Source: Psychroserpens burtonensis DSM 12212 (GTDB lineage: Bacteria > Bacteroidota > Bacteroidia > Flavobacteriales > Flavobacteriaceae). Taken from it: a stretch of 64,000 nucleotides of DNA. A program made the position numbers and the translations under genes. The notes under the pieces are model-generated. The model was not told the DNA's origin and made no database searches. It saw nothing but the letters and a program-made list of their open reading frames with translations. Each line of letters opens with the position of its first letter. Position 1 is the stretch's first letter. Where the stretch lies: contig NZ_KE384348.1 in the NCBI RefSeq assembly GCF_000425305.1, positions 1-64,000 of the forward strand, read 5' to 3'. Below are positions 1 through 64,000 of this stretch, piece by piece.

Positions 1-246
1 TGGGATGATTACCAATTCAGCAACACGTCTTGTGCTTGGGAGAATCAAGGATCACAACCTTCAGAACCTACAGCAACGAACTGTTGGGATAATTACCAGT
101 TCAACACCACATCTTGTACTTGGGAAAATATAGGAACTCAAGATACCGAGCCTACTCCAATGAATTGTTGGGATGATTACCAATTCAACACCACATCTTG
201 TACTTGGGAAAATATAGGAACTCAAGATTCGGAGCCTACGACAGAA
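1..246 (+). repeat. In-frame 84-bp (28-residue) tandem repeat
   Basis: Three complete units lie head to tail from the window edge, with tryptophan codons of the CWD(D/N)YQF motif at 1, 85 and 169. A diverged fourth copy (CYETAAF) begins near 247 with 81-bp spacing. Each unit has a conserved Cys-Trp at its start and a TSCxWEN motif in the middle. The second and third units are nearly identical in DNA, which suggests recent duplication or slippage. The array continues left of the window, so total copy number is unknown. Confidence 0.9.
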
Positions 247-786
247 TGCTATGAAACAGCAGCATTTAATAGTACATCATGTGCTTGGGAAATAACCAAT
301 AATGGTTCAGGTATAACGTATTATGCCGATACAGATAATGATGGGTTTGGAGATCCTGCCAATTCAATTATTGCCTGCTCATTACCGACTGGGTTTGTAA
401 TTGACAATACGGATTGTGATGATACTAATAATTCAACCTACCCCGGAGCAACAGAAATACCCAATAATGGTATCGATGAAAACTGCGATGGTACGGATGA
501 TAGTACATTAGGAAATGAAGAAATTAATGACCGAGATATTGCTATTAGACCAAATCCTTTTAATTCAGTAATAACAATTCACCTACCACTAAGTTTCAAT
601 GGTAGTGAATTTGAAATTAATATTTATGATCTAAATGGAAGAGTTGTATACAAGAACAGGAATTCTAGTATCAATGGTTCTATAATTATAAATGAATTAG
701 ATAATTTAGAAGTAGCTCCCTATTTTATTAAAATTTCTAGTACTAATAATGGTATAACTGTTATCAAGAAACTAATAAAATATTAG
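1..786 (+). CDS. T9SS-sorted surface protein, 3' end (repeats, MopE-like domain, sorting domain)
   Basis: The 5' end lies outside the window; the frame is open from base 1. In order, the visible part contains the Cys/Trp-rich 28-residue repeats, a MopE-like putative metal-binding module (about 325-505; [13 protein letters not shown], then [13 protein letters not shown], then [12 protein letters not shown], rich in Asp with paired Cys), and a C-terminal type A T9SS sorting domain (RPNPF, then YDLNGRVV, then a short basic KKLIKY end). The protein should be exported by Sec, then passed through the outer membrane by T9SS and anchored or released. The repeats have the look of extracellular stalk or disulphide-linked repeats, but their function is not known to me. 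An intrinsic terminator follows directly. Confidence 0.85.
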
Positions 787-790
787 ATAT

Positions 791-824
791 AAAAAGGTTG
801 GATGTAATAACCCAACCTTTTTTT
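791..824 (+). terminator. Rho-independent terminator after the MopE/T9SS gene
   Basis: AAAAAGGTTGG pairs with CCAACCTTTTT across a roughly 10-nt loop and is followed by more T residues. It starts 5 nt after the stop codon. Confidence 0.85.
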
Positions 825-946
825 ATCCGATTTAAAAATAAAATCATGAATAATAGTCTATTTCTGTAATAATTAGTCTTAAATATATTTTTTTTTAAAA
901 ACCTGATTATCAAATATTTAATAAATAACATATGTATTTCGTCGAT

Positions 947-954
947 TATATTCG
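947..954 (+). promoter_or_regulatory. Candidate -7 element of the first giant paralogue
   Basis: TATATTCG differs by one base from the Bacteroidetes -7 consensus TAnnTTTG and lies 76 nt before the ATG. It aligns in position and context (TGTATTTCGTCGAT before it) with TAAATTTG 77 nt before the second paralogue. This shared placement is the main support. No clear TTG -33 element was found. A second match, TACATTTG at 975-982, is an alternative. Confidence 0.4.
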
Positions 955-1022
955 CCTTTCACAGAGTTATTATATACATTTGAACATAATTTTATTAGTC
1001 CCAAACTAAAATTTAACCGCTT

Positions 1023-4000
1023 ATGAAAATATCTACACTTTTGCTAAGAAAGTATACTATGGTATTTAGTATATTTTTATTGTCAGCTATCGCTTTTTCT
1101 CAAACTGCAGATTTCAATGTACAACATGTTCAAGATGATATCGGAAATACTGGAGGAACAAATACAAGTTTCGCCGAAGTATCCTCTATCAATAGTGCAT
1201 TTGCCTTAGCCAATAACAACCGTAAATCAAATGCTGGCTCTGAGGAATCAGGTGGTAATTTAGATGGTGATGATGTCTCTGGAGCTAGAGTATTAACTGC
1301 TAACGGTACATTATCTTATTACAGAGAGTCTGGTTCATCTAGTACAGACATGAGATTCAATACCTCTATTTGGGAGTATATGGGTGCACCAGGTGGAGAT
1401 AATGAAATGATTATTCGTGGCCGTTATGTTGTGAGTTTAAACGGAACTAACAACAGTACAACTGAAGCGCTAACCGGAATAACAAATGCCAATAACTGTA
1501 TCCCATTTATTACAGGGATTAGAAATGATGCTACTGATCAAGATTCAGATTCTGGAACCGCTATCGCTTATTTAGAAAACGCTAGTACCCTAAGAATTCA
1601 AAAGGGCTCCAATGCAAATCAAGTAGTGGTGTATATCACTCTTGTAGAGTTTACAGGAAGTAACTGGAATGTACTTCATGGAGATTCTGGAAATGCAGCA
1701 GATGATACTGGTATAATAACATTAAGAAATGGGTCTGATGGCACAGGAACAGCCACAAACGTAAGCAACTGGAATGATGCTGTTATTTTTGGACAACATA
1801 GAGGTGATATGACAAGTAGTGGCGTAAATGACGCTTTAGCAGATAATTGGCCAGTTTTTGATCCTGGTTCTAATAACCAAAGAGTTGATTGGGCTTTTGA
1901 TTCAAATCATGACTCAGATGCTTCAAATAGTAATAGACATTTTGTGCATGTGTTAGTTAACGATGATATGAATGTTACCCGTTATCAAGATACAAATAAT
2001 GATGCTGGAGAGACAACACTTAATATAGCAAGCGCTGGTCTATCTAGTGCTAACGAAGCCCTAATTGTAGGATCTTCGATAACATCTGGTGGTGGTCAAG
2101 CCTATGCCAGAGGATGGAGAAACTATTACATAAAATCAGAGACTCAAGCAGCTCATTGGTCTCATAGAAGTGGAAACTCTATGAGTCATGAAATTCAAAT
2201 CGTCGATTTGTCTGGATTAACATCTACTAACTATTGTAGTTCATGGGGCACAACTACTTATGATACTGGGATTACTAATGTAACTTTTAACACAATTAAT
2301 AATTCAGATGGATCTCCAAAAGATAACGGTTACGAAGATTTCACGTCCATATCAACGAGTGTAGCTCAAAGCACTTCTCATAATTTATCGGTTAGTGTGG
2401 ATACTGATGGAGGTTATCAAGTGCACACATTTGCATGGATAGATTGGAATCAGGATTCAGACTTTCTGGATGCTGGTGAAATTTATGATTTAGGGAATAC
2501 TAATGTGGATGGTCCAATTGCTGCATTTCCAATTACGATTCCTGGAACTGCATCATTAGGTTCTACACGAATGCGTATTTCAACAAAATATAATAGCGAC
2601 CCATCAAGTTGTGATACAGATATTGATGGAGAAGTTGAAGATTATACAGTTAATATAACTGGTGGTTCTCCAATTCCAGAAATTAATGTTCAAGGAAATG
2701 CTGTAACTATAAACGATGGTGATACAACACCCGCTATCGCAGATGACACTGATTTTGGAACCGTAAACACAACAGGTGCGACTAATGTTGAACAGACATT
2801 CACCATTCAAAATACAGGTAGTGCCGCTCTTTCTATTGGTAGTATTACAATAGGTGGTGCACATTCTGGAGATTTTACTCTAACCACGTCACCTGCAACT
2901 TCAGTAGCGGCTTCTGGAAGCACAACTTTCGTTATAAGATTTAATCCTAGTGCAGATGCCCTAAGAACTGCGTCTGTAAGTATTGTTAATGGCGACAGTG
3001 ATGAAAACCCGTATAATTTTAATATACAAGGAACGGGTTCAACACCTGCACCAGAAATAAATATTCTAGGAAATTCTACTACTATTGTAGATGGTGATAC
3101 AACTCCAGACTTTTCTGATGATACAGATTTTGGAACTGTTGATATTACTGACGGAACTAATGTAAATATATTCATTATCCAAAATAATGGGACACTTGAT
3201 TTAACATTATCAGGAGGTTTTCCTTATGTTACTATTGATGGAACACATAGTGCAGATTTTACACTAACGACTATTCCTTCTAGTGTAATTAATCCTAGTG
3301 GAAATACTACTTTTGCTATTACATTCAATCCAAGTGCCCTTGGACTTAGAACAGCTAACATTACTATTGCAAAGAATGATAATGATGGAGCCCCATATAA
3401 CTTTAATATTCAAGGTACCGGCTACGTGGCACCTCCTTGTGGATCTTCGGTCTTGCATAGTGCTACATTTGAAAGTGGTTTAGAAGGATGGACATCTGGT
3501 GGTGGTGACGCTGTAAGAGTTAATAATACGACTTGGGCATTCAACGGTGCTTATAGCTTAAGAGTAAGAGACGATGATGCTGCAGGTAATGCCTCTTCAT
3601 TTTCATCTCCTCTATTTGATATTTCATCTTACGACAAAATAGACTTTAAATTCTTTTTCAAACCTGACGGAATGGAAACAAGCGAAGATTTCTTTATTGA
3701 ATACAGTAGTGATAGTGGTTCAAATTGGTCAATTATAGGAACTTTTGTAAGTGGAATTGTCGCAAATAAAAATGCTGATTTTGAAGCAACAACTACTCCT
3801 ATTGGCTATAGTAAAACGGTGACCTTATTTAGAACAGATCATACGTTTCCTGCTGGTAACAACGCACAATTTAGAGTACGTTGTGATGCCAATGAAAATG
3901 ATGATATGATTTATCTAGACGATATAACAATTTCTGCAACGTCATTTTGTACACCTACAGAAGCTCCTGGTGGAGTTGCATCTGATTTAGATTTATGGTT

Positions 4001-7000
4001 AAAAGCAGACCAAGTAGATGGAATTACGTATGCTGCAGATGGCTCTGCCGTAAGTCAATGGGCTGATAATGGCAAAGGAAATAACGCTAATGTTGTTGTT
4101 ACTGGCCAAGCACCTGTTTATAGAAACAGTATTGCTAGAAATATCAATTTTAATCCTGTAATTGATTTTACAAACGATAATACTACTGCTAATCGTGATA
4201 TGACTTATGTCATAAACGATGGAAGTAGACAAGAACTTCAAGGAACAGGTGGATTTAATACCAATGACATATTTATAGTATTAATGCCAGACCCAACGAT
4301 TACGACGACTATGATTCCTTTGGATACGTTTACAAGTAGAGATCCAGATGGTCAAACATATACTGAAGATGTTACAGGATTGGGATATGGTGCGTATACG
4401 GGAAGGTTTAGTAATGAAAGACTGACATATTGCATTGCCACTACAAATGAAAATTCAACTACTTCTCCTGAGAATGGATATGGAAGAGCAGATACAAACT
4501 CAGGTACAGATTACAACCAAATACAGATTGTAAATATTAGACAAAATACTGCAGATACTGATATGGAATTATATTTCAATGCCAATCAAGTTGGTAATGA
4601 GACTAATGATATTTCAAAATATAAAATGATTAATAATGGTCGTTTCTGGCTGGGACGTAGTCAATATTGGAATGGCAGTTTTGATGGCCGTATTGCTGAG
4701 GTAATTACTTATGGAGCAAGACAATCAGATGTGAATTTAACACAAGAAAGAAATAGAGTTCAATCTTATTTAGCTATAAAATACGGAATTACTCTAGGCG
4801 TTAACGGTACAACTCAAGATTATGTTAATAGTGATGGTAATGTCATCTGGGATCAATCAACAGATAGTGGTGTCTACAACTATGATATTGCTGGAATTGG
4901 AAGAGATGACTCTTCAGAATTAAACCAAAAACAATCTAGAAGTGTTAACGATGATTTTGATGGTGCAGACCCTATTACTAGCAGAACACAAGGAATCCTA
5001 ACAATGGGATTAAACGATATTTACAATACTAATAGAGACCATATTTCTTCAAACCCAACAACTTTTGATGATAAACAGTTTTTAGTTTGGGGTAATAATG
5101 GTGCTAACTTAAACTTAGCGGCCTCAGTGGTTTCTGTTAATATGAGTGCTGGCATCTCGCCTGCCCTTACAACTAATGTATCTTTTACAGCGATGCAACG
5201 TGTTTGGAAGGTTGAAGAAACTGGTGGAGATATCCCCTCTGTTAAAGTAAGAATACCACAAAGTGCTATAAGAAATATTACACCTCCAGGAAGCTTCTAT
5301 ATGTTTATATCCAGCACCGGTGTATTTGATCCAACTGCAGATTATAAAGTGATGACAGCCGATGGAAATGGTAATTTAGAAACTAACTATGATTTTGATG
5401 GCACAAAATACGTCACTTTTGGATATGCTCCTCAAGTATTGGTTGAACGTTCTGTTTATTTTGATGGTAATACGGATTACATCGATGTGGAAAATAAATT
5501 AAATCTTAATTCTTCTGGTTTCACAATTTCAGCATGGATAAAGAGAGACGCTGCAGATAGCGGAACTAAATCTATTGTATCTAAAAGAGATGTTTCATTT
5601 TCTACTGGATATGACTTTAGAATTTTAAATAATAATGTATTAAACATTACATGGAAAAATCCGAGTAGTAGAACACTCACCTCTGCGACTTCAATTCCAG
5701 ATGATGAATGGCATCATGTTGCTGCAATTTATGATGGATCTACTGTAAAACTTTATATTGATGGTGTTGAAGATGCTTCAGCAAATTTAACAGCTCCATT
5801 AGACACTAATGACTCCTTTTTTATTGCAGCTGCTGGAAAAAACAGTCCGTCGCAACACTTTAGAGGAAATATTGATGAAGTGCGTGTTTGGGATACAGAG
5901 TTAACGCCCACACAGCTCAGATTTATGATGAATCAAGAAATTGAGGACAACTCTAATTTTATTAGTGGTAAATCATTACCAACAACAATAACAAAAAATG
6001 ACGTGGCTCTTATTCCATGGTCTCAATTAGCAGGATATTACCCAATGTCTGTGTATACCTATACCAATACTGAAGATGCTTCAGGTCATGGTAATCAAGG
6101 TGCGTTAAGAAATCTAAATACTTTAGATAGACAAACAGCTCCATTACCATATGTCTCGCAAACCGATGGAGATTGGTCCAATGATGCTACTTGGTTAAAT
6201 GGTGCAGTCCAAGCATTGCCTAATGAATTATCTATTGTAGATGGATTAACACCCATTGATTGGAACATCATTCGCCTAAGTCATAATATTACAATTGATA
6301 CTGAAATTGTTTTAGGAAGAGACAGACAAGTCTTAGGACTCTATGTCGATGCTGGAGAATTAACAGTTAATGGTAATAACACAGATGCTTTAGCCGGTAA
6401 CGGATTAACAGTATCTCACTATTTAAAACTAGATGGTAAAATTGATCTTGAAGGACAATCTCAACTAGTGCAAGGCATTGGAAGTGATCTAGACCCAACA
6501 TCATCAGGTACATTAGAAAAGGATCAACAAGGTACTGCAGATGTGCATACATACAACTACTGGTCTTCACCAGTAGGTGACACCAATGCCACTACAAACA
6601 ATAATTCATACTCCGTTACAGATGTTATGTATGACGGTGTAAACCCAATCAACTTTATTACTGCAGGATATGACGGGTCTGATGGTTCAACAATCACTAT
6701 TGCTGATTACTGGATTTGGAAGTTTGCCAATCAACCAGATGGCGATTATTCTGCATGGCAACATGTGAGAAGAAATGGTACATTACTAGTAGGTGAAGGG
6801 TTTACTATGAAAGGTCCAGGATCTGGAACTATTACAGATCAGCAAAACTATGTTTTCCAAGGCAAACCAAATAACGGCGATATCAACTTAACACTCAACG
6901 CTGGTAACGATTACCTCATTGGTAACCCCTATCCTTCTGCCATTAATGCGAATACATTTATTACAGATAACGGACCAACCATTGCAGGCTCTGGGGCAGA

Positions 7001-8039
7001 TCCATTAATTAGTGGAACCCTTTACTTCTGGGAACATTGGGGAGGCGGAAGTCATAACCTGTCTGAATATCAAGGGGGTTATGCAACGTATAACTTCTCT
7101 GGTGGTGTTGCGGCTCCTTCGTTAGGAACCAACGACCCAAATGTAGGGACAGGTGGTACGCCTACAAAAATTCCAGGTCTTTATATTCCTGTGAGTCAAG
7201 GTTTCTTTGTTATTGGAGAAACTACAGGCAACATTAATTTCAATAATGGACAACGTGCCTACCAAAAGGAAAAATCTACAGGTGCAGATAGCTCTATATC
7301 TATAAGAAGCTCTGATGGTACAGCTACTGCCAATGATGACAATGAAGCCATTGATGAACGTATGAAATTTAGAATTGGATTCAACTCCATAAACACCATT
7401 CATAGACAACTATTATTAACCATTGATGAGGCAACCACAACCGGTTATGATTGGTCTTATGACGCGATGACTTACGATAACCAAATGGATGATTTGTATT
7501 GGATGATTGATGACCAGCAGTATACGATTCAAGCAAGTAATGTAGCAGAACCTGATACTGTATATCCACTTGGAATTAACACAGAAGATGATGGATTAAA
7601 TACAATCACTATTGATGCCTTAGAGAATGTACCACAAAGTATAGGTGTTTTCATTCATGATCTAGAAGATGATACTTATCATAATCTTAGAGCAAATGAT
7701 TTCCAATTCTTCTTAGCTGCAGGTGAGTATTCAAACAGGTTTGAATTGACCTTTAGTGATGCCAATGCAGATACGCTTGAAGTTGATGAATTACTACTTA
7801 ATACCATTGATGCGTTCTATAATATAGAAACAGAGAGCGTAGCCTTATACAACCCTAATTTTGTAAATGTAAAGTCTATAGAATTATACAACCTTATGGG
7901 CCAACAAATAACAAAAATCAAAGATATTTCAGAACTGAACTATTCTGAATATGAAGTTAAGAACCTAAGCACTGGAACTTATATTATTAAGATAGATACT
8001 TTAAACGGCCTACTATCTAAGAAAGTTTTAGTAAAGTAA
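1023..8039 (+). CDS. Giant T9SS-secreted multidomain protein (GEVED, two ASH-like, jelly-roll, LamG, sorting domain)
   Basis: This is a 2338-residue secreted protein. It has a signal peptide (MKIST to about residue 27, FSQ cleavage) and an N-terminal region of about 370 residues that I cannot assign. A GEVED domain follows (about 405-545; WIDWNQDSDF, GEVEDYTV). Next come two HYDIN/ASH-like choice-of-anchor repeats (about 552-670 and 676-800, each PEIN, DFGTV, FNPSA, YNFNIQGTG). Then there is a MAM-like jelly-roll (about 805-970; SATFESGLEGW), a region starting GGVASDLDLWLKADQ (about 980-1150) seen in many Bacteroidetes surface proteins, and a LamG/concanavalin domain (about 1476-1640; YFDGNTDYID, DDEWHHVAAIYDG). 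It ends in a T9SS type A sorting domain (last 85 residues). The likely role is adhesion or glycan binding at the cell surface; no catalytic motif was seen. It is followed by a shorter paralogue. Confidence 0.88.
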   Translation: MKISTLLLRKYTMVFSIFLLSAIAFSQTADFNVQHVQDDIGNTGGTNTSFAEVSSINSAFALANNNRKSNAGSEESGGNLDGDDVSGARVLTANGTLSYYRESGSSSTDMRFNTSIWEYMGAPGGDNEMIIRGRYVVSLNGTNNSTTEALTGITNANNCIPFITGIRNDATDQDSDSGTAIAYLENASTLRIQKGSNANQVVVYITLVEFTGSNWNVLHGDSGNAADDTGIITLRNGSDGTGTATNVSNWNDAVIFGQHRGDMTSSGVNDALADNWPVFDPGSNNQRVDWAFDSNHDSDASNSNRHFVHVLVNDDMNVTRYQDTNNDAGETTLNIASAGLSSANEALIVGSSITSGGGQAYARGWRNYYIKSETQAAHWSHRSGNSMSHEIQIVDLSGLTSTNYCSSWGTTTYDTGITNVTFNTINNSDGSPKDNGYEDFTSISTSVAQSTSHNLSVSVDTDGGYQVHTFAWIDWNQDSDFLDAGEIYDLGNTNVDGPIAAFPITIPGTASLGSTRMRISTKYNSDPSSCDTDIDGEVEDYTVNITGGSPIPEINVQGNAVTINDGDTTPAIADDTDFGTVNTTGATNVEQTFTIQNTGSAALSIGSITIGGAHSGDFTLTTSPATSVAASGSTTFVIRFNPSADALRTASVSIVNGDSDENPYNFNIQGTGSTPAPEINILGNSTTIVDGDTTPDFSDDTDFGTVDITDGTNVNIFIIQNNGTLDLTLSGGFPYVTIDGTHSADFTLTTIPSSVINPSGNTTFAITFNPSALGLRTANITIAKNDNDGAPYNFNIQGTGYVAPPCGSSVLHSATFESGLEGWTSGGGDAVRVNNTTWAFNGAYSLRVRDDDAAGNASSFSSPLFDISSYDKIDFKFFFKPDGMETSEDFFIEYSSDSGSNWSIIGTFVSGIVANKNADFEATTTPIGYSKTVTLFRTDHTFPAGNNAQFRVRCDANENDDMIYLDDITISATSFCTPTEAPGGVASDLDLWLKADQVDGITYAADGSAVSQWADNGKGNNANVVVTGQAPVYRNSIARNINFNPVIDFTNDNTTANRDMTYVINDGSRQELQGTGGFNTNDIFIVLMPDPTITTTMIPLDTFTSRDPDGQTYTEDVTGLGYGAYTGRFSNERLTYCIATTNENSTTSPENGYGRADTNSGTDYNQIQIVNIRQNTADTDMELYFNANQVGNETNDISKYKMINNGRFWLGRSQYWNGSFDGRIAEVITYGARQSDVNLTQERNRVQSYLAIKYGITLGVNGTTQDYVNSDGNVIWDQSTDSGVYNYDIAGIGRDDSSELNQKQSRSVNDDFDGADPITSRTQGILTMGLNDIYNTNRDHISSNPTTFDDKQFLVWGNNGANLNLAASVVSVNMSAGISPALTTNVSFTAMQRVWKVEETGGDIPSVKVRIPQSAIRNITPPGSFYMFISSTGVFDPTADYKVMTADGNGNLETNYDFDGTKYVTFGYAPQVLVERSVYFDGNTDYIDVENKLNLNSSGFTISAWIKRDAADSGTKSIVSKRDVSFSTGYDFRILNNNVLNITWKNPSSRTLTSATSIPDDEWHHVAAIYDGSTVKLYIDGVEDASANLTAPLDTNDSFFIAAAGKNSPSQHFRGNIDEVRVWDTELTPTQLRFMMNQEIEDNSNFISGKSLPTTITKNDVALIPWSQLAGYYPMSVYTYTNTEDASGHGNQGALRNLNTLDRQTAPLPYVSQTDGDWSNDATWLNGAVQALPNELSIVDGLTPIDWNIIRLSHNITIDTEIVLGRDRQVLGLYVDAGELTVNGNNTDALAGNGLTVSHYLKLDGKIDLEGQSQLVQGIGSDLDPTSSGTLEKDQQGTADVHTYNYWSSPVGDTNATTNNNSYSVTDVMYDGVNPINFITAGYDGSDGSTITIADYWIWKFANQPDGDYSAWQHVRRNGTLLVGEGFTMKGPGSGTITDQQNYVFQGKPNNGDINLTLNAGNDYLIGNPYPSAINANTFITDNGPTIAGSGADPLISGTLYFWEHWGGGSHNLSEYQGGYATYNFSGGVAAPSLGTNDPNVGTGGTPTKIPGLYIPVSQGFFVIGETTGNINFNNGQRAYQKEKSTGADSSISIRSSDGTATANDDNEAIDERMKFRIGFNSINTIHRQLLLTIDEATTTGYDWSYDAMTYDNQMDDLYWMIDDQQYTIQASNVAEPDTVYPLGINTEDDGLNTITIDALENVPQSIGVFIHDLEDDTYHNLRANDFQFFLAAGEYSNRFELTFSDANADTLEVDELLLNTIDAFYNIETESVALYNPNFVNVKSIELYNLMGQQITKIKDISELNYSEYEVKNLSTGTYIIKIDTLNGLLSKKVLVK

Positions 8040-8246
8040 GATTAAAATATAATAAAATCGCAGACGATATTAAAAGGTAAAATAACAATATTTTCTGAGC
8101 ATTTTATAACGTAATAACCTATTTAAGACAAGGAACTACTTGTTAGAATCCTAAAATAATTGGATATATAAGAATTACCGTTAAATATCATTTTTACTAC
8201 TAACTCATTATCAGTGTTTTAAAATAAATAAGTGCATTTCAACGAA

Positions 8247-8254
8247 TAAATTTG
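8247..8254 (+). promoter_or_regulatory. Candidate -7 element of the second giant paralogue
   Basis: TAAATTTG is a perfect TAnnTTTG match 77 nt before the ATG, at the position homologous to the candidate upstream of the first paralogue. The leader between it and the ATG also carries the shared block CCCAAACTAAAATTTAACC. No TTG -33 element is visible. Confidence 0.5.
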
Positions 8255-8323
8255 CGTTTAAAGGAGTTAAAAGGTATATTACCCTACAATTTAATTAGTC
8301 CCCAAACTAAAATTTAACCGCCT

Positions 8324-11300
8324 ATGAAAATTTCTACACTTTCTCTAAAAAAGTATACGATAATATGTTGTATATTTTTATTGTCAGATATCACATTTTC
8401 TCAAATTGCAGATTTCAATGTAAACTATATTAAAAATGATCTAGTAAATACTGGAGCAACAAACACAGGTATCACAACTGATTCAGAAATCACTCTTGAT
8501 GAAACTGGTTTCTTACCACCTCCTTGTACATCCTCTGTCTTGCATAGTGCTACATTTGAAAGTGGTTTAGAAGGATGGACTTCCGGTGGCGTTGATGCTG
8601 CAAGAATAAATGATGCTTCTTGGGCATTCAATGGCTCTTATAGTCTAAGATTAAGAGACGATGATGCTGCTGCAGGTAATGCCTCTTCATTTTTATCTCC
8701 TATACTGGACATAACAGGTTATGACAAAGTAGATTTTAAGTTTTTCTTCAAACCAGATAGTATGGATTCTACTCACGATGGTTCAGGAACTAAGACCTAT
8801 ACAGAAGAGTTATATATAGAGCACAGTAGTGATGGCGGAAGCTCATGGACAATAATTGCGACTTATGAAAGTGGTGAGGTTTTTAGAAAGACTGCCGATT
8901 TTGAATCTACTTCTACTCCTATTGGATATGGTAAAATTGCAACACTATTAGCTACGAATCATACATTTAATTCAAATAGCAGGTTTAGAGTACGTTGTGA
9001 TGCTAGTGAAGATGATGATATGGTTTATATAGACGATATCACAATCTTAGCGACATCATATTGCACACCAACAGAAGCTCCCGGTGGAGTTACATCTGAT
9101 TTAGATTTATGGTTAAAAGCAGACCAAGTAGATGGAATTACTTATGCTGCAGATGGTTCTTCTGTAAGTCAATGGACAGATAATGGTAAAGGAAACAATG
9201 CCAATGTCATGGTAAGTGGACAAGAGCCATCCTACATAAATAATATAGCTCGTAACATTAACTTCAACCCAGCAATAGATTTTGTGAATGATCATACTAC
9301 TGCAAATACTGATATGACTTATGTTATTAATGATGGAAGCAGACAAGAACTTCAAGGAACTGGCGGATTTAACACTAATGACATATTTGTTGTATTAATG
9401 CCTGACCCGTCAATCACAACCGCAATTCTTCCATTGAGTGTATTTACAAGCAAGGATCCAAATACAGATTCCTATGCTGAAGATGTTACTGGTTTTGGTT
9501 ATGGTGGCTATACAACTCGATTGGATAACGAACGATTAAGTTATTGTATTGGTACAACTTCTGAAACGGTAAGTAATCCAGCCGAGAATGGATATGGAAG
9601 AGCAGATACTAATAGTGGAACTGATTATAATAAGATTCATATTGTAAATATTAGACAAAATGCTTCAGATACAGACATGGAATTATATTTCAATGCCAAT
9701 CAAGTTGACAACGAAACTAATGATTTAGCGAAATATGCTATGATTAATAATGCTAAATATTTCCTAGGAAGAAATCAATATTGGAATGGTAGTTTTGATG
9801 GCCGTATTGCTGAGGTAATTACGTATGGATCAAGACAATCAGATGTGAATTTAACTCAAGAAAGAAATAGAGTTCAATCTTATTTAGCTATAAAATACGG
9901 AATTACTTTAGGTGTCAATGGTACAACTCAAGACTATGTTAATAGCGATGGTAATGTCATATGGGATCAATCTACAGATAGTGGCGTTTACAACTATGAC
10001 ATCGCAGGTATTGGTAGAGATGATGCTTCGGAATTAAACCAAAAACAATCTAGAAGTGTTAATGATGATTTTGATGGTGCTGACCCTATTACTAGTAGAA
10101 TACAAGGAATCCTAACTATGGGATTAAATGAAATCTACGATACTAATAGAGACAATATTTCTTCAAATCCAGTCAACTTTGATAACAATGAATATTTAGT
10201 TTGGGGTAATAATGGTGCTAACTTAAACTTAGCTGCCTCAGTTATTTCTGTTAATATGAGTGCTGGTATTACTCCTGTTCTTATAACTGATGTATCTTTT
10301 ACAACAATGCAACGTGTTTGGAAGGTTGAAGAAACTAGTGGAGATATACCCTCTGTTAAAGTAAGAATACCACAAAGTGCTATTAGAAATATTACACCTC
10401 CAGGAAGCTTCTATATGTTTGTATCGAGTACTGGTGTATTTGATGCAACTGCAGAATATGCCGTTATGACAGCCGATGGAAATGGTAATTTAGAGGCTAA
10501 CTATGATTTTGACGGCACAAAATATGTCACCTTTGGATACGCTCCCCAAGTAGAGGTTGAACGTTCTGTTTATTTCGATGGTAGTGTTGATTACATCGAT
10601 ATGGAAGATAAATTAAATCTTAATTCTTCTGGTTTTACAATTTCAGCATGGATAAAGAGAGACGCTGCAGATAGTGGAACTAAATCTATTGTATCTAAAA
10701 GAGATGTTTCTTTTTCTACTGGATATGACTTTAGAATTTTAGATAGTAACGTATTAAATATTACATGGAAAAACCCTAGTAGTAGAACACTAACCTCTGC
10801 GACTTCGATTCCAGATGATGAATGGCATCATGTTGCTGCCATTTATGATGGATCAAATGTAAAACTCTATATTGATGGTGTTGAAGATGCTTCAGTAAAA
10901 CTATCAGCTCCCATGCGCACTAATGACTCATTTTTCATAGCTGCTGCTGGAAAAAATAGCCCATCACAATACTTTAGAGGAAACATTGACGAAGTACGTG
11001 TTTGGGATACAGAGTTAACTCCTGCTCAACTAAGGTTTATGATGAACCAAGAAATTGAGGACAACTCTAATTTTGTAACTGGTAAAACATTACCTACAAC
11101 AATCACAAAAAATGACGTGGCTGTTATTCCATGGGCTCAATTAGCAGGATATTATCCAATGTCTGCTTATACCTATACAAATACTGAAGATGCTTCAGGC
11201 AATGGTAATCAAGGGGCTTTAATAAACCTTAATACTTTAGATAGACAAACGGCTCCATTACCATATGTATCACAAGCAGATGGAGATTGGTCTAACAGTG

Positions 11301-13153
11301 CTACTTGGTTAAATGGTGCAGCCCAAGCTTTACCTAACGAATTATCTATTGTAGACGGATTAACACCAATTGATTGGAACATCATTCGCGTAAGTCATAA
11401 TATTACAATTGATACTGAAATTGCCTTAGGAAGAGACAGACAAGTCTTAGGGCTCTATGTTGATGCTGGAGAATTAACAGTTGACGGTAATAACGCAGAT
11501 GCATCTGCTGGTAACGGCTTAACAGTATCTCACTATTTAAAACTAGATGGTAAAATTGATCTTGAAGGGCAATCTCAACTAGTGCAAGGCATTGGAAGTG
11601 ATTTAGACCCAACATCATCAGGCACATTAGAAAAAGATCAACAAGGTACTGCAGATCTTCACACCTATAACTACTGGTCTTCACCAGTTGGTGAAACTAA
11701 TGCAACAACAAATAATAACTCATACTCTGTTGCAGATGTTATGTATGACGGAGTAAATCCAATCAACTTTATTAATTCGGGATATGACGGATCTGATGGC
11801 TCAACAATCACTATTGCTGATTATTGGATTTGGAAATTTGCCAATCAACTCGATTACGATTATTCTGCATGGCAACATATGAGAAGAAATGGCACACTAC
11901 TAGCAGGTGAAGGATTTACCATGAAAGGTCCAGGATCTGGAACTATTGTAGATCAACAAAACTATGTTTTCCTTGGAAAACCAAATAATGGTGATATAAA
12001 TTTAACCCTTAACGCTGGTAACGATTACCTGGTTGGTAACCCATACCCTTCTGCCATTAATGCGAATACATTTATTACAGATAACGGACCAACCATTGCA
12101 GGCTCTGGTGCAGATCCATTAATTAGTGGAACCCTTTATTTCTGGGAACATTGGGGAGGCGAAAGTCATAACCTATCTGAATATCAAGGTGGTTATGCAA
12201 CATATAACTTCTCTGGTGGTGTTGCTGCTCCTTCGCTAGGAACCAACGACCCAAATGTAGGTACAGGTGGAACGCCTACAAAAATTCCAGGTCTTTATAT
12301 TCCTGTGAGTCAAGGTTTCTTCGTTATTGGAGAAGCTACTGGTACTATTAACTTCAATAATGGACAACGTGCCTACAAAAAAGAAAAGTTTTCAGGTGCA
12401 GATAGCTCCGTATTTGTAAGAAGCTCTGATGCGACAGCTAATGCAAGTGATAACAATGAAGCCATTGATGAACGCATGAAATTTAGAATTGGATTCAACT
12501 CCATAAACACAATTCATAGACAACTATTATTAACCATTGATGAGGCAACCACGACAGGTTATGATTGGTCATATGACGCGATGACTTATGATAATCAAAT
12601 GGATGACTTATATTGGATGATTGATGACCAACAGTATACTATTCAAGCAAGTAATGTCGTAGAACCTGACACTGTATATCCAATCGGAATTAAAACAACA
12701 GATGATGGATTAAACACAATTACTCTTGATGACTTAGAAAATATACCAAACAATATGGGTGTTTTCATTCATGATCTAGAGAATGACACCTATAATGATC
12801 TTAGAGAAAATGATTTCCAATTCTTCTTAGCTGCAGGTGAGTATTCAAACAGGTTTGAATTAACATTTAGTGATGCTACTGAAGACACACTTGAAGTTGA
12901 TGAGTTACTACTTAAAACAATTGATGCGTTCTATAATCTAGAAACAGAAAGCGTAGCCTTATACAACCCAAATTTTGTTGATGTGAAGTCTATTCAATTA
13001 TACAACCTTATAGGCCAACAAATAACCAAAATTAAACATATTTCAGAACTGGACTATTCTGAATATGAAGTTAAGAACCTTAGTACTGGAACGTATATTC
13101 TTAAGATAAATACTTTAAGCGGTTTACTATCTAAGAAAGTTTTAGTAAAGTAA
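8324..13153 (+). CDS. Giant T9SS-secreted protein, shorter tandem paralogue
   Basis: This 1609-residue paralogue of the preceding gene has the same signal peptide type (MKISTLSLKKYT, cleavage near FSQ). After about 40 residues it joins directly to the jelly-roll (about 68-240; CTSSVLHSATFESGLEGW). It therefore lacks the unassigned N-terminal region, the GEVED domain and both ASH-like repeats. It then follows the same order: GGVTSDLDLWLKADQ region (about 250), LamG domain (about 747-910), a DGDWSNSATWLNG segment, a GNPYPSAINANTF segment, and a T9SS type A sorting domain ending in KKVLVK. The LamG-to-end part is nearly identical to that of its neighbour, also in DNA. Each gene has its own promoter region, so expression could be independent. 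The most likely history is tandem duplication followed by deletion or gain of the N-terminal modules. Confidence 0.88.
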   Translation: MKISTLSLKKYTIICCIFLLSDITFSQIADFNVNYIKNDLVNTGATNTGITTDSEITLDETGFLPPPCTSSVLHSATFESGLEGWTSGGVDAARINDASWAFNGSYSLRLRDDDAAAGNASSFLSPILDITGYDKVDFKFFFKPDSMDSTHDGSGTKTYTEELYIEHSSDGGSSWTIIATYESGEVFRKTADFESTSTPIGYGKIATLLATNHTFNSNSRFRVRCDASEDDDMVYIDDITILATSYCTPTEAPGGVTSDLDLWLKADQVDGITYAADGSSVSQWTDNGKGNNANVMVSGQEPSYINNIARNINFNPAIDFVNDHTTANTDMTYVINDGSRQELQGTGGFNTNDIFVVLMPDPSITTAILPLSVFTSKDPNTDSYAEDVTGFGYGGYTTRLDNERLSYCIGTTSETVSNPAENGYGRADTNSGTDYNKIHIVNIRQNASDTDMELYFNANQVDNETNDLAKYAMINNAKYFLGRNQYWNGSFDGRIAEVITYGSRQSDVNLTQERNRVQSYLAIKYGITLGVNGTTQDYVNSDGNVIWDQSTDSGVYNYDIAGIGRDDASELNQKQSRSVNDDFDGADPITSRIQGILTMGLNEIYDTNRDNISSNPVNFDNNEYLVWGNNGANLNLAASVISVNMSAGITPVLITDVSFTTMQRVWKVEETSGDIPSVKVRIPQSAIRNITPPGSFYMFVSSTGVFDATAEYAVMTADGNGNLEANYDFDGTKYVTFGYAPQVEVERSVYFDGSVDYIDMEDKLNLNSSGFTISAWIKRDAADSGTKSIVSKRDVSFSTGYDFRILDSNVLNITWKNPSSRTLTSATSIPDDEWHHVAAIYDGSNVKLYIDGVEDASVKLSAPMRTNDSFFIAAAGKNSPSQYFRGNIDEVRVWDTELTPAQLRFMMNQEIEDNSNFVTGKTLPTTITKNDVAVIPWAQLAGYYPMSAYTYTNTEDASGNGNQGALINLNTLDRQTAPLPYVSQADGDWSNSATWLNGAAQALPNELSIVDGLTPIDWNIIRVSHNITIDTEIALGRDRQVLGLYVDAGELTVDGNNADASAGNGLTVSHYLKLDGKIDLEGQSQLVQGIGSDLDPTSSGTLEKDQQGTADLHTYNYWSSPVGETNATTNNNSYSVADVMYDGVNPINFINSGYDGSDGSTITIADYWIWKFANQLDYDYSAWQHMRRNGTLLAGEGFTMKGPGSGTIVDQQNYVFLGKPNNGDINLTLNAGNDYLVGNPYPSAINANTFITDNGPTIAGSGADPLISGTLYFWEHWGGESHNLSEYQGGYATYNFSGGVAAPSLGTNDPNVGTGGTPTKIPGLYIPVSQGFFVIGEATGTINFNNGQRAYKKEKFSGADSSVFVRSSDATANASDNNEAIDERMKFRIGFNSINTIHRQLLLTIDEATTTGYDWSYDAMTYDNQMDDLYWMIDDQQYTIQASNVVEPDTVYPIGIKTTDDGLNTITLDDLENIPNNMGVFIHDLENDTYNDLRENDFQFFLAAGEYSNRFELTFSDATEDTLEVDELLLKTIDAFYNLETESVALYNPNFVDVKSIQLYNLIGQQITKIKHISELDYSEYEVKNLSTGTYILKINTLSGLLSKKVLVK

Positions 13154-13189
13154 AAATAGATCCCAAATCTACGATAATCTTAACTTAAG

Positions 13190-13225
13190 AAAAAGCCTCA
13201 ATCCTTTACGGAAAGAGGCTTTTTT
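13190..13225. terminator. Bidirectional terminator between the paralogue and hisS
   Basis: AAAAAGCCTC pairs with GAGGCTTTTT across a 15-nt loop. T tracts on both strands allow it to serve both the + gene ending at 13153 and the convergent hisS. Confidence 0.85.
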
Positions 13226-13280
13226 ATTGTTAGACAAGTCTCAACTTAGGCTTATCCTATTCTATATCACTTGGGAAATT

Positions 13281-14651
13281 TTATATCAGCACATCTATCA
13301 ACTCTTCTAATGTCACTTCTTGCTGATCTCCAGTTCCCATGTTTTTTAATGTGAATGTATTCGAAGCCATTTCAGATTCGCCTAATAAAATCACAAACGG
13401 AATATTACGCTTATTCGCATAATTAAATTGTTTGATTGTTTTCTTATTATCTGGGAATAACTCAGCACTTACACCAACGTCTCTAAGAGATTTGATTGCT
13501 TTCATACTCGCAATCGCCTCTGCTTCTCCAAAATTAATGAAGAGTACTTTTACCGTATTGGTAATTGTTTCTGGAAACAAACCTAAATCTTCAAGCACTA
13601 ATGCAATGCGGTCTAAACCAAAACTAACCCCAACACCACTCATATCTTTGAGACCGAAGATTCCAGTCAAATCATCATAACGACCTCCTCCACCAATAGA
13701 TCCCATATGAACACCTTCTGGAGCAGCAACTTCAAAAATCGCACCTGTGTAATAATTGAGTCCGCGAGCAAGAGTTACATCCAATTGGAGTGTTGCCGTT
13801 TTTAAACCTAAGGTGGCAATCCCTGTATTTATAAATTCTAATTCTTCAATTCCTTTTTTTCCTTCTTCAGACGTCTTAAGGATTGTCTTTAATTCTGCTA
13901 TTTGATTACCAAAATCACCTTTTAAAGTAAATAATGGTTGAAGTGTTGTTATTCCTTCTTCGGAAATCCCCTTACTTCGCATTTCGTCTTTTACCTTCTC
14001 CTCTCCTATTTTATCTAACTTATCTAGAGCTACAGTAAAGTCGATGAGTTTGTCTTGAGCCCCAATAACTTCTGCTATTCCAGACAAAATTTTACGGTTA
14101 TTAATTTTTATGGTAACACCTTCTAGTTTTAAAGCACTAAAAACAGCATCATACAATTGTACAAATTCTACTTCTTGCCATAAAGAATTACTCCCAACAA
14201 CATCTGCATCACACTGATAAAACTCTCTAAAACGACCTTTTTGTGGCCTATCTGCTCTCCAAACAGGTTGGATTTGATAACGCTTAAAAGGGAAATCAAT
14301 CTCGTTTTGGTGTTGTACGACATACCTTGCAAACGGAACCGTTAGATCGTAACGAAGGGCTTTTTCTGAGAGACTAGACGTCATTTTATTAGAGTCTTTT
14401 GAAGTATATAAATCCTCATTCACTTTACTCAAGTAATCACCAGAATTCAAAATCTTAAAAATCAAGCGATCGCCTTCTTCTCCATATTTACCCATCAAGG
14501 TGTCTGAATTTTCAAAACTTGGCGTTTCAATAGGTTGAAATCCGAAAATTTCAAACTTCGTCCGTATTGTATTAAAAATATAGTTTCGCTTTGCGACCTC
14601 TTGCGGATTAAAATCTCTCGTTCCTTTTGGGATGCTTGGTTTTTGTGCCAT
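13281..14651 (-). CDS. hisS: Histidine--tRNA ligase
   Basis: Class II aminoacyl-tRNA synthetase charging tRNA-His in the cytoplasm. The motifs visible are motif 2 ([14 protein letters not shown], with the FRxE core), the HisRS-specific [10 protein letters not shown] and GGGGRYD loops near the middle, motif 3 ([11 protein letters not shown]), and a C-terminal anticodon-binding domain (VLFINFG to the end). The length of 456 residues is normal. I chose the start [14 protein letters not shown]; a start 12 bases upstream (MENI) is open but does not fit the family N-terminus. It is a single-gene unit convergent with the T9SS gene. Confidence 0.96.
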
Positions 14652-14663
14652 AATATTCTCCAC

Positions 14664-15053
14664 CTAAGTGGAAATCTCTATTAAAGTAATTTTAATTCTT
14701 CTGAAGAAAAAAAACACTTATGTTTAACTTATTACAATTCTCTTTTCTGTCATTTCGAGCGTATTCGATAAATCTCACCTATTTTTAAAATATTTCGACT
14801 TATGACGGAAGCTATCTTCGATCCAACTTTATTTTGATCTCGATAGTTCTCGAATTGACCGTATTGAGTTCTATAGACTATTTTACAATAACTCCAATTT
14901 CCGAAGAAAAAAGAATACACAATCTGATTATTGATCTCTAAGTCACAAAAATATTATAATTTTTAGTCGCATAAGGAAGTATTTTGAATTTTATAGTAAC
15001 TTTATACGTGTTTTGTAGTCTTATTGTAAAACACAACCCACTTAAATAGCCCT
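14664..15053. other. Intergenic region, divergent hisS / permease
   Basis: About 390 bases without a credible ORF. They should hold the promoters of hisS (-) and the permease (+), but no convincing TTG/TAnnTTTG pair was found. A degenerate copy of a TCATTTCGAGCG-type intergenic repeat lies at about 14749-14778, and one TTCCGAAGA 9-mer is at 14899-14907. Confidence 0.5.
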
Positions 15054-16292
15054 ATGTTTTCATTAGTTAGAGAAAATATCCGTATTGCTTTTGATTCTAT
15101 TAGAAGTCAATTACTTCGTACCATACTCACCATTTTAATTATAGCCATTGGAATCACTGCACTCGTAGGGATTTTAAGTGCTGTCTCAGCCCTAGAGAGC
15201 ACGATTTCTAGTGATTTCTCTTCTATGGGAGCAAATACCTTTAATGTACAGCGTAATGATTTTACATCGCAACGACGCTCTAATGATAACCAAAAAATTA
15301 ATCCAGTTATCAACTACAGACAAGTAAAAGCGTTTGAGGAAGATTATAAGTTTCCGTTTACCAGCACATCTCTTTCGTTTTTAGGGACGCGATCAGCAGA
15401 AGTCAAATATGAAAACGAAAAAACAGATCCTGAGGTTCAGGTTTTTGGTGTTAATGAAAATTTTATTCAAAATTCAGGATTAGAAGTAGCATCTGGCCGC
15501 CCATTAAATTACTTTGATGTCCAAAACAGCAATAGCGTTTGTGTAATTGGTAGTGATCTTCAAAAAGCCTTATTAGCTGATGTGAATCCCATAAATAAAA
15601 CGATTAGTATTAGAGGGTCTAAATTTAAAGTCATTGGCGTACTTAAAGAAAAAGGTGCAACGTTTGGTAACAATCAAGATTTAAGAGTATTAATGCCTCT
15701 TCAAAAAGCACGAACTATTTTCACAAACCCAAACATTAATTATAGTTTGAGCATAAAAACAGATAAAAAGGATATGCTTGAAGGCGCTCAAGATGAGGCC
15801 ATCGTATTATTTAGAAATATTAGAGGTTTAAATCCTATCGAAGAGAGCAATTTTGGAATTGAGCGTAGTGATGACCTCATTAATAGAATTGGTTCTATTA
15901 CAGGCGTGCTTTCAACCGCTGCCTGGATCATAAGTATTATTACCATTTTTGGTTCTACCATTGCACTATTAAACATGATGCTAGTTTCTGTTTCTGAGCG
16001 CACAAGAGAGATTGGCGTGCGTAAAGCCTTAGGTGCTAAAAGTGGAACGATTGCTTTTCAGTTTTTTATTGAAACGATTATTATTGGTCAATTAGGAGGA
16101 CTATTAGGAATTGTACTCGGTCTTCTTTTAGGTTACGGATTCGCATCTGTTGTTGATTTTAACTTTGTTTTCCCGTGGAGTGCCGTAATTTGGGCAAGTG
16201 TGATTACGTTTGTTGTTGCTGTAATTTCTGGGTCTTATCCTGCGAGTAAAGCTGCGAAATTGGATCCTGTGGAGTCTTTGAGGTATGAGTAG
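15054..16292 (+). CDS. MacB/FtsX-type ABC transporter permease
   Basis: 412 residues with the layout of a MacB-family permease. One N-terminal membrane segment (about 20-45; ILTILIIAIGITALVG) is followed by a large periplasmic MacB_PCD domain (about 50-280) and three C-terminal membrane segments forming the FtsX domain. The FtsX domain carries the usual SERTREIGVRKALGA cytoplasmic loop and ends SYPASKAAKLDPVESLRYE. Such proteins usually couple to a LolD/MacB-type ATPase for efflux, lipoprotein release or peptide export. No ATPase or membrane fusion partner lies in this window, so the substrate cannot be inferred. Confidence 0.9.
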   Translation: MFSLVRENIRIAFDSIRSQLLRTILTILIIAIGITALVGILSAVSALESTISSDFSSMGANTFNVQRNDFTSQRRSNDNQKINPVINYRQVKAFEEDYKFPFTSTSLSFLGTRSAEVKYENEKTDPEVQVFGVNENFIQNSGLEVASGRPLNYFDVQNSNSVCVIGSDLQKALLADVNPINKTISIRGSKFKVIGVLKEKGATFGNNQDLRVLMPLQKARTIFTNPNINYSLSIKTDKKDMLEGAQDEAIVLFRNIRGLNPIEESNFGIERSDDLINRIGSITGVLSTAAWIISIITIFGSTIALLNMMLVSVSERTREIGVRKALGAKSGTIAFQFFIETIIIGQLGGLLGIVLGLLLGYGFASVVDFNFVFPWSAVIWASVITFVVAVISGSYPASKAAKLDPVESLRYE

Positions 16293-16452
16293 TTGTTATA
16301 GATGATTTTTTTTAACACGTATTTCACTAATTTTTAAGGATTAAAAGGCAAAACCTTTGTTGGTGTTTCCCCCCAGCAAATTCCTTCTTTAAAATAAGAG
16401 ATGACTGGTAGTTAAAACAATAACATTGGCCTATCAAAATATCTTTAAATAA

Positions 16453-17355
16453 ATGCAGCTCTCAAAAGACCACATCAAAAGCATAAACAAAGCTCTAAAC
16501 TACATTGAGCAACATTTAGAAAGCCATTTATCATTAGAAGCCATTTCAAAAGTCGCACACTACTCACCTTTTCATTTTCATCGCATTTTCAAAGCATTCT
16601 CGAACGAGACACTCCATCAATATATTGTTAGAAAGCGTTTAGAAAAAGCATCTGCTATTTTACTTCGTAAGAAAGACATTACCATTTCAGAATTATCCAT
16701 ACGATACGGGTTTACAAGTAATTCCTCATTTACTAGAGCTTTTAAGAAATTTTATGGTGTGAGTCCAAGTGATTTCCGAAGACAAGGAAAAGGAATATAT
16801 AGCAAGATTCGTAAAGTAAAAAGCAAGATTGGGCAACCCTCTGCCAGTTTTGAAGCCTATGTTTGTGATAGTTATCAAAACACAAAACACATGCCTTCAC
16901 AGATAGAGATTAAATCTATAGCCGCAATTCATACAATTGGAACCTCATGTATAGGCGTCAATAATTTATCATCAACGTTTCAAAACATTCTAGAATGGGC
17001 TGGTCCAGCGGGATTACTTAATCAGCCAGATTTCAAGATGGCCACCCTATACTATGACAGTTTTAAAATTACGGCACCAGATAAAGTAAGAATGCGAGCG
17101 TGTTTATTAGTTGATGCCCCCTTAAAACCGGATGGAGAGATGTCTAAAGGCATCATTCACGAAGGAAAACACATTATTGCGCATCACGAGGTCCATATAG
17201 AGGCGTTTGAACGGGTTTGGACAGCATTATTTATACATATGAATAACACTGGTTACAAAATGCGTAACGAGCCACCTTTTGAAATCTATCACAATGATTT
17301 TAATACACATCCTGAGAAAAAGTGTCTTGTGGACTTATATATTCCTGTGGAATAA
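16453..17355 (+). CDS. AraC-family regulator with GyrI-like effector domain
   Basis: 300 residues. An N-terminal double HTH of AraC type spans residues 8-108 (LEAISKVAHYSPFHFHRIFK, then ISELSIRYGFTSNSSFTRAF, ending GVSPSDFR). It is followed by a linker and a C-terminal GyrI-like/BacR effector-binding domain (about 150-300; ending FEIYHNDFNTHPEKKCLVDLYIPVE). Regulators of this Rob/SoxS-like architecture bind small hydrophobic or cationic molecules and control efflux or stress genes. The upstream MacB-type permease on the same strand is a plausible but unproven target, with 160 bases between them. Confidence 0.9.
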   Translation: MQLSKDHIKSINKALNYIEQHLESHLSLEAISKVAHYSPFHFHRIFKAFSNETLHQYIVRKRLEKASAILLRKKDITISELSIRYGFTSNSSFTRAFKKFYGVSPSDFRRQGKGIYSKIRKVKSKIGQPSASFEAYVCDSYQNTKHMPSQIEIKSIAAIHTIGTSCIGVNNLSSTFQNILEWAGPAGLLNQPDFKMATLYYDSFKITAPDKVRMRACLLVDAPLKPDGEMSKGIIHEGKHIIAHHEVHIEAFERVWTALFIHMNNTGYKMRNEPPFEIYHNDFNTHPEKKCLVDLYIPVE

Positions 17356-17503
17356 ACCGCTCATTCTATTATGATAAAGTGAAGTTGTCACTCAAAAGAA
17401 ATCACGACTAAAGAATTTAAATATAATGCAAAGGTTCTTCGCAGTGCAAATCAACTCACTCTTTGTGATACTCAGAATGACCTCTTGAATTTAAAAATAA
17501 TAA

Positions 17504-17980
17504 TTACGACTTACTAACTAAATTTTCAAAATAATTATATAAATCACCTTTTGTAATTGCAGCACCTTCTTGAATCAATTTAAATTTGTCAACACCTTTA
17601 TCCTCTGAATAGTCTTTAGTTGCTGTGAACATTTCAACATCATCAGAGAGAAGATTATTTTTAAACCAAGCATAACCTTCTTTAGTTGTAATATCTATAT
17701 CTGAGTTTTTAATTTTAAGAGCTATTAATCGCATGTGCTTTTTAGCACAGTGGAACAAATGCATTTGTTGCGGTGAGATATGCTCTAAATAATTGACTTT
17801 AGACAACACGCCTTGCCAAATTAAATCACTAAACACATCTAATTCTTGTTCTGCTACTTCAGGTTTATTCGCTTTTATACCTGTCCACTCGTCTACTGTA
17901 ATGGTTTGTGTAGCTAAAAAATTGATGAATTCCTGTTGTAATTCCTCAAACTGTTCTTTTGTAAGTCTAGAATATTTCAT
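17504..17980 (-). CDS. Conserved flavobacterial protein, DUF6495-like
   Basis: 158 residues, no signal peptide or membrane segment, predicted mostly helical and acidic. The N-terminus (MKYSRLTKEQFEELQQEF) and the segment DEWTGIKANKP match what I remember of the DUF6495 family, which is confined to Flavobacteriia and lacks known function. It sits alone on the minus strand upstream of the ribosomal protein operon. A degenerate intergenic repeat lies on each side. Confidence 0.75.
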   Translation of the reverse strand: MKYSRLTKEQFEELQQEFINFLATQTITVDEWTGIKANKPEVAEQELDVFSDLIWQGVLSKVNYLEHISPQQMHLFHCAKKHMRLIALKIKNSDIDITTKEGYAWFKNNLLSDDVEMFTATKDYSEDKGVDKFKLIQEGAAITKGDLYNYFENLVSKS

Positions 17981-18110
17981 TTTGTACCATTTATCTCCCC
18001 TTGTTCCGACTACGCTCAGTGCGAACTAAGAAGAAACTATTTTATATTACTTTTCTGATAAAAAAAATCAGAACACTCTTTTTAAGATAATATATAACTA
18101 AAATTTATGA

Positions 18111-18140
18111 AAAAAGCCTCATTCCAAAAGGATTGAGGCT
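18111..18140 (-). terminator. Terminator of the rpsF-rpsR-rplI operon
   Basis: On the minus strand AGCCTCA pairs with TGAGGCT and is followed by TTTTT. It starts 24 bases after the rplI stop codon. Confidence 0.8.
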
Positions 18141-18163
18141 CTTTAAAAATTTACTTTATAAGA

Positions 18164-18625
18164 TTATGCGTCTGCGATAACTTCAAAAGTTAAATCTACA
18201 GTTACAGATCTATGTAATCTAATTGCAGCTTCGTACTGTCCTAGACGTTTGATGTTACCACCAACGATAGAAATAAATTTCTTATCCACGTCATGACCTG
18301 ACTTTTTAAGTGCATGTGCTAAATCCATATTGGTTATAGAACCAAATAATTTGTCTCCAGCAGTCGCTCCTGTACCCGCTTTAGATGTTAATTTAATATC
18401 TAAACCTTTAATTGCTTCAGAAGTCTTTTCAGCCTCACCAATTATTGTTTTCTCTTTGTAAGCTCTTTGCTTCAATGTTTCTGCTAATACTTTCTTAGCA
18501 GATGACGTTGCCATTACAGCTTGACCATGAGGAATTAAAAAGTTTCTACCATAACCGTTCTTAACAGATACAATATCGTCTTTAAATCCTAAATTATCAA
18601 CGTCTTGTTTTAATATAAGTTCCAT
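18164..18625 (-). CDS. rplI: 50S ribosomal protein bL9
   Basis: 153 residues. It has the bL9 N-terminal domain (MELILKQDVDNLGFKDDIVSVKNGYGRNFLIP) with the family signature at about residues 13-35, then the long connecting helix and a C-terminal domain (about 70-150). It is the last gene of the rpsF-rpsR-rplI operon, 13 bases after rpsR. L9 binds 23S rRNA domain V and helps maintain reading frame. Length is normal. Confidence 0.97.
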   Translation of the reverse strand: MELILKQDVDNLGFKDDIVSVKNGYGRNFLIPHGQAVMATSSAKKVLAETLKQRAYKEKTIIGEAEKTSEAIKGLDIKLTSKAGTGATAGDKLFGSITNMDLAHALKKSGHDVDKKFISIVGGNIKRLGQYEAAIRLHRSVTVDLTFEVIADA

Positions 18626-18638
18626 AGTTATTGGTATT

Positions 18639-18935
18639 TTATTTTAATAAATCAGCTACATAAGGCATCAACGCTAAGTGACGCGCTCTTTTCACAGCTA
18701 CAGACACTTTTCTTTGATACTTTAAAGATGTTCCTGTTAAACGTCTTGGTAAAATTTTACCTTGCTCGTTTACAAAACCTAATAACCAATCTGCATCTTT
18801 ATAATCAACATATTTGATACCAGATTTCTTAAAACGACAATATTTCTTCGTTTTGCTCGTGTCAATATTTAACGGAGTAAGATATCTAATCTCTCCATCT
18901 TTTTTTCCTTTTGCTTGTTGTTCTATTGAAGACAT
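18639..18935 (-). CDS. rpsR: 30S ribosomal protein bS18
   Basis: 98 residues with the bS18 core ([46 protein letters not shown]). The N-terminal tail ([22 protein letters not shown]) is longer than in E. coli and typical of Bacteroidetes. It is the middle gene of the operon, 2 bases after rpsF. S18 pairs with S6 on the platform of the small subunit. Confidence 0.97.
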
Positions 18936-18937
18936 AA

Positions 18938-19276
18938 TTACGCTTTTTGTTTATCTCTGATTCTTCTTTTCTCTGCCCAAGCAATCGCATACTTGTCTAA
19001 AGCTACCGTTAAGTAGCGCATGAAACGCTCATCACGTCTAAACTCTACTTCTAATGGATTGATTACCTCTCCATCTACAGTGTACTCAAATAAGTGATAA
19101 AAACCACTTTTTTTGTTTTGAATTGGGTAAGCTAATTTTTTTAAGCCCCAATCTTCTTTGGCTACCATCTTCGCTCCTCTAGAAACAAGAAAATCTTCGT
19201 ATTTCTGTACTGTCTCCTTTACCTGGTCATCAGATAAAACGGGATTTAAGATGAAAACAGTTTCATAATGATTCAT
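18938..19276 (-). CDS. rpsF: 30S ribosomal protein bS6
   Basis: 112 residues with the ferredoxin-like bS6 fold ([55 protein letters not shown]). It is the first gene of the conserved rpsF-rpsR-rplI operon and is preceded by a well-formed Bacteroidetes promoter. S6 binds S18 in the 30S platform. Confidence 0.97.
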
Positions 19277-19307
19277 AAAAATCTATTTTTTGTGTTAAAA
19301 ATGAGTG

Positions 19308-19338
19308 CAAAAATAACGATTATTTCTAATTCCAGCAA
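19308..19338 (-). promoter_or_regulatory. Promoter of the rpsF operon
   Basis: On the minus strand a TTG (19336-19338) and TATTTTTG (19308-19315) are separated by 20 bases. This matches the Bacteroidetes sigma-A pattern TTG-N17-23-TAnnTTTG. The -7 element ends 32 bases before the rpsF ATG. Confidence 0.65.
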
Positions 19339-19412
19339 CGTTTTGCGTATAAAGTTTTAGATGAAACACCTATCTTAAAATAATGTTAAAATTAACGCTT
19401 TACCGATGTTTT

Positions 19413-19443
19413 TTGGTTTTTAACCGAATTTTTCGTACTATTG
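19413..19443 (+). promoter_or_regulatory. Candidate promoter of the LytTR regulator
   Basis: TTG at 19413-19415 and TACTATTG at 19436-19443 (one mismatch to TAnnTTTG) are 20 bases apart. The ATG follows 31 bases after the -7 element. Confidence 0.5.
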
Positions 19444-19474
19444 TCGATATCTTAACCTAAAATACAATAATGTT

Positions 19475-20170
19475 ATGACTTTAAACTGTGTAGTAGTTGA
19501 TGATTCTGCGATTCAACGGTTATCCATTGTAAAGTTAATTGAGAATCACTCCTCACTTAACCTTATAGCAGAATACAGTAGCGCATTAGAGACCAAGAAC
19601 GGACTCAATACTCATAAAGTAGATTTAATCTTCTTAGATATTGAAATGCCTGTTCTTAACGGTTTCGAACTGCTCGACGTGCTCAACAACAAACCCCAAA
19701 TTATTTTCGTTACAGGTAAAACTGAATACGCATTTAAAGCTTTTAACTATGATGCAACCGACTATCTCCAAAAACCTATAAATAGGGAACGTTTCAATAC
19801 GTCTGTAGAGAAAGCTCTTGAGCAACATAAACTAAAGCTAGATTTCAATGAAACTGATGGCGAACATATTTTCGTCAAAAGTAACTTGAAAAAACGAAAA
19901 GTGTACATAAAAGATATTAAATGGATTGAAGCTCTTGGTGATTACGTAAAATTAGTAACCGAAGAAAACAGTCTTGTTGTTTTATCTACTATGAAAGCTT
20001 TTGAACAAGAGTTACCAGAAGGTAAATTTTTAAGAATTCACAAATCGTATATCGTAAACCTTGATAAGGTTGATAGATTTAACAGTAAAAACGTAGAAGT
20101 TGGCGCTTATGAGATACCATTGAGTAGAAATAAGAAAACCCAACTTGTAGATGCGTTAAACAATATTTAA
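19475..20170 (+). CDS. LytTR-family response regulator
   Basis: 231 residues. An N-terminal receiver domain (1-120) has the acidic pair D9-D10, the phosphoacceptor D55 in LIFLDIEMPVLNGFELL, and a conserved lysine in YLQKPI. A C-terminal LytTR DNA-binding domain follows (about 130-231; IKWIEALGDYVKLVT, FLRIHKSYIVNL). The LytS/YpdA-type histidine kinase that usually accompanies such proteins is not in the window, so the signal is unknown. The gene has its own promoter and terminator and is likely monocistronic. Confidence 0.93.
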   Translation: MTLNCVVVDDSAIQRLSIVKLIENHSSLNLIAEYSSALETKNGLNTHKVDLIFLDIEMPVLNGFELLDVLNNKPQIIFVTGKTEYAFKAFNYDATDYLQKPINRERFNTSVEKALEQHKLKLDFNETDGEHIFVKSNLKKRKVYIKDIKWIEALGDYVKLVTEENSLVVLSTMKAFEQELPEGKFLRIHKSYIVNLDKVDRFNSKNVEVGAYEIPLSRNKKTQLVDALNNI

Positions 20171-20493
20171 GCATGGAATAAAATTATATTTCAGTCTTAT
20201 TTGCCCTAATGACTAACTAACATTTGATTTAAAAATCCCACCGCTCAGTGGGATTTTTATTATTATTATGTCTTCGGAAATGGGATATCTTCGAAAACGG
20301 GATGTGATAGAAAATACGTGAAAAAACAAAAAAGACAAGCTCAAAATTTATTATTGAAAAGCTTTAAATCCAACACCTGTATGGTCTACTCATCTATTTA
20401 TAAGTCTTTAAGCTGAACAGTTCGCGTTTGCCAGTAGAATTAGTTCAACCAGCACTATTGACTTCGCTTTCAGATTTTTAACAATGAGTTTCA
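20171..20493. other. Intergenic region, convergent LytTR / priA
   Basis: About 320 bases. They contain the LytTR terminator, one TCTTCGGAA 9-mer at 20271-20279 and a related TCTTCGAAAA shortly after it. No ORF or structured RNA could be supported. Confidence 0.5.
20231..20258 (+). terminator. Terminator after the LytTR regulator
   Basis: AAAAATCCCAC pairs with GTGGGATTTTT around a CGCTCA loop, about 60 bases after the stop. Confidence 0.85.
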
Positions 20494-22947
20494 TTAATAG
20501 TTATCCACATTCAAAATAACCCGAATAGGCCTAAAATCCTTAACACTCAAAAAACTAGTATTGATTTTCAAAATAGCCTCTTTAGTTTTACCCAAAGACT
20601 GTTTCTGCGGAATTTTAACCAAGATATGTTTCAAATACTGATTTCTAATTCGTGCCACTGGCGGAAACTCTGGTCCTAGCACATGTTTACCAAAAACGGT
20701 GCGCAATGATTTTGCATACCAATCTGCACCAACATCTACCTTTTGAAAATCCTTATGCTTCAAGGTGATTTTTATCATCCTAAAAACTGGAGGGTATTTA
20801 AACGCTTGTCGCTCTCCCAGTTGCTCCTCAAACATTTCAAAATAACTATTTGTAGAGACTTGCTGCAATATTTTATGATACGGATTATACGTCTGTATCA
20901 ATACTTTTCCGCGCTCTTTAGTACGTCCTGCTCTACCAGAGACTTGTACCATTAATTGGTAACTACGTTCGTGTGCTCTAAAATCTGGAAAATTGAGCAT
21001 ATTATCTGCATTCATAATACCAACAAGCTTTACATTTCTAAAATCTAAACCTTTAGTTAACATTTGTGTACCTACTAAAATATCAATTTCTCCTTGCTCT
21101 AAAGCAGTTATAATTTTCTCGTAGCCATATTTTCCTCGTGTAGTATCTAAATCCATACGTCCCACTTTATGATCTGGAAACAGCAGCTTAGCCTCCTGCT
21201 CCACTTGCTCTGTCCCAAAACCTTTACTATCAAGTTCTACACTACCACAAGCGTCACAAGTTTTTGGCATTACAGCGTTATAACCACAATAGTGACATCG
21301 CAATTGGTTTCTATATTGATGAAACGTTAAACTCACATCACAGTTAGGACATTGCGGTGCGTGACCACAAGAATTGCATTCTATAATTGGCGAAAAGCCT
21401 CTTCTATTTTGAAATAAGATGATTTGAAACCCTTGCGCTAAGGTCTCTTTAATTTCTTCTATCAATCGATCACTAAAGTGACCTTGCATGCGTTTTCGTT
21501 TTTGCTTGTCTTTGATATCAATAAGCTCAATATCTGGCATCATGACGTTATTGTAACGATGATTGAGTTCTACCAATCCATACTTGCCTTGCTGCGCATT
21601 AAAATAACTTTCTAAACTCGGTGTTGCAGACCCTAAAAGTGTTTTACTTTTAAAAATACTCGCCAACACGATAGCGGTATCTCGAGCATGATACCTTGGT
21701 GCTGGGTCAAACTGTTTGTATGACGATTCATGCTCTTCGTCAACGATAATCAATCCGAGATTTTTAAAGGGTAATAATACCGAAGAACGCGCTCCTAAAA
21801 CAATTTGTGCCTTAGGTAAATTATTCAATACATTGTTCCAAACCTCAACCCGTTCATGCGAAGAATACTTACTGTGAAATACGGCTACTTGTTCTCCAAA
21901 ATAATTTTGTAAACGTTCCACCAATTGTGTAGTCAAGGCTATTTCTGGAAGCAAATACAACACTTGCTTTTTAGCTTTTAATTGCTCTTCAATAAGCTTG
22001 ACATAAATTTCTGTTTTACCAGAGGACGTGACACCATGAAGCAATGTAATATTTTGTTTTTCAAGAGTTTCAGTTATTTCACTTAAAGCCTTTTCTTGAT
22101 ATTCATTAAGTTGTTTTGAGTCTTCTTTATCATCGCCATCATACTCAACACGATCCATTTGAATGTGATATTCTTCTAGTATTCCTTTATCAATCAAGGT
22201 TTTTATAATGGACGAAGAGGCATCACTTTCCTGAGACAAATCAGATACTTTTACAGGCTTCTTTGTTTGAGCAGAAACCGAAAACAAAGTCATGATAACG
22301 TCTCTTTGTTTTGGAGCTCTACTTAAGTCTTCCATTAAATTTTGTAGCCCTTGTTGCGAAGAAAACTGGGATGCTATTTTGACATATCTAACTAACTTTG
22401 GTTTATACTTTTCGTAGATTTCTTCTTGAACAGAAATTGCATTTTTCTCTAACAATCGTTTGATAACAGGTAAGACATTTTTCTTATCTAAGATAGACAT
22501 CATATCTTGAATCTTTAAAGACGACTGCTGTTGTAATGCCTCATAAATGATAAATTCATCATCTTTTAAATCTTCATCTTTGATGACCTGATTTTCATTT
22601 TTACTAACGATAGTCTCGCTTTCCAATACAAAAGAACTCGGCAAAGCAGCTCGCATTACATCGCCCAGAGTACACAAGTAATACTTAGACATCCAATGCC
22701 AATGTTCTAATTGCTGAGTCGTCACAATTGGTGTATCGTCTAAAATTTGATGAATTTCTTTCGCTTCATAAACTTGAGGCGCGTTATTATGAATCTCTAG
22801 CACCAAAGCTGTGTAAATCTTAGACTTTCCGAAGGGAACAGACACACGAATTCCTGGTTGTAGAAAATCTGCCTCTGCCTTTGTTATCGCATAGGTGAAA
22901 CTTTTCTCTAAAGGAATTGGCAGTATGACGTTTATAAAATAGTTCAG
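20494..22947 (-). CDS. priA: Primosomal protein N' (PriA helicase), probable CTG start
   Basis: PriA restarts stalled replication forks and loads the replicative helicase. Visible motifs are Walker A (HGVTSSGKTEIYV), DEEH box (IIVDEEHESSYK), the zinc-binding Cys cluster (CNSCGHAPQCPNC, CHYCG, CDACG), and helicase motifs V/VI (VGTQMLTKGLDF, QVSGRAGR). The first in-frame ATG/GTG start is GTG at 22845, giving 783 residues, but the frame is open upstream. It encodes a textbook PriA N-terminus there (NYFINVILPIPLEKSFTYAI). No ATG, GTG or TTG precedes that segment before the in-frame TAA, so CTG at 22945-22947 (817 residues) is the best candidate. An upstream sequencing error or a non-standard start are alternatives. 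Confidence 0.93.
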   Translation of the reverse strand: MNYFINVILPIPLEKSFTYAITKAEADFLQPGIRVSVPFGKSKIYTALVLEIHNNAPQVYEAKEIHQILDDTPIVTTQQLEHWHWMSKYYLCTLGDVMRAALPSSFVLESETIVSKNENQVIKDEDLKDDEFIIYEALQQQSSLKIQDMMSILDKKNVLPVIKRLLEKNAISVQEEIYEKYKPKLVRYVKIASQFSSQQGLQNLMEDLSRAPKQRDVIMTLFSVSAQTKKPVKVSDLSQESDASSSIIKTLIDKGILEEYHIQMDRVEYDGDDKEDSKQLNEYQEKALSEITETLEKQNITLLHGVTSSGKTEIYVKLIEEQLKAKKQVLYLLPEIALTTQLVERLQNYFGEQVAVFHSKYSSHERVEVWNNVLNNLPKAQIVLGARSSVLLPFKNLGLIIVDEEHESSYKQFDPAPRYHARDTAIVLASIFKSKTLLGSATPSLESYFNAQQGKYGLVELNHRYNNVMMPDIELIDIKDKQKRKRMQGHFSDRLIEEIKETLAQGFQIILFQNRRGFSPIIECNSCGHAPQCPNCDVSLTFHQYRNQLRCHYCGYNAVMPKTCDACGSVELDSKGFGTEQVEQEAKLLFPDHKVGRMDLDTTRGKYGYEKIITALEQGEIDILVGTQMLTKGLDFRNVKLVGIMNADNMLNFPDFRAHERSYQLMVQVSGRAGRTKERGKVLIQTYNPYHKILQQVSTNSYFEMFEEQLGERQAFKYPPVFRMIKITLKHKDFQKVDVGADWYAKSLRTVFGKHVLGPEFPPVARIRNQYLKHILVKIPQKQSLGKTKEAILKINTSFLSVKDFRPIRVILNVDNY

Positions 22948-23212
22948 TTTATCAAAATGGTTTAATTACACAATGCAAAGTTGACAAAATGTTTTCAAAT
23001 TTAGTAATATCTTCTTTGTTAATGAGTCTTAGATACGTTATAAATAAATTGTCATTGGGTCGCAATTTATCAAAAAAGGTGTCTGCTTTAGTTTTGTCTC
23101 TAAAATAATTGTGCCCATCTATAGAGTTGATTCTTAATCACAAAAATAATAACATTGCCGTGAATCTAAGATATACGTGAGTTTATAGCGATGTAGATCA
23201 TCTAAAATAATG

Positions 23213-23638
23213 CTACAAACCTGCTCTTATCCAATACTGTGTGCGGTAGAAAAAGGCTATATAGCCACGTAATTGTAATCTATTTGGGTTGTCTTCGTCG
23301 AGTTTTATTCTACAGTCATACACTTTCCCATCTTCAGGGTTTGTGACAGTTCCTCGTTTGTAAACATCACCTGACACTTCTAAATCCTTTATAATGACCA
23401 ATCCTAAAACGGGTTGATCCTTATCCTCCCCATTGCAAAATTTACAGGGTAAGTCTCGTTTAGTTGTATCAAATATTTCAATAATTTTTCCGTGAACTTT
23501 TCCATCCTCTTGATAGATTTCAACGATAGATTTCTCTTTACCAGTCTCGTCATCTACAGTTTTCCATTTTCCGAAGACCGTTTGAGAACTTAGACCTTGA
23601 GAGATTAAAAGCATTATGAGTATTATATATTTATTCAT
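23213..23638 (-). CDS. DUF2147 secreted protein
   Basis: About 141 residues from the chosen ATG (MNKYIILIML); an ATG nine bases upstream is also open. A signal peptide ends near SSQ. The mature part has the DUF2147 lipocalin-like pattern: GKWKTVDDETGKEKSIVEIY, KVHGKIIEI, the Cys-rich PCKFCNGED, and a Trp near the end. The biochemical role of DUF2147 is unknown. It overlaps the 3' end of the YihY gene by 8 bases, so it is the third gene of a nadC-yihY-DUF2147 operon. Confidence 0.88.
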   Translation of the reverse strand: MNKYIILIMLLISQGLSSQTVFGKWKTVDDETGKEKSIVEIYQEDGKVHGKIIEIFDTTKRDLPCKFCNGEDKDQPVLGLVIIKDLEVSGDVYKRGTVTNPEDGKVYDCRIKLDEDNPNRLQLRGYIAFFYRTQYWIRAGL

Positions 23639-24581
23639 CGTCATCATTTCTTTTTAAACGCCTAATTGTTGCATTTAGCTCATAACCTAACAATAATATA
23701 TTAGCATTTAGCCATAAGTATAATAGTAAAATCAATAAGGCTCCAATAGAACCATAGAGCTTATTGTACTGTGAGAAGTTTTCGATATAAATACCGAAGA
23801 AATAAGAGGTCAAAATAATTAGCAAAGTGGTAAACAGAGCACCTATAGAAAAGAACTTTGAGGCTTTACCTGATTTTGTTCCGTAGTAATATAGAGTTGC
23901 CGTTGTAATATATACCATAAATATAAAAAAGAGGTATTTGGCAAATACGACCCAAAACAAATCATTTTCTTGACCTGTATAATCTAAGGTTTCAAACTGT
24001 TCGTACAGAGGTTGAATAACGTACAATTGAAAATACCCAAAGAATGCAACAGTAACAATAACCAACATTGCAAGAATCAAAGCCACACCTAACGCATATA
24101 AGTATTGTTTAAAAATATTTCTAGTACGCTCTTGGTGATATGAGTTTTCAAATCCTGAAAACACGGAGCTCACACCATTCGCCATTAACAAAATAGAGAT
24201 TACGAAAACCGACGACAACAGACCTCCTTGCTCTCTGCTTTCTATGTTCTCAAAAATATTGGAAAAGAAAAAATCTGAGGTTTGTGGTGGTAAAACCGAA
24301 GTCAAAAACTGCTGAAACTCAATTTGAAACCCCTCTATTGGTATGTAAGGCATCAATATGAGCACAAATAGTAAAAAAGGAAATATAGCAGTAAAAAAAC
24401 TAAAGGCAATAGCACTTGCTCGCGATGTCAATGCGCCTTTAAAAACACCAATAGCATATAGTTCTAACAAATCATACAATGACAACCCTACAAGTCCTGG
24501 AAGTTTAATTTTTCGCAGTAAATCAACTAAACGATTAAGTACAGGGATTTTACTCAATATCTCTTTTAAGGATTTTGACAT
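23631..24581 (-). CDS. YihY/BrkB-family inner membrane protein
   Basis: 316 residues with about six membrane segments. It has the family motifs SRASAIAFSFFTAIFPFLLF near residue 55-75 and YGSIGALLILLLYLWLNA near the C-terminus. The family was once called RNase BN or BrkB; its function is not settled, and transport has been proposed. Its ATG overlaps the nadC stop by one base (TAATG), indicating translational coupling. Confidence 0.92.
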   Translation of the reverse strand: MSKSLKEILSKIPVLNRLVDLLRKIKLPGLVGLSLYDLLELYAIGVFKGALTSRASAIAFSFFTAIFPFLLFVLILMPYIPIEGFQIEFQQFLTSVLPPQTSDFFFSNIFENIESREQGGLLSSVFVISILLMANGVSSVFSGFENSYHQERTRNIFKQYLYALGVALILAMLVIVTVAFFGYFQLYVIQPLYEQFETLDYTGQENDLFWVVFAKYLFFIFMVYITTATLYYYGTKSGKASKFFSIGALFTTLLIILTSYFFGIYIENFSQYNKLYGSIGALLILLLYLWLNANILLLGYELNATIRRLKRNDDDE

Positions 24582-25438
24582 TAGACCGCTTTAAGGCTTA
24601 AATCCATATTATAAACAGAATGTGTTAATGCGCCTGATGAAATAAAGTCCACACCACACTCTGCGTATTTTCTAATCGTTTTTTCGTTGATGCCTCCTGA
24701 GGATTCTGTTAAACATTTATGTCCAATTAATTTAACTGCAGCTCTTGTATCTTCATAATTAAAGTTATCGATTAGAATGCGATACACACCTTCTGTTTCT
24801 AAGATTTCTTTAATTTCAAATAGATTTCTAGCCTCTACAATAATCTTCAAATCACGATTGGTATCTTTTAAATACTGCTTTGTTTTATTGATGGCTTTTG
24901 TGAGTCCGCCAGCAAAATCTATATGATTATCCTTTAGCATAATCATATCATATAATGCAAATCTGTGGTTCTCTCCTCCTCCAATTTTTACAGCCCATTT
25001 TTCTAGAGCTCTTATTCCTGGCGTTGTTTTACGTGTATCTAAAATTTTTGTTCCTGTGCCTTCTAATAAATCGACAAACTGTTTAGTTTTTGTAGCAATA
25101 GCACTCATACGTTGCATGGCGTTGAGCACTAAGCGCTCTGCTTTTAAAATGGATTGTGACGCTCCTTCAACATAAAATACAATATCTCCATATTTTACAG
25201 GACTACCATCTTTAATAAGTGTTTCAATCTTCATGTCTTTATCCACGTAAGCAAATACTTGCTTTGCAAACTCAACACCAGCAATAACACCTTCATCTTT
25301 TACAAGAAGCTTTCCTTTACCTTTTGCAGAAGCTGGAATGCATGCTAAAGAACTATGATCACCATCACCTACGTCTTCTCTAACAGCGTTTGATATAATA
25401 AGTTCTATTTCTTTATTGAATTGTTCTTGTGAGATCAT
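24581..25438 (-). CDS. nadC: Nicotinate-nucleotide diphosphorylase (carboxylating)
   Basis: 285 residues. Converts quinolinate and PRPP to nicotinate mononucleotide, CO2 and PPi in de novo NAD synthesis. Motifs include EDVGDGDHSS near the N-terminus, LNAMQRMSAIATKTKQFV, LDTRKTTPGIRALEKWAVKIGGGENHR (key part TRKTTPG), MLKDNHI and ESSGGI. Length is normal. It is the first gene of the three-gene minus-strand operon. nadA and nadB are not in the window. Confidence 0.96.
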   Translation of the reverse strand: MISQEQFNKEIELIISNAVREDVGDGDHSSLACIPASAKGKGKLLVKDEGVIAGVEFAKQVFAYVDKDMKIETLIKDGSPVKYGDIVFYVEGASQSILKAERLVLNAMQRMSAIATKTKQFVDLLEGTGTKILDTRKTTPGIRALEKWAVKIGGGENHRFALYDMIMLKDNHIDFAGGLTKAINKTKQYLKDTNRDLKIIVEARNLFEIKEILETEGVYRILIDNFNYEDTRAAVKLIGHKCLTESSGGINEKTIRKYAECGVDFISSGALTHSVYNMDLSLKAV

Positions 25439-25475
25439 ATTTTATATATTTAATGTAAAAATAACAATTGCTCCT

Positions 25476-25502
25476 CAAAAATATACAAAATCCAAATTTC
25501 AA
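25476..25502 (-). promoter_or_regulatory. Candidate nadC promoter
   Basis: Minus-strand TATTTTTG (25476-25483) is preceded by TTG (25500-25502) at 16 bases, slightly short spacing. The -7 element ends 37 bases before the nadC ATG. It is back to back with the candidate rlmH promoter. Confidence 0.4.
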
Positions 25503-25516
25503 ATTCTAAAAAAGTA

Positions 25517-25524
25517 TAACTTTG
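25517..25524 (+). promoter_or_regulatory. Candidate rlmH -7 element, possibly leaderless
   Basis: TAACTTTG is an exact TAnnTTTG match ending only four bases before the rlmH ATG at 25529. Transcription would start at or very near the start codon. No clear -33 TTG is seen at the right distance. Confidence 0.45.
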
Positions 25525-25528
25525 GAAC

Positions 25529-26002
25529 ATGACAATCAAACTTCTAGCCATAGGCAAAACAGATAACAAAGATTTACAAGCACTTATTGACGACTATCAA
25601 AAACGCTTAGGTTTTTATATCAAATTTGAATTTGAGATTATTCCAGATTTAAAAAAAGTCAAAAATCTTAGTGAAGAGCAACAGAAGCAAAAAGAAGGCG
25701 AACTCATTTTAAATAAGCTCAATGCGACTGATGTTTTAATTTTAATGGATGAAAACGGAAAACAATTGGACTCGGTTGGATTTTCAAGCTACTTACAAAA
25801 ACATATGAATTCTGGCATCAAGCGACTTGTTTTTCTGATTGGCGGACCTTACGGGTTCTCGCCAGACGTGTATCAAAAAGCAAATGGGAAACTGTCATTA
25901 TCTAAAATGACCTTTTCCCATCAAATGATTCGCTTATTTATGATTGAGCAATTATATAGAGGTTTTACGATTTTGAGGAATGAACCTTATCATCATCGGT
26001 AA
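25529..26002 (+). CDS. rlmH: 23S rRNA (pseudouridine1915-N3)-methyltransferase
   Basis: 157 residues, the usual RlmH length. SPOUT-fold knot motifs are visible: LMDENGKQLDSVGFSSYL, FLIGGPYGFSPDV, and the diagnostic C-terminus SHQMIRLFMIEQLYRGFTILRNEPYHH. It uses SAM to methylate pseudouridine 1915 of helix 69 on 70S ribosomes. It is divergent from nadC with only 90 bases between them. Confidence 0.96.
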   Translation: MTIKLLAIGKTDNKDLQALIDDYQKRLGFYIKFEFEIIPDLKKVKNLSEEQQKQKEGELILNKLNATDVLILMDENGKQLDSVGFSSYLQKHMNSGIKRLVFLIGGPYGFSPDVYQKANGKLSLSKMTFSHQMIRLFMIEQLYRGFTILRNEPYHHR

Positions 26003-26187
26003 AAAAAAAACTCTTTAGTAATCCGACTCCAGTATCTACTAACACGTTTTAAAAGTTTGCAGTTTTTAATCTCGGTCGCAATTCTTACTTGTTTGTTAAA
26101 AAAAAGTCTTCAGTATTAATTTTCAATTCTTACTAAAAAGACAACTATTTGACACGATAAAAATTAGACACTGTGGCTCTAAACCAA

Positions 26188-26487
26188 TCAATGTGTTTTA
26201 TAAACTTCTTTACGTTTTTTAAGTTGTCTTTCTAAATCACTTATTGTTTCTCTTACGGCAACTTCATAATTACTTTCATCTGATGTTGCAAAAATTCGTG
26301 GCCCAGGCAAACTCAACTCAATATCACAAATTTCTCCTTTTGTATGACTATTATTATCCCTTTTAAATCTTACAGTTGCGCTAATTAAAAACTCATATCT
26401 ATTAAAAAGTTTATCCAATTTCTCTTCGGTAAAAGTGCTTAGACTCTTACTTACATCGACATCTACGTATTGAAAATTTACAGTCAT
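26188..26487 (-). CDS. hpf: Ribosome hibernation-promoting factor, short form
   Basis: 99 residues of the HPF/RaiA (YfiA) family, with a beta-alpha-beta-beta-beta-alpha pattern (DVSKSLSTFTEEKLDKL, then CDIELSLPGPRIFATS, then a basic C-terminal helix LERQLKKRKEVY). It binds the 30S decoding centre in stationary phase. It lacks the C-terminal dimerisation domain of long HPF. A TATATTTG -7 match lies on the minus strand at 26537-26544. It is a single-gene unit. Confidence 0.88.
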   Translation of the reverse strand: MTVNFQYVDVDVSKSLSTFTEEKLDKLFNRYEFLISATVRFKRDNNSHTKGEICDIELSLPGPRIFATSDESNYEVAVRETISDLERQLKKRKEVYKTH

Positions 26488-26596
26488 ATTTATTCTTATA
26501 TTTAAATTAATTACAATACTCCAAGTTACGAAAATTCAAATATATTATTTCCAAAAAACTCATAAAGTATTGGTAATATTTTCTTCGGAATAAGAA

Positions 26597-26959
26597 CTAT
26601 TTACTTTTTACTAGTGTTAAAATTTCGGCATTGCCAGAGCGACTCATGGTAAATGATAATGTATCTTTTGATAGCGTGTTGATTTCTACAGCTATTTCTA
26701 ATTTTTCCTCGGGATTAGAGTATAAAATACCATCCACAATTTTATAAGTGCCTTTGGTGTCTTGAGCACTAACTTTTGACGTATAGGTTTTATCTTTATT
26801 AAAACTGAAATAGGCATTATCTGCACATTTATCATTTAAAGAAGCCATATCTATCCAACTCACACATTCCCATTCTCCAACAATATCTTCGGCATATTTT
26901 ACATCTGCACAAGACACCATTAACAAAGTGAATAATATCATTAAGTTTAAGTTTTTCAT
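26597..26959 (-). CDS. Small lipocalin-like lipoprotein
   Basis: 120 residues with a lipoprotein signal peptide (MKNLNLMILFTLLMVSC, lipobox Cys17). The mature part resembles Bacteroidetes lipocalin-like proteins: an IVGEWECVSW strand, YFSFNKDKTYTS, GTYKIVDGILY, then a strand-rich end. It is expected to be anchored in the outer or inner membrane facing the periplasm. No substrate can be inferred. Confidence 0.72.
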   Translation of the reverse strand: MKNLNLMILFTLLMVSCADVKYAEDIVGEWECVSWIDMASLNDKCADNAYFSFNKDKTYTSKVSAQDTKGTYKIVDGILYSNPEEKLEIAVEINTLSKDTLSFTMSRSGNAEILTLVKSK

Positions 26960-27152
26960 AGTTTAAGTTTATTAGATTTTATAATAGGTTTTGTTTTAAT
27001 TATAGTCTGTTTACTCTCATAATTATACAGAATTAGGAATAAATTTAAAATAATAAAAAACGATGGACTATTTGCATGAATACTTAAATTTTAAGTTAAA
27101 AAATAACAGATTAAAAAAAAAAGATAAACTATTTTTGGTCAAAATTATCGCT

Positions 27153-27728
27153 ATGAAACTCGTCTTTGCTACAAACAATCTCAACAAACTCAGAGAAGTA
27201 CAATTACTTATTCCTGAGTACATAAAACTCTTAAGCTTAAAAGATATTGGCTGCTTTGAAGACGTCCCAGAAACTCAACTTACTATTAAAGGTAATGCCA
27301 TCCAAAAAGCAGAATACATTAAAAAACATTACGGTTTTGATTGCTTTGCAGATGACACAGGCTTAGAAGTTGAAATGCTCAATGGAGAACCAGGAGTTTT
27401 TAGCGCACGTTATGCTGGCGAGCAACGAGATGCAAACGATAATATGGCTTTATTGCTTAACAATCTAAAAAACAAACCCAATAGAAATGCTCAATTTAAA
27501 ACAGTGGTCGCACTTCATTTAAATAGCAAACTAGAAACATTTACTGGTATTTGCAAAGGGGAAATCACGGCAACTAAACATGGAGATCAAGGGTTTGGCT
27601 ATGACCCGATTTTTAAAGCTAAAGGTTATCATAAAACATTTGCTGAAATCTCTTTACAAGAAAAAAACACCATTGGTCATCGCGGCAAAGCGGTGCGATT
27701 ATTAGTTAATTTTTTGAATAACCTGTAA
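27153..27728 (+). CDS. rdgB: Non-canonical purine NTP pyrophosphatase (RdgB/HAM1)
   Basis: About 191 residues. Hydrolyses dITP, XTP and ITP to the monophosphates, cleaning the nucleotide pool. Motifs are the N-terminal MKLVFATNNLNKLREV, CFADDTGLEVEMLNGEPGV, FSARYAG, the HGDQGFGYDPIF substrate loop and IGHRGKA at the end. I chose the ATG at 27153 rather than the in-frame ATG at 27063. The extra 30 residues are lysine-rich and unlike the family, and a TATTTTTG promoter-like match (27130-27137) lies between the two. A decayed DinB-like gene follows 10 bases downstream. Confidence 0.94.
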   Translation: MKLVFATNNLNKLREVQLLIPEYIKLLSLKDIGCFEDVPETQLTIKGNAIQKAEYIKKHYGFDCFADDTGLEVEMLNGEPGVFSARYAGEQRDANDNMALLLNNLKNKPNRNAQFKTVVALHLNSKLETFTGICKGEITATKHGDQGFGYDPIFKAKGYHKTFAEISLQEKNTIGHRGKAVRLLVNFLNNL

Positions 27729-27899
27729 CACACCTTTGTCAAAAATTTACTTATTCTAACAACCATAGTGCTTTTTAGTTCGGTTATATCTCCTCTATTT
27801 GCTCAACAAGATAATTTTATAAAAGATTATTTAGAACGCTTTGAAAATTCCCGAAAATATTTAACTCTTGTGGCAGAAATGATGCCAGAGGATAAATAC

Positions 27900-27904
27900 A
27901 ACTT
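27900..27904. repeat. Left target-site duplication of the IS (AACTT)
   Basis: AACTT immediately precedes the left inverted repeat and is repeated at 29181-29185. Deleting the IS and one copy restores the DinB reading frame. Because the IR edge is ambiguous, the duplication may be the 3-bp ACT with the IR one base longer. Confidence 0.8.
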
Positions 27905-27917
27905 AAGACCGTTGCAA
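27905..27917. repeat. Left terminal inverted repeat of the IS
   Basis: AAGACCGTTGCAA pairs with the right end TTGTAACGGTCTT (29168-29180), matching at 12 of 13 positions. Confidence 0.85.
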
Positions 27918-28036
27918 AATGGTAAGAAATGAGCTTGAATTTTTCAATTTTCATTTTGTCACTCAAAAAATGATTTAAATTTCAATATTCTTTTGTTTTT
28001 AGATTGAATGTTTTTGTTTTTTAGGTTCATTTTCCC

Positions 28037-29080
28037 TTAATTTTTATGATTAGACGCAATTATCCCAGGACTTCTATATAGGTTGTAGCATAATGCCTCC
28101 ATCAAGTTTTGGGTGTGCATTTTACCCATGCCTCTATATCTAGCTTCTCCACCATTAAACCATCGCTTTATCCCTCCAAATGTACGTTCTACCTTAAATC
28201 TTGTTTGCCCAATTAATTTGTTAAATTTCTTCTCCCAATAAGTTAAAGGTCTATTCTTATATGCTTTTTTTAAAATATGATTTTTAAGGTTTCTTTTTTT
28301 TAGTAACTCAGTGTTTTTCTTTGATTGATACCCTTTGTCGGCTTTTAATGGAATATCTTTGGGAACATCTACATTTACTGTATTTAGTACATCCTCTAGG
28401 TTTGCTATCTCATTTTTACTTGCTGTAGTAGTTAATACACCTAGCACAAGCCCTTGATTATTTGTGATATGATGCTTTTTGAAACCAAAATCATATTTCC
28501 CTCTTTTCTTTAGCCAAGTTCCATCTTTATCTACGCTATCAGCATACTCTTTTTTTACAGAAATTTCTTGATCAGAGCGATCTTCGGTTACTTTATGAGT
28601 TGTTTTTCCTTTTGGGCGAAGTGGCGTGTCAATGACACTTGCATCAACTATGAGTCCTTTTTTAACAATAATTTGATGAGATTCTAATTGAGCATTTATC
28701 ACTTTGAATAATTTTTCATAGGCTCCCGCATCTGTCATTGCTGTTCTAAAACGACTCACTGTACTATGGTCTGGTGCCACTTGATCAATATTTAATCCAC
28801 AGAAATAACTGAATGAAATACGATCATTTACAGAATCTTCTACTTCATAATCACTTAGCCCATACCAAGTTTGAAGTAAACACATTTTAAACAAAAGCAA
28901 TCCATCATAACTCGGCTTGCCAAGAGCACTTTTACCTTTCTTATAGTGTTTGTCAATCTGGGTACTTATAGATCGCCGATCTAAAAGTGTATTGATTTGT
29001 TCAAAAAATACCCTTTTTATTTTTCTAGTACAAATATCACAAATACTGTCTGCTAAAGTAGGTTGATGTAGTAATTTCAT
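28037..29080 (-). CDS. IS5-family transposase
   Basis: 347 residues, full length for the family. An N-terminal helical DUF772-type region (about 40-115; SYDGLLLFKMCLLQTWYGLS, DHSTVSRFR) precedes the DDE catalytic domain. The likely triad is D146 (GLIVDASVIDTP), D248 (LKADKGY) and E299 (RFKVERTFGGIKRW), with the Y-(2)-R-(3)-E-(6)-K-like spacing region around FKVERTFGGIKRW. No frameshift or stop is seen, so it is probably active. It is encoded opposite to the disrupted host gene. Confidence 0.95.
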   Translation of the reverse strand: MKLLHQPTLADSICDICTRKIKRVFFEQINTLLDRRSISTQIDKHYKKGKSALGKPSYDGLLLFKMCLLQTWYGLSDYEVEDSVNDRISFSYFCGLNIDQVAPDHSTVSRFRTAMTDAGAYEKLFKVINAQLESHQIIVKKGLIVDASVIDTPLRPKGKTTHKVTEDRSDQEISVKKEYADSVDKDGTWLKKRGKYDFGFKKHHITNNQGLVLGVLTTTASKNEIANLEDVLNTVNVDVPKDIPLKADKGYQSKKNTELLKKRNLKNHILKKAYKNRPLTYWEKKFNKLIGQTRFKVERTFGGIKRWFNGGEARYRGMGKMHTQNLMEALCYNLYRSPGIIASNHKN

Positions 29081-29167
29081 TATTCAATATACAAAATAAT
29101 AGCCTTATTATCACATAAATAGACAGAGTCCTTAAAGTGAAATCTATCAAAAAATAAGATATTCACC

Positions 29168-29180
29168 TTGTAACGGTCTT
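29168..29180. repeat. Right terminal inverted repeat of the IS
   Basis: TTGTAACGGTCTT is the complement of the left end with one mismatch. Confidence 0.85.
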
Positions 29181-29185
29181 AACTT
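29181..29185. repeat. Right target-site duplication of the IS (AACTT)
   Basis: Second copy of the pentamer found at 27900-27904. Confidence 0.8.
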
Positions 29186-29367
29186 TAAAGCTATACCAGA
29201 AACAATGAGTTTTGCCGAAAATTTAATGCACATAGAATATGCTATAGATTGGCATAGTCAGTCATTGTTAGGTGGACGAGAGTCTAGGTATTAGGAAACT
29301 GACACCCTCTTTAAGGTTGCCCATAAATCTAAAGAAGAAATGATTGCAACAATTGATAAGACTTAAC

Positions 29368-29846
29368 GGACTTGTTCCTCCTAGATACGTACTATTTCAA
29401 TAACTCTAATTAATTGAATTTAAAATTAAAACAGAATTTTTAAAATACTATTTAGTTTGTTCGGGAGTTTTAAAACTTAACTTTTTCAAAAAAAAAAGTC
29501 GAACTTCGTCTAGTTGTAAATATCAACAATTAAAAAAGCCATATCCTAACAAATTGGAGCCAAGTTGAGAATGTCATATATCTCTAATAAACTGAGAACT
29601 CCTTATCTTTTTTTTTAATAAATAACTAGAATCAGACGAAGAATAAACCCAAGCAAATTTCCGCAGAAAAAACCAGTATTGATTATCCAAATAAAAGACT
29701 ATCTTTGCAACTTGAAAAATTCATGTGTTGGATTTTTATAAATTCCTCAGAGTGAGGATGTGTTACTTAGAAGTTTAAGTGTTTAGTATGTCGATTCGCT
29801 TCTTTTGTAACACCCAAAGGACATAATCGAATACAAAACAAACAGA
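29368..29846. other. Intergenic region and long leader of the DEAD-box helicase
   Basis: About 480 bases. The left part probably holds further unrecognisable DinB gene decay. The right part, from about 29713, would be the 5' leader of the helicase mRNA. It can form a stem GTGTTAC (29760-29766) with GTAACAC (29807-29813) and a small CCTC/GAGG hairpin before it. No ORF is supported. Confidence 0.45.
29679..29707 (+). promoter_or_regulatory. Candidate promoter of the DEAD-box helicase
   Basis: TTG at 29679-29681 and TATCTTTG at 29700-29707 (exact TAnnTTTG) are 18 bases apart. This predicts a leader of about 130 nt before the ATG. Confidence 0.5.
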
Positions 29847-31739
29847 ATGAGCACATTCCAAGAACTAGGTCTTAATGAAGACCTTTTACATGCTATTACC
29901 GATTTAGGTTTTGAAACCCCTAGTGATGTACAAGCAAAAGCAATTCCAATTTTATTAGAAAAAGATACAGATCTTGTTGCCTTAGCGCAAACAGGAACTG
30001 GAAAAACTGCAGCATTTGGTTTCCCAATGCTAGAAAAAATTAATGTTGACAGTCGTACAACGCAAGGTTTGATTTTATCGCCTACACGTGAACTCTGTTT
30101 ACAGATCACCAATGAAATTAAACTGTACGGAAAATATTGTAAAGGTTTAAATGTTGTCGCTATTTATGGTGGTGCTAGTATCCAAGATCAAGCAAGAGCT
30201 GTAAAACGTGGCGCACAAATTATTGTAGCTACTCCTGGTCGTATGAAAGATATGATTAGCAGAAACATGGTTGACATATCTAAAATTGAATATGCCGTTT
30301 TAGATGAAGCCGATGAGATGCTAAACATGGGATTCTATGAAGATATTACAGATATCTTATCACATACGCCTAAGGACAAAAATACATGGTTATTTTCTGC
30401 AACGATGCCAAAAGAGGTTTCTCGAATTGCAAAAGATTTCATGAATGATCCAATAGAAATTACAGTTGGAAATAAAAATGAAAGCACAAGTCAAGTCTCT
30501 CACGAATACTATTTAGTGAACGCAAGAGACCGCTACCAAGCTTTAAAACGTTTGTGTGACGCCAATCCAGATATATTTTCTGTGATATTTTGTCGTACAA
30601 AACGTGATACTCAAAAAGTTGCCGAAACCTTAATAGAAGATGGTTATAGCGCAGGTGCTTTACATGGAGATTTAAGTCAGAACCAACGTGATTTGGTGAT
30701 GAAATCATTTAGAAACAAACAAATACAAATGTTGGTTGCTACAGATGTAGCTGCTCGCGGTATTGATGTAGATGATATTACACACGTCATTAATTACCAG
30801 TTACCTGACGAACCAGAAATTTACACACACCGTTCTGGACGAACAGGACGTGCTGGTAAAACAGGTATCTCTATGGTTATTGTTTCTAAAAGTGAAGTGC
30901 GTAAGATTAAAGGTATTGAGCGTATCATCAAGAAAGAATTTGAGAAAAAGGAAATTCCTGACGGAATTGATATCTGCGAAGTACAACTAATGTCTCTCGC
31001 AAATAAGATTCATAATACTGAAGTGAATAACGAAATTGACAAATACTTAACAAGTATTAATGAGTTATTTGTAGATACAGATAAAGATGAATTGATTAAA
31101 AAATTCTTCTCTGTTGAGTTTACACGCTTCTATAATTATTACCAAAAATCTAAAAAACTCAATGCTCCAAGTTCTTCAAGAGATTCTGAAGGAGGAGATT
31201 CTGGTGGACGAGGTTACGGAGGAAGCGCAAATGAATCACGTTACTTCATCAACGTTGGACAAAAAGATGGTTACGATTGGATGAAACTTAAAGACTTCTT
31301 AAAAGAAGTTTTAGAGTTAGGTCGTGATGATGTCTTTAAAGTAGATGTCAAAGAGAGTTTTTCTTTCTTTAATACTGAAAAAGAAAGTCAAGAGAAAGTA
31401 TTAGCCTTTTTCACCGATTATAAGCATGACGGACGCTTTGTAAATGTAGAAGTTAGTGAAGACAAAGGCGGTGGCGGAAGAAGTCGCGGTGGACGTCGTG
31501 ATGGCGGTGGCGGACGCTCTGGAGGATCTGGTGGCGGAAACAGAAGACGTAACGATGATAAGCGCTCATCTGGAAGACGTAGTGATTCTGGTTCTGGAAA
31601 CAGAAGCGGCAGACGTTCTAGTGAAGGAGAATCTGGTAGAAGCGATAGACGACCTTCTGGAGGTGAGTCGAGACCTTCCAGGCGTACTGAAAGTGCATCA
31701 AGTGCTGATAGGCCAAGACGTTCTAGACGTAGAGACTAA
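29847..31739 (+). CDS. DEAD-box RNA helicase with DbpA-type domain and RG-rich tail
   Basis: 630 residues. All helicase motifs are present: Q motif (FETPSDVQAKAIP), Walker A (AQTGTGKTA), PTRELC, TPGRM, LDEADEML, SAT, HGDLSQNQRD, VATDVAARGID and HRSGRTGRAG. A DbpA/CsdA-type RNA-binding domain follows (about 465-540; YFINVGQKDGYDWMKLKDF). The last 80 residues are Arg/Gly/Ser-rich, low complexity and strongly basic, as in CsdA/DeaD-like helicases. It probably remodels RNA during ribosome assembly and at low temperature. The long leader fits post-transcriptional cold control, which is inference. Confidence 0.94.
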   Translation: MSTFQELGLNEDLLHAITDLGFETPSDVQAKAIPILLEKDTDLVALAQTGTGKTAAFGFPMLEKINVDSRTTQGLILSPTRELCLQITNEIKLYGKYCKGLNVVAIYGGASIQDQARAVKRGAQIIVATPGRMKDMISRNMVDISKIEYAVLDEADEMLNMGFYEDITDILSHTPKDKNTWLFSATMPKEVSRIAKDFMNDPIEITVGNKNESTSQVSHEYYLVNARDRYQALKRLCDANPDIFSVIFCRTKRDTQKVAETLIEDGYSAGALHGDLSQNQRDLVMKSFRNKQIQMLVATDVAARGIDVDDITHVINYQLPDEPEIYTHRSGRTGRAGKTGISMVIVSKSEVRKIKGIERIIKKEFEKKEIPDGIDICEVQLMSLANKIHNTEVNNEIDKYLTSINELFVDTDKDELIKKFFSVEFTRFYNYYQKSKKLNAPSSSRDSEGGDSGGRGYGGSANESRYFINVGQKDGYDWMKLKDFLKEVLELGRDDVFKVDVKESFSFFNTEKESQEKVLAFFTDYKHDGRFVNVEVSEDKGGGGRSRGGRRDGGGGRSGGSGGGNRRRNDDKRSSGRRSDSGSGNRSGRRSSEGESGRSDRRPSGGESRPSRRTESASSADRPRRSRRRD

Positions 31740-32046
31740 AAAACTGTTTTAAAGCAGTAAATTCTTGATAAAAATAAATTCCAAAACCTAAAGTATTTCT
31801 GAAGGTTTTGGAATTTTAATTTTAAACTAATAAGAGGAGCATTTACGGTGCTTCGTTTATGGCTTTTAATTGAAAATTAAGAATCGCTCTTAACTTACTT
31901 ACGAAAACCATGGTAGGCTCACTAATTACTATGAATTAAGCGAGATTTACTAAAAACTTCGTACTCCAGACAGAATACGTTAATATTTAGTCAAATTTAC
32001 GACGAGTAGCACAGCCATATGCAATTTGTTTACTATTTTTAACATA
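31740..32046. other. Intergenic region after the helicase
   Basis: About 300 bases holding the helicase terminator. Beyond it I see no ORF, no convincing promoter for the next gene and no repeat. Confidence 0.5.
31776..31817 (+). terminator. Terminator after the DEAD-box helicase
   Basis: AAATTCCAAAACCT pairs with AGGTTTTGGAATTT across a short loop and runs into T residues. Confidence 0.85.
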
Positions 32047-32829
32047 ATGAAACATATAATCACTCTTTTATTATTTATTTCTGTGACTCCTTTTGGTTTT
32101 ACTCAAGAGGTTGAAACTTCTGTAAAAGGAACTATCATCGATTTAACTACAGACAAGCCTATTGATCGTGTGAATATTGTTAACCTTAATCAAGTTATTG
32201 GAACATCTTCGGATGAGGAAGGTGATTTTGAAATTCAGGCGCAACTTAATGACACCTTGCATTTATCCTATTTAGGTTATAAATCTATTAAAGTAAGAGT
32301 CACAAATGACTGGCTTAAATTTGGTGAAACCAAAATTGGGATGACTGAGTTGGCATTAGCTCTAGAAGAGGTTGTTGTCAATCAATTAAAATTGACGGGT
32401 TACTTAGAAATTGACGTGATGCAAGTGCCCATCAAATCTAACTACCGTTACAGTATTTCTGGCTTATCTAATAAAGGTTACGAAGCTGGCAACAGACAAC
32501 CAAACGCAGTTAACAAAGTCTTAGGTGCCATTTTTAATCCTGCCGATTTTTTGCATAATATCTTCGGAAAAAAGCCGAACGAGTTACGTAAGCTTAAAAA
32601 AATGAAGAAGGATGATGAGATTAGAAACCTTCTCGCCTCTCGTTTTGACAGAGAGATGTTAACAGTTTTATTACAAGTAGATAAATTTGATTTAGATGAA
32701 ATTGTGAATCAATGTAATTACTCTAAAGACTTCATAAACTCTGCTAATGATCTTCAAATGCTCGATGCTATTAGCGAATGCTATGAAGAGTATAAAATTT
32801 TAAACAGAAACAAATCTGGTAGATTTTAA
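32047..32829 (+). CDS. Secreted protein with carboxypeptidase-regulatory-like domain
   Basis: About 260 residues from the chosen ATG (MKHIITLLLF); a TTG seven codons upstream is open but less likely. A signal peptide ends near GFTQ. A CarboxypepD_reg-like beta-sandwich domain spans about 25-115 (VKGTIIDLTTDKPIDRVNIV, GTSSDEEGDFEIQ, LHLSYLGYKSIKV). Such domains occur at the N-terminus of TonB-dependent receptors, but here there is no plug or barrel. The C-terminal half is helical and charged. Location is likely periplasmic; the role is unknown. Confidence 0.85.
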   Translation: MKHIITLLLFISVTPFGFTQEVETSVKGTIIDLTTDKPIDRVNIVNLNQVIGTSSDEEGDFEIQAQLNDTLHLSYLGYKSIKVRVTNDWLKFGETKIGMTELALALEEVVVNQLKLTGYLEIDVMQVPIKSNYRYSISGLSNKGYEAGNRQPNAVNKVLGAIFNPADFLHNIFGKKPNELRKLKKMKKDDEIRNLLASRFDREMLTVLLQVDKFDLDEIVNQCNYSKDFINSANDLQMLDAISECYEEYKILNRNKSGRF

Positions 32830-32866
32830 ATCTGTTCTCGAGACATACTCATTTTTTCATAACATA

Positions 32867-33523
32867 TTATTGATCTTCATAAAAGCGTTCAATCACTTGA
32901 TCATAGCTCTTTATCGTTTTCTTACACCAATCTATTCGTTTTTCAAGCTGCTCTTCTTCAGAAAGTTGCCAAGCCACATCACTCGCTTTTAATTTAGTAG
33001 TTACATCATGAAGAATAATTGCCGCAGATACCGAAATATTTAAACTCTCGGTAAATCCAACCATTGGTATTTTTAAAAAGCAATCTGCTTCGCCTATAAC
33101 CTCCTGAGAGAGTCCTTCTGTCTCTCTTCCAAAGAAAAAACATGATTTTTTAGTAACATCAAATTCTGACAAAACACTATCCTTCTCATGTGGTGTCGTA
33201 GCCACAATTTGATAGCCATTAGCTTTCAAACCTTTGATCGTATCGTTTACAGAATTATACCGCTTAAGGTCTACCCATTTTTGAGCTCCCATCGCAATTT
33301 CACGATCAATATCTTTAGAATTTTGTTCTTCAATTATGTGTAACTCTTGAATTCCAAAAACATCACAACTGCGCATAACAGCACTTGTGTTGTGTAATTG
33401 GTAAACGTCTTCTGTAGCAACCGTAAAATGCTTAGTTCGTTGAGACAGTATTTTAACAAACTTTTCTTTGCGACGATCAGTTAAAAAAGTTTCAAGATGT
33501 TGTAAAAGTTTAATATCAATCAT
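32867..33523 (-). CDS. trmH: tRNA (guanosine-2'-O)-methyltransferase, TrmH family
   Basis: 218 residues with SPOUT SpoU/TrmH motifs: motif 1 around NTSAVMRSCDVFGIQELHI, motif 2 FFFGRETEGLSQE, motif 3 IPMVGFTESLNISVSAAIIL. TrmH methylates the 2'-O of G18 in tRNA. The short N-terminus and the extended C-terminal helix fit TrmH better than RlmB or TrmL, but the exact target is inferred. It is divergent from the next + gene, 33 bases away. Confidence 0.88.
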   Translation of the reverse strand: MIDIKLLQHLETFLTDRRKEKFVKILSQRTKHFTVATEDVYQLHNTSAVMRSCDVFGIQELHIIEEQNSKDIDREIAMGAQKWVDLKRYNSVNDTIKGLKANGYQIVATTPHEKDSVLSEFDVTKKSCFFFGRETEGLSQEVIGEADCFLKIPMVGFTESLNISVSAAIILHDVTTKLKASDVAWQLSEEEQLEKRIDWCKKTIKSYDQVIERFYEDQ

Positions 33524-33556
33524 TAAAAACTATTATATTTATGAAAAAAAAACGCT

Positions 33557-34765
33557 ATGACACCAAGAAATCTATTATTTCTTTTTTTATTCTTTAGCAT
33601 AAGTCATCTTAAGATGTACGCCCAAGAAGCTGTCAATAAAACGCTGAAAGATACAATATCCTTCACTAAAAAAAACTCTCAAAAAATAATAGAATTCGCA
33701 AAATTAATTGAGGCTTCTATTCATAATAGCGATACAAATACCTTTATTTCTAAACTTAACAGAACCGAATTCTTTAATCGTGTTCTCATTGATTATCCCA
33801 CAATAGATCGCGAGGATGATTTTATTAAAGGGTATTTAACTGGAATAAACATCGCATTAAAATCATTTCCAAATGAAATCATAACGAATGTTGAAAATGG
33901 TGCGTACTATGATTTCATCAACTATCGTTACGATGATGAAACGCAAACTTATTATGTCCTTTTCCGATTCTATTCTTCGGAATCTGGAATGAATTATCAT
34001 GATTATAAGATTCTTAATACCAATGGAAATCTACAATTCTCAGATATATATATTTATTTAACTGGTGAGCATTTCACCAGTACTATGGGTAGACTTATGC
34101 AATATACACTTCCTGAAAATTTACTTATAGAAAACAAAAAAACATCAAATAATAGTGAATCTCAAGATCTTTTTAAAGCCATTTTATATAATAAAAATGG
34201 TGACTACGAGAAGGCTTATACAATTATGGATGGCTTGAAATCTGAACTTTCAAAAGAAAAATTTCTCCTCATATTTAAAGTGTTAATTGCAGGCCAACTG
34301 GATGAAAATAAGTACTTAAAATCTCTAGATGACTTGATTTCTGCATTTCCAGATGACCAAACAATCGCACTAAATAAGATAGATTATCATCTCTATAAAG
34401 AAGAATATTTTGAGGCTATACAAGTTATAAATCAACTTCAAAATGAAACTGAAGATGACTTTTTAAACTTTATGAAAGCTGGAATTGCATTTGAAGATAA
34501 AAATTACGATTTAGCACTCAACTTATATACCTATACCATTAATAATTATCCTAACTTCTTTGAAGGTCAGGTTGGTTACCTAAGCACCTTGATTGTAATG
34601 AAGAATTACATTGATACTACCCATTATCTTGATACGATGATTGCAGAGGGTTATGATAAACAAGGACTTTCAAATTATATTGAAGAAGAGGATGAAAATG
34701 GTGTGAATATTTTAAAAGCATATTCTAAGTCTAAAAACTTTTTAGACTGGAAAATAAATAAATGA
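33557..34765 (+). CDS. Secreted TPR-like protein of unknown function
   Basis: 402 residues with a signal peptide (MTPRNLLFLFLFFSISH to about YAQ). The first half (about 30-195) is a mixed alpha/beta region with no family I recognise. The second half (about 200-380) looks like degenerate TPR repeats (NGDYEKAYTIMDGL, KEEYFEAIQVINQL, DKNYDLALNLYTYTINNYP). Its stop overlaps the sirtuin start by 4 bases (ATGA), so the two are translationally coupled. A periplasmic and a cytoplasmic protein thus share an mRNA. Confidence 0.82.
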   Translation: MTPRNLLFLFLFFSISHLKMYAQEAVNKTLKDTISFTKKNSQKIIEFAKLIEASIHNSDTNTFISKLNRTEFFNRVLIDYPTIDREDDFIKGYLTGINIALKSFPNEIITNVENGAYYDFINYRYDDETQTYYVLFRFYSSESGMNYHDYKILNTNGNLQFSDIYIYLTGEHFTSTMGRLMQYTLPENLLIENKKTSNNSESQDLFKAILYNKNGDYEKAYTIMDGLKSELSKEKFLLIFKVLIAGQLDENKYLKSLDDLISAFPDDQTIALNKIDYHLYKEEYFEAIQVINQLQNETEDDFLNFMKAGIAFEDKNYDLALNLYTYTINNYPNFFEGQVGYLSTLIVMKNYIDTTHYLDTMIAEGYDKQGLSNYIEEEDENGVNILKAYSKSKNFLDWKINK

Positions 34766-35436
34766 AAAACCTTGTTGTATTAACAGGCGCAGGGATAAGT
34801 GCCGAAAGCGGAATTAATACCTTTAGAGATGCTGACGGACTTTGGGAAGGTCATGACGTAATGGAAGTAGCCACTCCTCAAGGTTTTGCTCAAAACCCTG
34901 AACTTGTTTTAGATTTTTATAATCAACGTCGGAAACAATTACATGAGGTAAAACCTAATAAGGCCCATTTTGATTTAGCCACACTAGAAGCCGAGTATAA
35001 GGTCACAATAATCACACAAAATGTTGATGATTTACATGAACGTGCTGGCAGTAGTAACGTCATTCACTTACATGGTGAATTACTTAAAGTAAGGAGCACA
35101 AAGAACCATAACGATATTAAATCATGGACTGGTGATCTAAAATTAGGTAATGTGTGTGAAAAAGGCCATCAACTAAGACCACATATTGTCTGGTTTGGTG
35201 AAGATGTGCCCATGATAGAAAAATCAATAGACATTTGCGAAACTGCAGATATCTTATTGATTATTGGAACCTCAATGCAAGTATATCCTGCAGCTGGATT
35301 AATGAATTATATATCGAGTAAGACTCCGGTTTACTTCATAGATCCTAAACCCACTATCAGCAGTACTAACCAAATTACAGTAATCACAAATACCGCTACC
35401 AAAGGCATGACATCCTTTATAGAATTATTAAAATAA
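34762..35436 (+). CDS. cobB: NAD-dependent deacylase, sirtuin class III-like
   Basis: 224 residues. The Rossmann and catalytic motifs are GAGISAESGINTFRDADGLW, TQNVDDLHERAG, catalytic His104 in HLHGEL, and RPHIVWFGEDVP. Tyr53 and Arg56 (FYNQRR) match the YxxR motif of desuccinylases and demalonylases such as SIRT5 and CobB. Odd point: the small zinc module normally has four cysteines, but here the segment between HGEL and RPHIVWFGE retains only one (Cys132). The structural zinc site is probably lost. It is coupled to the upstream TPR gene. Confidence 0.92.
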   Translation: MKNLVVLTGAGISAESGINTFRDADGLWEGHDVMEVATPQGFAQNPELVLDFYNQRRKQLHEVKPNKAHFDLATLEAEYKVTIITQNVDDLHERAGSSNVIHLHGELLKVRSTKNHNDIKSWTGDLKLGNVCEKGHQLRPHIVWFGEDVPMIEKSIDICETADILLIIGTSMQVYPAAGLMNYISSKTPVYFIDPKPTISSTNQITVITNTATKGMTSFIELLK

Positions 35437-35471
35437 ATTGAATAATTACTTGTGCTAAAAATAGTGTTAAG

Positions 35472-35672
35472 CTAATCATCACTTGAGAGTTTAAAAAAAT
35501 TATTTACTGGTTTTCCAAAGACATCAGATAATTTAAGTGCTAAAACGGTGGACGGCACATATCTATTAGCTTCAATAGAATTTATAGTTTGTCGAGATAC
35601 TCCAATTTTTTTAGCCAAATCACCTTGCGTTAAACTCAAAATAGCCCGTTCTACTTTAATAGTATTCTCCAT
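35472..35672 (-). CDS. Small XRE-family transcriptional regulator
   Basis: 66 residues from ATG at 35672 (MENTIKVERA), one Cro/CI-type HTH domain and nothing else (LTQGDLAKKIGVSRQTINSI, then EANRYVPSTVLALKLSDVFG). It resembles YozG/YgzD-like regulators, which usually follow a small multi-TM protein. Here too it starts on the stop codon of such a gene (TAATG, one-base overlap). It probably regulates its own operon. Confidence 0.9.
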   Translation of the reverse strand: MENTIKVERAILSLTQGDLAKKIGVSRQTINSIEANRYVPSTVLALKLSDVFGKPVNNFFKLSSDD

Positions 35673-36121
35673 TATCGCACACGCTTTAAAGTATGAAAAC
35701 ATAGCAATTGTATCATAAGCATGAACAGTAAGACTTGAAAATCTCCAATATCATGAAATTCTTCACCTCCAGAATTCACCACATTAGACACTCCATAATC
35801 AACAAACGGCATAATTAAAGCATATACAACACCTGCAACAAATGCATAAGTATAAGATTGCATCCTTAATTTTACAACCATCTCATCTTCATCTTTATCT
35901 TTTGCTATAGACATCAACAACATACCAATTAAAAGACCCCTTTGCAACATCACCTTTAAGACTTCTTGATCTCCTTCTAAAACAAATGCTCTAATAAACA
36001 TCATGACGATCGCAGTTCCTAAAACAGCTATACCTATTGTATAAAAGTAATGTGGCAATCTAAAATTAATAAGTTTCTCTAACCCTTTTCTTTCGCATTC
36101 TATAAAATTTTGTTTTTTCAT
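35672..36121 (-). CDS. Four-TM membrane protein paired with XRE regulator
   Basis: About 149 residues from ATG at 36121 (MKKQNFIECERKG); three codons further upstream (MLI) are also open. Four hydrophobic segments are visible (about 28-48, 62-75, 90-110 and 130-146). It has no family I can name with certainty, but the arrangement of a small membrane protein with a downstream XRE regulator is common in Firmicutes and Bacteroidetes. It is the first gene of the pair and has a good promoter. Confidence 0.8.
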   Translation of the reverse strand: MKKQNFIECERKGLEKLINFRLPHYFYTIGIAVLGTAIVMMFIRAFVLEGDQEVLKVMLQRGLLIGMLLMSIAKDKDEDEMVVKLRMQSYTYAFVAGVVYALIMPFVDYGVSNVVNSGGEEFHDIGDFQVLLFMLMIQLLCFHTLKRVR

Positions 36122-36169
36122 AATTAACAAATTTACCTTATATTAAGTAAAATAATTTTTACTAAAAGA

Positions 36170-36200
36170 CAAATATACTTTACATTTTTAAGTAACACAA
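36170..36200 (-). promoter_or_regulatory. Promoter of the membrane protein/XRE operon
   Basis: Minus-strand TTG (36198-36200) and TATATTTG (36170-36177) are 20 bases apart, an ideal Bacteroidetes arrangement. The leader would be about 40 nt. A second -7 match (TAAATTTG, 36128-36135) sits close to the ATG and could be an operator-overlapping site. Confidence 0.6.
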
Positions 36201-36509
36201 ATTTTTTTATAAAAAAGTTTTATAAATACTCCATTGCACTATTTGTATTAAAATATGTACGATCAGATTTTTTTTTACTTTGCCCCTATGTTGTGATTCA
36301 AAAAGTGGTTTATACCAATCGTTTGGAATTCTATCCCAATCATAAAGTTATGAATTGAAAGGTCTATAGACTTTAACTACATGCACTAACAATACAGATT
36401 TGTCTTTATATAGTTGTCTAAAGATTATTTCAAGCAACAGGAATAATTTCTCCCATTGTCAAAAGGTTTTAAAGAAATATTTCTAGATAAAGTACTAGTT
36501 CGGTAAGAC
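36201..36509. other. Intergenic region, no gene seen
   Basis: About 310 AT-rich bases between the TIGR01777 gene's 3' end and the membrane protein/XRE promoter. I found no ORF, hairpin with a T tract, or repeat. Confidence 0.5.
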
Positions 36510-37418
36510 TTAATTAAGAATATCTAATAGTGCAGGTTCTAGATGATGATATTCAAAATCAAAGCCGATCTCTTCGATTTTTGAGGCGCTCACCCTTTGA
36601 CTCTCAAATAGTAAAATATGCATTTCCCCTAAAACGAGTTTCATTGCAAACTTTGGAATATTTGGCAAAATAAGTGGTTTATGGAGTGCTTTTGCGACTG
36701 TTTTAGTAAGTTCTAGGTTAGAAACTGGATTTGGGGCAACACCATTGTACGTGCCTTCCAAATTATTTGTAACTGCAAAAACAAACAATCGGGCTAAATC
36801 CTTTATATGAATCCAAGACTGCCACTGCTCTCCACTTCCAAAGGCTGCTCCTAGTCCCAAACGAATAGGTTTCGCTATCTCTGGCAAGGCACCTCCTTTA
36901 GTTGAAAGCACGAGACCTATTCTAATTTTAGCCAGCTGTATACCTGCAGATGCAAATTGATCAACTACTGCTTCCCATTGCTCTACGACTTGTCCTAAAA
37001 AAGAAGCTGAAACGCCGGGCTCATCCTCTTCATAGTAATTAGTCAGTGAATTTGGATAAATACCAATCGCACTAGCAGAAACGATTTGTTCAATAGGAAA
37101 ATTATTTGATCTAATCGTGTCCAATAATAACTGAGTAGTTTCTGTTCTACTCGTAATTATTTCCTTTTTATAACTATCTGTCCAGCGTTTAGAGATTGAG
37201 GCTCCTACGAGATTAATGATAGTATCTACACTCTCAAAACAGGATACATCTATTTCTTTTGTATCTGGGTTCCAGTAGAAGCCTTTATAATTATCGGTAG
37301 TGCTGAGTTTATTTTTAGACGTTGTAAGATAGTGAACATTAATATTTTGATCGCGGCAAACTTTTACAATTTCTTGACCAATTAATCCGGTTGCTCCTGT
37401 AATTAAAACTGTTTTCAT
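36510..37418 (-). CDS. TIGR01777-family NAD-dependent epimerase-like protein
   Basis: 302 residues, extended short-chain dehydrogenase fold. It has the nucleotide-binding LITGATGLIGQEI at the N-terminus, DTIINLVGASISKRWTDSYK, SASAIGIYP as the catalytic Ser/Tyr region, QWSWIHIKDL-like (GEQWQSWIHIKDLARLFVFA), and a C-terminal DUF1731 (LEPALLDIL). E. coli YfcH is a relative. The substrate is unknown. It is a single-gene unit. Confidence 0.9.
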   Translation of the reverse strand: MKTVLITGATGLIGQEIVKVCRDQNINVHYLTTSKNKLSTTDNYKGFYWNPDTKEIDVSCFESVDTIINLVGASISKRWTDSYKKEIITSRTETTQLLLDTIRSNNFPIEQIVSASAIGIYPNSLTNYYEEDEPGVSASFLGQVVEQWEAVVDQFASAGIQLAKIRIGLVLSTKGGALPEIAKPIRLGLGAAFGSGEQWQSWIHIKDLARLFVFAVTNNLEGTYNGVAPNPVSNLELTKTVAKALHKPLILPNIPKFAMKLVLGEMHILLFESQRVSASKIEEIGFDFEYHHLEPALLDILN

Positions 37419-37472
37419 AGTTGTGCAAATTTACGAAATGCTACTATCAAGGCTCAAAATTTTAATAAGGGT

Positions 37473-38150
37473 TTAACGTTTAACAGCTCTTAACATGTGT
37501 CGTTTTCCTGGAGGGCCATCTAGGCGCTCTACTTCAAAACCTAAAGCGATAAGTGTACGACGAACACTACCAATAGCAGCATAAGTTGTTAATACCCCGT
37601 TTTGCTTTAATGCTCTATGCATAATCTTAAAAATATCTTCGGTCCAAAGTTCTGGCTGAACACGTGCTCCAAAAGCATCGAAATAAATAACATCAAACAT
37701 GTTTTCTACGGAAATATCTTTAAAAAACTGTTGTTGCTTTTTGAGTTTAAATACTTCTGAAATTTGATGTTCTTCCTCCCAAGAGCAGCTATGGAGTTGT
37801 TTGAGCTTTTCGGAAGGTACATCTAACTCTGAAGTATAATTGAGCTGTTCTAATTCCTCCGAAGAAATAGGAAAAGCTTCTACACCAACATAATTGATGG
37901 ATTGAATTAGTTCTTCAGCCTTTAATTGAGTGAGTAAGGCATTTAAACCTGTACCAAAGCCAATTTCTAAAATTGAAATTTCAGATTGTGGTTGTTTTAA
38001 TTTTTCCGCATAAAAAAAAAGCAAACCATGTTTTATATACACATGATTTGCTTCTTGTATTGCGCCATGAACAGAATGATATTGCTCATTCCAATCTTTT
38101 ATTTGAATGGTTTTTGAGCCATCTGCTGTGGTAATTATACTGCGTTGCAA
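37473..38150 (-). CDS. mnmD: tRNA-modifying methyltransferase, MnmD type
   Basis: 225 residues. SAM-binding motif LEIGFGTGLNALL, then VEAFPIS, then the DUF752/MnmC-like IYFDAFGARVQPELWT, and GPPGKRHMLRA near the end. It corresponds to the methyltransferase half of MnmC without the oxidase. It would convert nm5(s2)U34 to mnm5(s2)U34 in tRNA. It follows the DUF4920 gene with one base between. Confidence 0.88.
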   Translation of the reverse strand: MQRSIITTADGSKTIQIKDWNEQYHSVHGAIQEANHVYIKHGLLFFYAEKLKQPQSEISILEIGFGTGLNALLTQLKAEELIQSINYVGVEAFPISSEELEQLNYTSELDVPSEKLKQLHSCSWEEEHQISEVFKLKKQQQFFKDISVENMFDVIYFDAFGARVQPELWTEDIFKIMHRALKQNGVLTTYAAIGSVRRTLIALGFEVERLDGPPGKRHMLRAVKR

Positions 38151-38151
38151 A

Positions 38152-38688
38152 TTATTTTACGTTGAGTAAAACACCATCTGCTAAAAATGAATATGTTTTT
38201 TTAGCTTCTGTTATTTTGGCGATTTCTTGTGGTGTTGCTCCACCATCTTCTGCATAATGACGTTGCTCATCTACAGGCACTTCATTTATATAAGCTTTAC
38301 CGTTAATAACAACCTCTTTTCCAGAAATATCTTTTGGCATAAAAAAACCGTAGTCTTTAAATTTAACCATGACTTGTTCTCCATCTGGTAAGTCTAATTT
38401 CATCCAGCATCCTTTAGATTGACAAACCTCTTCAACTTTAGCAACCATTTTTGCATCTATTGAGTCTCCTACTGTCATACTAGCATAATGTACTGCCATA
38501 CGTTTAGCGGTAATCGCATCTGACGATGTGATTTTCTTACCAAAAGATTCGTAGGCAATATCTTGAAATTGCGTTACAGTTTCGGTTTCTAATGTCGCCA
38601 CCTCGTTACTAACATTCTTGTCTTCTTTACACGAGACTAGTACTACAACTGCTAATGCAATAATTAAAATATGTTTCATTTTACTCAT
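38152..38688 (-). CDS. DUF4920 lipoprotein
   Basis: 178 residues (an internal start MKHILII three codons in is equally possible). A lipoprotein signal peptide ends in VLVSC. The mature part has the DUF4920 core: VEEVCQSKGCWMKLDLPDG with two Cys, VMVKFKDYGFFMPKDISGKE, VINGKAY. The family resembles OB-fold metal-binding or chaperone-like lipoproteins, but its role is unknown. It is followed directly by mnmD. Confidence 0.87.
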   Translation of the reverse strand: MSKMKHILIIALAVVVLVSCKEDKNVSNEVATLETETVTQFQDIAYESFGKKITSSDAITAKRMAVHYASMTVGDSIDAKMVAKVEEVCQSKGCWMKLDLPDGEQVMVKFKDYGFFMPKDISGKEVVINGKAYINEVPVDEQRHYAEDGGATPQEIAKITEAKKTYSFLADGVLLNVK

Positions 38689-38764
38689 TTGTTTTCAATT
38701 TATGGAAACCAAAGTTAAGCATTTTTTTGGAAAACATTATGTTTTATAACCCACGTTAAATATG

Positions 38765-38772
38765 TATTTTTG
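38765..38772 (+). promoter_or_regulatory. Candidate ilvE -7 element
   Basis: TATTTTTG fits TAnnTTTG and ends 22 bases before the ATG at 38795. It overlaps the in-frame ATG at 38762, which argues against that upstream start. The -33 position carries TTT rather than TTG. Confidence 0.45.
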
Positions 38773-38794
38773 CAGAACAAAACAATACATCAAA

Positions 38795-39868
38795 ATGTCA
38801 AATAATTATACTAGTAACTTACACATAGAAAAAGCTAAAACATCAAAAATTAATACTGTTGACTTTGACAATTTAACCTTTGGGAGAACATTTACAGATC
38901 ACATGTTTATTTGTGATTTTGTTGATGGGAAATGGCAACAGCCAAAGATTATGCCATATCAGGCTATGACAATGGATCCCTCTGCTCGTGTGTTTCATTA
39001 TGGGCAAGCTGTCTTTGAAGGCATGAAAGCTTATAAGGATGATAAAGGTGATGTCTTTTTATTTAGACCTGATCAAAACTTCAAGCGTATTAATAAATCA
39101 TGTGCGAGATTGGCAATGCCAGAGTTTCCTGAGAACTACTTTTTTGAGGGATTAACAACCTTAGTCAACCTTGATAGAGATTGGGTTAAGCCAGGAATGG
39201 GCAACTCTTTATATTTAAGACCGTTTGCTATTGCTATAGATTCTGCTATTGCAGCAGCACCTTCAGACAGCTACAGGTTTATGATTATTTGTTCTCCTGC
39301 AAAAGCATACTATAAAGGAACCGTTAAGGTACTTATTGCAGAAGAGTTTAGTCGTTCTGCAAACGGTGGTGTTGGTTTTGCTAAAGCTGCGGGTAATTAT
39401 GCAGCACAGTTTTACCCAACGAGTTTAGCACAAAAAAAAGGATACCAACAAGTCATTTGGACAGATGCAGACACACATACCTTCTTAGAGGAAGCAGGAA
39501 CTATGAATGTGTTTTTTAGAATAAATGATACGTTAATTACCGCACCAATAAGTGACCGTATATTAGATGGTGTAACTCGTAAGAGTTTAATCCAACTAGC
39601 AGAAGACAATGATATTCCAATTGAAGTAAGACAGATTAAAGTTTCTGAAATTGTAGAGGCTTCAAAAAACGGAACATTACAAGAAATATTTGGAGCAGGA
39701 ACGGCGGCTGTAATTAGCCCAATTGAAGGATTTGAATATAAAGATACCTATTATAATCTTCCTCAAATTGAAGATCACTCCTACTCTAGCATCTTAAAAA
39801 ATAAGATGATGAGTATCCAACATAACCTCTCTGAGGATAAAAACGAATGGAGATACGAAGTGAAATAA
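38795..39868 (+). CDS. ilvE: Branched-chain-amino-acid aminotransferase
   Basis: 357 residues from the chosen ATG (MSNNYTSNLHIEKA). Fold type IV PLP enzyme interconverting Leu, Ile and Val with their 2-oxo acids. Visible motifs are FEGMKAYK, the PLP lysine in VGFAKAAGNYAAQF, EEAGTMNVFF and GVTRKSLIQLA, which mark the BCAT II type. The in-frame ATG at 38762 lies in the promoter and would add residues unlike the family. It is followed by a strong terminator. Confidence 0.95.
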   Translation: MSNNYTSNLHIEKAKTSKINTVDFDNLTFGRTFTDHMFICDFVDGKWQQPKIMPYQAMTMDPSARVFHYGQAVFEGMKAYKDDKGDVFLFRPDQNFKRINKSCARLAMPEFPENYFFEGLTTLVNLDRDWVKPGMGNSLYLRPFAIAIDSAIAAAPSDSYRFMIICSPAKAYYKGTVKVLIAEEFSRSANGGVGFAKAAGNYAAQFYPTSLAQKKGYQQVIWTDADTHTFLEEAGTMNVFFRINDTLITAPISDRILDGVTRKSLIQLAEDNDIPIEVRQIKVSEIVEASKNGTLQEIFGAGTAAVISPIEGFEYKDTYYNLPQIEDHSYSSILKNKMMSIQHNLSEDKNEWRYEVK

Positions 39869-39873
39869 AAAAC

Positions 39874-39903
39874 AAAACAAAGAGCCAAATGGCTCTTTGT
39901 TTT
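39874..39903. terminator. Bidirectional terminator, ilvE / MazG-like gene
   Basis: AAAACAAAGAGCCA pairs with TGGCTCTTTGTTTT around a very short loop. The right arm reaches the stop codon of the convergent MazG-like gene. Confidence 0.85.
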
Positions 39904-40289
39904 TATGACTTTAAAATTGCCTCGATGTGCGGTTTAAAATAGTTTGGTCCCTTTAAAACTTTACCATCTTCTCTATAAATAGGTTCACCATCTTCACCGA
40001 GCTTACTCATGTTGCTGCGTTGAATTTCGTCAAACACTTCTTCTATTTTATGTTGTAAACCGTGTTCTATAATTGTTCCGCAAAGAATATAAAGCATATC
40101 ACCTAGCGCATCTGCCACTTCAACGAGATCGTCATCCTTTGCTGCTTCTAGATATTCTTCGTTTTCTTCACGCATTAGCTTATAACGCAACATGTTTTTA
40201 TCTGCACCTAAATCTGCTTTAGGAGTTTCGCGATAACCAATTTTAAATGCGGTATGAAATGCTTTTACAGCTTCTATTTTATTCTTCAT
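39903..40289 (-). CDS. MazG/HisE-like nucleoside triphosphate pyrophosphohydrolase
   Basis: 128 residues. All-alpha NTP pyrophosphatase with the metal-binding pattern EExxE in MREENEEYLEA (about 36-46) and ExxD in EVADALGDMLY (about 57-67). Family members hydrolyse (d)NTPs or phosphoribosyl-ATP to monophosphates. No his genes are nearby, so a house-cleaning role is more likely than histidine synthesis. It is convergent with ilvE. Confidence 0.85.
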   Translation of the reverse strand: MKNKIEAVKAFHTAFKIGYRETPKADLGADKNMLRYKLMREENEEYLEAAKDDDLVEVADALGDMLYILCGTIIEHGLQHKIEEVFDEIQRSNMSKLGEDGEPIYREDGKVLKGPNYFKPHIEAILKS

Positions 40290-40466
40290 GAAAATTATTT
40301 TTCATTTCCGTAAAAACGGAAATCTTGTTATTGTTATCTGATCTAAAATGGCATAATTGTCCTAAATAATTCATAAACAACAATTTACCTATAATTATAA
40401 AAACTTTCACATTCAAAATCAAACTTTGTCCTTAAGGTTTAATTATTTTTACATAAAAATAGCAAT

Positions 40467-40652
40467 ATGTTTAGTTCTGGTCAATTGATTTTCGCAATTT
40501 TATTCGCATTGGTTTTTGCTGTAGTCATATTCTTTGCTTACAAAAAAGATCTTAATTTACACAAAAAGTACTACAAAGGTAGTGTTTGGGTATTGATTGC
40601 TTTTATTGGTTTCATACTTATGATTGCTGCTATTAAGTTTGTATTTGTTTAA
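40467..40652 (+). CDS. Small two-TM membrane protein
   Basis: 61 residues with two membrane helices (about 5-24 and 42-60) joined by a basic loop (YKKDLNLHKKYYKGS). Its sequence type is one I associate with conserved flavobacterial small proteins. The ATG is preceded by an AT-rich stretch with TATTTTTA. No function can be assigned. Confidence 0.7.
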   Translation: MFSSGQLIFAILFALVFAVVIFFAYKKDLNLHKKYYKGSVWVLIAFIGFILMIAAIKFVFV

Positions 40653-40791
40653 CAAAAAAAAACAATTAAATCCTTTTTTACATATTTAGAATTCACTTTA
40701 AAATAGTTTTCTTTTTTGTCATTTAACGAACGGTTACTATTTCAAACAATGATGACATTACGAGCTCATAACACTAAATTTAGTAGCAACA

Positions 40792-40829
40792 AAAAAAAGG
40801 ATGTAATTTTCATTACATCCTTTTTTTTA
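40792..40829. terminator. Strong bidirectional terminator before the M49 peptidase
   Basis: AAAAAAAGGATGTAAT pairs with ATTACATCCTTTTTTT around a TTTTC loop, with A/T tracts on both sides. It lies 20 bases beyond the stop of the minus-strand peptidase gene and can also end transcription of the small membrane protein. Confidence 0.88.
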
Positions 40830-40848
40830 TACTATAAATTTAAATATT

Positions 40849-42888
40849 TTAATTTTCCGAAGGAAGAAAACCATATTCCTTACTATATCTCATCATTTGC
40901 CCTTCAAATGTATTAGGTTGCTGTACTTTAACTCCAGTAATTTCACCATTATCATCTTTCTCTGCAACGAGAACTGGATTTACAAACCCACTATATGGAG
41001 CGCCTGTAAATTGGGCATTACGTTCTAAAACTTCAGCATGGATCGCTTGATCTACTTTTACACCGTAGCCTTCAACCAAATCTTCTACTGCTTTATAATC
41101 CCCTTCTGATTTGATACGTTGTGTTTCTCTTAGTAATTGACCAAATAACGCATGTAGTTTTTCGTAATCATTAATATTGAAATATGTTTTACCGTCTCTC
41201 GTCACTTTTTCGATGACATTGTCTGCCTGTCCGTTTTTATAAGCCCAAGCCGAAACCCATTGTCTATTAACCATATGTGCTTCTTCTACATCATCTCCTA
41301 AATTCAATCTAATTAACTGTGTCATTAATCCGTTTCTAATATAACCATCATAAGCCGCTTTACCAACAGATTTCCAATCATCAACTAATCCTAGTTCTTG
41401 TATTTTAGGGTTATACAAATAGTACAATCCCACTAAATCTGCACGACCTTCCTCTAAAGTAGAAGCGTACTTTTTAAGTGTTTCCTTAGTTTCTCCAACT
41501 CCAGGATTTAATTGTCCAGATGCATGACCAATCACTTCATGAAGTGCTGTATGTAATTTATCTGCTACTTGGCCATATTTTTCTTCTAACTCATATTCTT
41601 CATCGTCATTTACAAATTCTTTTAAACGACCTGTACTTCCTGCATTGTTATAAGCGTGAATAATATTCCCTAAAGATACAGACTTGCTCCCAACAGCAGC
41701 ACGAATCCAGTTTGCATTTGGTAAGTTAACACCAATAGGAGTACTTGGTGAAGCATCTCCCGCTTCTCCCGCGACATTGACAACCTTATAAGTAACACCA
41801 ACGACACTATCTTTTTTATGTTCATCCATTAAAGGTGAATTATCTTCAAACCACTGCGCGTTTTCGGATAAAACTGACATCTTTGCAGACATATCAAAAT
41901 CTTTAATTTGCACAATCGTTTCATACGAACCTCTGTAACCCGCTGGATCGTTATAAACTTCAATAAAGCTATTAATATAGTCGATATTTCCATCTGTTGC
42001 AGCCGTCCAAGCAACGTTATAATCGTCCCAAGTTTGAAGATCACCCGTATTATAGTATTGAATTAATAAGCCAAGTGCATCGCCTTGAGCTTTATTTTCT
42101 GCAACACCCTGAGCTAATTCTAACCATTTAACAATTTCATCAATAGCGCTTCCGTATAATCCGCCAGACTTATAAACACGCTCTTTAAGAACACCCTCTT
42201 CTTTAATCAATTGCGAGTTTAAACCAAATGATAATGGTTTATCTGGATTTGGAGACACTTTCTTTTTGTAGAAATTTTCTACATCAGCAGTAGTCACATC
42301 TGGCCCATAAAAATTGATAGCAGATAATAACACATTGTCAACATCTTTAGTGAGATTTACTTTCTTAGCATCTTTATCATTGAACAGGACATCAAAAGCC
42401 TCACCTTCTAAAGTTGTGTTCGTAGCTGCTAATAATTGATTTAAATATTCCATCGAAAATTCAGGTTGCAGTTTAGCATTTGAATAATGATGATGAATAC
42501 CGTTAGAAAACCAAACACGTTTTAAATAGGTTTCAAAAGCGTTCCAATCCTCTGTATTTTTATCACCACTAAAATTAGCGTATACATTCTCTAATGCCTT
42601 TCTAATTTTTAAATTATGTCTATAATTTTGATCCCACATAATATCACGCCCAGACAAACCAGCTTGTGTTAGATAGTACGCTAATTTTTGCTCTTTGAGC
42701 GTCAAATCCTCCCATCCTGGAATTTGGTATCGCAACACTTTAATATCCGCAAATTGCTCGACATTGAAGTCAAAGTTTTCAGTTTTTTCTACTTTTTCAG
42801 CCTCTGCCATTTCTCCTTTTTTACTCTCATCACACGAGAACATAAAGGCAGTAATAATAGCTAAAACTAATATCTGTTTTAATTTCAT
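40849..42888 (-). CDS. Dipeptidyl-peptidase III-like zinc metallopeptidase (M49), lipoprotein
   Basis: 679 residues with a lipoprotein signal peptide (MKLKQILVLAIITAFMFSC). The catalytic zinc motif HEVIGH lies near residue 450 (an HExxGH-type motif with one inserted residue, diagnostic for M49). The second motif EEGRADL (about 480) supplies the third ligand. DPP III removes dipeptides from the N-terminus of short peptides; eukaryotic enzymes are cytosolic, but the lipobox here predicts envelope location. It probably feeds peptide uptake. It is divergent from the SRPBCC gene, with promoter-like elements for both between them. Confidence 0.9.
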   Translation of the reverse strand: MKLKQILVLAIITAFMFSCDESKKGEMAEAEKVEKTENFDFNVEQFADIKVLRYQIPGWEDLTLKEQKLAYYLTQAGLSGRDIMWDQNYRHNLKIRKALENVYANFSGDKNTEDWNAFETYLKRVWFSNGIHHHYSNAKLQPEFSMEYLNQLLAATNTTLEGEAFDVLFNDKDAKKVNLTKDVDNVLLSAINFYGPDVTTADVENFYKKKVSPNPDKPLSFGLNSQLIKEEGVLKERVYKSGGLYGSAIDEIVKWLELAQGVAENKAQGDALGLLIQYYNTGDLQTWDDYNVAWTAATDGNIDYINSFIEVYNDPAGYRGSYETIVQIKDFDMSAKMSVLSENAQWFEDNSPLMDEHKKDSVVGVTYKVVNVAGEAGDASPSTPIGVNLPNANWIRAAVGSKSVSLGNIIHAYNNAGSTGRLKEFVNDDEEYELEEKYGQVADKLHTALHEVIGHASGQLNPGVGETKETLKKYASTLEEGRADLVGLYYLYNPKIQELGLVDDWKSVGKAAYDGYIRNGLMTQLIRLNLGDDVEEAHMVNRQWVSAWAYKNGQADNVIEKVTRDGKTYFNINDYEKLHALFGQLLRETQRIKSEGDYKAVEDLVEGYGVKVDQAIHAEVLERNAQFTGAPYSGFVNPVLVAEKDDNGEITGVKVQQPNTFEGQMMRYSKEYGFLPSEN

Positions 42889-42913
42889 TTTAAAAGATTT
42901 AATTGTTGTCTCA

Positions 42914-42921
42914 CAAATGTA
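42914..42921 (-). promoter_or_regulatory. Candidate -7 element of the M49 peptidase
   Basis: Minus-strand TACATTTG is an exact TAnnTTTG match, 25 bases before the ATG. No -33 TTG at normal spacing. Confidence 0.4.
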
Positions 42922-42961
42922 AACATTTATGCCTACTTATTTAACATGACTTAAATTTGAT

Positions 42962-42969
42962 TATCTTTG
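42962..42969 (+). promoter_or_regulatory. Candidate -7 element of the SRPBCC-crcB operon
   Basis: TATCTTTG is an exact TAnnTTTG match ending 32 bases before the ATG at 43002. It overlaps the open region upstream of that ATG and supports the downstream start. Confidence 0.45.
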
Positions 42970-43001
42970 ATTACCATATTAATATAACATCGAAATTCGC
43001 A

Positions 43002-44024
43002 ATGAAAGCACTTAAATATATCCTCTTTCTATTAGTCATTCTATTTATAGGTTTCGCTATATATATTGCTGTTCAGCCTAATGATTTCGTCTTTAAAAGA
43101 AGTAAAATCATGAAAGCTCCAACACCTGTTGTTTATAACGTAGTTAATGACTTTAAAGAGTGGCCAAGATTTTCCCCTTGGATAGAACAAGATACTGACG
43201 CTGTTCTAACCTATAATAATAAAACCTCTGGTGTAGATGCGGGCTATAGTTGGGACGGTGAGATATTAGGTATTGGCAGCATGAAAACTACTGATGTGCT
43301 CAATAATACCTCAATAGTTCAACAGATTGAATTTATAGAACCGTTTGAATCCAATTCAAATATAAATTGGACGTTTGAGCCTGCTGAAGAGGGTACAAAA
43401 GTAACTTGGAGTATGAATGGAAAACAAGACTTCATGACGAAATTATATACTGTATTTATGGGTTCTATCGAAGAAGCTACAGGACCAGATTTTGAAAGAG
43501 GTCTTTATAAACTAGATAGTATTGTCCAAGCAGACATGAAAAAATATAGTATTACTATAGAAGGTATAACACAACATGGAGGTGGATTTTATTTGTACAA
43601 TACAGCCTCTAGCAGAATAGAAGATTTAGAACAGAAAAAGCAAGAAATGATGCCTATCGTTGGTGGTTATGCCCTATCAAATAATATTACAATGGCGGGA
43701 AAACCATTTGTACTTTATCATAAATGGGATACAGATAATAATACGGTTATGTTTTCATGCTGCGTACCAACAACCTCTAAAATAGAAACATCTGATCCCA
43801 ATATTTTAACAGGACAGTTAGAGCCTTTTAAAGCTGTTAAAACAGTTCTTAAAGGAGATTATATAAATTCTAAAGAAGCTTGGAACAAGGCCATGGCTTA
43901 CATAAAAGACAATGACTTAAAGGAACCTTTAGCAGGTCCAGTTTTAGAATCTTATGTAACAGACTCTAAATCGACTCCGAATCCAGCAAATTGGATTACC
44001 GAAATTTATTTAGCCGTAGAATAG
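43002..44024 (+). CDS. SRPBCC domain protein with GyrI-like C-terminal domain
   Basis: 340 residues from ATG at 43002 (MKALKYILFLLVILF). An N-terminal membrane anchor (residues 5-24) is followed by an SRPBCC/polyketide cyclase-like lipid-binding domain (about 35-175; APTPVVYNVVNDFKEWPRFSPW). A GyrI-like/effector-binding domain follows (about 190-340; ending WITEIYLAVE). Related Bacteroidetes proteins bind hydrophobic ligands; function here is unknown. crcB starts 7 bases downstream. It shares the GyrI-type domain with the AraC regulator at 16453. Confidence 0.87.
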   Translation: MKALKYILFLLVILFIGFAIYIAVQPNDFVFKRSKIMKAPTPVVYNVVNDFKEWPRFSPWIEQDTDAVLTYNNKTSGVDAGYSWDGEILGIGSMKTTDVLNNTSIVQQIEFIEPFESNSNINWTFEPAEEGTKVTWSMNGKQDFMTKLYTVFMGSIEEATGPDFERGLYKLDSIVQADMKKYSITIEGITQHGGGFYLYNTASSRIEDLEQKKQEMMPIVGGYALSNNITMAGKPFVLYHKWDTDNNTVMFSCCVPTTSKIETSDPNILTGQLEPFKAVKTVLKGDYINSKEAWNKAMAYIKDNDLKEPLAGPVLESYVTDSKSTPNPANWITEIYLAVE

Positions 44025-44031
44025 ATAACAA

Positions 44032-44397
44032 ATGAAACAATTAGTACTCGTATTTGTTGGTGGTGGTTTTGGAAGCATGCTTAGGTTTGCTCTTGGAAGA
44101 TTTTTGAATAATTCTCAAAACGGAATTCCCTACGGAACATTTGCAGCAAACATCATAGGAAGCCTTTTGATTGGACTAATTTTGGGCTTTGCAGCGAAAA
44201 ATGACACGCTATCATCTAACCAAACACTATTATTGGCCACTGGGTTTTGTGGTGGATTTACAACGTTTTCCACTTTTGCATATGAAAATCATGTACTTTT
44301 AAAATCGGGCGACTTTACGTCCTTTGCGATTTATACGATAGCTAGTTTTGTGTTGGGGTTTCTTGCAGTTTTCTTTGGAATATATCTTACTAAATAA
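44032..44397 (+). CDS. crcB: Fluoride efflux channel CrcB/Fluc
   Basis: 121 residues with four membrane segments. Fluc family motifs are GGGFGSMLRFALGR near the N-terminus, NIIGSLLIG, and the pore TGFCGGFTTFSTF near residue 80. As a single copy it should form a dual-topology homodimer that exports F-. No fluoride riboswitch is recognisable upstream because it directly follows the SRPBCC gene. Confidence 0.95.
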   Translation: MKQLVLVFVGGGFGSMLRFALGRFLNNSQNGIPYGTFAANIIGSLLIGLILGFAAKNDTLSSNQTLLLATGFCGGFTTFSTFAYENHVLLKSGDFTSFAIYTIASFVLGFLAVFFGIYLTK

Positions 44398-44603
44398 AAG
44401 AAGTATACAATCGCAGTCTCAGTATACAGTTGAAATAATCTTTATTCATAAGTCAAGTCATAAAATTAAGGTAAAGGTATTGTAACTTACATGGTTTGTT
44501 GAAAACTGATACTGAGAATAAAAACTAACCAGACACGAATTTCACCAATGATCACTGATTACCAATCAAAAGTAACCATGCTCAAAATTCAGCTACTAAA
44601 AAC

Positions 44604-45203
44604 TTATTTAAGAAAGACCTTCACTCCAGCCCTAACCTCTAAATCCAAATAATTTGCTCTAGGAACAATTGGGCAAGAATACTTTTCATTATAAGCACAA
44701 TACGGATTATAAGCTGTATTAAAGTCTATATCTAGTTCATTGTCTGAAGGAATTCTCAAATCAATATAACGTCCACCTCCATAACTGTCGCTACCATTCG
44801 TATTATCCAAAAATGGTAAGAACAAATAATCTTTAAAGGCGTCGTCTTTCATCAATTCTTTACCTTGATATACATTTAATTGAAAAGTTTGACCTTTTAA
44901 TTCAAAAGACAGGACTCCATAAACTCGTTCATCAGATACACGACTTGTTGTGGTTTGCATTTTAAACCAATTAGAGTTTGGTGTTCTTTTCAATTTAGCT
45001 TTTACAACGAATATTGAATCAAACTTAAAAAAGTCTAAACCTTTAAAATCCTTTCTATCTTTATTTTTTAATGGTGATTTTGTAGCATCTTTATACTCTG
45101 AATTAATCTCTCTTTGAAAATCAGTTTCACCAGCAATTGGTGTTTTCTTTTGCGCACAACTTATAGTAGATACAAATAAAAATAATAGAACTAAATATTT
45201 CAT
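44604..45203 (-). CDS. DUF1684 secreted protein
   Basis: 199 residues. Signal peptide with a lipobox-like end (MKYLVLLFLFVSTISC). The DUF1684 core is visible: FKGLDFFKFDSIFVVKA, LSFELKGQTFQLNVYQ, FLPFLDNTNGSDSYGGGRYI, and FNTAYNPYCAYNEKYSCPIVP, the conserved NPYCAY segment. The function of DUF1684 is unknown. A TATTTTTG -7 match lies on the minus strand at 45223-45230. Confidence 0.9.
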   Translation of the reverse strand: MKYLVLLFLFVSTISCAQKKTPIAGETDFQREINSEYKDATKSPLKNKDRKDFKGLDFFKFDSIFVVKAKLKRTPNSNWFKMQTTTSRVSDERVYGVLSFELKGQTFQLNVYQGKELMKDDAFKDYLFLPFLDNTNGSDSYGGGRYIDLRIPSDNELDIDFNTAYNPYCAYNEKYSCPIVPRANYLDLEVRAGVKVFLK

Positions 45204-45384
45204 TTTTGATAGTTTTCGATTTCAAAAATACAACTTAAGGATATTTTTTATAGATTTACTTTACTAAATAATTAGAAAAAAATGCAAAACTGCGTCATTT
45301 CATATAAACAAAGACAGACCTTTTATTTTAAAAGTCGGACTTGCTATGTGTTATGGTAATATAATTATTTAACCAACCAATCAT

Positions 45385-45414
45385 AAAAAGTCCGACGTAA
45401 ACGTCGGACTTTTT
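45385..45414. terminator. Perfect terminator-like hairpin upstream of the MFS gene
   Basis: AAAAAGTCCGACGT pairs perfectly with ACGTCGGACTTTTT around a two-base spacer. No intact gene ends just upstream on + (the gene on the left is on the minus strand), so it may protect the MFS gene from upstream transcription. It could also end an unseen small RNA. A related AAAAGTCGGACTT palindrome lies at about 45330-45342. Confidence 0.75.
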
Positions 45415-45434
45415 GCATTTATACAATTACCAAA

Positions 45435-46646
45435 ATGAAAACGCTATACTTAAACTAAGTAAACACTTTTAGAGGTCTCTCTAAAGAAGTTTGGTGGTTA
45501 GCTCTTATAACTTTAATAAATAGAGCAGGTACAATGGTGATTCCATTCTTGTCTTTATATCTCACTGAAAATTTAAAATTTACAGCCAGTAATGTGGGCT
45601 GGATAATGTCTGCTTTTGGTTTAGGCTCTGTCGTTGGCACCTGGGTTGGAGGCAAATTAACAGATAAAATTGGCTTTTATAAAGTCATGGTTAGGAGTTT
45701 GCTCTTAACTGGTATTCTTTTTATAGCACTGCAATTTCTAAATACTTTTACGTCCATATGTATCGGGATATTTTTGGTAATGGCAGTCGCAGATACTTTT
45801 AGACCAGCAATGTTTGTGGCAATGAGCGCTTATAGCAAGCCAGAGAATAAAACACGTTCTGTAACACTTATTCGTTTAGCCATTAACTTGGGCTTTTCGG
45901 CTGGACCTGCTGTTGGAGGATTAATAATCACAACCATAGGATATGGTGGTCTATTTTGGATCGATGGTATTACATGTATTCTTGCAACAATTCTATTAAT
46001 AAAAGTTTTAAACCCAAGAGTGTCTAAACCATTAGATACGTTTAGAGTAGAAAATCCGAAGTCTGTCTACAAGGATAAATCTTTCTGGATATTTTTTGTT
46101 GCGATGCTTCTCTTCGGAATTATATTTCTACAGTATTTCTCTACTATGCCATTATATTATAAAGAGGTGTATGCGTTGACCGAATTTGAAATTGGACTAC
46201 TATTGGGTTTAAATGGTCTTATCATTTTTTTATTAGAGATGCCTTTAATAAAATGGTTAGAAAACAGTACACATACAAAAACTGGATTGATGCTATTTGG
46301 AGCCATACTTGTAGGTATTAGTTTTATTATTCTAACCTTAACAAATTGGTTAGGCATCTTAATAATTGGTATGCTATTTATGACTATTGGAGAGATGATA
46401 ACATTTCCGTTTTCAAACTCTTATGCTCTAGAAAGATCTAAACGAGGAAATCAAGGTGAATATATGGCAATGTACGTTATGGCGTTCTCTGTGGCTCATG
46501 TTTTTGGACATAATGCAGGAATGCAACTCATTAGTTACCTCGGCTTTAATTCGACGTGGTATATCATTTCAATTTTAGCAATAGCTTGTGTTATGCTACT
46601 GCTTTTCCTGAAATATTATATGAAAAAAAATAATGAATTACAATGA
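45435..46646 (+). pseudogene. MFS transporter with in-frame stop at codon 8
   Basis: The frame begins MKTLYLN at 45435, then TAA (45456-45458), then continues in the same frame as VNTFRGLSKEVWWLALITLI into a normal 12-TM major facilitator protein. That protein has GGKLTDKIGFYKVMV at loop 2-3, and resembles drug/multidrug MFS proteins of Bacteroidetes. The residue at the stop is probably Tyr in relatives (one base change, TAT/TAC to TAA). Translation from the next ATG (45534) would remove half of the first membrane helix. The rest (about 370 codons) is undamaged, so the lesion is recent, a sequencing error, or bypassed by reinitiation. Confidence 0.8.
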
Positions 46647-46947
46647 ATTATCATTCGTCCTTTAGGTATAAAAAAGCCCTAGAGTTTCATAAAACTTTAG
46701 AGCTAAAGTAATTATTGTGACTTCTCCTTGATTTCTGCGATTTAAATGTCCTGAAGGAAATGTAACCCTCTCAACCCATAAGGCCAATACCTTACCAAAA
46801 AGTGATAGCATTTCTATTTATTTTGAAGATAATAACCTTGAAACACTTTTACAAAACCTTTAAAAGAAGGAACTACAATGTATATCATTCCATTTTCCGC
46901 AGGAAAAAAAAGACTAAATCTACCTTGGCAAATTTAGTCATCTACTC
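46647..46947. other. Intergenic region, MFS / S15 hydrolase convergent
   Basis: About 300 bases. A weak stem (CTAGAGTTT with AAACTTTAG, about 46678-46705) without a T tract follows the MFS stop. The terminator of the S15 gene lies at the right end. A TTTTCCGCAGGAAAA palindrome-like stretch occurs at about 46893-46908. No ORF is supported. Confidence 0.45.
46903..46939 (-). terminator. Terminator of the S15/CocE hydrolase gene
   Basis: On the minus strand GACTAAAT pairs with ATTTAGTC across a 12-base loop and is followed by eight T residues. Confidence 0.8.
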
Positions 46948-48882
46948 TTATTTCAAAACCGTAAACTCAATTTTAGAATCGTTAAAAACCGAATGTGTTT
47001 GGGTTTTAAAATCGCTTTCTTTTGCTTTATAAATATTAGGCACAAATGTTTGCGGGTTCAAATCAATAAGTGGAAACCACGTACTCTGAACTTGCACTTG
47101 TAATTTGTGACCTTTTTTAAATGTATGATGTACATCTTGTAACTTGATATTGACATCTGTTGGTTGGTTTGGCACAAATGGCTCTGGGTTTTCAAAACTA
47201 TTTCTAAAACGACCGCGCATCACTTCACTCCTCACCATCAAATGATAATTACTCATTGATAAATGGTCTTGCATACCTTCTTTTTGCTCCTCAGCATCTG
47301 CTGGATGAACATCTACTATTTTGACAATCCAATCTGCATCTGTCCCTGTAGTTGACACATTAAGCTGCGCTAAAATATCACCAGCTAAGGTTATATCTTC
47401 CTCAAGAATATCGGTCTCAAATATAAGAACATCAGGACGTCGTGCTGCAAAACGCTGATCGTCTGTCATGTATTTTCGTGGTGTGAAAACTGTTTTAATA
47501 TCTTCGGAATAAGGTACAGGGCGTTTTAAATCACTAACAAATGTCTCACTAGTATTTCCTTTTTTTGAATCTGATAGCTCTTGGTTGGCATTAAGATACA
47601 TGGCTTGTTTTTCTGCTTGCTTTGGAGGCCAGCTGTCAAAGCTACTCCATTCCTTTTTACCAGAATCAAATACATATGCTTCTGGTAACCCTGAGTTCTT
47701 GTCGCCTTTTCCTTTTAAAAAATGATTAAAAAACTTCGTTTCAACATCACGTTGAAATTTTAGAGATATAGAATCTCCGAAGAAATAATTTCCAACATAA
47801 TTTTTAACGTCACTCCTAGCCCAACGACCATGATCCCAAGGCCCAAAAACCATAATATTATAATTATCAGGATTATGTTTTTCTATCGTTTTATAAGTTT
47901 CAAATGGCCCATATAAATCTTCGGCATCAAATAACCCTCCCACAATCATTGTCGCTACACTTGGCTTAATATCTTTTAGGTTTTGAATTAAACCTTTAGA
48001 TTTCCATATCGTATCGTAGTTTGGATGCTCTACAATTTCTTTCCAAAACACATCATCTATCCTATCAGACTTGGATACAGATGTGTCGTCTGGTGTGTCA
48101 TATTGGAAATACTTGTTCAAATTACTTAAAGGTCCAGCATCAAGAAAAAATTGATATTGATCTTGTGTTTTCATTTCTGGAAACTTATACCAAGCAGAAT
48201 CTGTAGGTTTATCTTTTGTCGTACCAAATAAAGACACTGCTCTAAAATAACTTAATAAAAAAGCACCATTATGATGAAAATCGTCAAAAAAGAAATCTCC
48301 AATACACGCTTGAGGCGATGCTGCTTTTAAAGCTGGGTGTGCGTCTATAGTAGAATATGTAGCATAAAAACCAGGATATGAAATTCCCCAAGTACCAACA
48401 TTCCCGTTATTATTTTCTACGTTATTTACCAGCCAGTCAATCGTGTCATAAGTGTCTGATGCCTCATCAATTTGAGAATCCTCTGTTTTATTTGGGATAT
48501 AAGCACGCATATTATCATAGACACCTTCACTCATCCAACGACCTCGTACATCTTGATACACAACAATATTCCCTTCTTTCATTAAATGAACATTAGGACC
48601 AATTTTCGTCTTAAACTCATTGTCACCATAAGGTTGAGAACTATATGGTGTTCTCATCATTAAAATAGGATAGGTCTGACTTTCATCTTTTGGTGAATAA
48701 ATGGTCGTGTGAAGTTTTATACCATCGCGCATTTCAATAGTCACCTCTTGTTTGTTATAATTATCTTTAACGTAAGTATCTTCTACTTCGGTTTTCACAA
48801 TTTCAGTAGCGTCTTTGTTGGCCTTATTACAAGACGTTAGAACAAATACAAATAGGAGCAAGAATTTAAAAAGAGTCTTCAT
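46948..48882 (-). CDS. CocE/NonD-family (S15) serine hydrolase, lipoprotein
   Basis: 644 residues with a lipoprotein signal peptide (MKTLFKFLLLFVFVLTSC). The alpha/beta-hydrolase domain carries the nucleophile motif GISYPG near residue 166, preceded by VYQDVRGRWMSEG. A helical cap follows, and a C-terminal jelly-roll (X-Pro peptidase C-terminal domain) holds IVKIVDVHPADAEEQ. Relatives include cocaine esterase, glutaryl-7-ACA acylase and X-Pro dipeptidyl peptidases; here a periplasmic or surface peptidase/acylase is likely. It is divergent from the DJ-1-like gene with 57 bases between. Confidence 0.9.
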   Translation of the reverse strand: MKTLFKFLLLFVFVLTSCNKANKDATEIVKTEVEDTYVKDNYNKQEVTIEMRDGIKLHTTIYSPKDESQTYPILMMRTPYSSQPYGDNEFKTKIGPNVHLMKEGNIVVYQDVRGRWMSEGVYDNMRAYIPNKTEDSQIDEASDTYDTIDWLVNNVENNNGNVGTWGISYPGFYATYSTIDAHPALKAASPQACIGDFFFDDFHHNGAFLLSYFRAVSLFGTTKDKPTDSAWYKFPEMKTQDQYQFFLDAGPLSNLNKYFQYDTPDDTSVSKSDRIDDVFWKEIVEHPNYDTIWKSKGLIQNLKDIKPSVATMIVGGLFDAEDLYGPFETYKTIEKHNPDNYNIMVFGPWDHGRWARSDVKNYVGNYFFGDSISLKFQRDVETKFFNHFLKGKGDKNSGLPEAYVFDSGKKEWSSFDSWPPKQAEKQAMYLNANQELSDSKKGNTSETFVSDLKRPVPYSEDIKTVFTPRKYMTDDQRFAARRPDVLIFETDILEEDITLAGDILAQLNVSTTGTDADWIVKIVDVHPADAEEQKEGMQDHLSMSNYHLMVRSEVMRGRFRNSFENPEPFVPNQPTDVNIKLQDVHHTFKKGHKLQVQVQSTWFPLIDLNPQTFVPNIYKAKESDFKTQTHSVFNDSKIEFTVLK

Positions 48883-48939
48883 TTACATTTAAAATTTTGA
48901 TTGACTAAATTTACAAAAACTTATAGCTATTTTACGAAT

Positions 48940-49687
48940 ATGAGACCTACACAAATTCTTTTTATTTTTGTTTTTTTAATTTATAGCTGTAATAACCCAA
49001 AAGATATTTCCGAAGAAAACATAATTACCACAGTAGAAAAGCAGTTTCCAAAATTAGAAAGTAACCGATATAACGTAGGTTTTTTTAATTATGGATGGTA
49101 TTTTTAATACAGAATTAACCGCTCCTTTTGACATTTTTCAACATACTGTTTTTCGAGATAGTATAAAACCAATGAATGTGTTTACTATCGCAAATACAGA
49201 TGATCCTATTATGACTTTTGAAGGAATACGTATTCTTCCAGACTATAATTACACCCTGGACAAACTTCCAAAAATCGATATTTTAGTTGTGCCAAGTGCT
49301 GAACATCATTTGGATACAGATTTAGATGATGAAGCCATGATTGCTTTTGTTAAGCGTGTTGCCAAAGACGCACAATTTATAACATCTCACTGTGATGGTG
49401 CTTTCGTTTTGGCTAAAGCCGGACTGCTTGACGATACAGTATCAACCACATTCCCTAGTGATATTGATACCATGCGTGAACGTTTTCCAAATCTCTATAT
49501 TAGAAAAGAGGTATTATTTGTACATGATGGAAAATACATCACATCGGCTGGAGGTGCTACATCATTTGAAGCTGCATTATATCTCTGTGAATTTCTCTAC
49601 GGAAAAGAGATTGCTCAAAGTTTGGCTAGCGGATTGGTTATTGATTGGGACCTAGAAGAAGTTCCTCATATTGTAATAGAAGAATAA
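48940..49687 (+). pseudogene. DJ-1/PfpI-family lipoprotein gene with a frameshift
   Basis: The first frame starts at ATG 48940 with a lipoprotein signal (MRPTQILFIFVFLIYSC) and runs to RYNVGF. A T7 run at 49080-49086 then shifts the frame, and the family continues in the +1 frame as LIMDGIFNTELTAPFDIFQH. It carries the nucleophile elbow FITSHCDGAFVLA and ends GLVIDWDLEEVPHIVIEE. One T fewer would restore a single open frame of about 248 residues. The ATG at 49091 could reinitiate a protein without its export signal. Real mutation, slippage control and sequencing error are all possible. Confidence 0.82.
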
Positions 49688-49689
49688 AC

Positions 49690-50133
49690 TTATTTCAAAG
49701 GTTTCACCTCATTATGCTTAATGACATGCGACAATACAATTTGCGTCTTCGTTTCTCCATAAACGATCAACTGATCAATAAATAATTCTAAATGCTTTTG
49801 GTTTTTTAAAACCACTTCCATTACAATATTTTCATTACCTGTGATGCGATAGCAATTTATAACCTCATCATAGGTCTTTACTTTTTCGAGAAAAGGTTTC
49901 AGCATTCCCATAAATGCTCTAACTGTGATAAGTGCCTTTAATTGATAGCCCACTTCAAAAGGAGACACCAATGTATTATAGCTTTGAATGACACTAGCAT
50001 CTTCCATTTTCTTAATCCGTTCTGAAACTGCTGGAGAACTGACACCAACTTGACGACCAATTTCTGCATTAGATTGTCTTGCATTTAACTGTAAGCATTT
50101 TAAAATTTTCCAATTGAGATTATCTATAAACAT
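49690..50133 (-). CDS. Lrp/AsnC-family transcriptional regulator
   Basis: 147 residues. An N-terminal winged HTH (NLNWKILKCLQLNARQSNAE, IGRQVGVSSPAVSERIKKME) is followed by the Lrp/AsnC ligand-binding RAM domain (about 62-147; with VINCYRITGNENIVMEVVLK). Such regulators respond to amino acids. A TATATTTG -7 match lies on the minus strand at 50170-50177. It is a single-gene unit, and its target is not apparent. Confidence 0.92.
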   Translation of the reverse strand: MFIDNLNWKILKCLQLNARQSNAEIGRQVGVSSPAVSERIKKMEDASVIQSYNTLVSPFEVGYQLKALITVRAFMGMLKPFLEKVKTYDEVINCYRITGNENIVMEVVLKNQKHLELFIDQLIVYGETKTQIVLSHVIKHNEVKPLK

Positions 50134-50249
50134 TTAAAGTGATTTTTAAATCTACGTTAATAATTAAATCAAATATACATATTTGCCTTAAAATCTAAAG
50201 CATAATCTCGAAACTTGTCAGTAACTTTGATACAATTGCTAGAAAAAAA

Positions 50250-50645
50250 ATGAATTACAATATCCCATCTCACCTTTCTGAACTGCCCATATATCAAAAG
50301 GCTATAGATATTCTTGTATTATCGAGAAATATCTCTACATATATTAACCAGGATTTATCATACTTAAGACATGATGGATCTGAGGATTCTGATATTTATT
50401 TTTCGGGAGATATTATTCAACAATCCGAATCTCTGGCTCCTGAAATTGAAAAGGCTCAAGCTGAACTTTGTTGTTATAAAAAACACAAACATTTAGATGC
50501 TCTTGAACGATTGATACATCGTTTACATTTAAACTGTAATCGTTTGCAACATTGTAATAGTAATGGAAAAGACTATTTACCTATTCTTCAAAATGAATTA
50601 AAGAAATTTAAGCGTTTACAGCGCAGTTGGATGATGACTTTGTAA
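50250..50645 (+). CDS. Helical conserved protein of unknown function
   Basis: 131 residues, no signal peptide or membrane segment, four predicted helices. Features are LPIYQKAIDILVLSRNIST, GSEDSDIYFSGDIIQQSESLA and a basic C-terminus (LKKFKRLQRSWMMTL). The shape recalls four-helix-bundle (S23/avd-like) proteins, but I cannot assign a family. TAACTTTG at 50222-50229 fits the -7 element with a leader of about 13-15 nt. The coding region converges on OsmC with one base between stops. Confidence 0.75.
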   Translation: MNYNIPSHLSELPIYQKAIDILVLSRNISTYINQDLSYLRHDGSEDSDIYFSGDIIQQSESLAPEIEKAQAELCCYKKHKHLDALERLIHRLHLNCNRLQHCNSNGKDYLPILQNELKKFKRLQRSWMMTL

Positions 50646-50646
50646 A

Positions 50647-51114
50647 TTATTTATCACTTGTAACTTTCACTACGACGTTGTGCGTGATCAGAAAATTGCA
50701 AGAATTAGCAATAAAACATAATATATTCGCTTCTTTGTGAAGACTTACCGCTTTATCAATCATTTCACCTTTTGAAATTGTTACTATTGGATTCAACACA
50801 ACAGAAGTAAATGCGCCACTTCCATCTGCTTTCAATTCTAAAACACCAACAGCTTCATCTTTATAATCTATGAGTTCGATTCCGTTTTGAGCGCACACAT
50901 AGAAGTAAGACATCATATGGCATGATGCTAGTGCAGACAATAACAAATCTTCTGGATTATATTTAGTTTCATCACCTTTAAAGGCTTTAGCTGCGGAAAC
51001 CGTCAATGGTAATTTATCGTCTATAAACACCTGATGTGTTTTTCCATTAACCGAAACATCTAAAGCGTTTTTAGCTGACCATTTGGCTTGTACTTTGAAT
51101 TGTGTTTTGAACAT
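50647..51114 (-). CDS. OsmC-family peroxiredoxin-like protein
   Basis: 155 residues. OsmC/Ohr fold with the two conserved cysteines: one in LLSALASCHMMSYFYVCA (about 86), the other in ILCFIANSCNFLITH near 140. These reduce organic peroxides through a thiol. The pattern YNPEDLLLSALASCH marks the OsmC branch rather than Ohr. The partner reductant is not visible. The mutase terminator lies upstream, so it is likely transcribed alone. Confidence 0.9.
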   Translation of the reverse strand: MFKTQFKVQAKWSAKNALDVSVNGKTHQVFIDDKLPLTVSAAKAFKGDETKYNPEDLLLSALASCHMMSYFYVCAQNGIELIDYKDEAVGVLELKADGSGAFTSVVLNPIVTISKGEMIDKAVSLHKEANILCFIANSCNFLITHNVVVKVTSDK

Positions 51115-51126
51115 ATTTTATTAAAA

Positions 51127-51155
51127 ACAAATCCCAAACAGAGTTTGGGATTTGT
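51127..51155 (-). terminator. Terminator of the icmF-type mutase gene
   Basis: ACAAATCCCAAAC pairs with GTTTGGGATTTGT around a three-base loop. On the minus strand it is followed by a T-rich run (TTTTTAA). Confidence 0.85.
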
Positions 51156-51237
51156 ACTTTATCTTATTTTAAGATCCCAAATCAAGTACGGGATAAGCGA
51201 CTCACACAATTTTATAAACATAAAATTGGTTCGCTGC

Positions 51238-54200
51238 TTACATATTCCTGCGATACTGACCTCCGACTTCAAATAACGAATTCGTAATCTCACCCAACGA
51301 ACATACTTTACAAACATCCATCAAGGCTTCAAAAATATTCTCATTACTAATCGCTCTATGCTGTAAATCTTTCAGTAATTGTTCTGTGTCATGTGCTTTA
51401 TGAAGATTCTCTAAGGTCTTGATTTGAAATTGTTTTTCTTCTTCGGTAGCACGAATCACTTCTGCAGGTAAAACTGTTGGTGACCCTGTACTACTTAAAA
51501 AGGTATTCACACCAATAATTGGGAACTCCCCATTATGTTTTAACGTCTCATAATACAAACTCTCTTCTTGAATTTTACTGCGTTGGTACATGGTTTCCAT
51601 AGCACCTAAAACACCACCACGTTCTGTAATACGGTCAAATTCTAATAAGACTGCTTCCTCTACTAAATCGGTTAATTCTTCAATAATAAAAGAGCCTTGA
51701 ATTGGGTTTTCATTTTTATTCAAACCCAATTCTTTGTTGATAATCAACTGTATTGCCATTGCACGACGAACCGACTCTTCGGTTGGTGTCGTAATCGCTT
51801 CATCATAGGCATTTGTATGCAAAGAGTTACAGTTATCATAAATTGCATACAAAGCTTGAAGTGTTGTGCGAATATCATTAAAGTCAATCTCTTGGGCATG
51901 TAAACTACGACCAGAGGTTTGAATATGGTATTTCAACATTTGTGCTCGTGAGTTTGCACCATATTTATTCTTCAATGCTTTAGACCAAATTTTTCTTGCT
52001 ACACGTCCAATCACAGCATATTCTGGATCGATTCCGTTTGAGAAAAAGAAGGATAGGTTTGGACCAAATTTATTGATATCCATCCCTCTTGATAAGTAGT
52101 ACTCTACGTATGTAAATCCATTAGATAATGTAAACGCTAATTGCGAAATTGGATTTGCTCCGGCCTCTGCAATATGATATCCAGAAATAGATACCGAATA
52201 GAAGTTACGTACATTATTTTCGATGAAATATTCTTGCACATCACCCATTAAGCGCAGCGCAAATTCCGTTGAGAAAATACAGGTATTTTGTGCTTGATCT
52301 TCTTTTAAAATATCTGCTTGAACCGTCCCTCTAACTTGAGCAATTGTTTTGGCTTTGATGTCTGTATAAACATCAATTGGTAAAACTTGGTCACCAGTAA
52401 CACCGAGTAGCATTAACCCTAATCCGTTATTCCCTTCAGGTAATTGCCCATTATATTGCGGACGCTCTGTCCCTTTATAAATAGCAACTATTTTAGCTTC
52501 AACCTCTTTTTCTAAGCCATTTTCTTTGATATACATTTCACATTGCTGATCAATTGCAGCGTTCATAAAGAACCCTAACAACATTGGAGCTGGACCATTA
52601 ATGGTCATACTCACAGAGGTCATAACATCTGCTAAATCAAAACCAGAATACACTTTTTTAGCATCATCCAAACAACAAATAGAAACACCTGCATTACCAA
52701 TCTTACCGTAGATATCTGGTCTGTGATCTGGATCATTTCCGTAGAGTGTCACACTATCAAAAGCTGTAGACAAACGCTTAGCTGGTAATCCCATACTCAC
52801 ATAATGAAAACGACGGTTGGTACGTTCTGGACCACCTTCTCCTGCAAACATTCTTGCTGGATCTTCACCTGTTCTTTTGAACGGATACAATCCTGAAGTA
52901 AATGGAAATTCACCTGGAACATTTTCTTGCAACGTCCAACGTAAAATATCTCCCCAAGCTTCATACTTAGGTAGCGCTACTTTTGGAATCTGTGAATGAG
53001 ATAGCGACTCTGTATGCGTTTCAATTTTTATTTCCTTGTCTCTCACCTTAAAGGTGTAGATTGGGTTTTTATATTTATTTACTTTCTCATCCCATCCCGT
53101 AATGACTTCCCAATTGTAAGGATCTAGGTTCAATTTTACGCGGTCAAATTCTGCAATAAGGAGTTTTGTAAAATCGGTATTATCATCATTAGCTTGTTTT
53201 AAGATTTCATCATTAATACCTGATTTATCTAATTCTGGAGCATTCCCAACAACAGATTGAATCGTTTTATAAATCCCAAAGAGTCTTTGAGCGACTTCAA
53301 CTTGTTCATTTGCTGTTTTATCATAAGCGCGATTACTCTCAGCAATTTCAGATAAGTAACGTATTCTTGCAGGAGGAATCACAAATATCTTCTCGCTCAT
53401 TTCGTTAGAAATTTGAAACGTCGAGTTTAGGTCTGTATCTGTTTTTTCAACCAATTTATCCATAATCGCTTTGTAAAGCGTATTCATTCCTGGATCATTA
53501 AATTGCGAAGCGATTGTACCATAAACTGGTAAATCATCTTGATGTACATCCCAAAGATTATTATTACGCATGTACTGTTTTTTCACATCACGTAAAGCAT
53601 CTAAAGATCCTCGTTTATCAAATTTATTGATGGCTACCAAGTCTGCAAAATCAAGCATATCGATTTTTTCGAGTTGGGTTGCTGCTCCAAATTCTGGAGT
53701 CATCACATACAAGGATACGTTTGAGTGTTCTATAATTTCGGTATCTGATTGTCCGATTCCTGAGGTCTCTAATATAATAAGGTCAAATTCTGCAGCTTTC
53801 AAAACCTCAACCGCTTCATTGACATATTTAGACAGTGCTAAATTAGACTGGCGTGTTGCCAAACTACGCATATATACTCTTGGAGAATTAATAGCATTCA
53901 TACGAATACGATCTCCTAAAAGCGCACCACCTGTTTTACGTTTTGAAGGATCAACAGAAACAATACCTATTGTTTTTTCAGGGAAATCAACTAAAAAGCG
54001 ACGTACGAGCTCATCAACTAAACTAGATTTACCGGAACCTCCAGTTCCAGTGATTCCTAAAACCGGTGTTTTAGAGTCTTTATTTTTTATATGTATTTTG
54101 TCTAAAGTTGCTTTGGCTACCTCTGGGAAATTTTCTGCAGAAGAGATAACGCGTGCAATAGCTCTTGAATTTTTCTTCGGAAGCATATCCATCTCACCAT

Positions 54201-54654
54201 TTAATGAATCTCCAATGGCAAAATCAGCTTTTTCAACCAAATCATTAATCATTCCTTGGAGCCCCATTTCTCTTCCGTCATCTGGCGAGTAGATTCTTTC
54301 AATACCATAATCCATGAGTTCTTTGATTTCCGAAGGTAAAATAACACCACCTCCTCCTCCAAAGATTTTAATATGACCTGCGCCTCTTTCTTCTAAAAGG
54401 TCATGCATATATTTAAAATACTCATTATGCCCACCTTGGTACGACGTTAAGCAAATCGCATTAACATCTTCTTGGATTGCAGTATTTACCACTTCATCAA
54501 CACTTCTATCATGACCTAAATGAATCACCTCAACACCTGTAGATTGAATGATGCGACGCATAATATTTATGGATGCATCGTGACCGTCAAATAATGCTGC
54601 TGCGGTTACTATTCTAACTTTATACTTTGGCTTATATGCTGCGACTTGCTTCAT
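51238..54654 (-). CDS. icmF: Fused B12-dependent acyl-CoA mutase with G-protein chaperone (IcmF type)
   Basis: 1138 residues in IcmF order. The B12-binding domain (about 12-145) has the lower-ligand motif DGHDAS. A MeaB-like G-protein (about 195-430) has Walker [10 protein letters not shown], the [10 protein letters not shown]-type NKFDKRG, and [10 protein letters not shown] linker follows, then the mutase catalytic barrel (about 560-1100; [45 protein letters not shown]). Single-chain fusions of this kind interconvert isobutyryl- and n-butyryl-CoA and sometimes isovaleryl/pivalyl-CoA. RefSeq-type annotation often calls them methylmalonyl-CoA mutase family. The G-domain protects and reloads the cofactor. 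No other acyl-CoA genes flank it. Confidence 0.9.
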
Positions 54655-54681
54655 TCGTAAAATTATGAGATTTTATAGATA

Positions 54682-54689
54682 CAAATTTA
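54682..54689 (-). promoter_or_regulatory. Candidate -7 element of the icmF gene
   Basis: Minus-strand TAAATTTG is an exact TAnnTTTG match 27 bases before the ATG. No -33 TTG at normal spacing. Confidence 0.4.
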
Positions 54690-54911
54690 CGGAATTTTCA
54701 AAATATGTGACTCATGATTTCGAATTCTTTAAGAGATAGTTTCATCTTAAAATTGTAGAGTACCATAAACCTTCCACCATTAATTAGAATTAAAAAATAC
54801 AATTATAGTTTCTCATAATATCTAGGGTCGTAAATAACTACAAAACACGTTTAAATCTGCGATTAAAAAGTAAAATATCTATATTTGCCACATACCAAAA
54901 ATTATAACATT

Positions 54912-55622
54912 ATGATACGCAAACTTTTCATTTTTGCACTTTTATTTAATTTAACAGCTTGTGTCGAGTTGCAAGAAGTTGTCAATAATTTACCACAAGG
55001 AGGCGGAAGTGTTTTGAGTAATACAGACATTGCTTCAGGATTACGTCAAGCATTAGATCTAGGTATTGATAAACAAGTTACCAAACTGACTCAAGAAGAT
55101 GGCTTCTTTAAAAATGAATTAGTTAAGATTGTATTACCCAAAGAGTTACAAAAAGTAGATAAAGGCTTAAGAGACATAGGATTGGGCAAACTAGCAGATG
55201 AAGGCCTAAAAATACTCAACAGAGCCGCGGAAGACGCTGTTAAAGAGGCAAAGCCGATTTTTGTTAACGCTGTTAGAGGTATTACGTTTGATGATGCTAA
55301 AAATATCTTATTAGGTAATGACAAAGCGGCGACAGATTATTTAACTAGCAAAACACAAACGGATTTATACAATAAATTTCAACCCGTAATTAATAGTTCT
55401 TTCGAAAAAGTTGGCGCTGATAAAATTTGGGCAAACCTAATTAACAAATACAATGCAATACCATTTACTAATAATGTAAATACGAACCTTACAGATTATG
55501 TTACGGTAGAAGCTTTAAAAGGTGTTTATACTATGATTGCTATTGAAGAAAAAAAGATAAGAACTAACGTGTCTTCTCGAAGTACCGATCTTCTAAAAAA
55601 AGTATTTGCTTTGCAAGATTAG
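54912..55622 (+). CDS. DUF4197 lipoprotein
   Basis: 236 residues from ATG at 54912 (MIRKLFIFALLFNLTAC); an upstream TTG is open but less likely because it overlaps a TATATTTG promoter-like match (54880-54887). It has a lipobox Cys17, then the DUF4197 helical core: SGLRQALDLGIDKQVTKLTQ, KIVLPKELQKVDKGLRDIGL, AKPIFVNAVRGITFDDAKNI. The family is found in Proteobacteria and Bacteroidetes without known function. It is a single-gene unit with its own terminator. Confidence 0.9.
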   Translation: MIRKLFIFALLFNLTACVELQEVVNNLPQGGGSVLSNTDIASGLRQALDLGIDKQVTKLTQEDGFFKNELVKIVLPKELQKVDKGLRDIGLGKLADEGLKILNRAAEDAVKEAKPIFVNAVRGITFDDAKNILLGNDKAATDYLTSKTQTDLYNKFQPVINSSFEKVGADKIWANLINKYNAIPFTNNVNTNLTDYVTVEALKGVYTMIAIEEKKIRTNVSSRSTDLLKKVFALQD

Positions 55623-55764
55623 AAATGTATCTCATAAGTAGTAAACTACTTTTAATATACTCCTAATATTAAGGTAACATCAAATAAAGAAATAAGACAC
55701 ACCTTTGCACCAGTTAGCAAAGAATAAATTATCTCATAATTTATTTGAATTAGAACAGTTAGTT

Positions 55765-55798
55765 TAAAAGTCGACCTTGTCTCAGGTTGACTTTTTTT
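55765..55798 (+). terminator. Terminator between DUF4197 gene and small ORF
   Basis: AAAAGTCGACCT pairs with AGGTTGACTTTT (one G-U pair) and continues into a T tract. It is about 140 bases after the DUF4197 stop. Confidence 0.75.
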
Positions 55799-55871
55799 TA
55801 TCAATATTTTAAAGTTTAGTTGCTCAATTACAATATTTTAAATACATTTAAGTTTAAAAAGCATCACGGTC

Positions 55872-56072
55872 ATGAAATCAACTAGTAATATTCTCGATCA
55901 TCAAAGTAAATTACTCTCTCGTTACAAACGCCTCATTGAACAAGCCTATAACTTTCGTCAAACCGACTCTGCGCTTAGTGATATCTCAGAGTTCAAGGCT
56001 ATTAAACTACTTCATAAACTAAATAAACTCAAATACCTCAACAGGAATTTAAGCAAGCCTCAACAAAATTAA
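55872..56072 (+). CDS. Small helical protein of unknown function
   Basis: 66 residues, basic, no signal peptide. The pattern (HQSKLLSRYKRLIEQAYNFR, DSALSDISEFKAIKLLHKLN) suggests two amphipathic helices. It is flanked by intergenic DNA on both sides with no overlapping gene. The codon use looks like that of its neighbours, which supports a real gene, but I do not recognise a family. Confidence 0.55.
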   Translation: MKSTSNILDHQSKLLSRYKRLIEQAYNFRQTDSALSDISEFKAIKLLHKLNKLKYLNRNLSKPQQN

Positions 56073-56262
56073 TTTCATATTCATGTAGAGTTGGCAAAAC
56101 AAGATTCAATAATAAAATAATTTTTAGTTTAAAACATTCACAGGATAGATATGTTCGCTTTGCTGAAGAATATTCTAATATTTAGCAAATAGATATAGGG
56201 TTGAGTGACACTTTATGTTATGAAGCTAAAAAAAAAACTACAGATCTTAAATTTAAAACATA

Positions 56263-57054
56263 CTAATCGGAAAGATCTTGATGTAGTGTTTTAAAATAAG
56301 CAAAAGCATAATCTAACCTCGATCCATACCAAGAGAAGAATTCACCATCTACTAGTACAACTTTAGTACGTAAAAACCGAGATCTTAACTCCTTAATGTC
56401 AGCACTTTTAAATGGGTACGGTTCACTCGACAGCAGTATCACATCGAGATCTTCTTTAATAGTATTTAAATCAACTTCTGGATAACGTTCTAAATTCCCA
56501 AAATAATTATCAAAACTATTTAGTCTAAGCATGGCATCAATAAACGTTGTATTTGCTGCAACCATCCACGGATTCTTCCAAATAAAATAAGCAACTTTAA
56601 GTTTTTCTTGATCTTTTATATAGTGACGAAAGTCTTTATATTTATTCTCTAGACTAGAGACAAGGGCTTCTGATTTTTTTTCTACCGAAAATAATTTGCC
56701 ATACAAATCAATAAGTTTTAACGCGTCATCTAAGTTATAAATATCACTAAGATGAACTGGAGCGATTTTCTCTAACTCTAGGATCATCTCCTTCGTGTTT
56801 TCTTCTTTATTGCAGAGAATTATATCTGGATTTAAATTTTTTATTTTATCAAAATGAACTTGTTTTGTACCACCAAAAACGGTTTTATTTTTCCGAAGAG
56901 AAGCAGGATGGATACAAAATTTTGTCACACCCACAATTAAAGATTCCAAACCTAAATCAACAAGTAATTCAGTTTGCGAAGGCACTAAGGACACAATACG
57001 TGTTGGTGTATTCTCGAACTCTAGAGTTCGTTTAAGTTGATCTTGGTATTTCAT
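56263..57054 (-). CDS. Helical-backbone metal receptor-like protein (BtuF/FhuD fold), no signal peptide
   Basis: 263 residues of the periplasmic-binding-protein class III fold. Features are RIVSLVPSQTELLVDLGL, KIKNLNPDIILCNKEENTKE, YFIWKNPWMVAANTTFIDAML and EVDLNTIKEDLDVILLSSEPYPF. Typical members bind cobalamin or siderophores in the periplasm for ABC import. Odd point: there is no signal peptide or lipobox and no upstream alternative start. The protein therefore seems cytoplasmic, and no ABC permease or ATPase is nearby. It is 37 bases downstream of pyrF and probably co-transcribed. Confidence 0.85.
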   Translation of the reverse strand: MKYQDQLKRTLEFENTPTRIVSLVPSQTELLVDLGLESLIVGVTKFCIHPASLRKNKTVFGGTKQVHFDKIKNLNPDIILCNKEENTKEMILELEKIAPVHLSDIYNLDDALKLIDLYGKLFSVEKKSEALVSSLENKYKDFRHYIKDQEKLKVAYFIWKNPWMVAANTTFIDAMLRLNSFDNYFGNLERYPEVDLNTIKEDLDVILLSSEPYPFKSADIKELRSRFLRTKVVLVDGEFFSWYGSRLDYAFAYFKTLHQDLSD

Positions 57055-57091
57055 AATGATATCGTTACTTCCTTTCTATTCATAACTACAA

Positions 57092-57907
57092 TTACGAATT
57101 AAGTATAGTTTCCATCTGCTCTTGAAGTTCTTTGGCTTTTTGAGATGCAGCCTCAGCAAAATCCTCACTTTGAGACGCATAAATAATACCTCTCGAAGAG
57201 TTTATTAATAAACCAACGTTATCATTCATACCATATTTACAAACGTCTTGTAGATTACCGCCTTGTGCACCTACTCCAGGAACCAACAAAAAACTATCAG
57301 GAACGATAGTTCTAATATCTGCTAGATACTCTGCTTTAGTAGCACCAACGACATACATTAGATTTATAGAATTCTTCCAAGATTTAGACGTCTCTAGAAC
57401 GTGTTTATAAAGTTCTTTGCCTTCAACCATTTTAGTTTGAAAATCAAAAGCACCTTCATTTGATGTCAACGCTAGCATTATGGTGTGCTTATTCTCAAAT
57501 GCCAAGAAAGGCTCTACAGAGTCTTTACCCATATAAGGCGCAACCGTTACACTATCAAAAGCTAAATCCTCAAAAAACGCTTTCGCATACATACTACTTG
57601 TATTTCCTATATCTCCACGTTTAGAATCTGCAATAGTAAAAATATCAGGATGATTTTCATTAAGATAATTAATGGTCTTTTCTAATGATTTCCATCCTTT
57701 GAGTCCGTAGGCCTCGTAAAAAGCAGTGTTAGGCTTATAGGCAACACAAAGATGATGTGTTGCATCAATAATGGCTTTATTAAACGCAAAGATCGGATCT
57801 TCTTCGCTTAATAAATGCTTTGGAATTTTATTTAAATCAACATCTAACCCTATACATAGAAAGGAGTTCTTTTTTTTGATTTGCTGTGTAAGTTGTTGTG
57901 TTGTCAT
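57092..57907 (-). CDS. pyrF: Orotidine 5'-phosphate decarboxylase (type 2)
   Basis: 271 residues, longer than the E. coli enzyme and typical of the type 2 (actinobacterial/Bacteroidetes) PyrF. Motifs are [12 protein letters not shown], the catalytic [28 protein letters not shown] and [10 protein letters not shown]. It makes UMP from OMP, the last step of pyrimidine synthesis. A terminator hairpin fills the gap between prfA and this gene, its T tract ending three bases before the ATG. Confidence 0.95.
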
Positions 57908-57910
57908 ATT

Positions 57911-57935
57911 AAAAAAGCCTCCAGTTTAAGAGGCT
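57911..57935 (-). terminator. Terminator/attenuator-like hairpin between prfA and pyrF
   Basis: On the minus strand AGCCTC pairs with GAGGCT across an eight-base loop and is followed by six T residues, ending three bases before the pyrF ATG. The stem starts 8 bases after the prfA stop. Confidence 0.75.
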
Positions 57936-57942
57936 CTAAATA

Positions 57943-59019
57943 TTATATATGTTCGTCACTAGCTTTTAACTTCTCAGTATTTTCTGCTAGCATGAGTTCG
58001 TCTAGTATTTTTTGAATGTCACCATTCATGATATTCTGCAAATCATAAAGTGTCAATCCAATTCTATGATCTGTCACTCGCCCTTGTGAATAATTATAGG
58101 TTCTAATCTTAGCACTTCTATCTCCAGAACTTACCATAGAACCACGTTTCTCAGCATCAGCAGCATTCTTTTTTGCCAATTCCATTTCATACAAACGAGA
58201 ACGTAATACTTTAAACGCTTTCTCTTTATTTTTATGTTGTGACTTTTGGTCTTGACACTGTGCTACTAATCCAGTAGGTTCATGCGTTAATCGAACTGCA
58301 GAATACGTCGTATTTACCGACTGTCCCCCTGGACCAGATGAACAGAAGAAGTCAATACGCACATCCTTTGGATTGATTTCTACGTCAAATTCTTCAGCTT
58401 CAGGAAACACCATACATGTCGCAGCACTGGTATGCACGCGTCCTTGAGTTTCTGTTTGCGGCACGCGTTGAACACGATGCACGCCTGCTTCAAATTTTAA
58501 AATTCCATAAACATCATCACCAGTAACTTCAAATTGGATCTCTTTAAAGCCACCATTTGTTCCTTCACTGTAATCTACAGTATCAACTTTCCAGCCTCTA
58601 CTTTCACAATATTTTGTATACATTCTATACAAATCACCTGCAAAGATACTGGCTTCATCTCCACCAGTTCCTGCGCGTAATTCGACTACTGCATTTTTAG
58701 AATCTTCAGGGTCTTTAGGGATTAACATAACTCTAATGGCATCATCCAATTTTGGAATCCCCTCTTTAGCTTCGTCGTATTGCATTTTTGCCATTTCGAT
58801 CATTTCTGGATCACTACTATTAGAAATGATTTCTTCAGCTTCCTTCAAGTTGTCTATAAACTCTATATATTCTTCACGCTTATCCATTAATAAGCGTAAG
58901 TCCTTATATTCTTTATTTAGGGCAACATAACGCTTCTGATCTGTTATAATGTCTGGCTGAATGATCAAATCACTCACCTCATCAAAACGTTGTTTTACTA
59001 TTTGTAATTTCTCTAACAT
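57943..59019 (-). CDS. prfA: Peptide chain release factor 1
   Basis: 358 residues. Class I release factor with the peptidyl-hydrolysis GGQ motif in [15 protein letters not shown], preceded by [20 protein letters not shown]. The stop-codon recognition tripeptide aligned with PxT is PQT, in [10 protein letters not shown], fitting RF1 (UAA/UAG) rather than RF2 (SPF). Length is normal. It is likely transcribed from the candidate promoter 21 bases upstream and ended by the hairpin before pyrF. Confidence 0.96.
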
Positions 59020-59040
59020 CTTCTTCTAAAAATTGTGTTT

Positions 59041-59048
59041 CAAAAATA
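59041..59048 (-). promoter_or_regulatory. Candidate prfA -7 element
   Basis: Minus-strand TATTTTTG matches TAnnTTTG, 21 bases before the ATG. No -33 TTG at normal spacing. Confidence 0.4.
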
Positions 59049-59129
59049 CGATAATTTATGGATTTTTAATAGTGAATAATTTGTTACTATCATGAAAAAT
59101 AATCTCTATAAATTTAACGTTATCCTCGT

Positions 59130-59420
59130 ATGCAAAAGCAAGTCTTATTTATTTTCAACTATTACAAATCTATGGCGTTTTGGTCATTTATTGTTACTCT
59201 TGCGGTAACAATTATAAACCCTGAACTCATATTAGCATTATCAATAAAGTTGTTTTTGATATTTGTGTTATGGTTTATGATTAGTGATAGAAAGGTTAGA
59301 CAGCGGTTACGTTTTTATAGAATTAGTGGTGTTTCTAATATAAAGTTCTTTACTGTAATCTATCTATTTGACGGATTATTAACAACAGTGTTTCTTATCT
59401 TAATAAAAGGCTTTACATAA
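59130..59420 (+). CDS. Small membrane protein, unknown
   Basis: 96 residues with three hydrophobic segments (about 15-30, 34-52 and 73-92). A basic loop lies between the last two (DRKVRQRLRFYRISG). The gene lies between divergent prfA and the convergent decayed membrane gene. I do not recognise a family; its lysine/arginine pattern is consistent with a real inner membrane protein. Confidence 0.6.
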   Translation: MQKQVLFIFNYYKSMAFWSFIVTLAVTIINPELILALSIKLFLIFVLWFMISDRKVRQRLRFYRISGVSNIKFFTVIYLFDGLLTTVFLILIKGFT

Positions 59421-59425
59421 AGGTT

Positions 59426-60177
59426 CTAAAACACTTTTGCAGTTTTAGAATTTAAAAAACTATAATATAATAGTAAGGCCATTGCCAATATTTGAAAAAG
59501 TCGTTCAAATTGCATCGCTAAATGATACCCTTGATAATACGCTATTACTAATAAAATAGAAGATAATAAAAAGCTTACAACTAACCCAAAGAAAACATCA
59601 GATTGTTTCGTATAATCATTAAGACTATTTAATACCGAACAAATGACTAAAACAAGTAAAGCAAACGCATATATAATAAATAAAATCTCAAACAAAAACC
59701 CTCCAAACTTATTAAAATCTAATAGACTACTTAAGTTAAACTATAAAAAAAACAAGGATACTAAAAGCACTAAAATTGTAACTATTGAAAAAGGCTTGAG
59801 TTCTTTTAAATATGACTTTTTAAAAACATGAATGCTTAAAAGCACATTCAAGATTATAAATGAGACAAATCTCAAAAGGCAAAACCATTTATTTTCAAAG
59901 AATAATATTCCTATATAGGAGAATACTATTAATAAAAACAAAAGTGCGAAAAATAGTTTTTGTCTGAGTTCAAACGTCAATAGCCACCAAAAAAAAACAC
60001 AAGGGTTGTTATAACTCTAACGAGTCTCAAACCCTGAGTTTCCAAAAATAGCGAAAACATTATATTGACTAGTAATAGAGCAATTACAAATATTATAAAT
60101 GAAGACCAGTTTATGCCCTTATTGCGATTAAGTAAGTCCAATTTCAAAGTACTAATATTCAAATACTCCGTAAACAC
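59426..60177 (-). pseudogene. Decayed multi-TM membrane protein gene (frameshift plus nonsense)
   Basis: Three short hydrophobic ORFs read as parts of one gene of about 250 codons. The first (60177-59977) ends just after a T9 run (59989-59997). A single extra T would carry it into the second (FFFWWLLTFELRQKLFFALL), which stops at TAG (59741-59743). The same frame then stays open to 59426, encoding two to three more membrane helices (FEILFIIYAFALLVLVICS). The pieces lack good start codons of their own (GTG, TTG, TTG), which favours decay over three separate genes. No family is recognised. Its 5' end overlaps the end of purM by 26 bases. Confidence 0.6.
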
Positions 60178-61330
60178 TTTTAATCGTAAGTTTTTTCTCT
60201 TCGGAAGGAATTACGCGACCAATAATTTTGGCATCTACATGAAATGATTTAGAAATCTTAATAATATCTTCAGCCACGTCTGGAGTCACATAAAGTTCCA
60301 TACGATGACCACAGTTAAACACCTGATACATCTCTTTCCAATCTGTATTAGACTGCTCTTGAATTAATTTAAATAAAGGTGGTACATCAAACATATTATC
60401 TTTTACAATATGTAAATTATCAATAAAGTGTAAAATCTTAGTTTGTGCTCCACCAGAACAATGTATCATGCCATGTAAACTTTCCGAAGAAAACTTAGAG
60501 AGTATGGCTTTTATAATTGGCGCATAGGTTCTTGTTGGCGACAACACGAGTTTACCAGCATCAATAGGCGAATTTTCAACTGCGTCTGTTAATTTGGTTT
60601 GCCCAGAATACACTAAATCTTTTGGAACAGAGGCATCAAAACTTTCAGGATATTTTTCAGCTAAATAATTATGAAACACATCGTGACGAGCAGAAGTCAA
60701 ACCGTTACTTCCCATACCACCATTATACTCCGTTTCATAAGTAGCTTGACCAAAACTCTCTAGCCCAACAATAACATCACCAGGTTTTATATTGGCATTA
60801 TCAATAACATCGCTTCGTTTCATACGAGCGGTTACTGTCGAGTCCACTATAATAGTGCGCACTAAATCGCCAACATCTGCGGTTTCACCTCCAGTGGAAT
60901 GAATAGTCACGCCAAACGTTTTTAAATCTTTTATGAGTTCTTCTGTCCCGTTTATAATTGCCGAAAGAACGTCTCCCGTAATTAAGTTTTTGTTGCGACC
61001 TATGGTCGAAGATAACATGATGTTATCTGTTGCTCCTACACATAGTAAATCATCGATATTCATGATGAGTGCATCTTGAGCAATACCTTTCCAGACAGAA
61101 ATATCACCAGTTTCTTTCCAATACATATAAGCCAATGCACTTTTTGTTCCTGCCCCATCCGCATGCATAATCAAGCAATAGTCATCATTATTAGTTAAAT
61201 AATCTGGAACAATCTTACAAAACGCTTTAGGAAACAAGCCTTTATCTATATTCTTAATGGCATTATGCACGTCTTCTTTTGAAGCAGAAACTCCTCGTTG
61301 TGCGTAGCGTTTGCTAATATCTTGACTCAT
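60152..61330 (-). CDS. purM: Phosphoribosylformylglycinamidine cyclo-ligase (AIR synthetase)
   Basis: 392 residues. ATP-dependent closure of the imidazole ring, forming AIR from FGAM. Motifs are YAQRGVSASKEDVHNAIKNI, IMHADGAGTKSALAYMYWKE, MNIDDLLCVGATDNIMLSST, HSTGGETADVGDLVRTIIVD and a C-terminal VPPLF, FNCGHRMELYV. It is longer than E. coli PurM (345) and of the Bacteroidetes type. It probably shares a transcript with the upstream beta-barrel gene or uses TATTTTTG at 61348-61355. Confidence 0.95.
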   Translation of the reverse strand: MSQDISKRYAQRGVSASKEDVHNAIKNIDKGLFPKAFCKIVPDYLTNNDDYCLIMHADGAGTKSALAYMYWKETGDISVWKGIAQDALIMNIDDLLCVGATDNIMLSSTIGRNKNLITGDVLSAIINGTEELIKDLKTFGVTIHSTGGETADVGDLVRTIIVDSTVTARMKRSDVIDNANIKPGDVIVGLESFGQATYETEYNGGMGSNGLTSARHDVFHNYLAEKYPESFDASVPKDLVYSGQTKLTDAVENSPIDAGKLVLSPTRTYAPIIKAILSKFSSESLHGMIHCSGGAQTKILHFIDNLHIVKDNMFDVPPLFKLIQEQSNTDWKEMYQVFNCGHRMELYVTPDVAEDIIKISKSFHVDAKIIGRVIPSEEKKLTIKSVYGVFEY

Positions 61331-61366
61331 AGGTTTATGTTGAGCAACAAAAATAAGAATTGTTAA

Positions 61367-62044
61367 CTACAATTTAGGTCTATTTTTATCATCAGTTAAG
61401 GAATTTGTTTCAATCACTGTAGCATTACCTTTAGCACGTTTTGCTTTGACATCTGCTCCTCCAAAATAAAAATTAACTCCAAATGCAATTCTAAAGTACG
61501 TATCATCTCCACCTCCAGCCTCTAAACCATCGAGTGTATCACTTCCTATATAATTATAATCTGTATATAATTTCACTGCAAACTGATTTGATACGACACA
61601 CTCTAAACCTGCTCCACCTTGTAATTTATTGGCCGTTTCTTTAAAGTGATTAGAAGCATTATAACCTGCTCCCATAAAAATAAATGGTGAGAATCTCTGA
61701 TGAGGACTAAGTAATAACTCTATGTTTATATCAAATGACATAAACCCTTCATTATACAGATCAATATAGGCCAAATTAAATTTATGATATCCAAAATCTA
61801 AGGCCAAGTGCGGTGTTAAATGTCTTTTATATCCGAAATGACTATAAATTTCAAATTGAGGATCTACTAAATCTCCATTTATAACAGATGTTCCCAAGGC
61901 AACATCAAAAGCATTAGTACCTCTTAAATTATAAAATTCTGTTTTAAGTTCTGGAGTCTCAATTTGTTCTTGACAGAATGACTTTTGAACAATTAAACAA
62001 ACTACTAAGATTAATAAACTGTGACGTGTTTGTTGTGCTATCAT
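61367..62044 (-). CDS. Outer membrane beta-barrel protein
   Basis: 225 residues from ATG at 62044. A signal peptide ends at SFCQ. The rest is rich in alternating aromatic strands (IYSHFGYKRHLTPHLALDFG, FSPFIFMGAGYNASNHF, FAVKLYTDYNYIGSDTL, YFRIAFGVNFYFGG), consistent with an eight-strand barrel. A similar module is found at the C-terminus of flavobacterial CsgG-like proteins, from memory. It ends in a charged tail rather than a terminal Phe, so folding through BAM is not certain. Confidence 0.75.
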   Translation of the reverse strand: MIAQQTRHSLLILVVCLIVQKSFCQEQIETPELKTEFYNLRGTNAFDVALGTSVINGDLVDPQFEIYSHFGYKRHLTPHLALDFGYHKFNLAYIDLYNEGFMSFDINIELLLSPHQRFSPFIFMGAGYNASNHFKETANKLQGGAGLECVVSNQFAVKLYTDYNYIGSDTLDGLEAGGGDDTYFRIAFGVNFYFGGADVKAKRAKGNATVIETNSLTDDKNRPKL

Positions 62045-62198
62045 CAAATTTTGTTTTGGTTACATATACCAATAACAAAAGGGGTTTAGGTTCAAACAAT
62101 TTGGGACTTTTAATGCTCGAATAAGACTTAAAGGCTGGTAATATAAAAATTAATTAGCAATGAGTTATATTTTTAATAAATTTAATTTTAGATAAAAA

Positions 62199-62238
62199 AA
62201 AAAGACAAATAAATTTTTTAAAATTTATTTGTCTTTTT
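62199..62238. terminator. Long bidirectional terminator hairpin
   Basis: AAAAAGACAAATAAATTT pairs with AAATTTATTTGTCTTTTT. It lies 49 bases beyond the stop of the small secreted peptide gene on the minus strand. Confidence 0.82.
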
Positions 62239-62286
62239 AACATTGAATACAATGTCAAACTTTTTTCTGTTAGCTAATAAAATCTT

Positions 62287-62427
62287 CTAAGATTCTGAAT
62301 GAAATCTCGCATCAGTTTTAACGATATTATCCTGAGATAAGTCATCTTTAATATCATTTGAGTCGTCTTGAGAGAACAACAATGTAGCAAACATAAGTGC
62401 CGCAACACTTAATAGTAACTTTTTCAT
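62287..62427 (-). CDS. 46-residue secreted peptide
   Basis: The ATG at 62427 opens a frame of 46 codons: a strong signal peptide (MKKLLLSVAALMFATLLFSQ, cleavage after SQ) followed by a short, acidic, Asp/Ser-rich mature peptide of about 26 residues (DDSNDIKDDLSQ, ending FHSES). A clear terminator follows. Because it is so short it is easily missed. It could be a precursor of a secreted peptide or a small periplasmic protein. I know of no homologue. Confidence 0.65.
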   Translation of the reverse strand: MKKLLLSVAALMFATLLFSQDDSNDIKDDLSQDNIVKTDARFHSES

Positions 62428-62642
62428 TATTACAAAAATTGATTAATAGCATAACAAATATAACCAATAAGAGCAGCGTCAATGAACCTTTAACTATATT
62501 TTCGATTAGTTGATATAATAATTCGTTGAAATACATTTTAACCCATACAATATAGGTAACTATGCCTATTCACACGTACTTAACTAATATTTTCGCAACA
62601 TTTAATTGACTAATTAAACTAATTTATTCCGCGATATAGACA

Positions 62643-64000
62643 CTAGTATGTAAATAGTAATTCCCTATATTTAGTCAAAGGCCATAACTCATCATCAACC
62701 AACAATTCTAATTTATCACAATGATATCGTATATCTTCAAAAAGTGGTTTTACTTTATTACAATATAGATGTGCTTTCTTCTCTAAATTCTCAACAGTAT
62801 TAGCTTTTTTACGTTCGTCAGTCATCTTAGTTACTTTAGAATTAATACCCTCTATATGACTAGAGATTTGCTCAATAAGATTAAGTTGTTCTTTAGCTAA
62901 TTTTTTAAATGACGCTCCATAGATTTCTTTAAGCCCTTTAACATTTTCTATTAAGATGTTTTGATATTTAACCGCTGTTGGTACGACATGATTTCTAGCA
63001 ATGTCTGCTAAAACACGTCCTTCAATTTGAATTCTTAAAGCATACTCCTCTACTTCTATTTCATATCGCGCTTCAGATTCTACTTTATTCATGACTCCTA
63101 ATTCCTCAAAAAGACGAATCGCTTTTTTAGACACTTTAGCTTTTAAAGCTTCTGGAGTTGTCTTATTATTACTCAAACCTCGCTTTTTAGCCTCTTTCTC
63201 CCACTCATCTCCATATCCATTGCCTTCAAAAAGAATATTCTTAGATGCTTTTATATATTCTCTTAAGACATTAAAGATAGCGTCATCCTTCTTCATTGTT
63301 TTTTCACTAATTAACCCCTCTACTTCCTCTCTAAAATCTATAAGCTGTTGAGCTACAATTGAATTTAAAACAGTCATAGGGTTAGCACAATTTGCTGTAG
63401 AACCTACCGCTCTAAACTCAAATTTGTTACCTGTAAAGGCAAATGGTGATGTACGATTTCTATCTGTATTATCTAATAATACATCTGGGATTTTACCAAC
63501 TACATTAAGTTTTAAGTCTGTTTTCTCTTGCGGAGACAATTTACCATCGGTCACGTTTTCTAGTTCATTGAGTACTTTAGTTAATTGCGCTCCTATAAAC
63601 ACAGAAATTATTGCAGGAGGCGCTTCATTTGCTCCCAAGCGATGATCATTACTTGCAGATGCTATTGAAGCTCTTAATAATTCTTCGTTATCATAAACTG
63701 CTTTAATGGTATTGATGAAAAAGGTCAAAAATTGTAAATTACTCATCGGTGTTTTTCCTGGACTCAATAAGTTAATACCTGTGTTCGTACTCAGACTCCA
63801 ATTATTATGCTTTCCAGACCCATTGACACCAGCAAATGGTTTTTCATGAAATAATACTTTGAAATTATGTCGTCCTGCAATTTTATCCATCACATCCATA
63901 AGTAATGAATTGTGATCTACTGCCAAATTAGCTTCTTCATAAATTGGAGCAAGTTCAAATTGATTTGGCGCCACCTCATTATGTCTTGTTTTTACCGGAA
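62643..64000 (-). CDS. Glutamine synthetase type III, C-terminal part
   Basis: The 5' end lies beyond the right edge; at least 452 codons are visible. Type III (GlnN) features are PVKTRHNEVAPNQFELAP at the edge, LFHEKPFAGVNGSGKHNNWS, NRTSPFAFTGNKFEFRAVGS and a long helical C-terminal domain typical of the roughly 730-residue dodecameric enzymes. It makes glutamine from glutamate, ammonia and ATP. This is the main form in many Bacteroidetes. No regulator is visible within the window. Confidence 0.95.
   Translation of the reverse strand, partial: PVKTRHNEVAPNQFELAPIYEEANLAVDHNSLLMDVMDKIAGRHNFKVLFHEKPFAGVNGSGKHNNWSLSTNTGINLLSPGKTPMSNLQFLTFFINTIKAVYDNEELLRASIASASNDHRLGANEAPPAIISVFIGAQLTKVLNELENVTDGKLSPQEKTDLKLNVVGKIPDVLLDNTDRNRTSPFAFTGNKFEFRAVGSTANCANPMTVLNSIVAQQLIDFREEVEGLISEKTMKKDDAIFNVLREYIKASKNILFEGNGYGDEWEKEAKKRGLSNNKTTPEALKAKVSKKAIRLFEELGVMNKVESEARYEIEVEEYALRIQIEGRVLADIARNHVVPTAVKYQNILIENVKGLKEIYGASFKKLAKEQLNLIEQISSHIEGINSKVTKMTDERKKANTVENLEKKAHLYCNKVKPLFEDIRYHCDKLELLVDDELWPLTKYRELLFTY

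Follow-up and report, generated by a model that had tools for sequence, protein, structure and literature searches.

How two neighbouring genes for very large surface proteins came to share most of their length and yet begin so differently is the question raised by a locus in Psychroserpens burtonensis DSM 12212 (assembly GCF_000425305.1). The window, by which we mean the whole stretch analysed (64,000 nucleotides; positions 1–64,000 of contig NZ_KE384348.1), comes from a genome of 68 contigs. Gene A (1023..8039, + strand) encodes a predicted T9SS surface protein of 2338 aa with the order N1, GEVED, D, D, jelly-roll, concanavalin-A-like (ConA-like), LamG and sorting domain. Gene B (8324..13153, + strand) encodes a tandem paralogue of 1609 aa that consists of an N1 stub, jelly-roll, ConA-like, LamG and sorting domain. 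In the ORF list the two are adjacent, on the same strand and upstream of hisS (13281..14663, − strand), the usual downstream neighbour of the A/B locus, beyond which lies an ABC-transporter-type permease (15054..16292); we take the names hisS and permease from sequence recognition. The first-pass annotation had called A and B tandem T9SS paralogues, and this is borne out by the same-strand ORFs and by 85% protein identity between A 799–2338 and B 61–1609; residues 1–56 are 59% identical. Domain scans also agree with it that LamG and the sorting domain are common to both proteins and that B is without N1, GEVED and both ASH-like repeats. At the very start of the window (1–786) is the C-terminal end of another T9SS type A protein, with a MopE-like metal-binding motif; its gene contains about 2.8 copies of an 84-bp repeat. 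The contigs of the window, G004, G020, G021 and G012 all begin inside what is apparently this same neighbour gene, perhaps because of its repeats.

The N1 module of A (1101..2216, +; aa 27–398) gave no Pfam match at E up to 1, in keeping with its earlier description as unassigned, and a sequence search of the PDB with the same limit likewise found nothing; among 8 other members three weak Pfam families appeared, each matching one member. An AlphaFold model of N1 from 9 sequences reached a pLDDT of only 39.6. The module is ∼373 aa long, with many invariant residues. It is followed by the GEVED domain (2385..2657, +; aa 455–545) and by two choice-of-anchor-D/HYDIN-ASH Ig-like modules (2676..3416, +; aa 552–798), where NF012200 (choice-of-anchor D; NCBIfam) finds two domains above cut-off. 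The jelly-roll of A (3435..3944, +; aa 805–974) has a CBM22/CBM16/MAM/cleaved-adhesin fold and the ConA-like domain (3972..4721, +; aa 984–1233) the fold of AbnA domain 4. LamG lies at 5463..5918 in A (+; aa 1481–1632) and at 10577..11032 in B (+; aa 752–903), and the T9SS type A sorting domain at 7827..8033 (+) and 12941..13147 (+), respectively. The sorting domains score 26.0 bits (A) and 24.6 bits (B) with TIGR04183, both above the NCBIfam cut-off of 23, and 25.2 and 26.3 with PF18962, just below the Pfam cut-off of 27. By inspection of the sequence starts, both N-termini are hydrophobic and end in FSQ, which makes them candidate Sec signal peptides.

The jelly-roll/ConA-like block was modelled by AlphaFold with 46 sequences at a pLDDT of 90.7. 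In a fold search, residues 1–170 of this model resemble the jelly-rolls of CBM22, CBM16, MAM and the Kgp cleaved adhesin (Z about 13–15) and residues 180–429 resemble AbnA domain 4 (Z 15.8–16.2), a ConA-like domain whose structure has been solved with arabino-oligosaccharide. On the strength of these modelled folds, the two domains may bind glycans. Receptor-binding domains of clostridial neurotoxins are also in the fold list; they share the beta fold, which shows no function. Surface display and adhesion of A and B are likely from established knowledge of T9SS cargo together with the folds, which lends support to the surface-adhesin role suggested for the pair in the first-pass annotation.

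Similarity along the shared part is uneven. The silent divergence (dS) between A and B is 0.40 over A 799–864, 1.29 over A 865–1213 and 0.36 over A 1214–2338. The 3′ part had been described as near-identical in DNA; it is 90.2% identical over A 1300–2338, and the best 60-codon window reaches 96%. The lower similarity reported near the jelly-roll does exist, but only over A 865–1213, since the first part of the jelly-roll (799–864) is as close as the 3′ part. The divergent block, of ∼1.07 kb, takes in the latter half of the jelly-roll together with most of the ConA-like domain; it occupies 8705..9775 in B (+; aa 128–484) and 3615..4661 in A (+; aa 865–1213). Compared with two orthologues, A has a dS in the block of 1.66 (G018) and 1.60 (G016), and over A 1214–2338 of 1.48 (G018) and 1.74 (G016). 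The A–B value in the block thus appears close to those between species, and the contrast with the jelly-roll region would arise from this stretch, at near species-level silent divergence.

The reading that we prefer, with a probability of roughly two in three, is a tandem duplication in this lineage, followed by deletion of the head of B and by recombination with a foreign allele. The first-pass annotation had instead proposed ongoing gene conversion toward the 3′ end. In the form of an older tandem pair, with 3′ ends kept alike by conversion and the jelly-roll side left to diverge, that proposal does draw on real features of the alignment: the dispersion of silent differences over the whole trunk is 2.21, with 0/5000 shuffles as high, and within the divergent stretch there is an A-like island (A 950–1021). 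Silent differences there number 13/60, against 17/33 in A 884–949 and 54/122 in A 1022–1187; A 884–1187 as a whole has a silent dispersion of 2.05 (p 0.0002) and a longest silent-identical run of 17 sites (p 0.012). It would also fit an older split that the 110 bases before the ATG of B are 74% like those of A, when the same bases of 19 orthologues are 75–85% like A; that B should be the less alike is not what a simple recent duplication predicts. The 3′ part itself, however, appears to hold nothing that points to recent conversion. Over A 1188–2338 the 193 differences at 1001 silent sites are evenly spread (dispersion index 1.08, p 0.076), and the longest identical silent run does not exceed what shuffles give (p 0.70); a near-identical tract was not seen in 60-codon windows. 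Equal dS on both sides of the block is expected from duplication plus import, whereas under conversion the unconverted stretches would have to lie between tracts of equal age. Moreover, in Algibacter and relatives the long and the ∼1060-aa copies fall into two separate old clades of 8 rows each; pairs of this type do not homogenise, and to judge from the trees their age shows that a locus can keep two forms over time without making them alike. We consider conversion unlikely; a large homogenisation of an older pair could in principle account for the pattern as well.

Where the divergence entered can be asked from the orthologues. Against four of them, the consensus-like copy over A 887–1167 is A (94 versus 32, rows summed), and from A 1168 on the differences split evenly (97 A-like, 108 B-like). 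In triples with five orthologues, the best segment joining A with the orthologue starts at A 861–865 and ends between 1213 and 1470, a score that in each of the five was reached by 0/2000 shuffles; a segment in the same region also comes out of all five B-first triples (p 0 to 0.0065). In a 21-row tree of the block, B pairs with a sequence from a Lacinutrix MAG, L091 (DNA 100/99, protein 97/98). The 3′ part of the same set joins A and B at 100/100 with L091 as outgroup. A and B are also joined in the trees of three 3′ trunk blocks (100/100; L033, in the wrong frame with 29 aa, was left out of these, and G011, cut by a contig end, out of the C3 tree) and in a tree of 78 rows that covers the last ∼560 residues (100). 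These conflicting trees of the block and the 3′ part would give both B and L091 a mosaic history, with an AU test against A+B in the block that returns p 0.032 for DNA and 0.27 for protein. The AU tests are not unanimous by sub-block either: D1 gives p 0.023 and D1+D2 gives p 0.24, and D2 alone places A and B together, weakly (51/94).

L091 is one 8.9 kb MAG contig and is itself mosaic along its length. It is Psychroserpens-like over about residues 300–750, and its 3′ part, first 300 residues and hisS are nearer Lacinutrix and Oceanihabitans relatives; a comparison of its 5′ flank with A is an unfair one, as A carries other modules there. Its two flanks are of the same kind, which makes a simple contig chimera less likely. 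Searches with the block of B found A as best match in its own genome (73%), then a 66% paralogue. Across 396 other genomes of a family sample, matches with E up to 1e-60 reached at most 63% identity; among the fetched loci, protein identity was 74% to L091 and 68% to the genus orthologues G010, G016 and G019. Import into B is the best reading of the block, short of proof. In the island, A and B group together in two tree sets (84/68 and 83/85), which with the patchy silent differences suggests either two imported tracts or a short A/B exchange at A 950–1021 after the import. By the model, the probably exchanged stretch of B spans parts of two carbohydrate-binding-like domains.

A speeding up of the binding domains of B by relaxed or diversifying selection, with no recombination, would account for two of these observations, namely that the non-consensus changes in the block are mostly in B and that the A–B dN is higher there (0.179) than in the 3′ part (0.046). 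It is set back by the rise of dS along with dN (1.29 versus 0.36), so that dN/dS hardly moves (0.14 versus 0.13), and by the pairing of B with a Lacinutrix sequence in the block; we regard it as improbable, more so than conversion. The dN/dS of 0.13 in the 3′ part makes both copies look constrained.

The direction of the change at the N-terminus is given by a remnant. The earlier description left loss and gain of the modules side by side, and of the two it is loss, in B, that stands. Behind its leader B retains the first ∼23 residues of N1 (8405..8473, +; aa 28–50), with codons 28–50 at 80% DNA identity to A, and the alignment picks up again where the second D module of A ends. The missing part corresponds to about A 51–793, that is N1, GEVED and the two Ig-like D repeats. 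The N1 stub is missing from all 14 starts examined of orthologues with a J head, an S head or no head, and the persistence of the N1 start behind the leader of B indicates, as far as sequence can tell, that B is a deletion form whose head has been lost. That A instead gained four modules and the short B is ancestral is very improbable: short J-trunk forms do occupy the site in G004, G012, G020 and G021, but they lack the ∼23 N1 residues with which B begins, and a head is present in 15/19 other orthologues.

The leader of the two genes had been singled out as a shared block with aligned promoter elements. The sharing is confirmed, in that 867–1172 and 8169–8473 form one DNA block (309 alignment columns, 77%) running from the promoter region into the coding start; it is not special to the pair, as 19 orthologues have the same. 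The conserved promoter/leader block of A (867..1022, +) and its counterpart in B (8169..8323, +) contain a direct repeat of the TGCATTTCA type, with the two copies about 20 bases apart, and then a TAnnTTTG-like box that we take to be a promoter element. This arrangement precedes A, B and the 19 orthologues; the TTTG of the box is missing in B and in G018. Sites of the repeat with up to 3 mismatches number only 4 in the genome, which makes a wide regulon unlikely. Within the coding start, leader codons 1–27 of A are 85% identical to B and at most 80% to any orthologue.

In genome sets with a single genome for each species, an orthologue occupies the A/B site in 19/22 other genomes of the genus (G017, with its copy split over contigs, was left out of the count); G007 and G022 gave no close match to A/B. 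In 16 of the 19 the next gene downstream is hisS, and the contig of G011 ends there. In G004 and G020 (L043 and L044) a permease is downstream instead, with no hisS between gene and permease. The stretches read around the 19 orthologues show no further copy beside the gene; in five of the genomes (G004, G020, G021, G012 and G002) the contig starts inside the gene that precedes the orthologue, and the C-terminus of that gene product is a different one. The orthologues range from 1552 to 3274 aa (G011 being cut by the contig end) and have 0 to 12 recognised modules before the trunk. Their heads, typed by eye, are N1 in five, J in seven, S in three and none in four; choice_anch_J/MAM heads are present in several. 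Mapped on a tree built from HisS plus permease for 19 genomes, G000 among them (G011 again left out; 4/16 inner branches starred), head type changes 8 times, with a minimum of 3 and a shuffled mean of 10.4, and as few as 8 changes occurred in 5/200 shuffles. Module content at the A/B site thus varies at an orthologous position, as in domain-shuffled surface proteins. A third paralogue (62%) lies at a different site (G000 C2:119011-123744; L003, L060), and its jelly-roll region is nearer the hisS-site genes than is its 3′ part. G010 and G016 have a second locus that resembles it.

Beyond the genus, hisS is present in 55 of the best 80 loci of named genomes (of 136 loci confirmed). Among these best 80 of 136, 17 have at least two trunk-matching ORFs of at least 900 aa within 350 bases of each other, as read by eye; smaller downstream ORFs (80 aa in L091, 291 aa in L089) were left out, as was an ORF in L085 that is cut by the contig end. 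The first ORF is longer than the second in 16/17 of the tandem loci (by 2 residues only in L129), L140 being the exception. In the 78-row tree A/B, L129, L101 and L090_2/3 cluster within their own genomes; L079, L110 and L140 are among those that do not. Because the Algibacter-type copies form two old clades, the 17 tandem loci are not 17 independent events. N1 was found once per genome in 17/299 family genomes of 16 genera, and hisS is in the stretch taken at 8/16 other fetched N1 loci, so N1 is not tied to the A/B site. At one Winogradskyella orthologue (L074, about 5915–7999) an insert of about 1 kb interrupts N1.

Put together, A and B would be tandem copies of a T9SS-secreted modular cell-surface protein at a site just upstream of hisS, a pair probably born by duplication within this lineage. 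After the duplication B would have lost about A 51–793, bringing its jelly-roll near the N-terminus, and a foreign allele would have replaced a stretch of ∼1.07 kb by recombination, as one tract or as two. The C-terminal domain is predicted to direct T9SS export and anchoring, the D repeats may serve as a stalk, and the head and the jelly-roll, ConA-like and LamG domains may bind glycans. A would then present an N1 tip on a stalk, and B would be a stripped body with altered glycan-binding domains. Head loss would place the jelly-roll of B near the tip.

A wider proposal, which we put forward tentatively as possible though doubtful, is that across the whole family Flavobacteriaceae the hisS-upstream site serves as a diversification locus. 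There a constant secretion trunk would receive N-terminal heads and mid-gene glycan-binding blocks interchanged by homologous recombination across species and genera, and repeated duplication with head loss would yield paired long-stalk and stripped adhesins of different specificity. With its fixed place on the chromosome, the hisS site lets one follow across genera how very large T9SS surface proteins are built up, exchange parts and are cut back, and the tandem pairs found there are natural experiments. For A and B, the tempting view that gene conversion acts at the 3′ end is corrected. Should the modules serve as phage receptors or as binders of algal or animal glycans, niche variation in marine Flavobacteriaceae would have one of its sources at this locus.

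SprB and RemA of Flavobacterium johnsoniae are large gliding adhesins of the Flavobacteriaceae, exported to the surface by the T9SS; A and B are likewise large surface proteins of this family, with predicted T9SS export. Among choice-of-anchor D and J proteins (NF012200, NF038128), A belongs by its two NF012200 domains, and B has neither a D nor a J domain in an NCBIfam scan at E up to 0.1. That T9SS surface proteins shuffle their domains is already known; in the literature searched, at the level of titles and abstract starts, no description of the A/B locus was found. The closest comparison is with Porphyromonas gingivalis, where, in the part of the account available to us, domain rearrangement and allelic exchange among T9SS surface adhesins gave a mosaic unrelated to the SNP phylogeny (PMC5266723). 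Like Kgp and HagA as described there, A and B are predicted T9SS surface proteins with adhesin-type domains, and their jelly-roll matches the Kgp K1–K3 folds at Z 13.6–13.9. They differ from Kgp and HagA in that no protease domain was found in A or B and in the module set of the locus (N1, GEVED, D, MAM and LamG). Whereas the exchange in P. gingivalis is, in the portion of that source consulted, among strains (PMC5266723), the exchange at the present locus, near hisS, would have taken place between species and genera.
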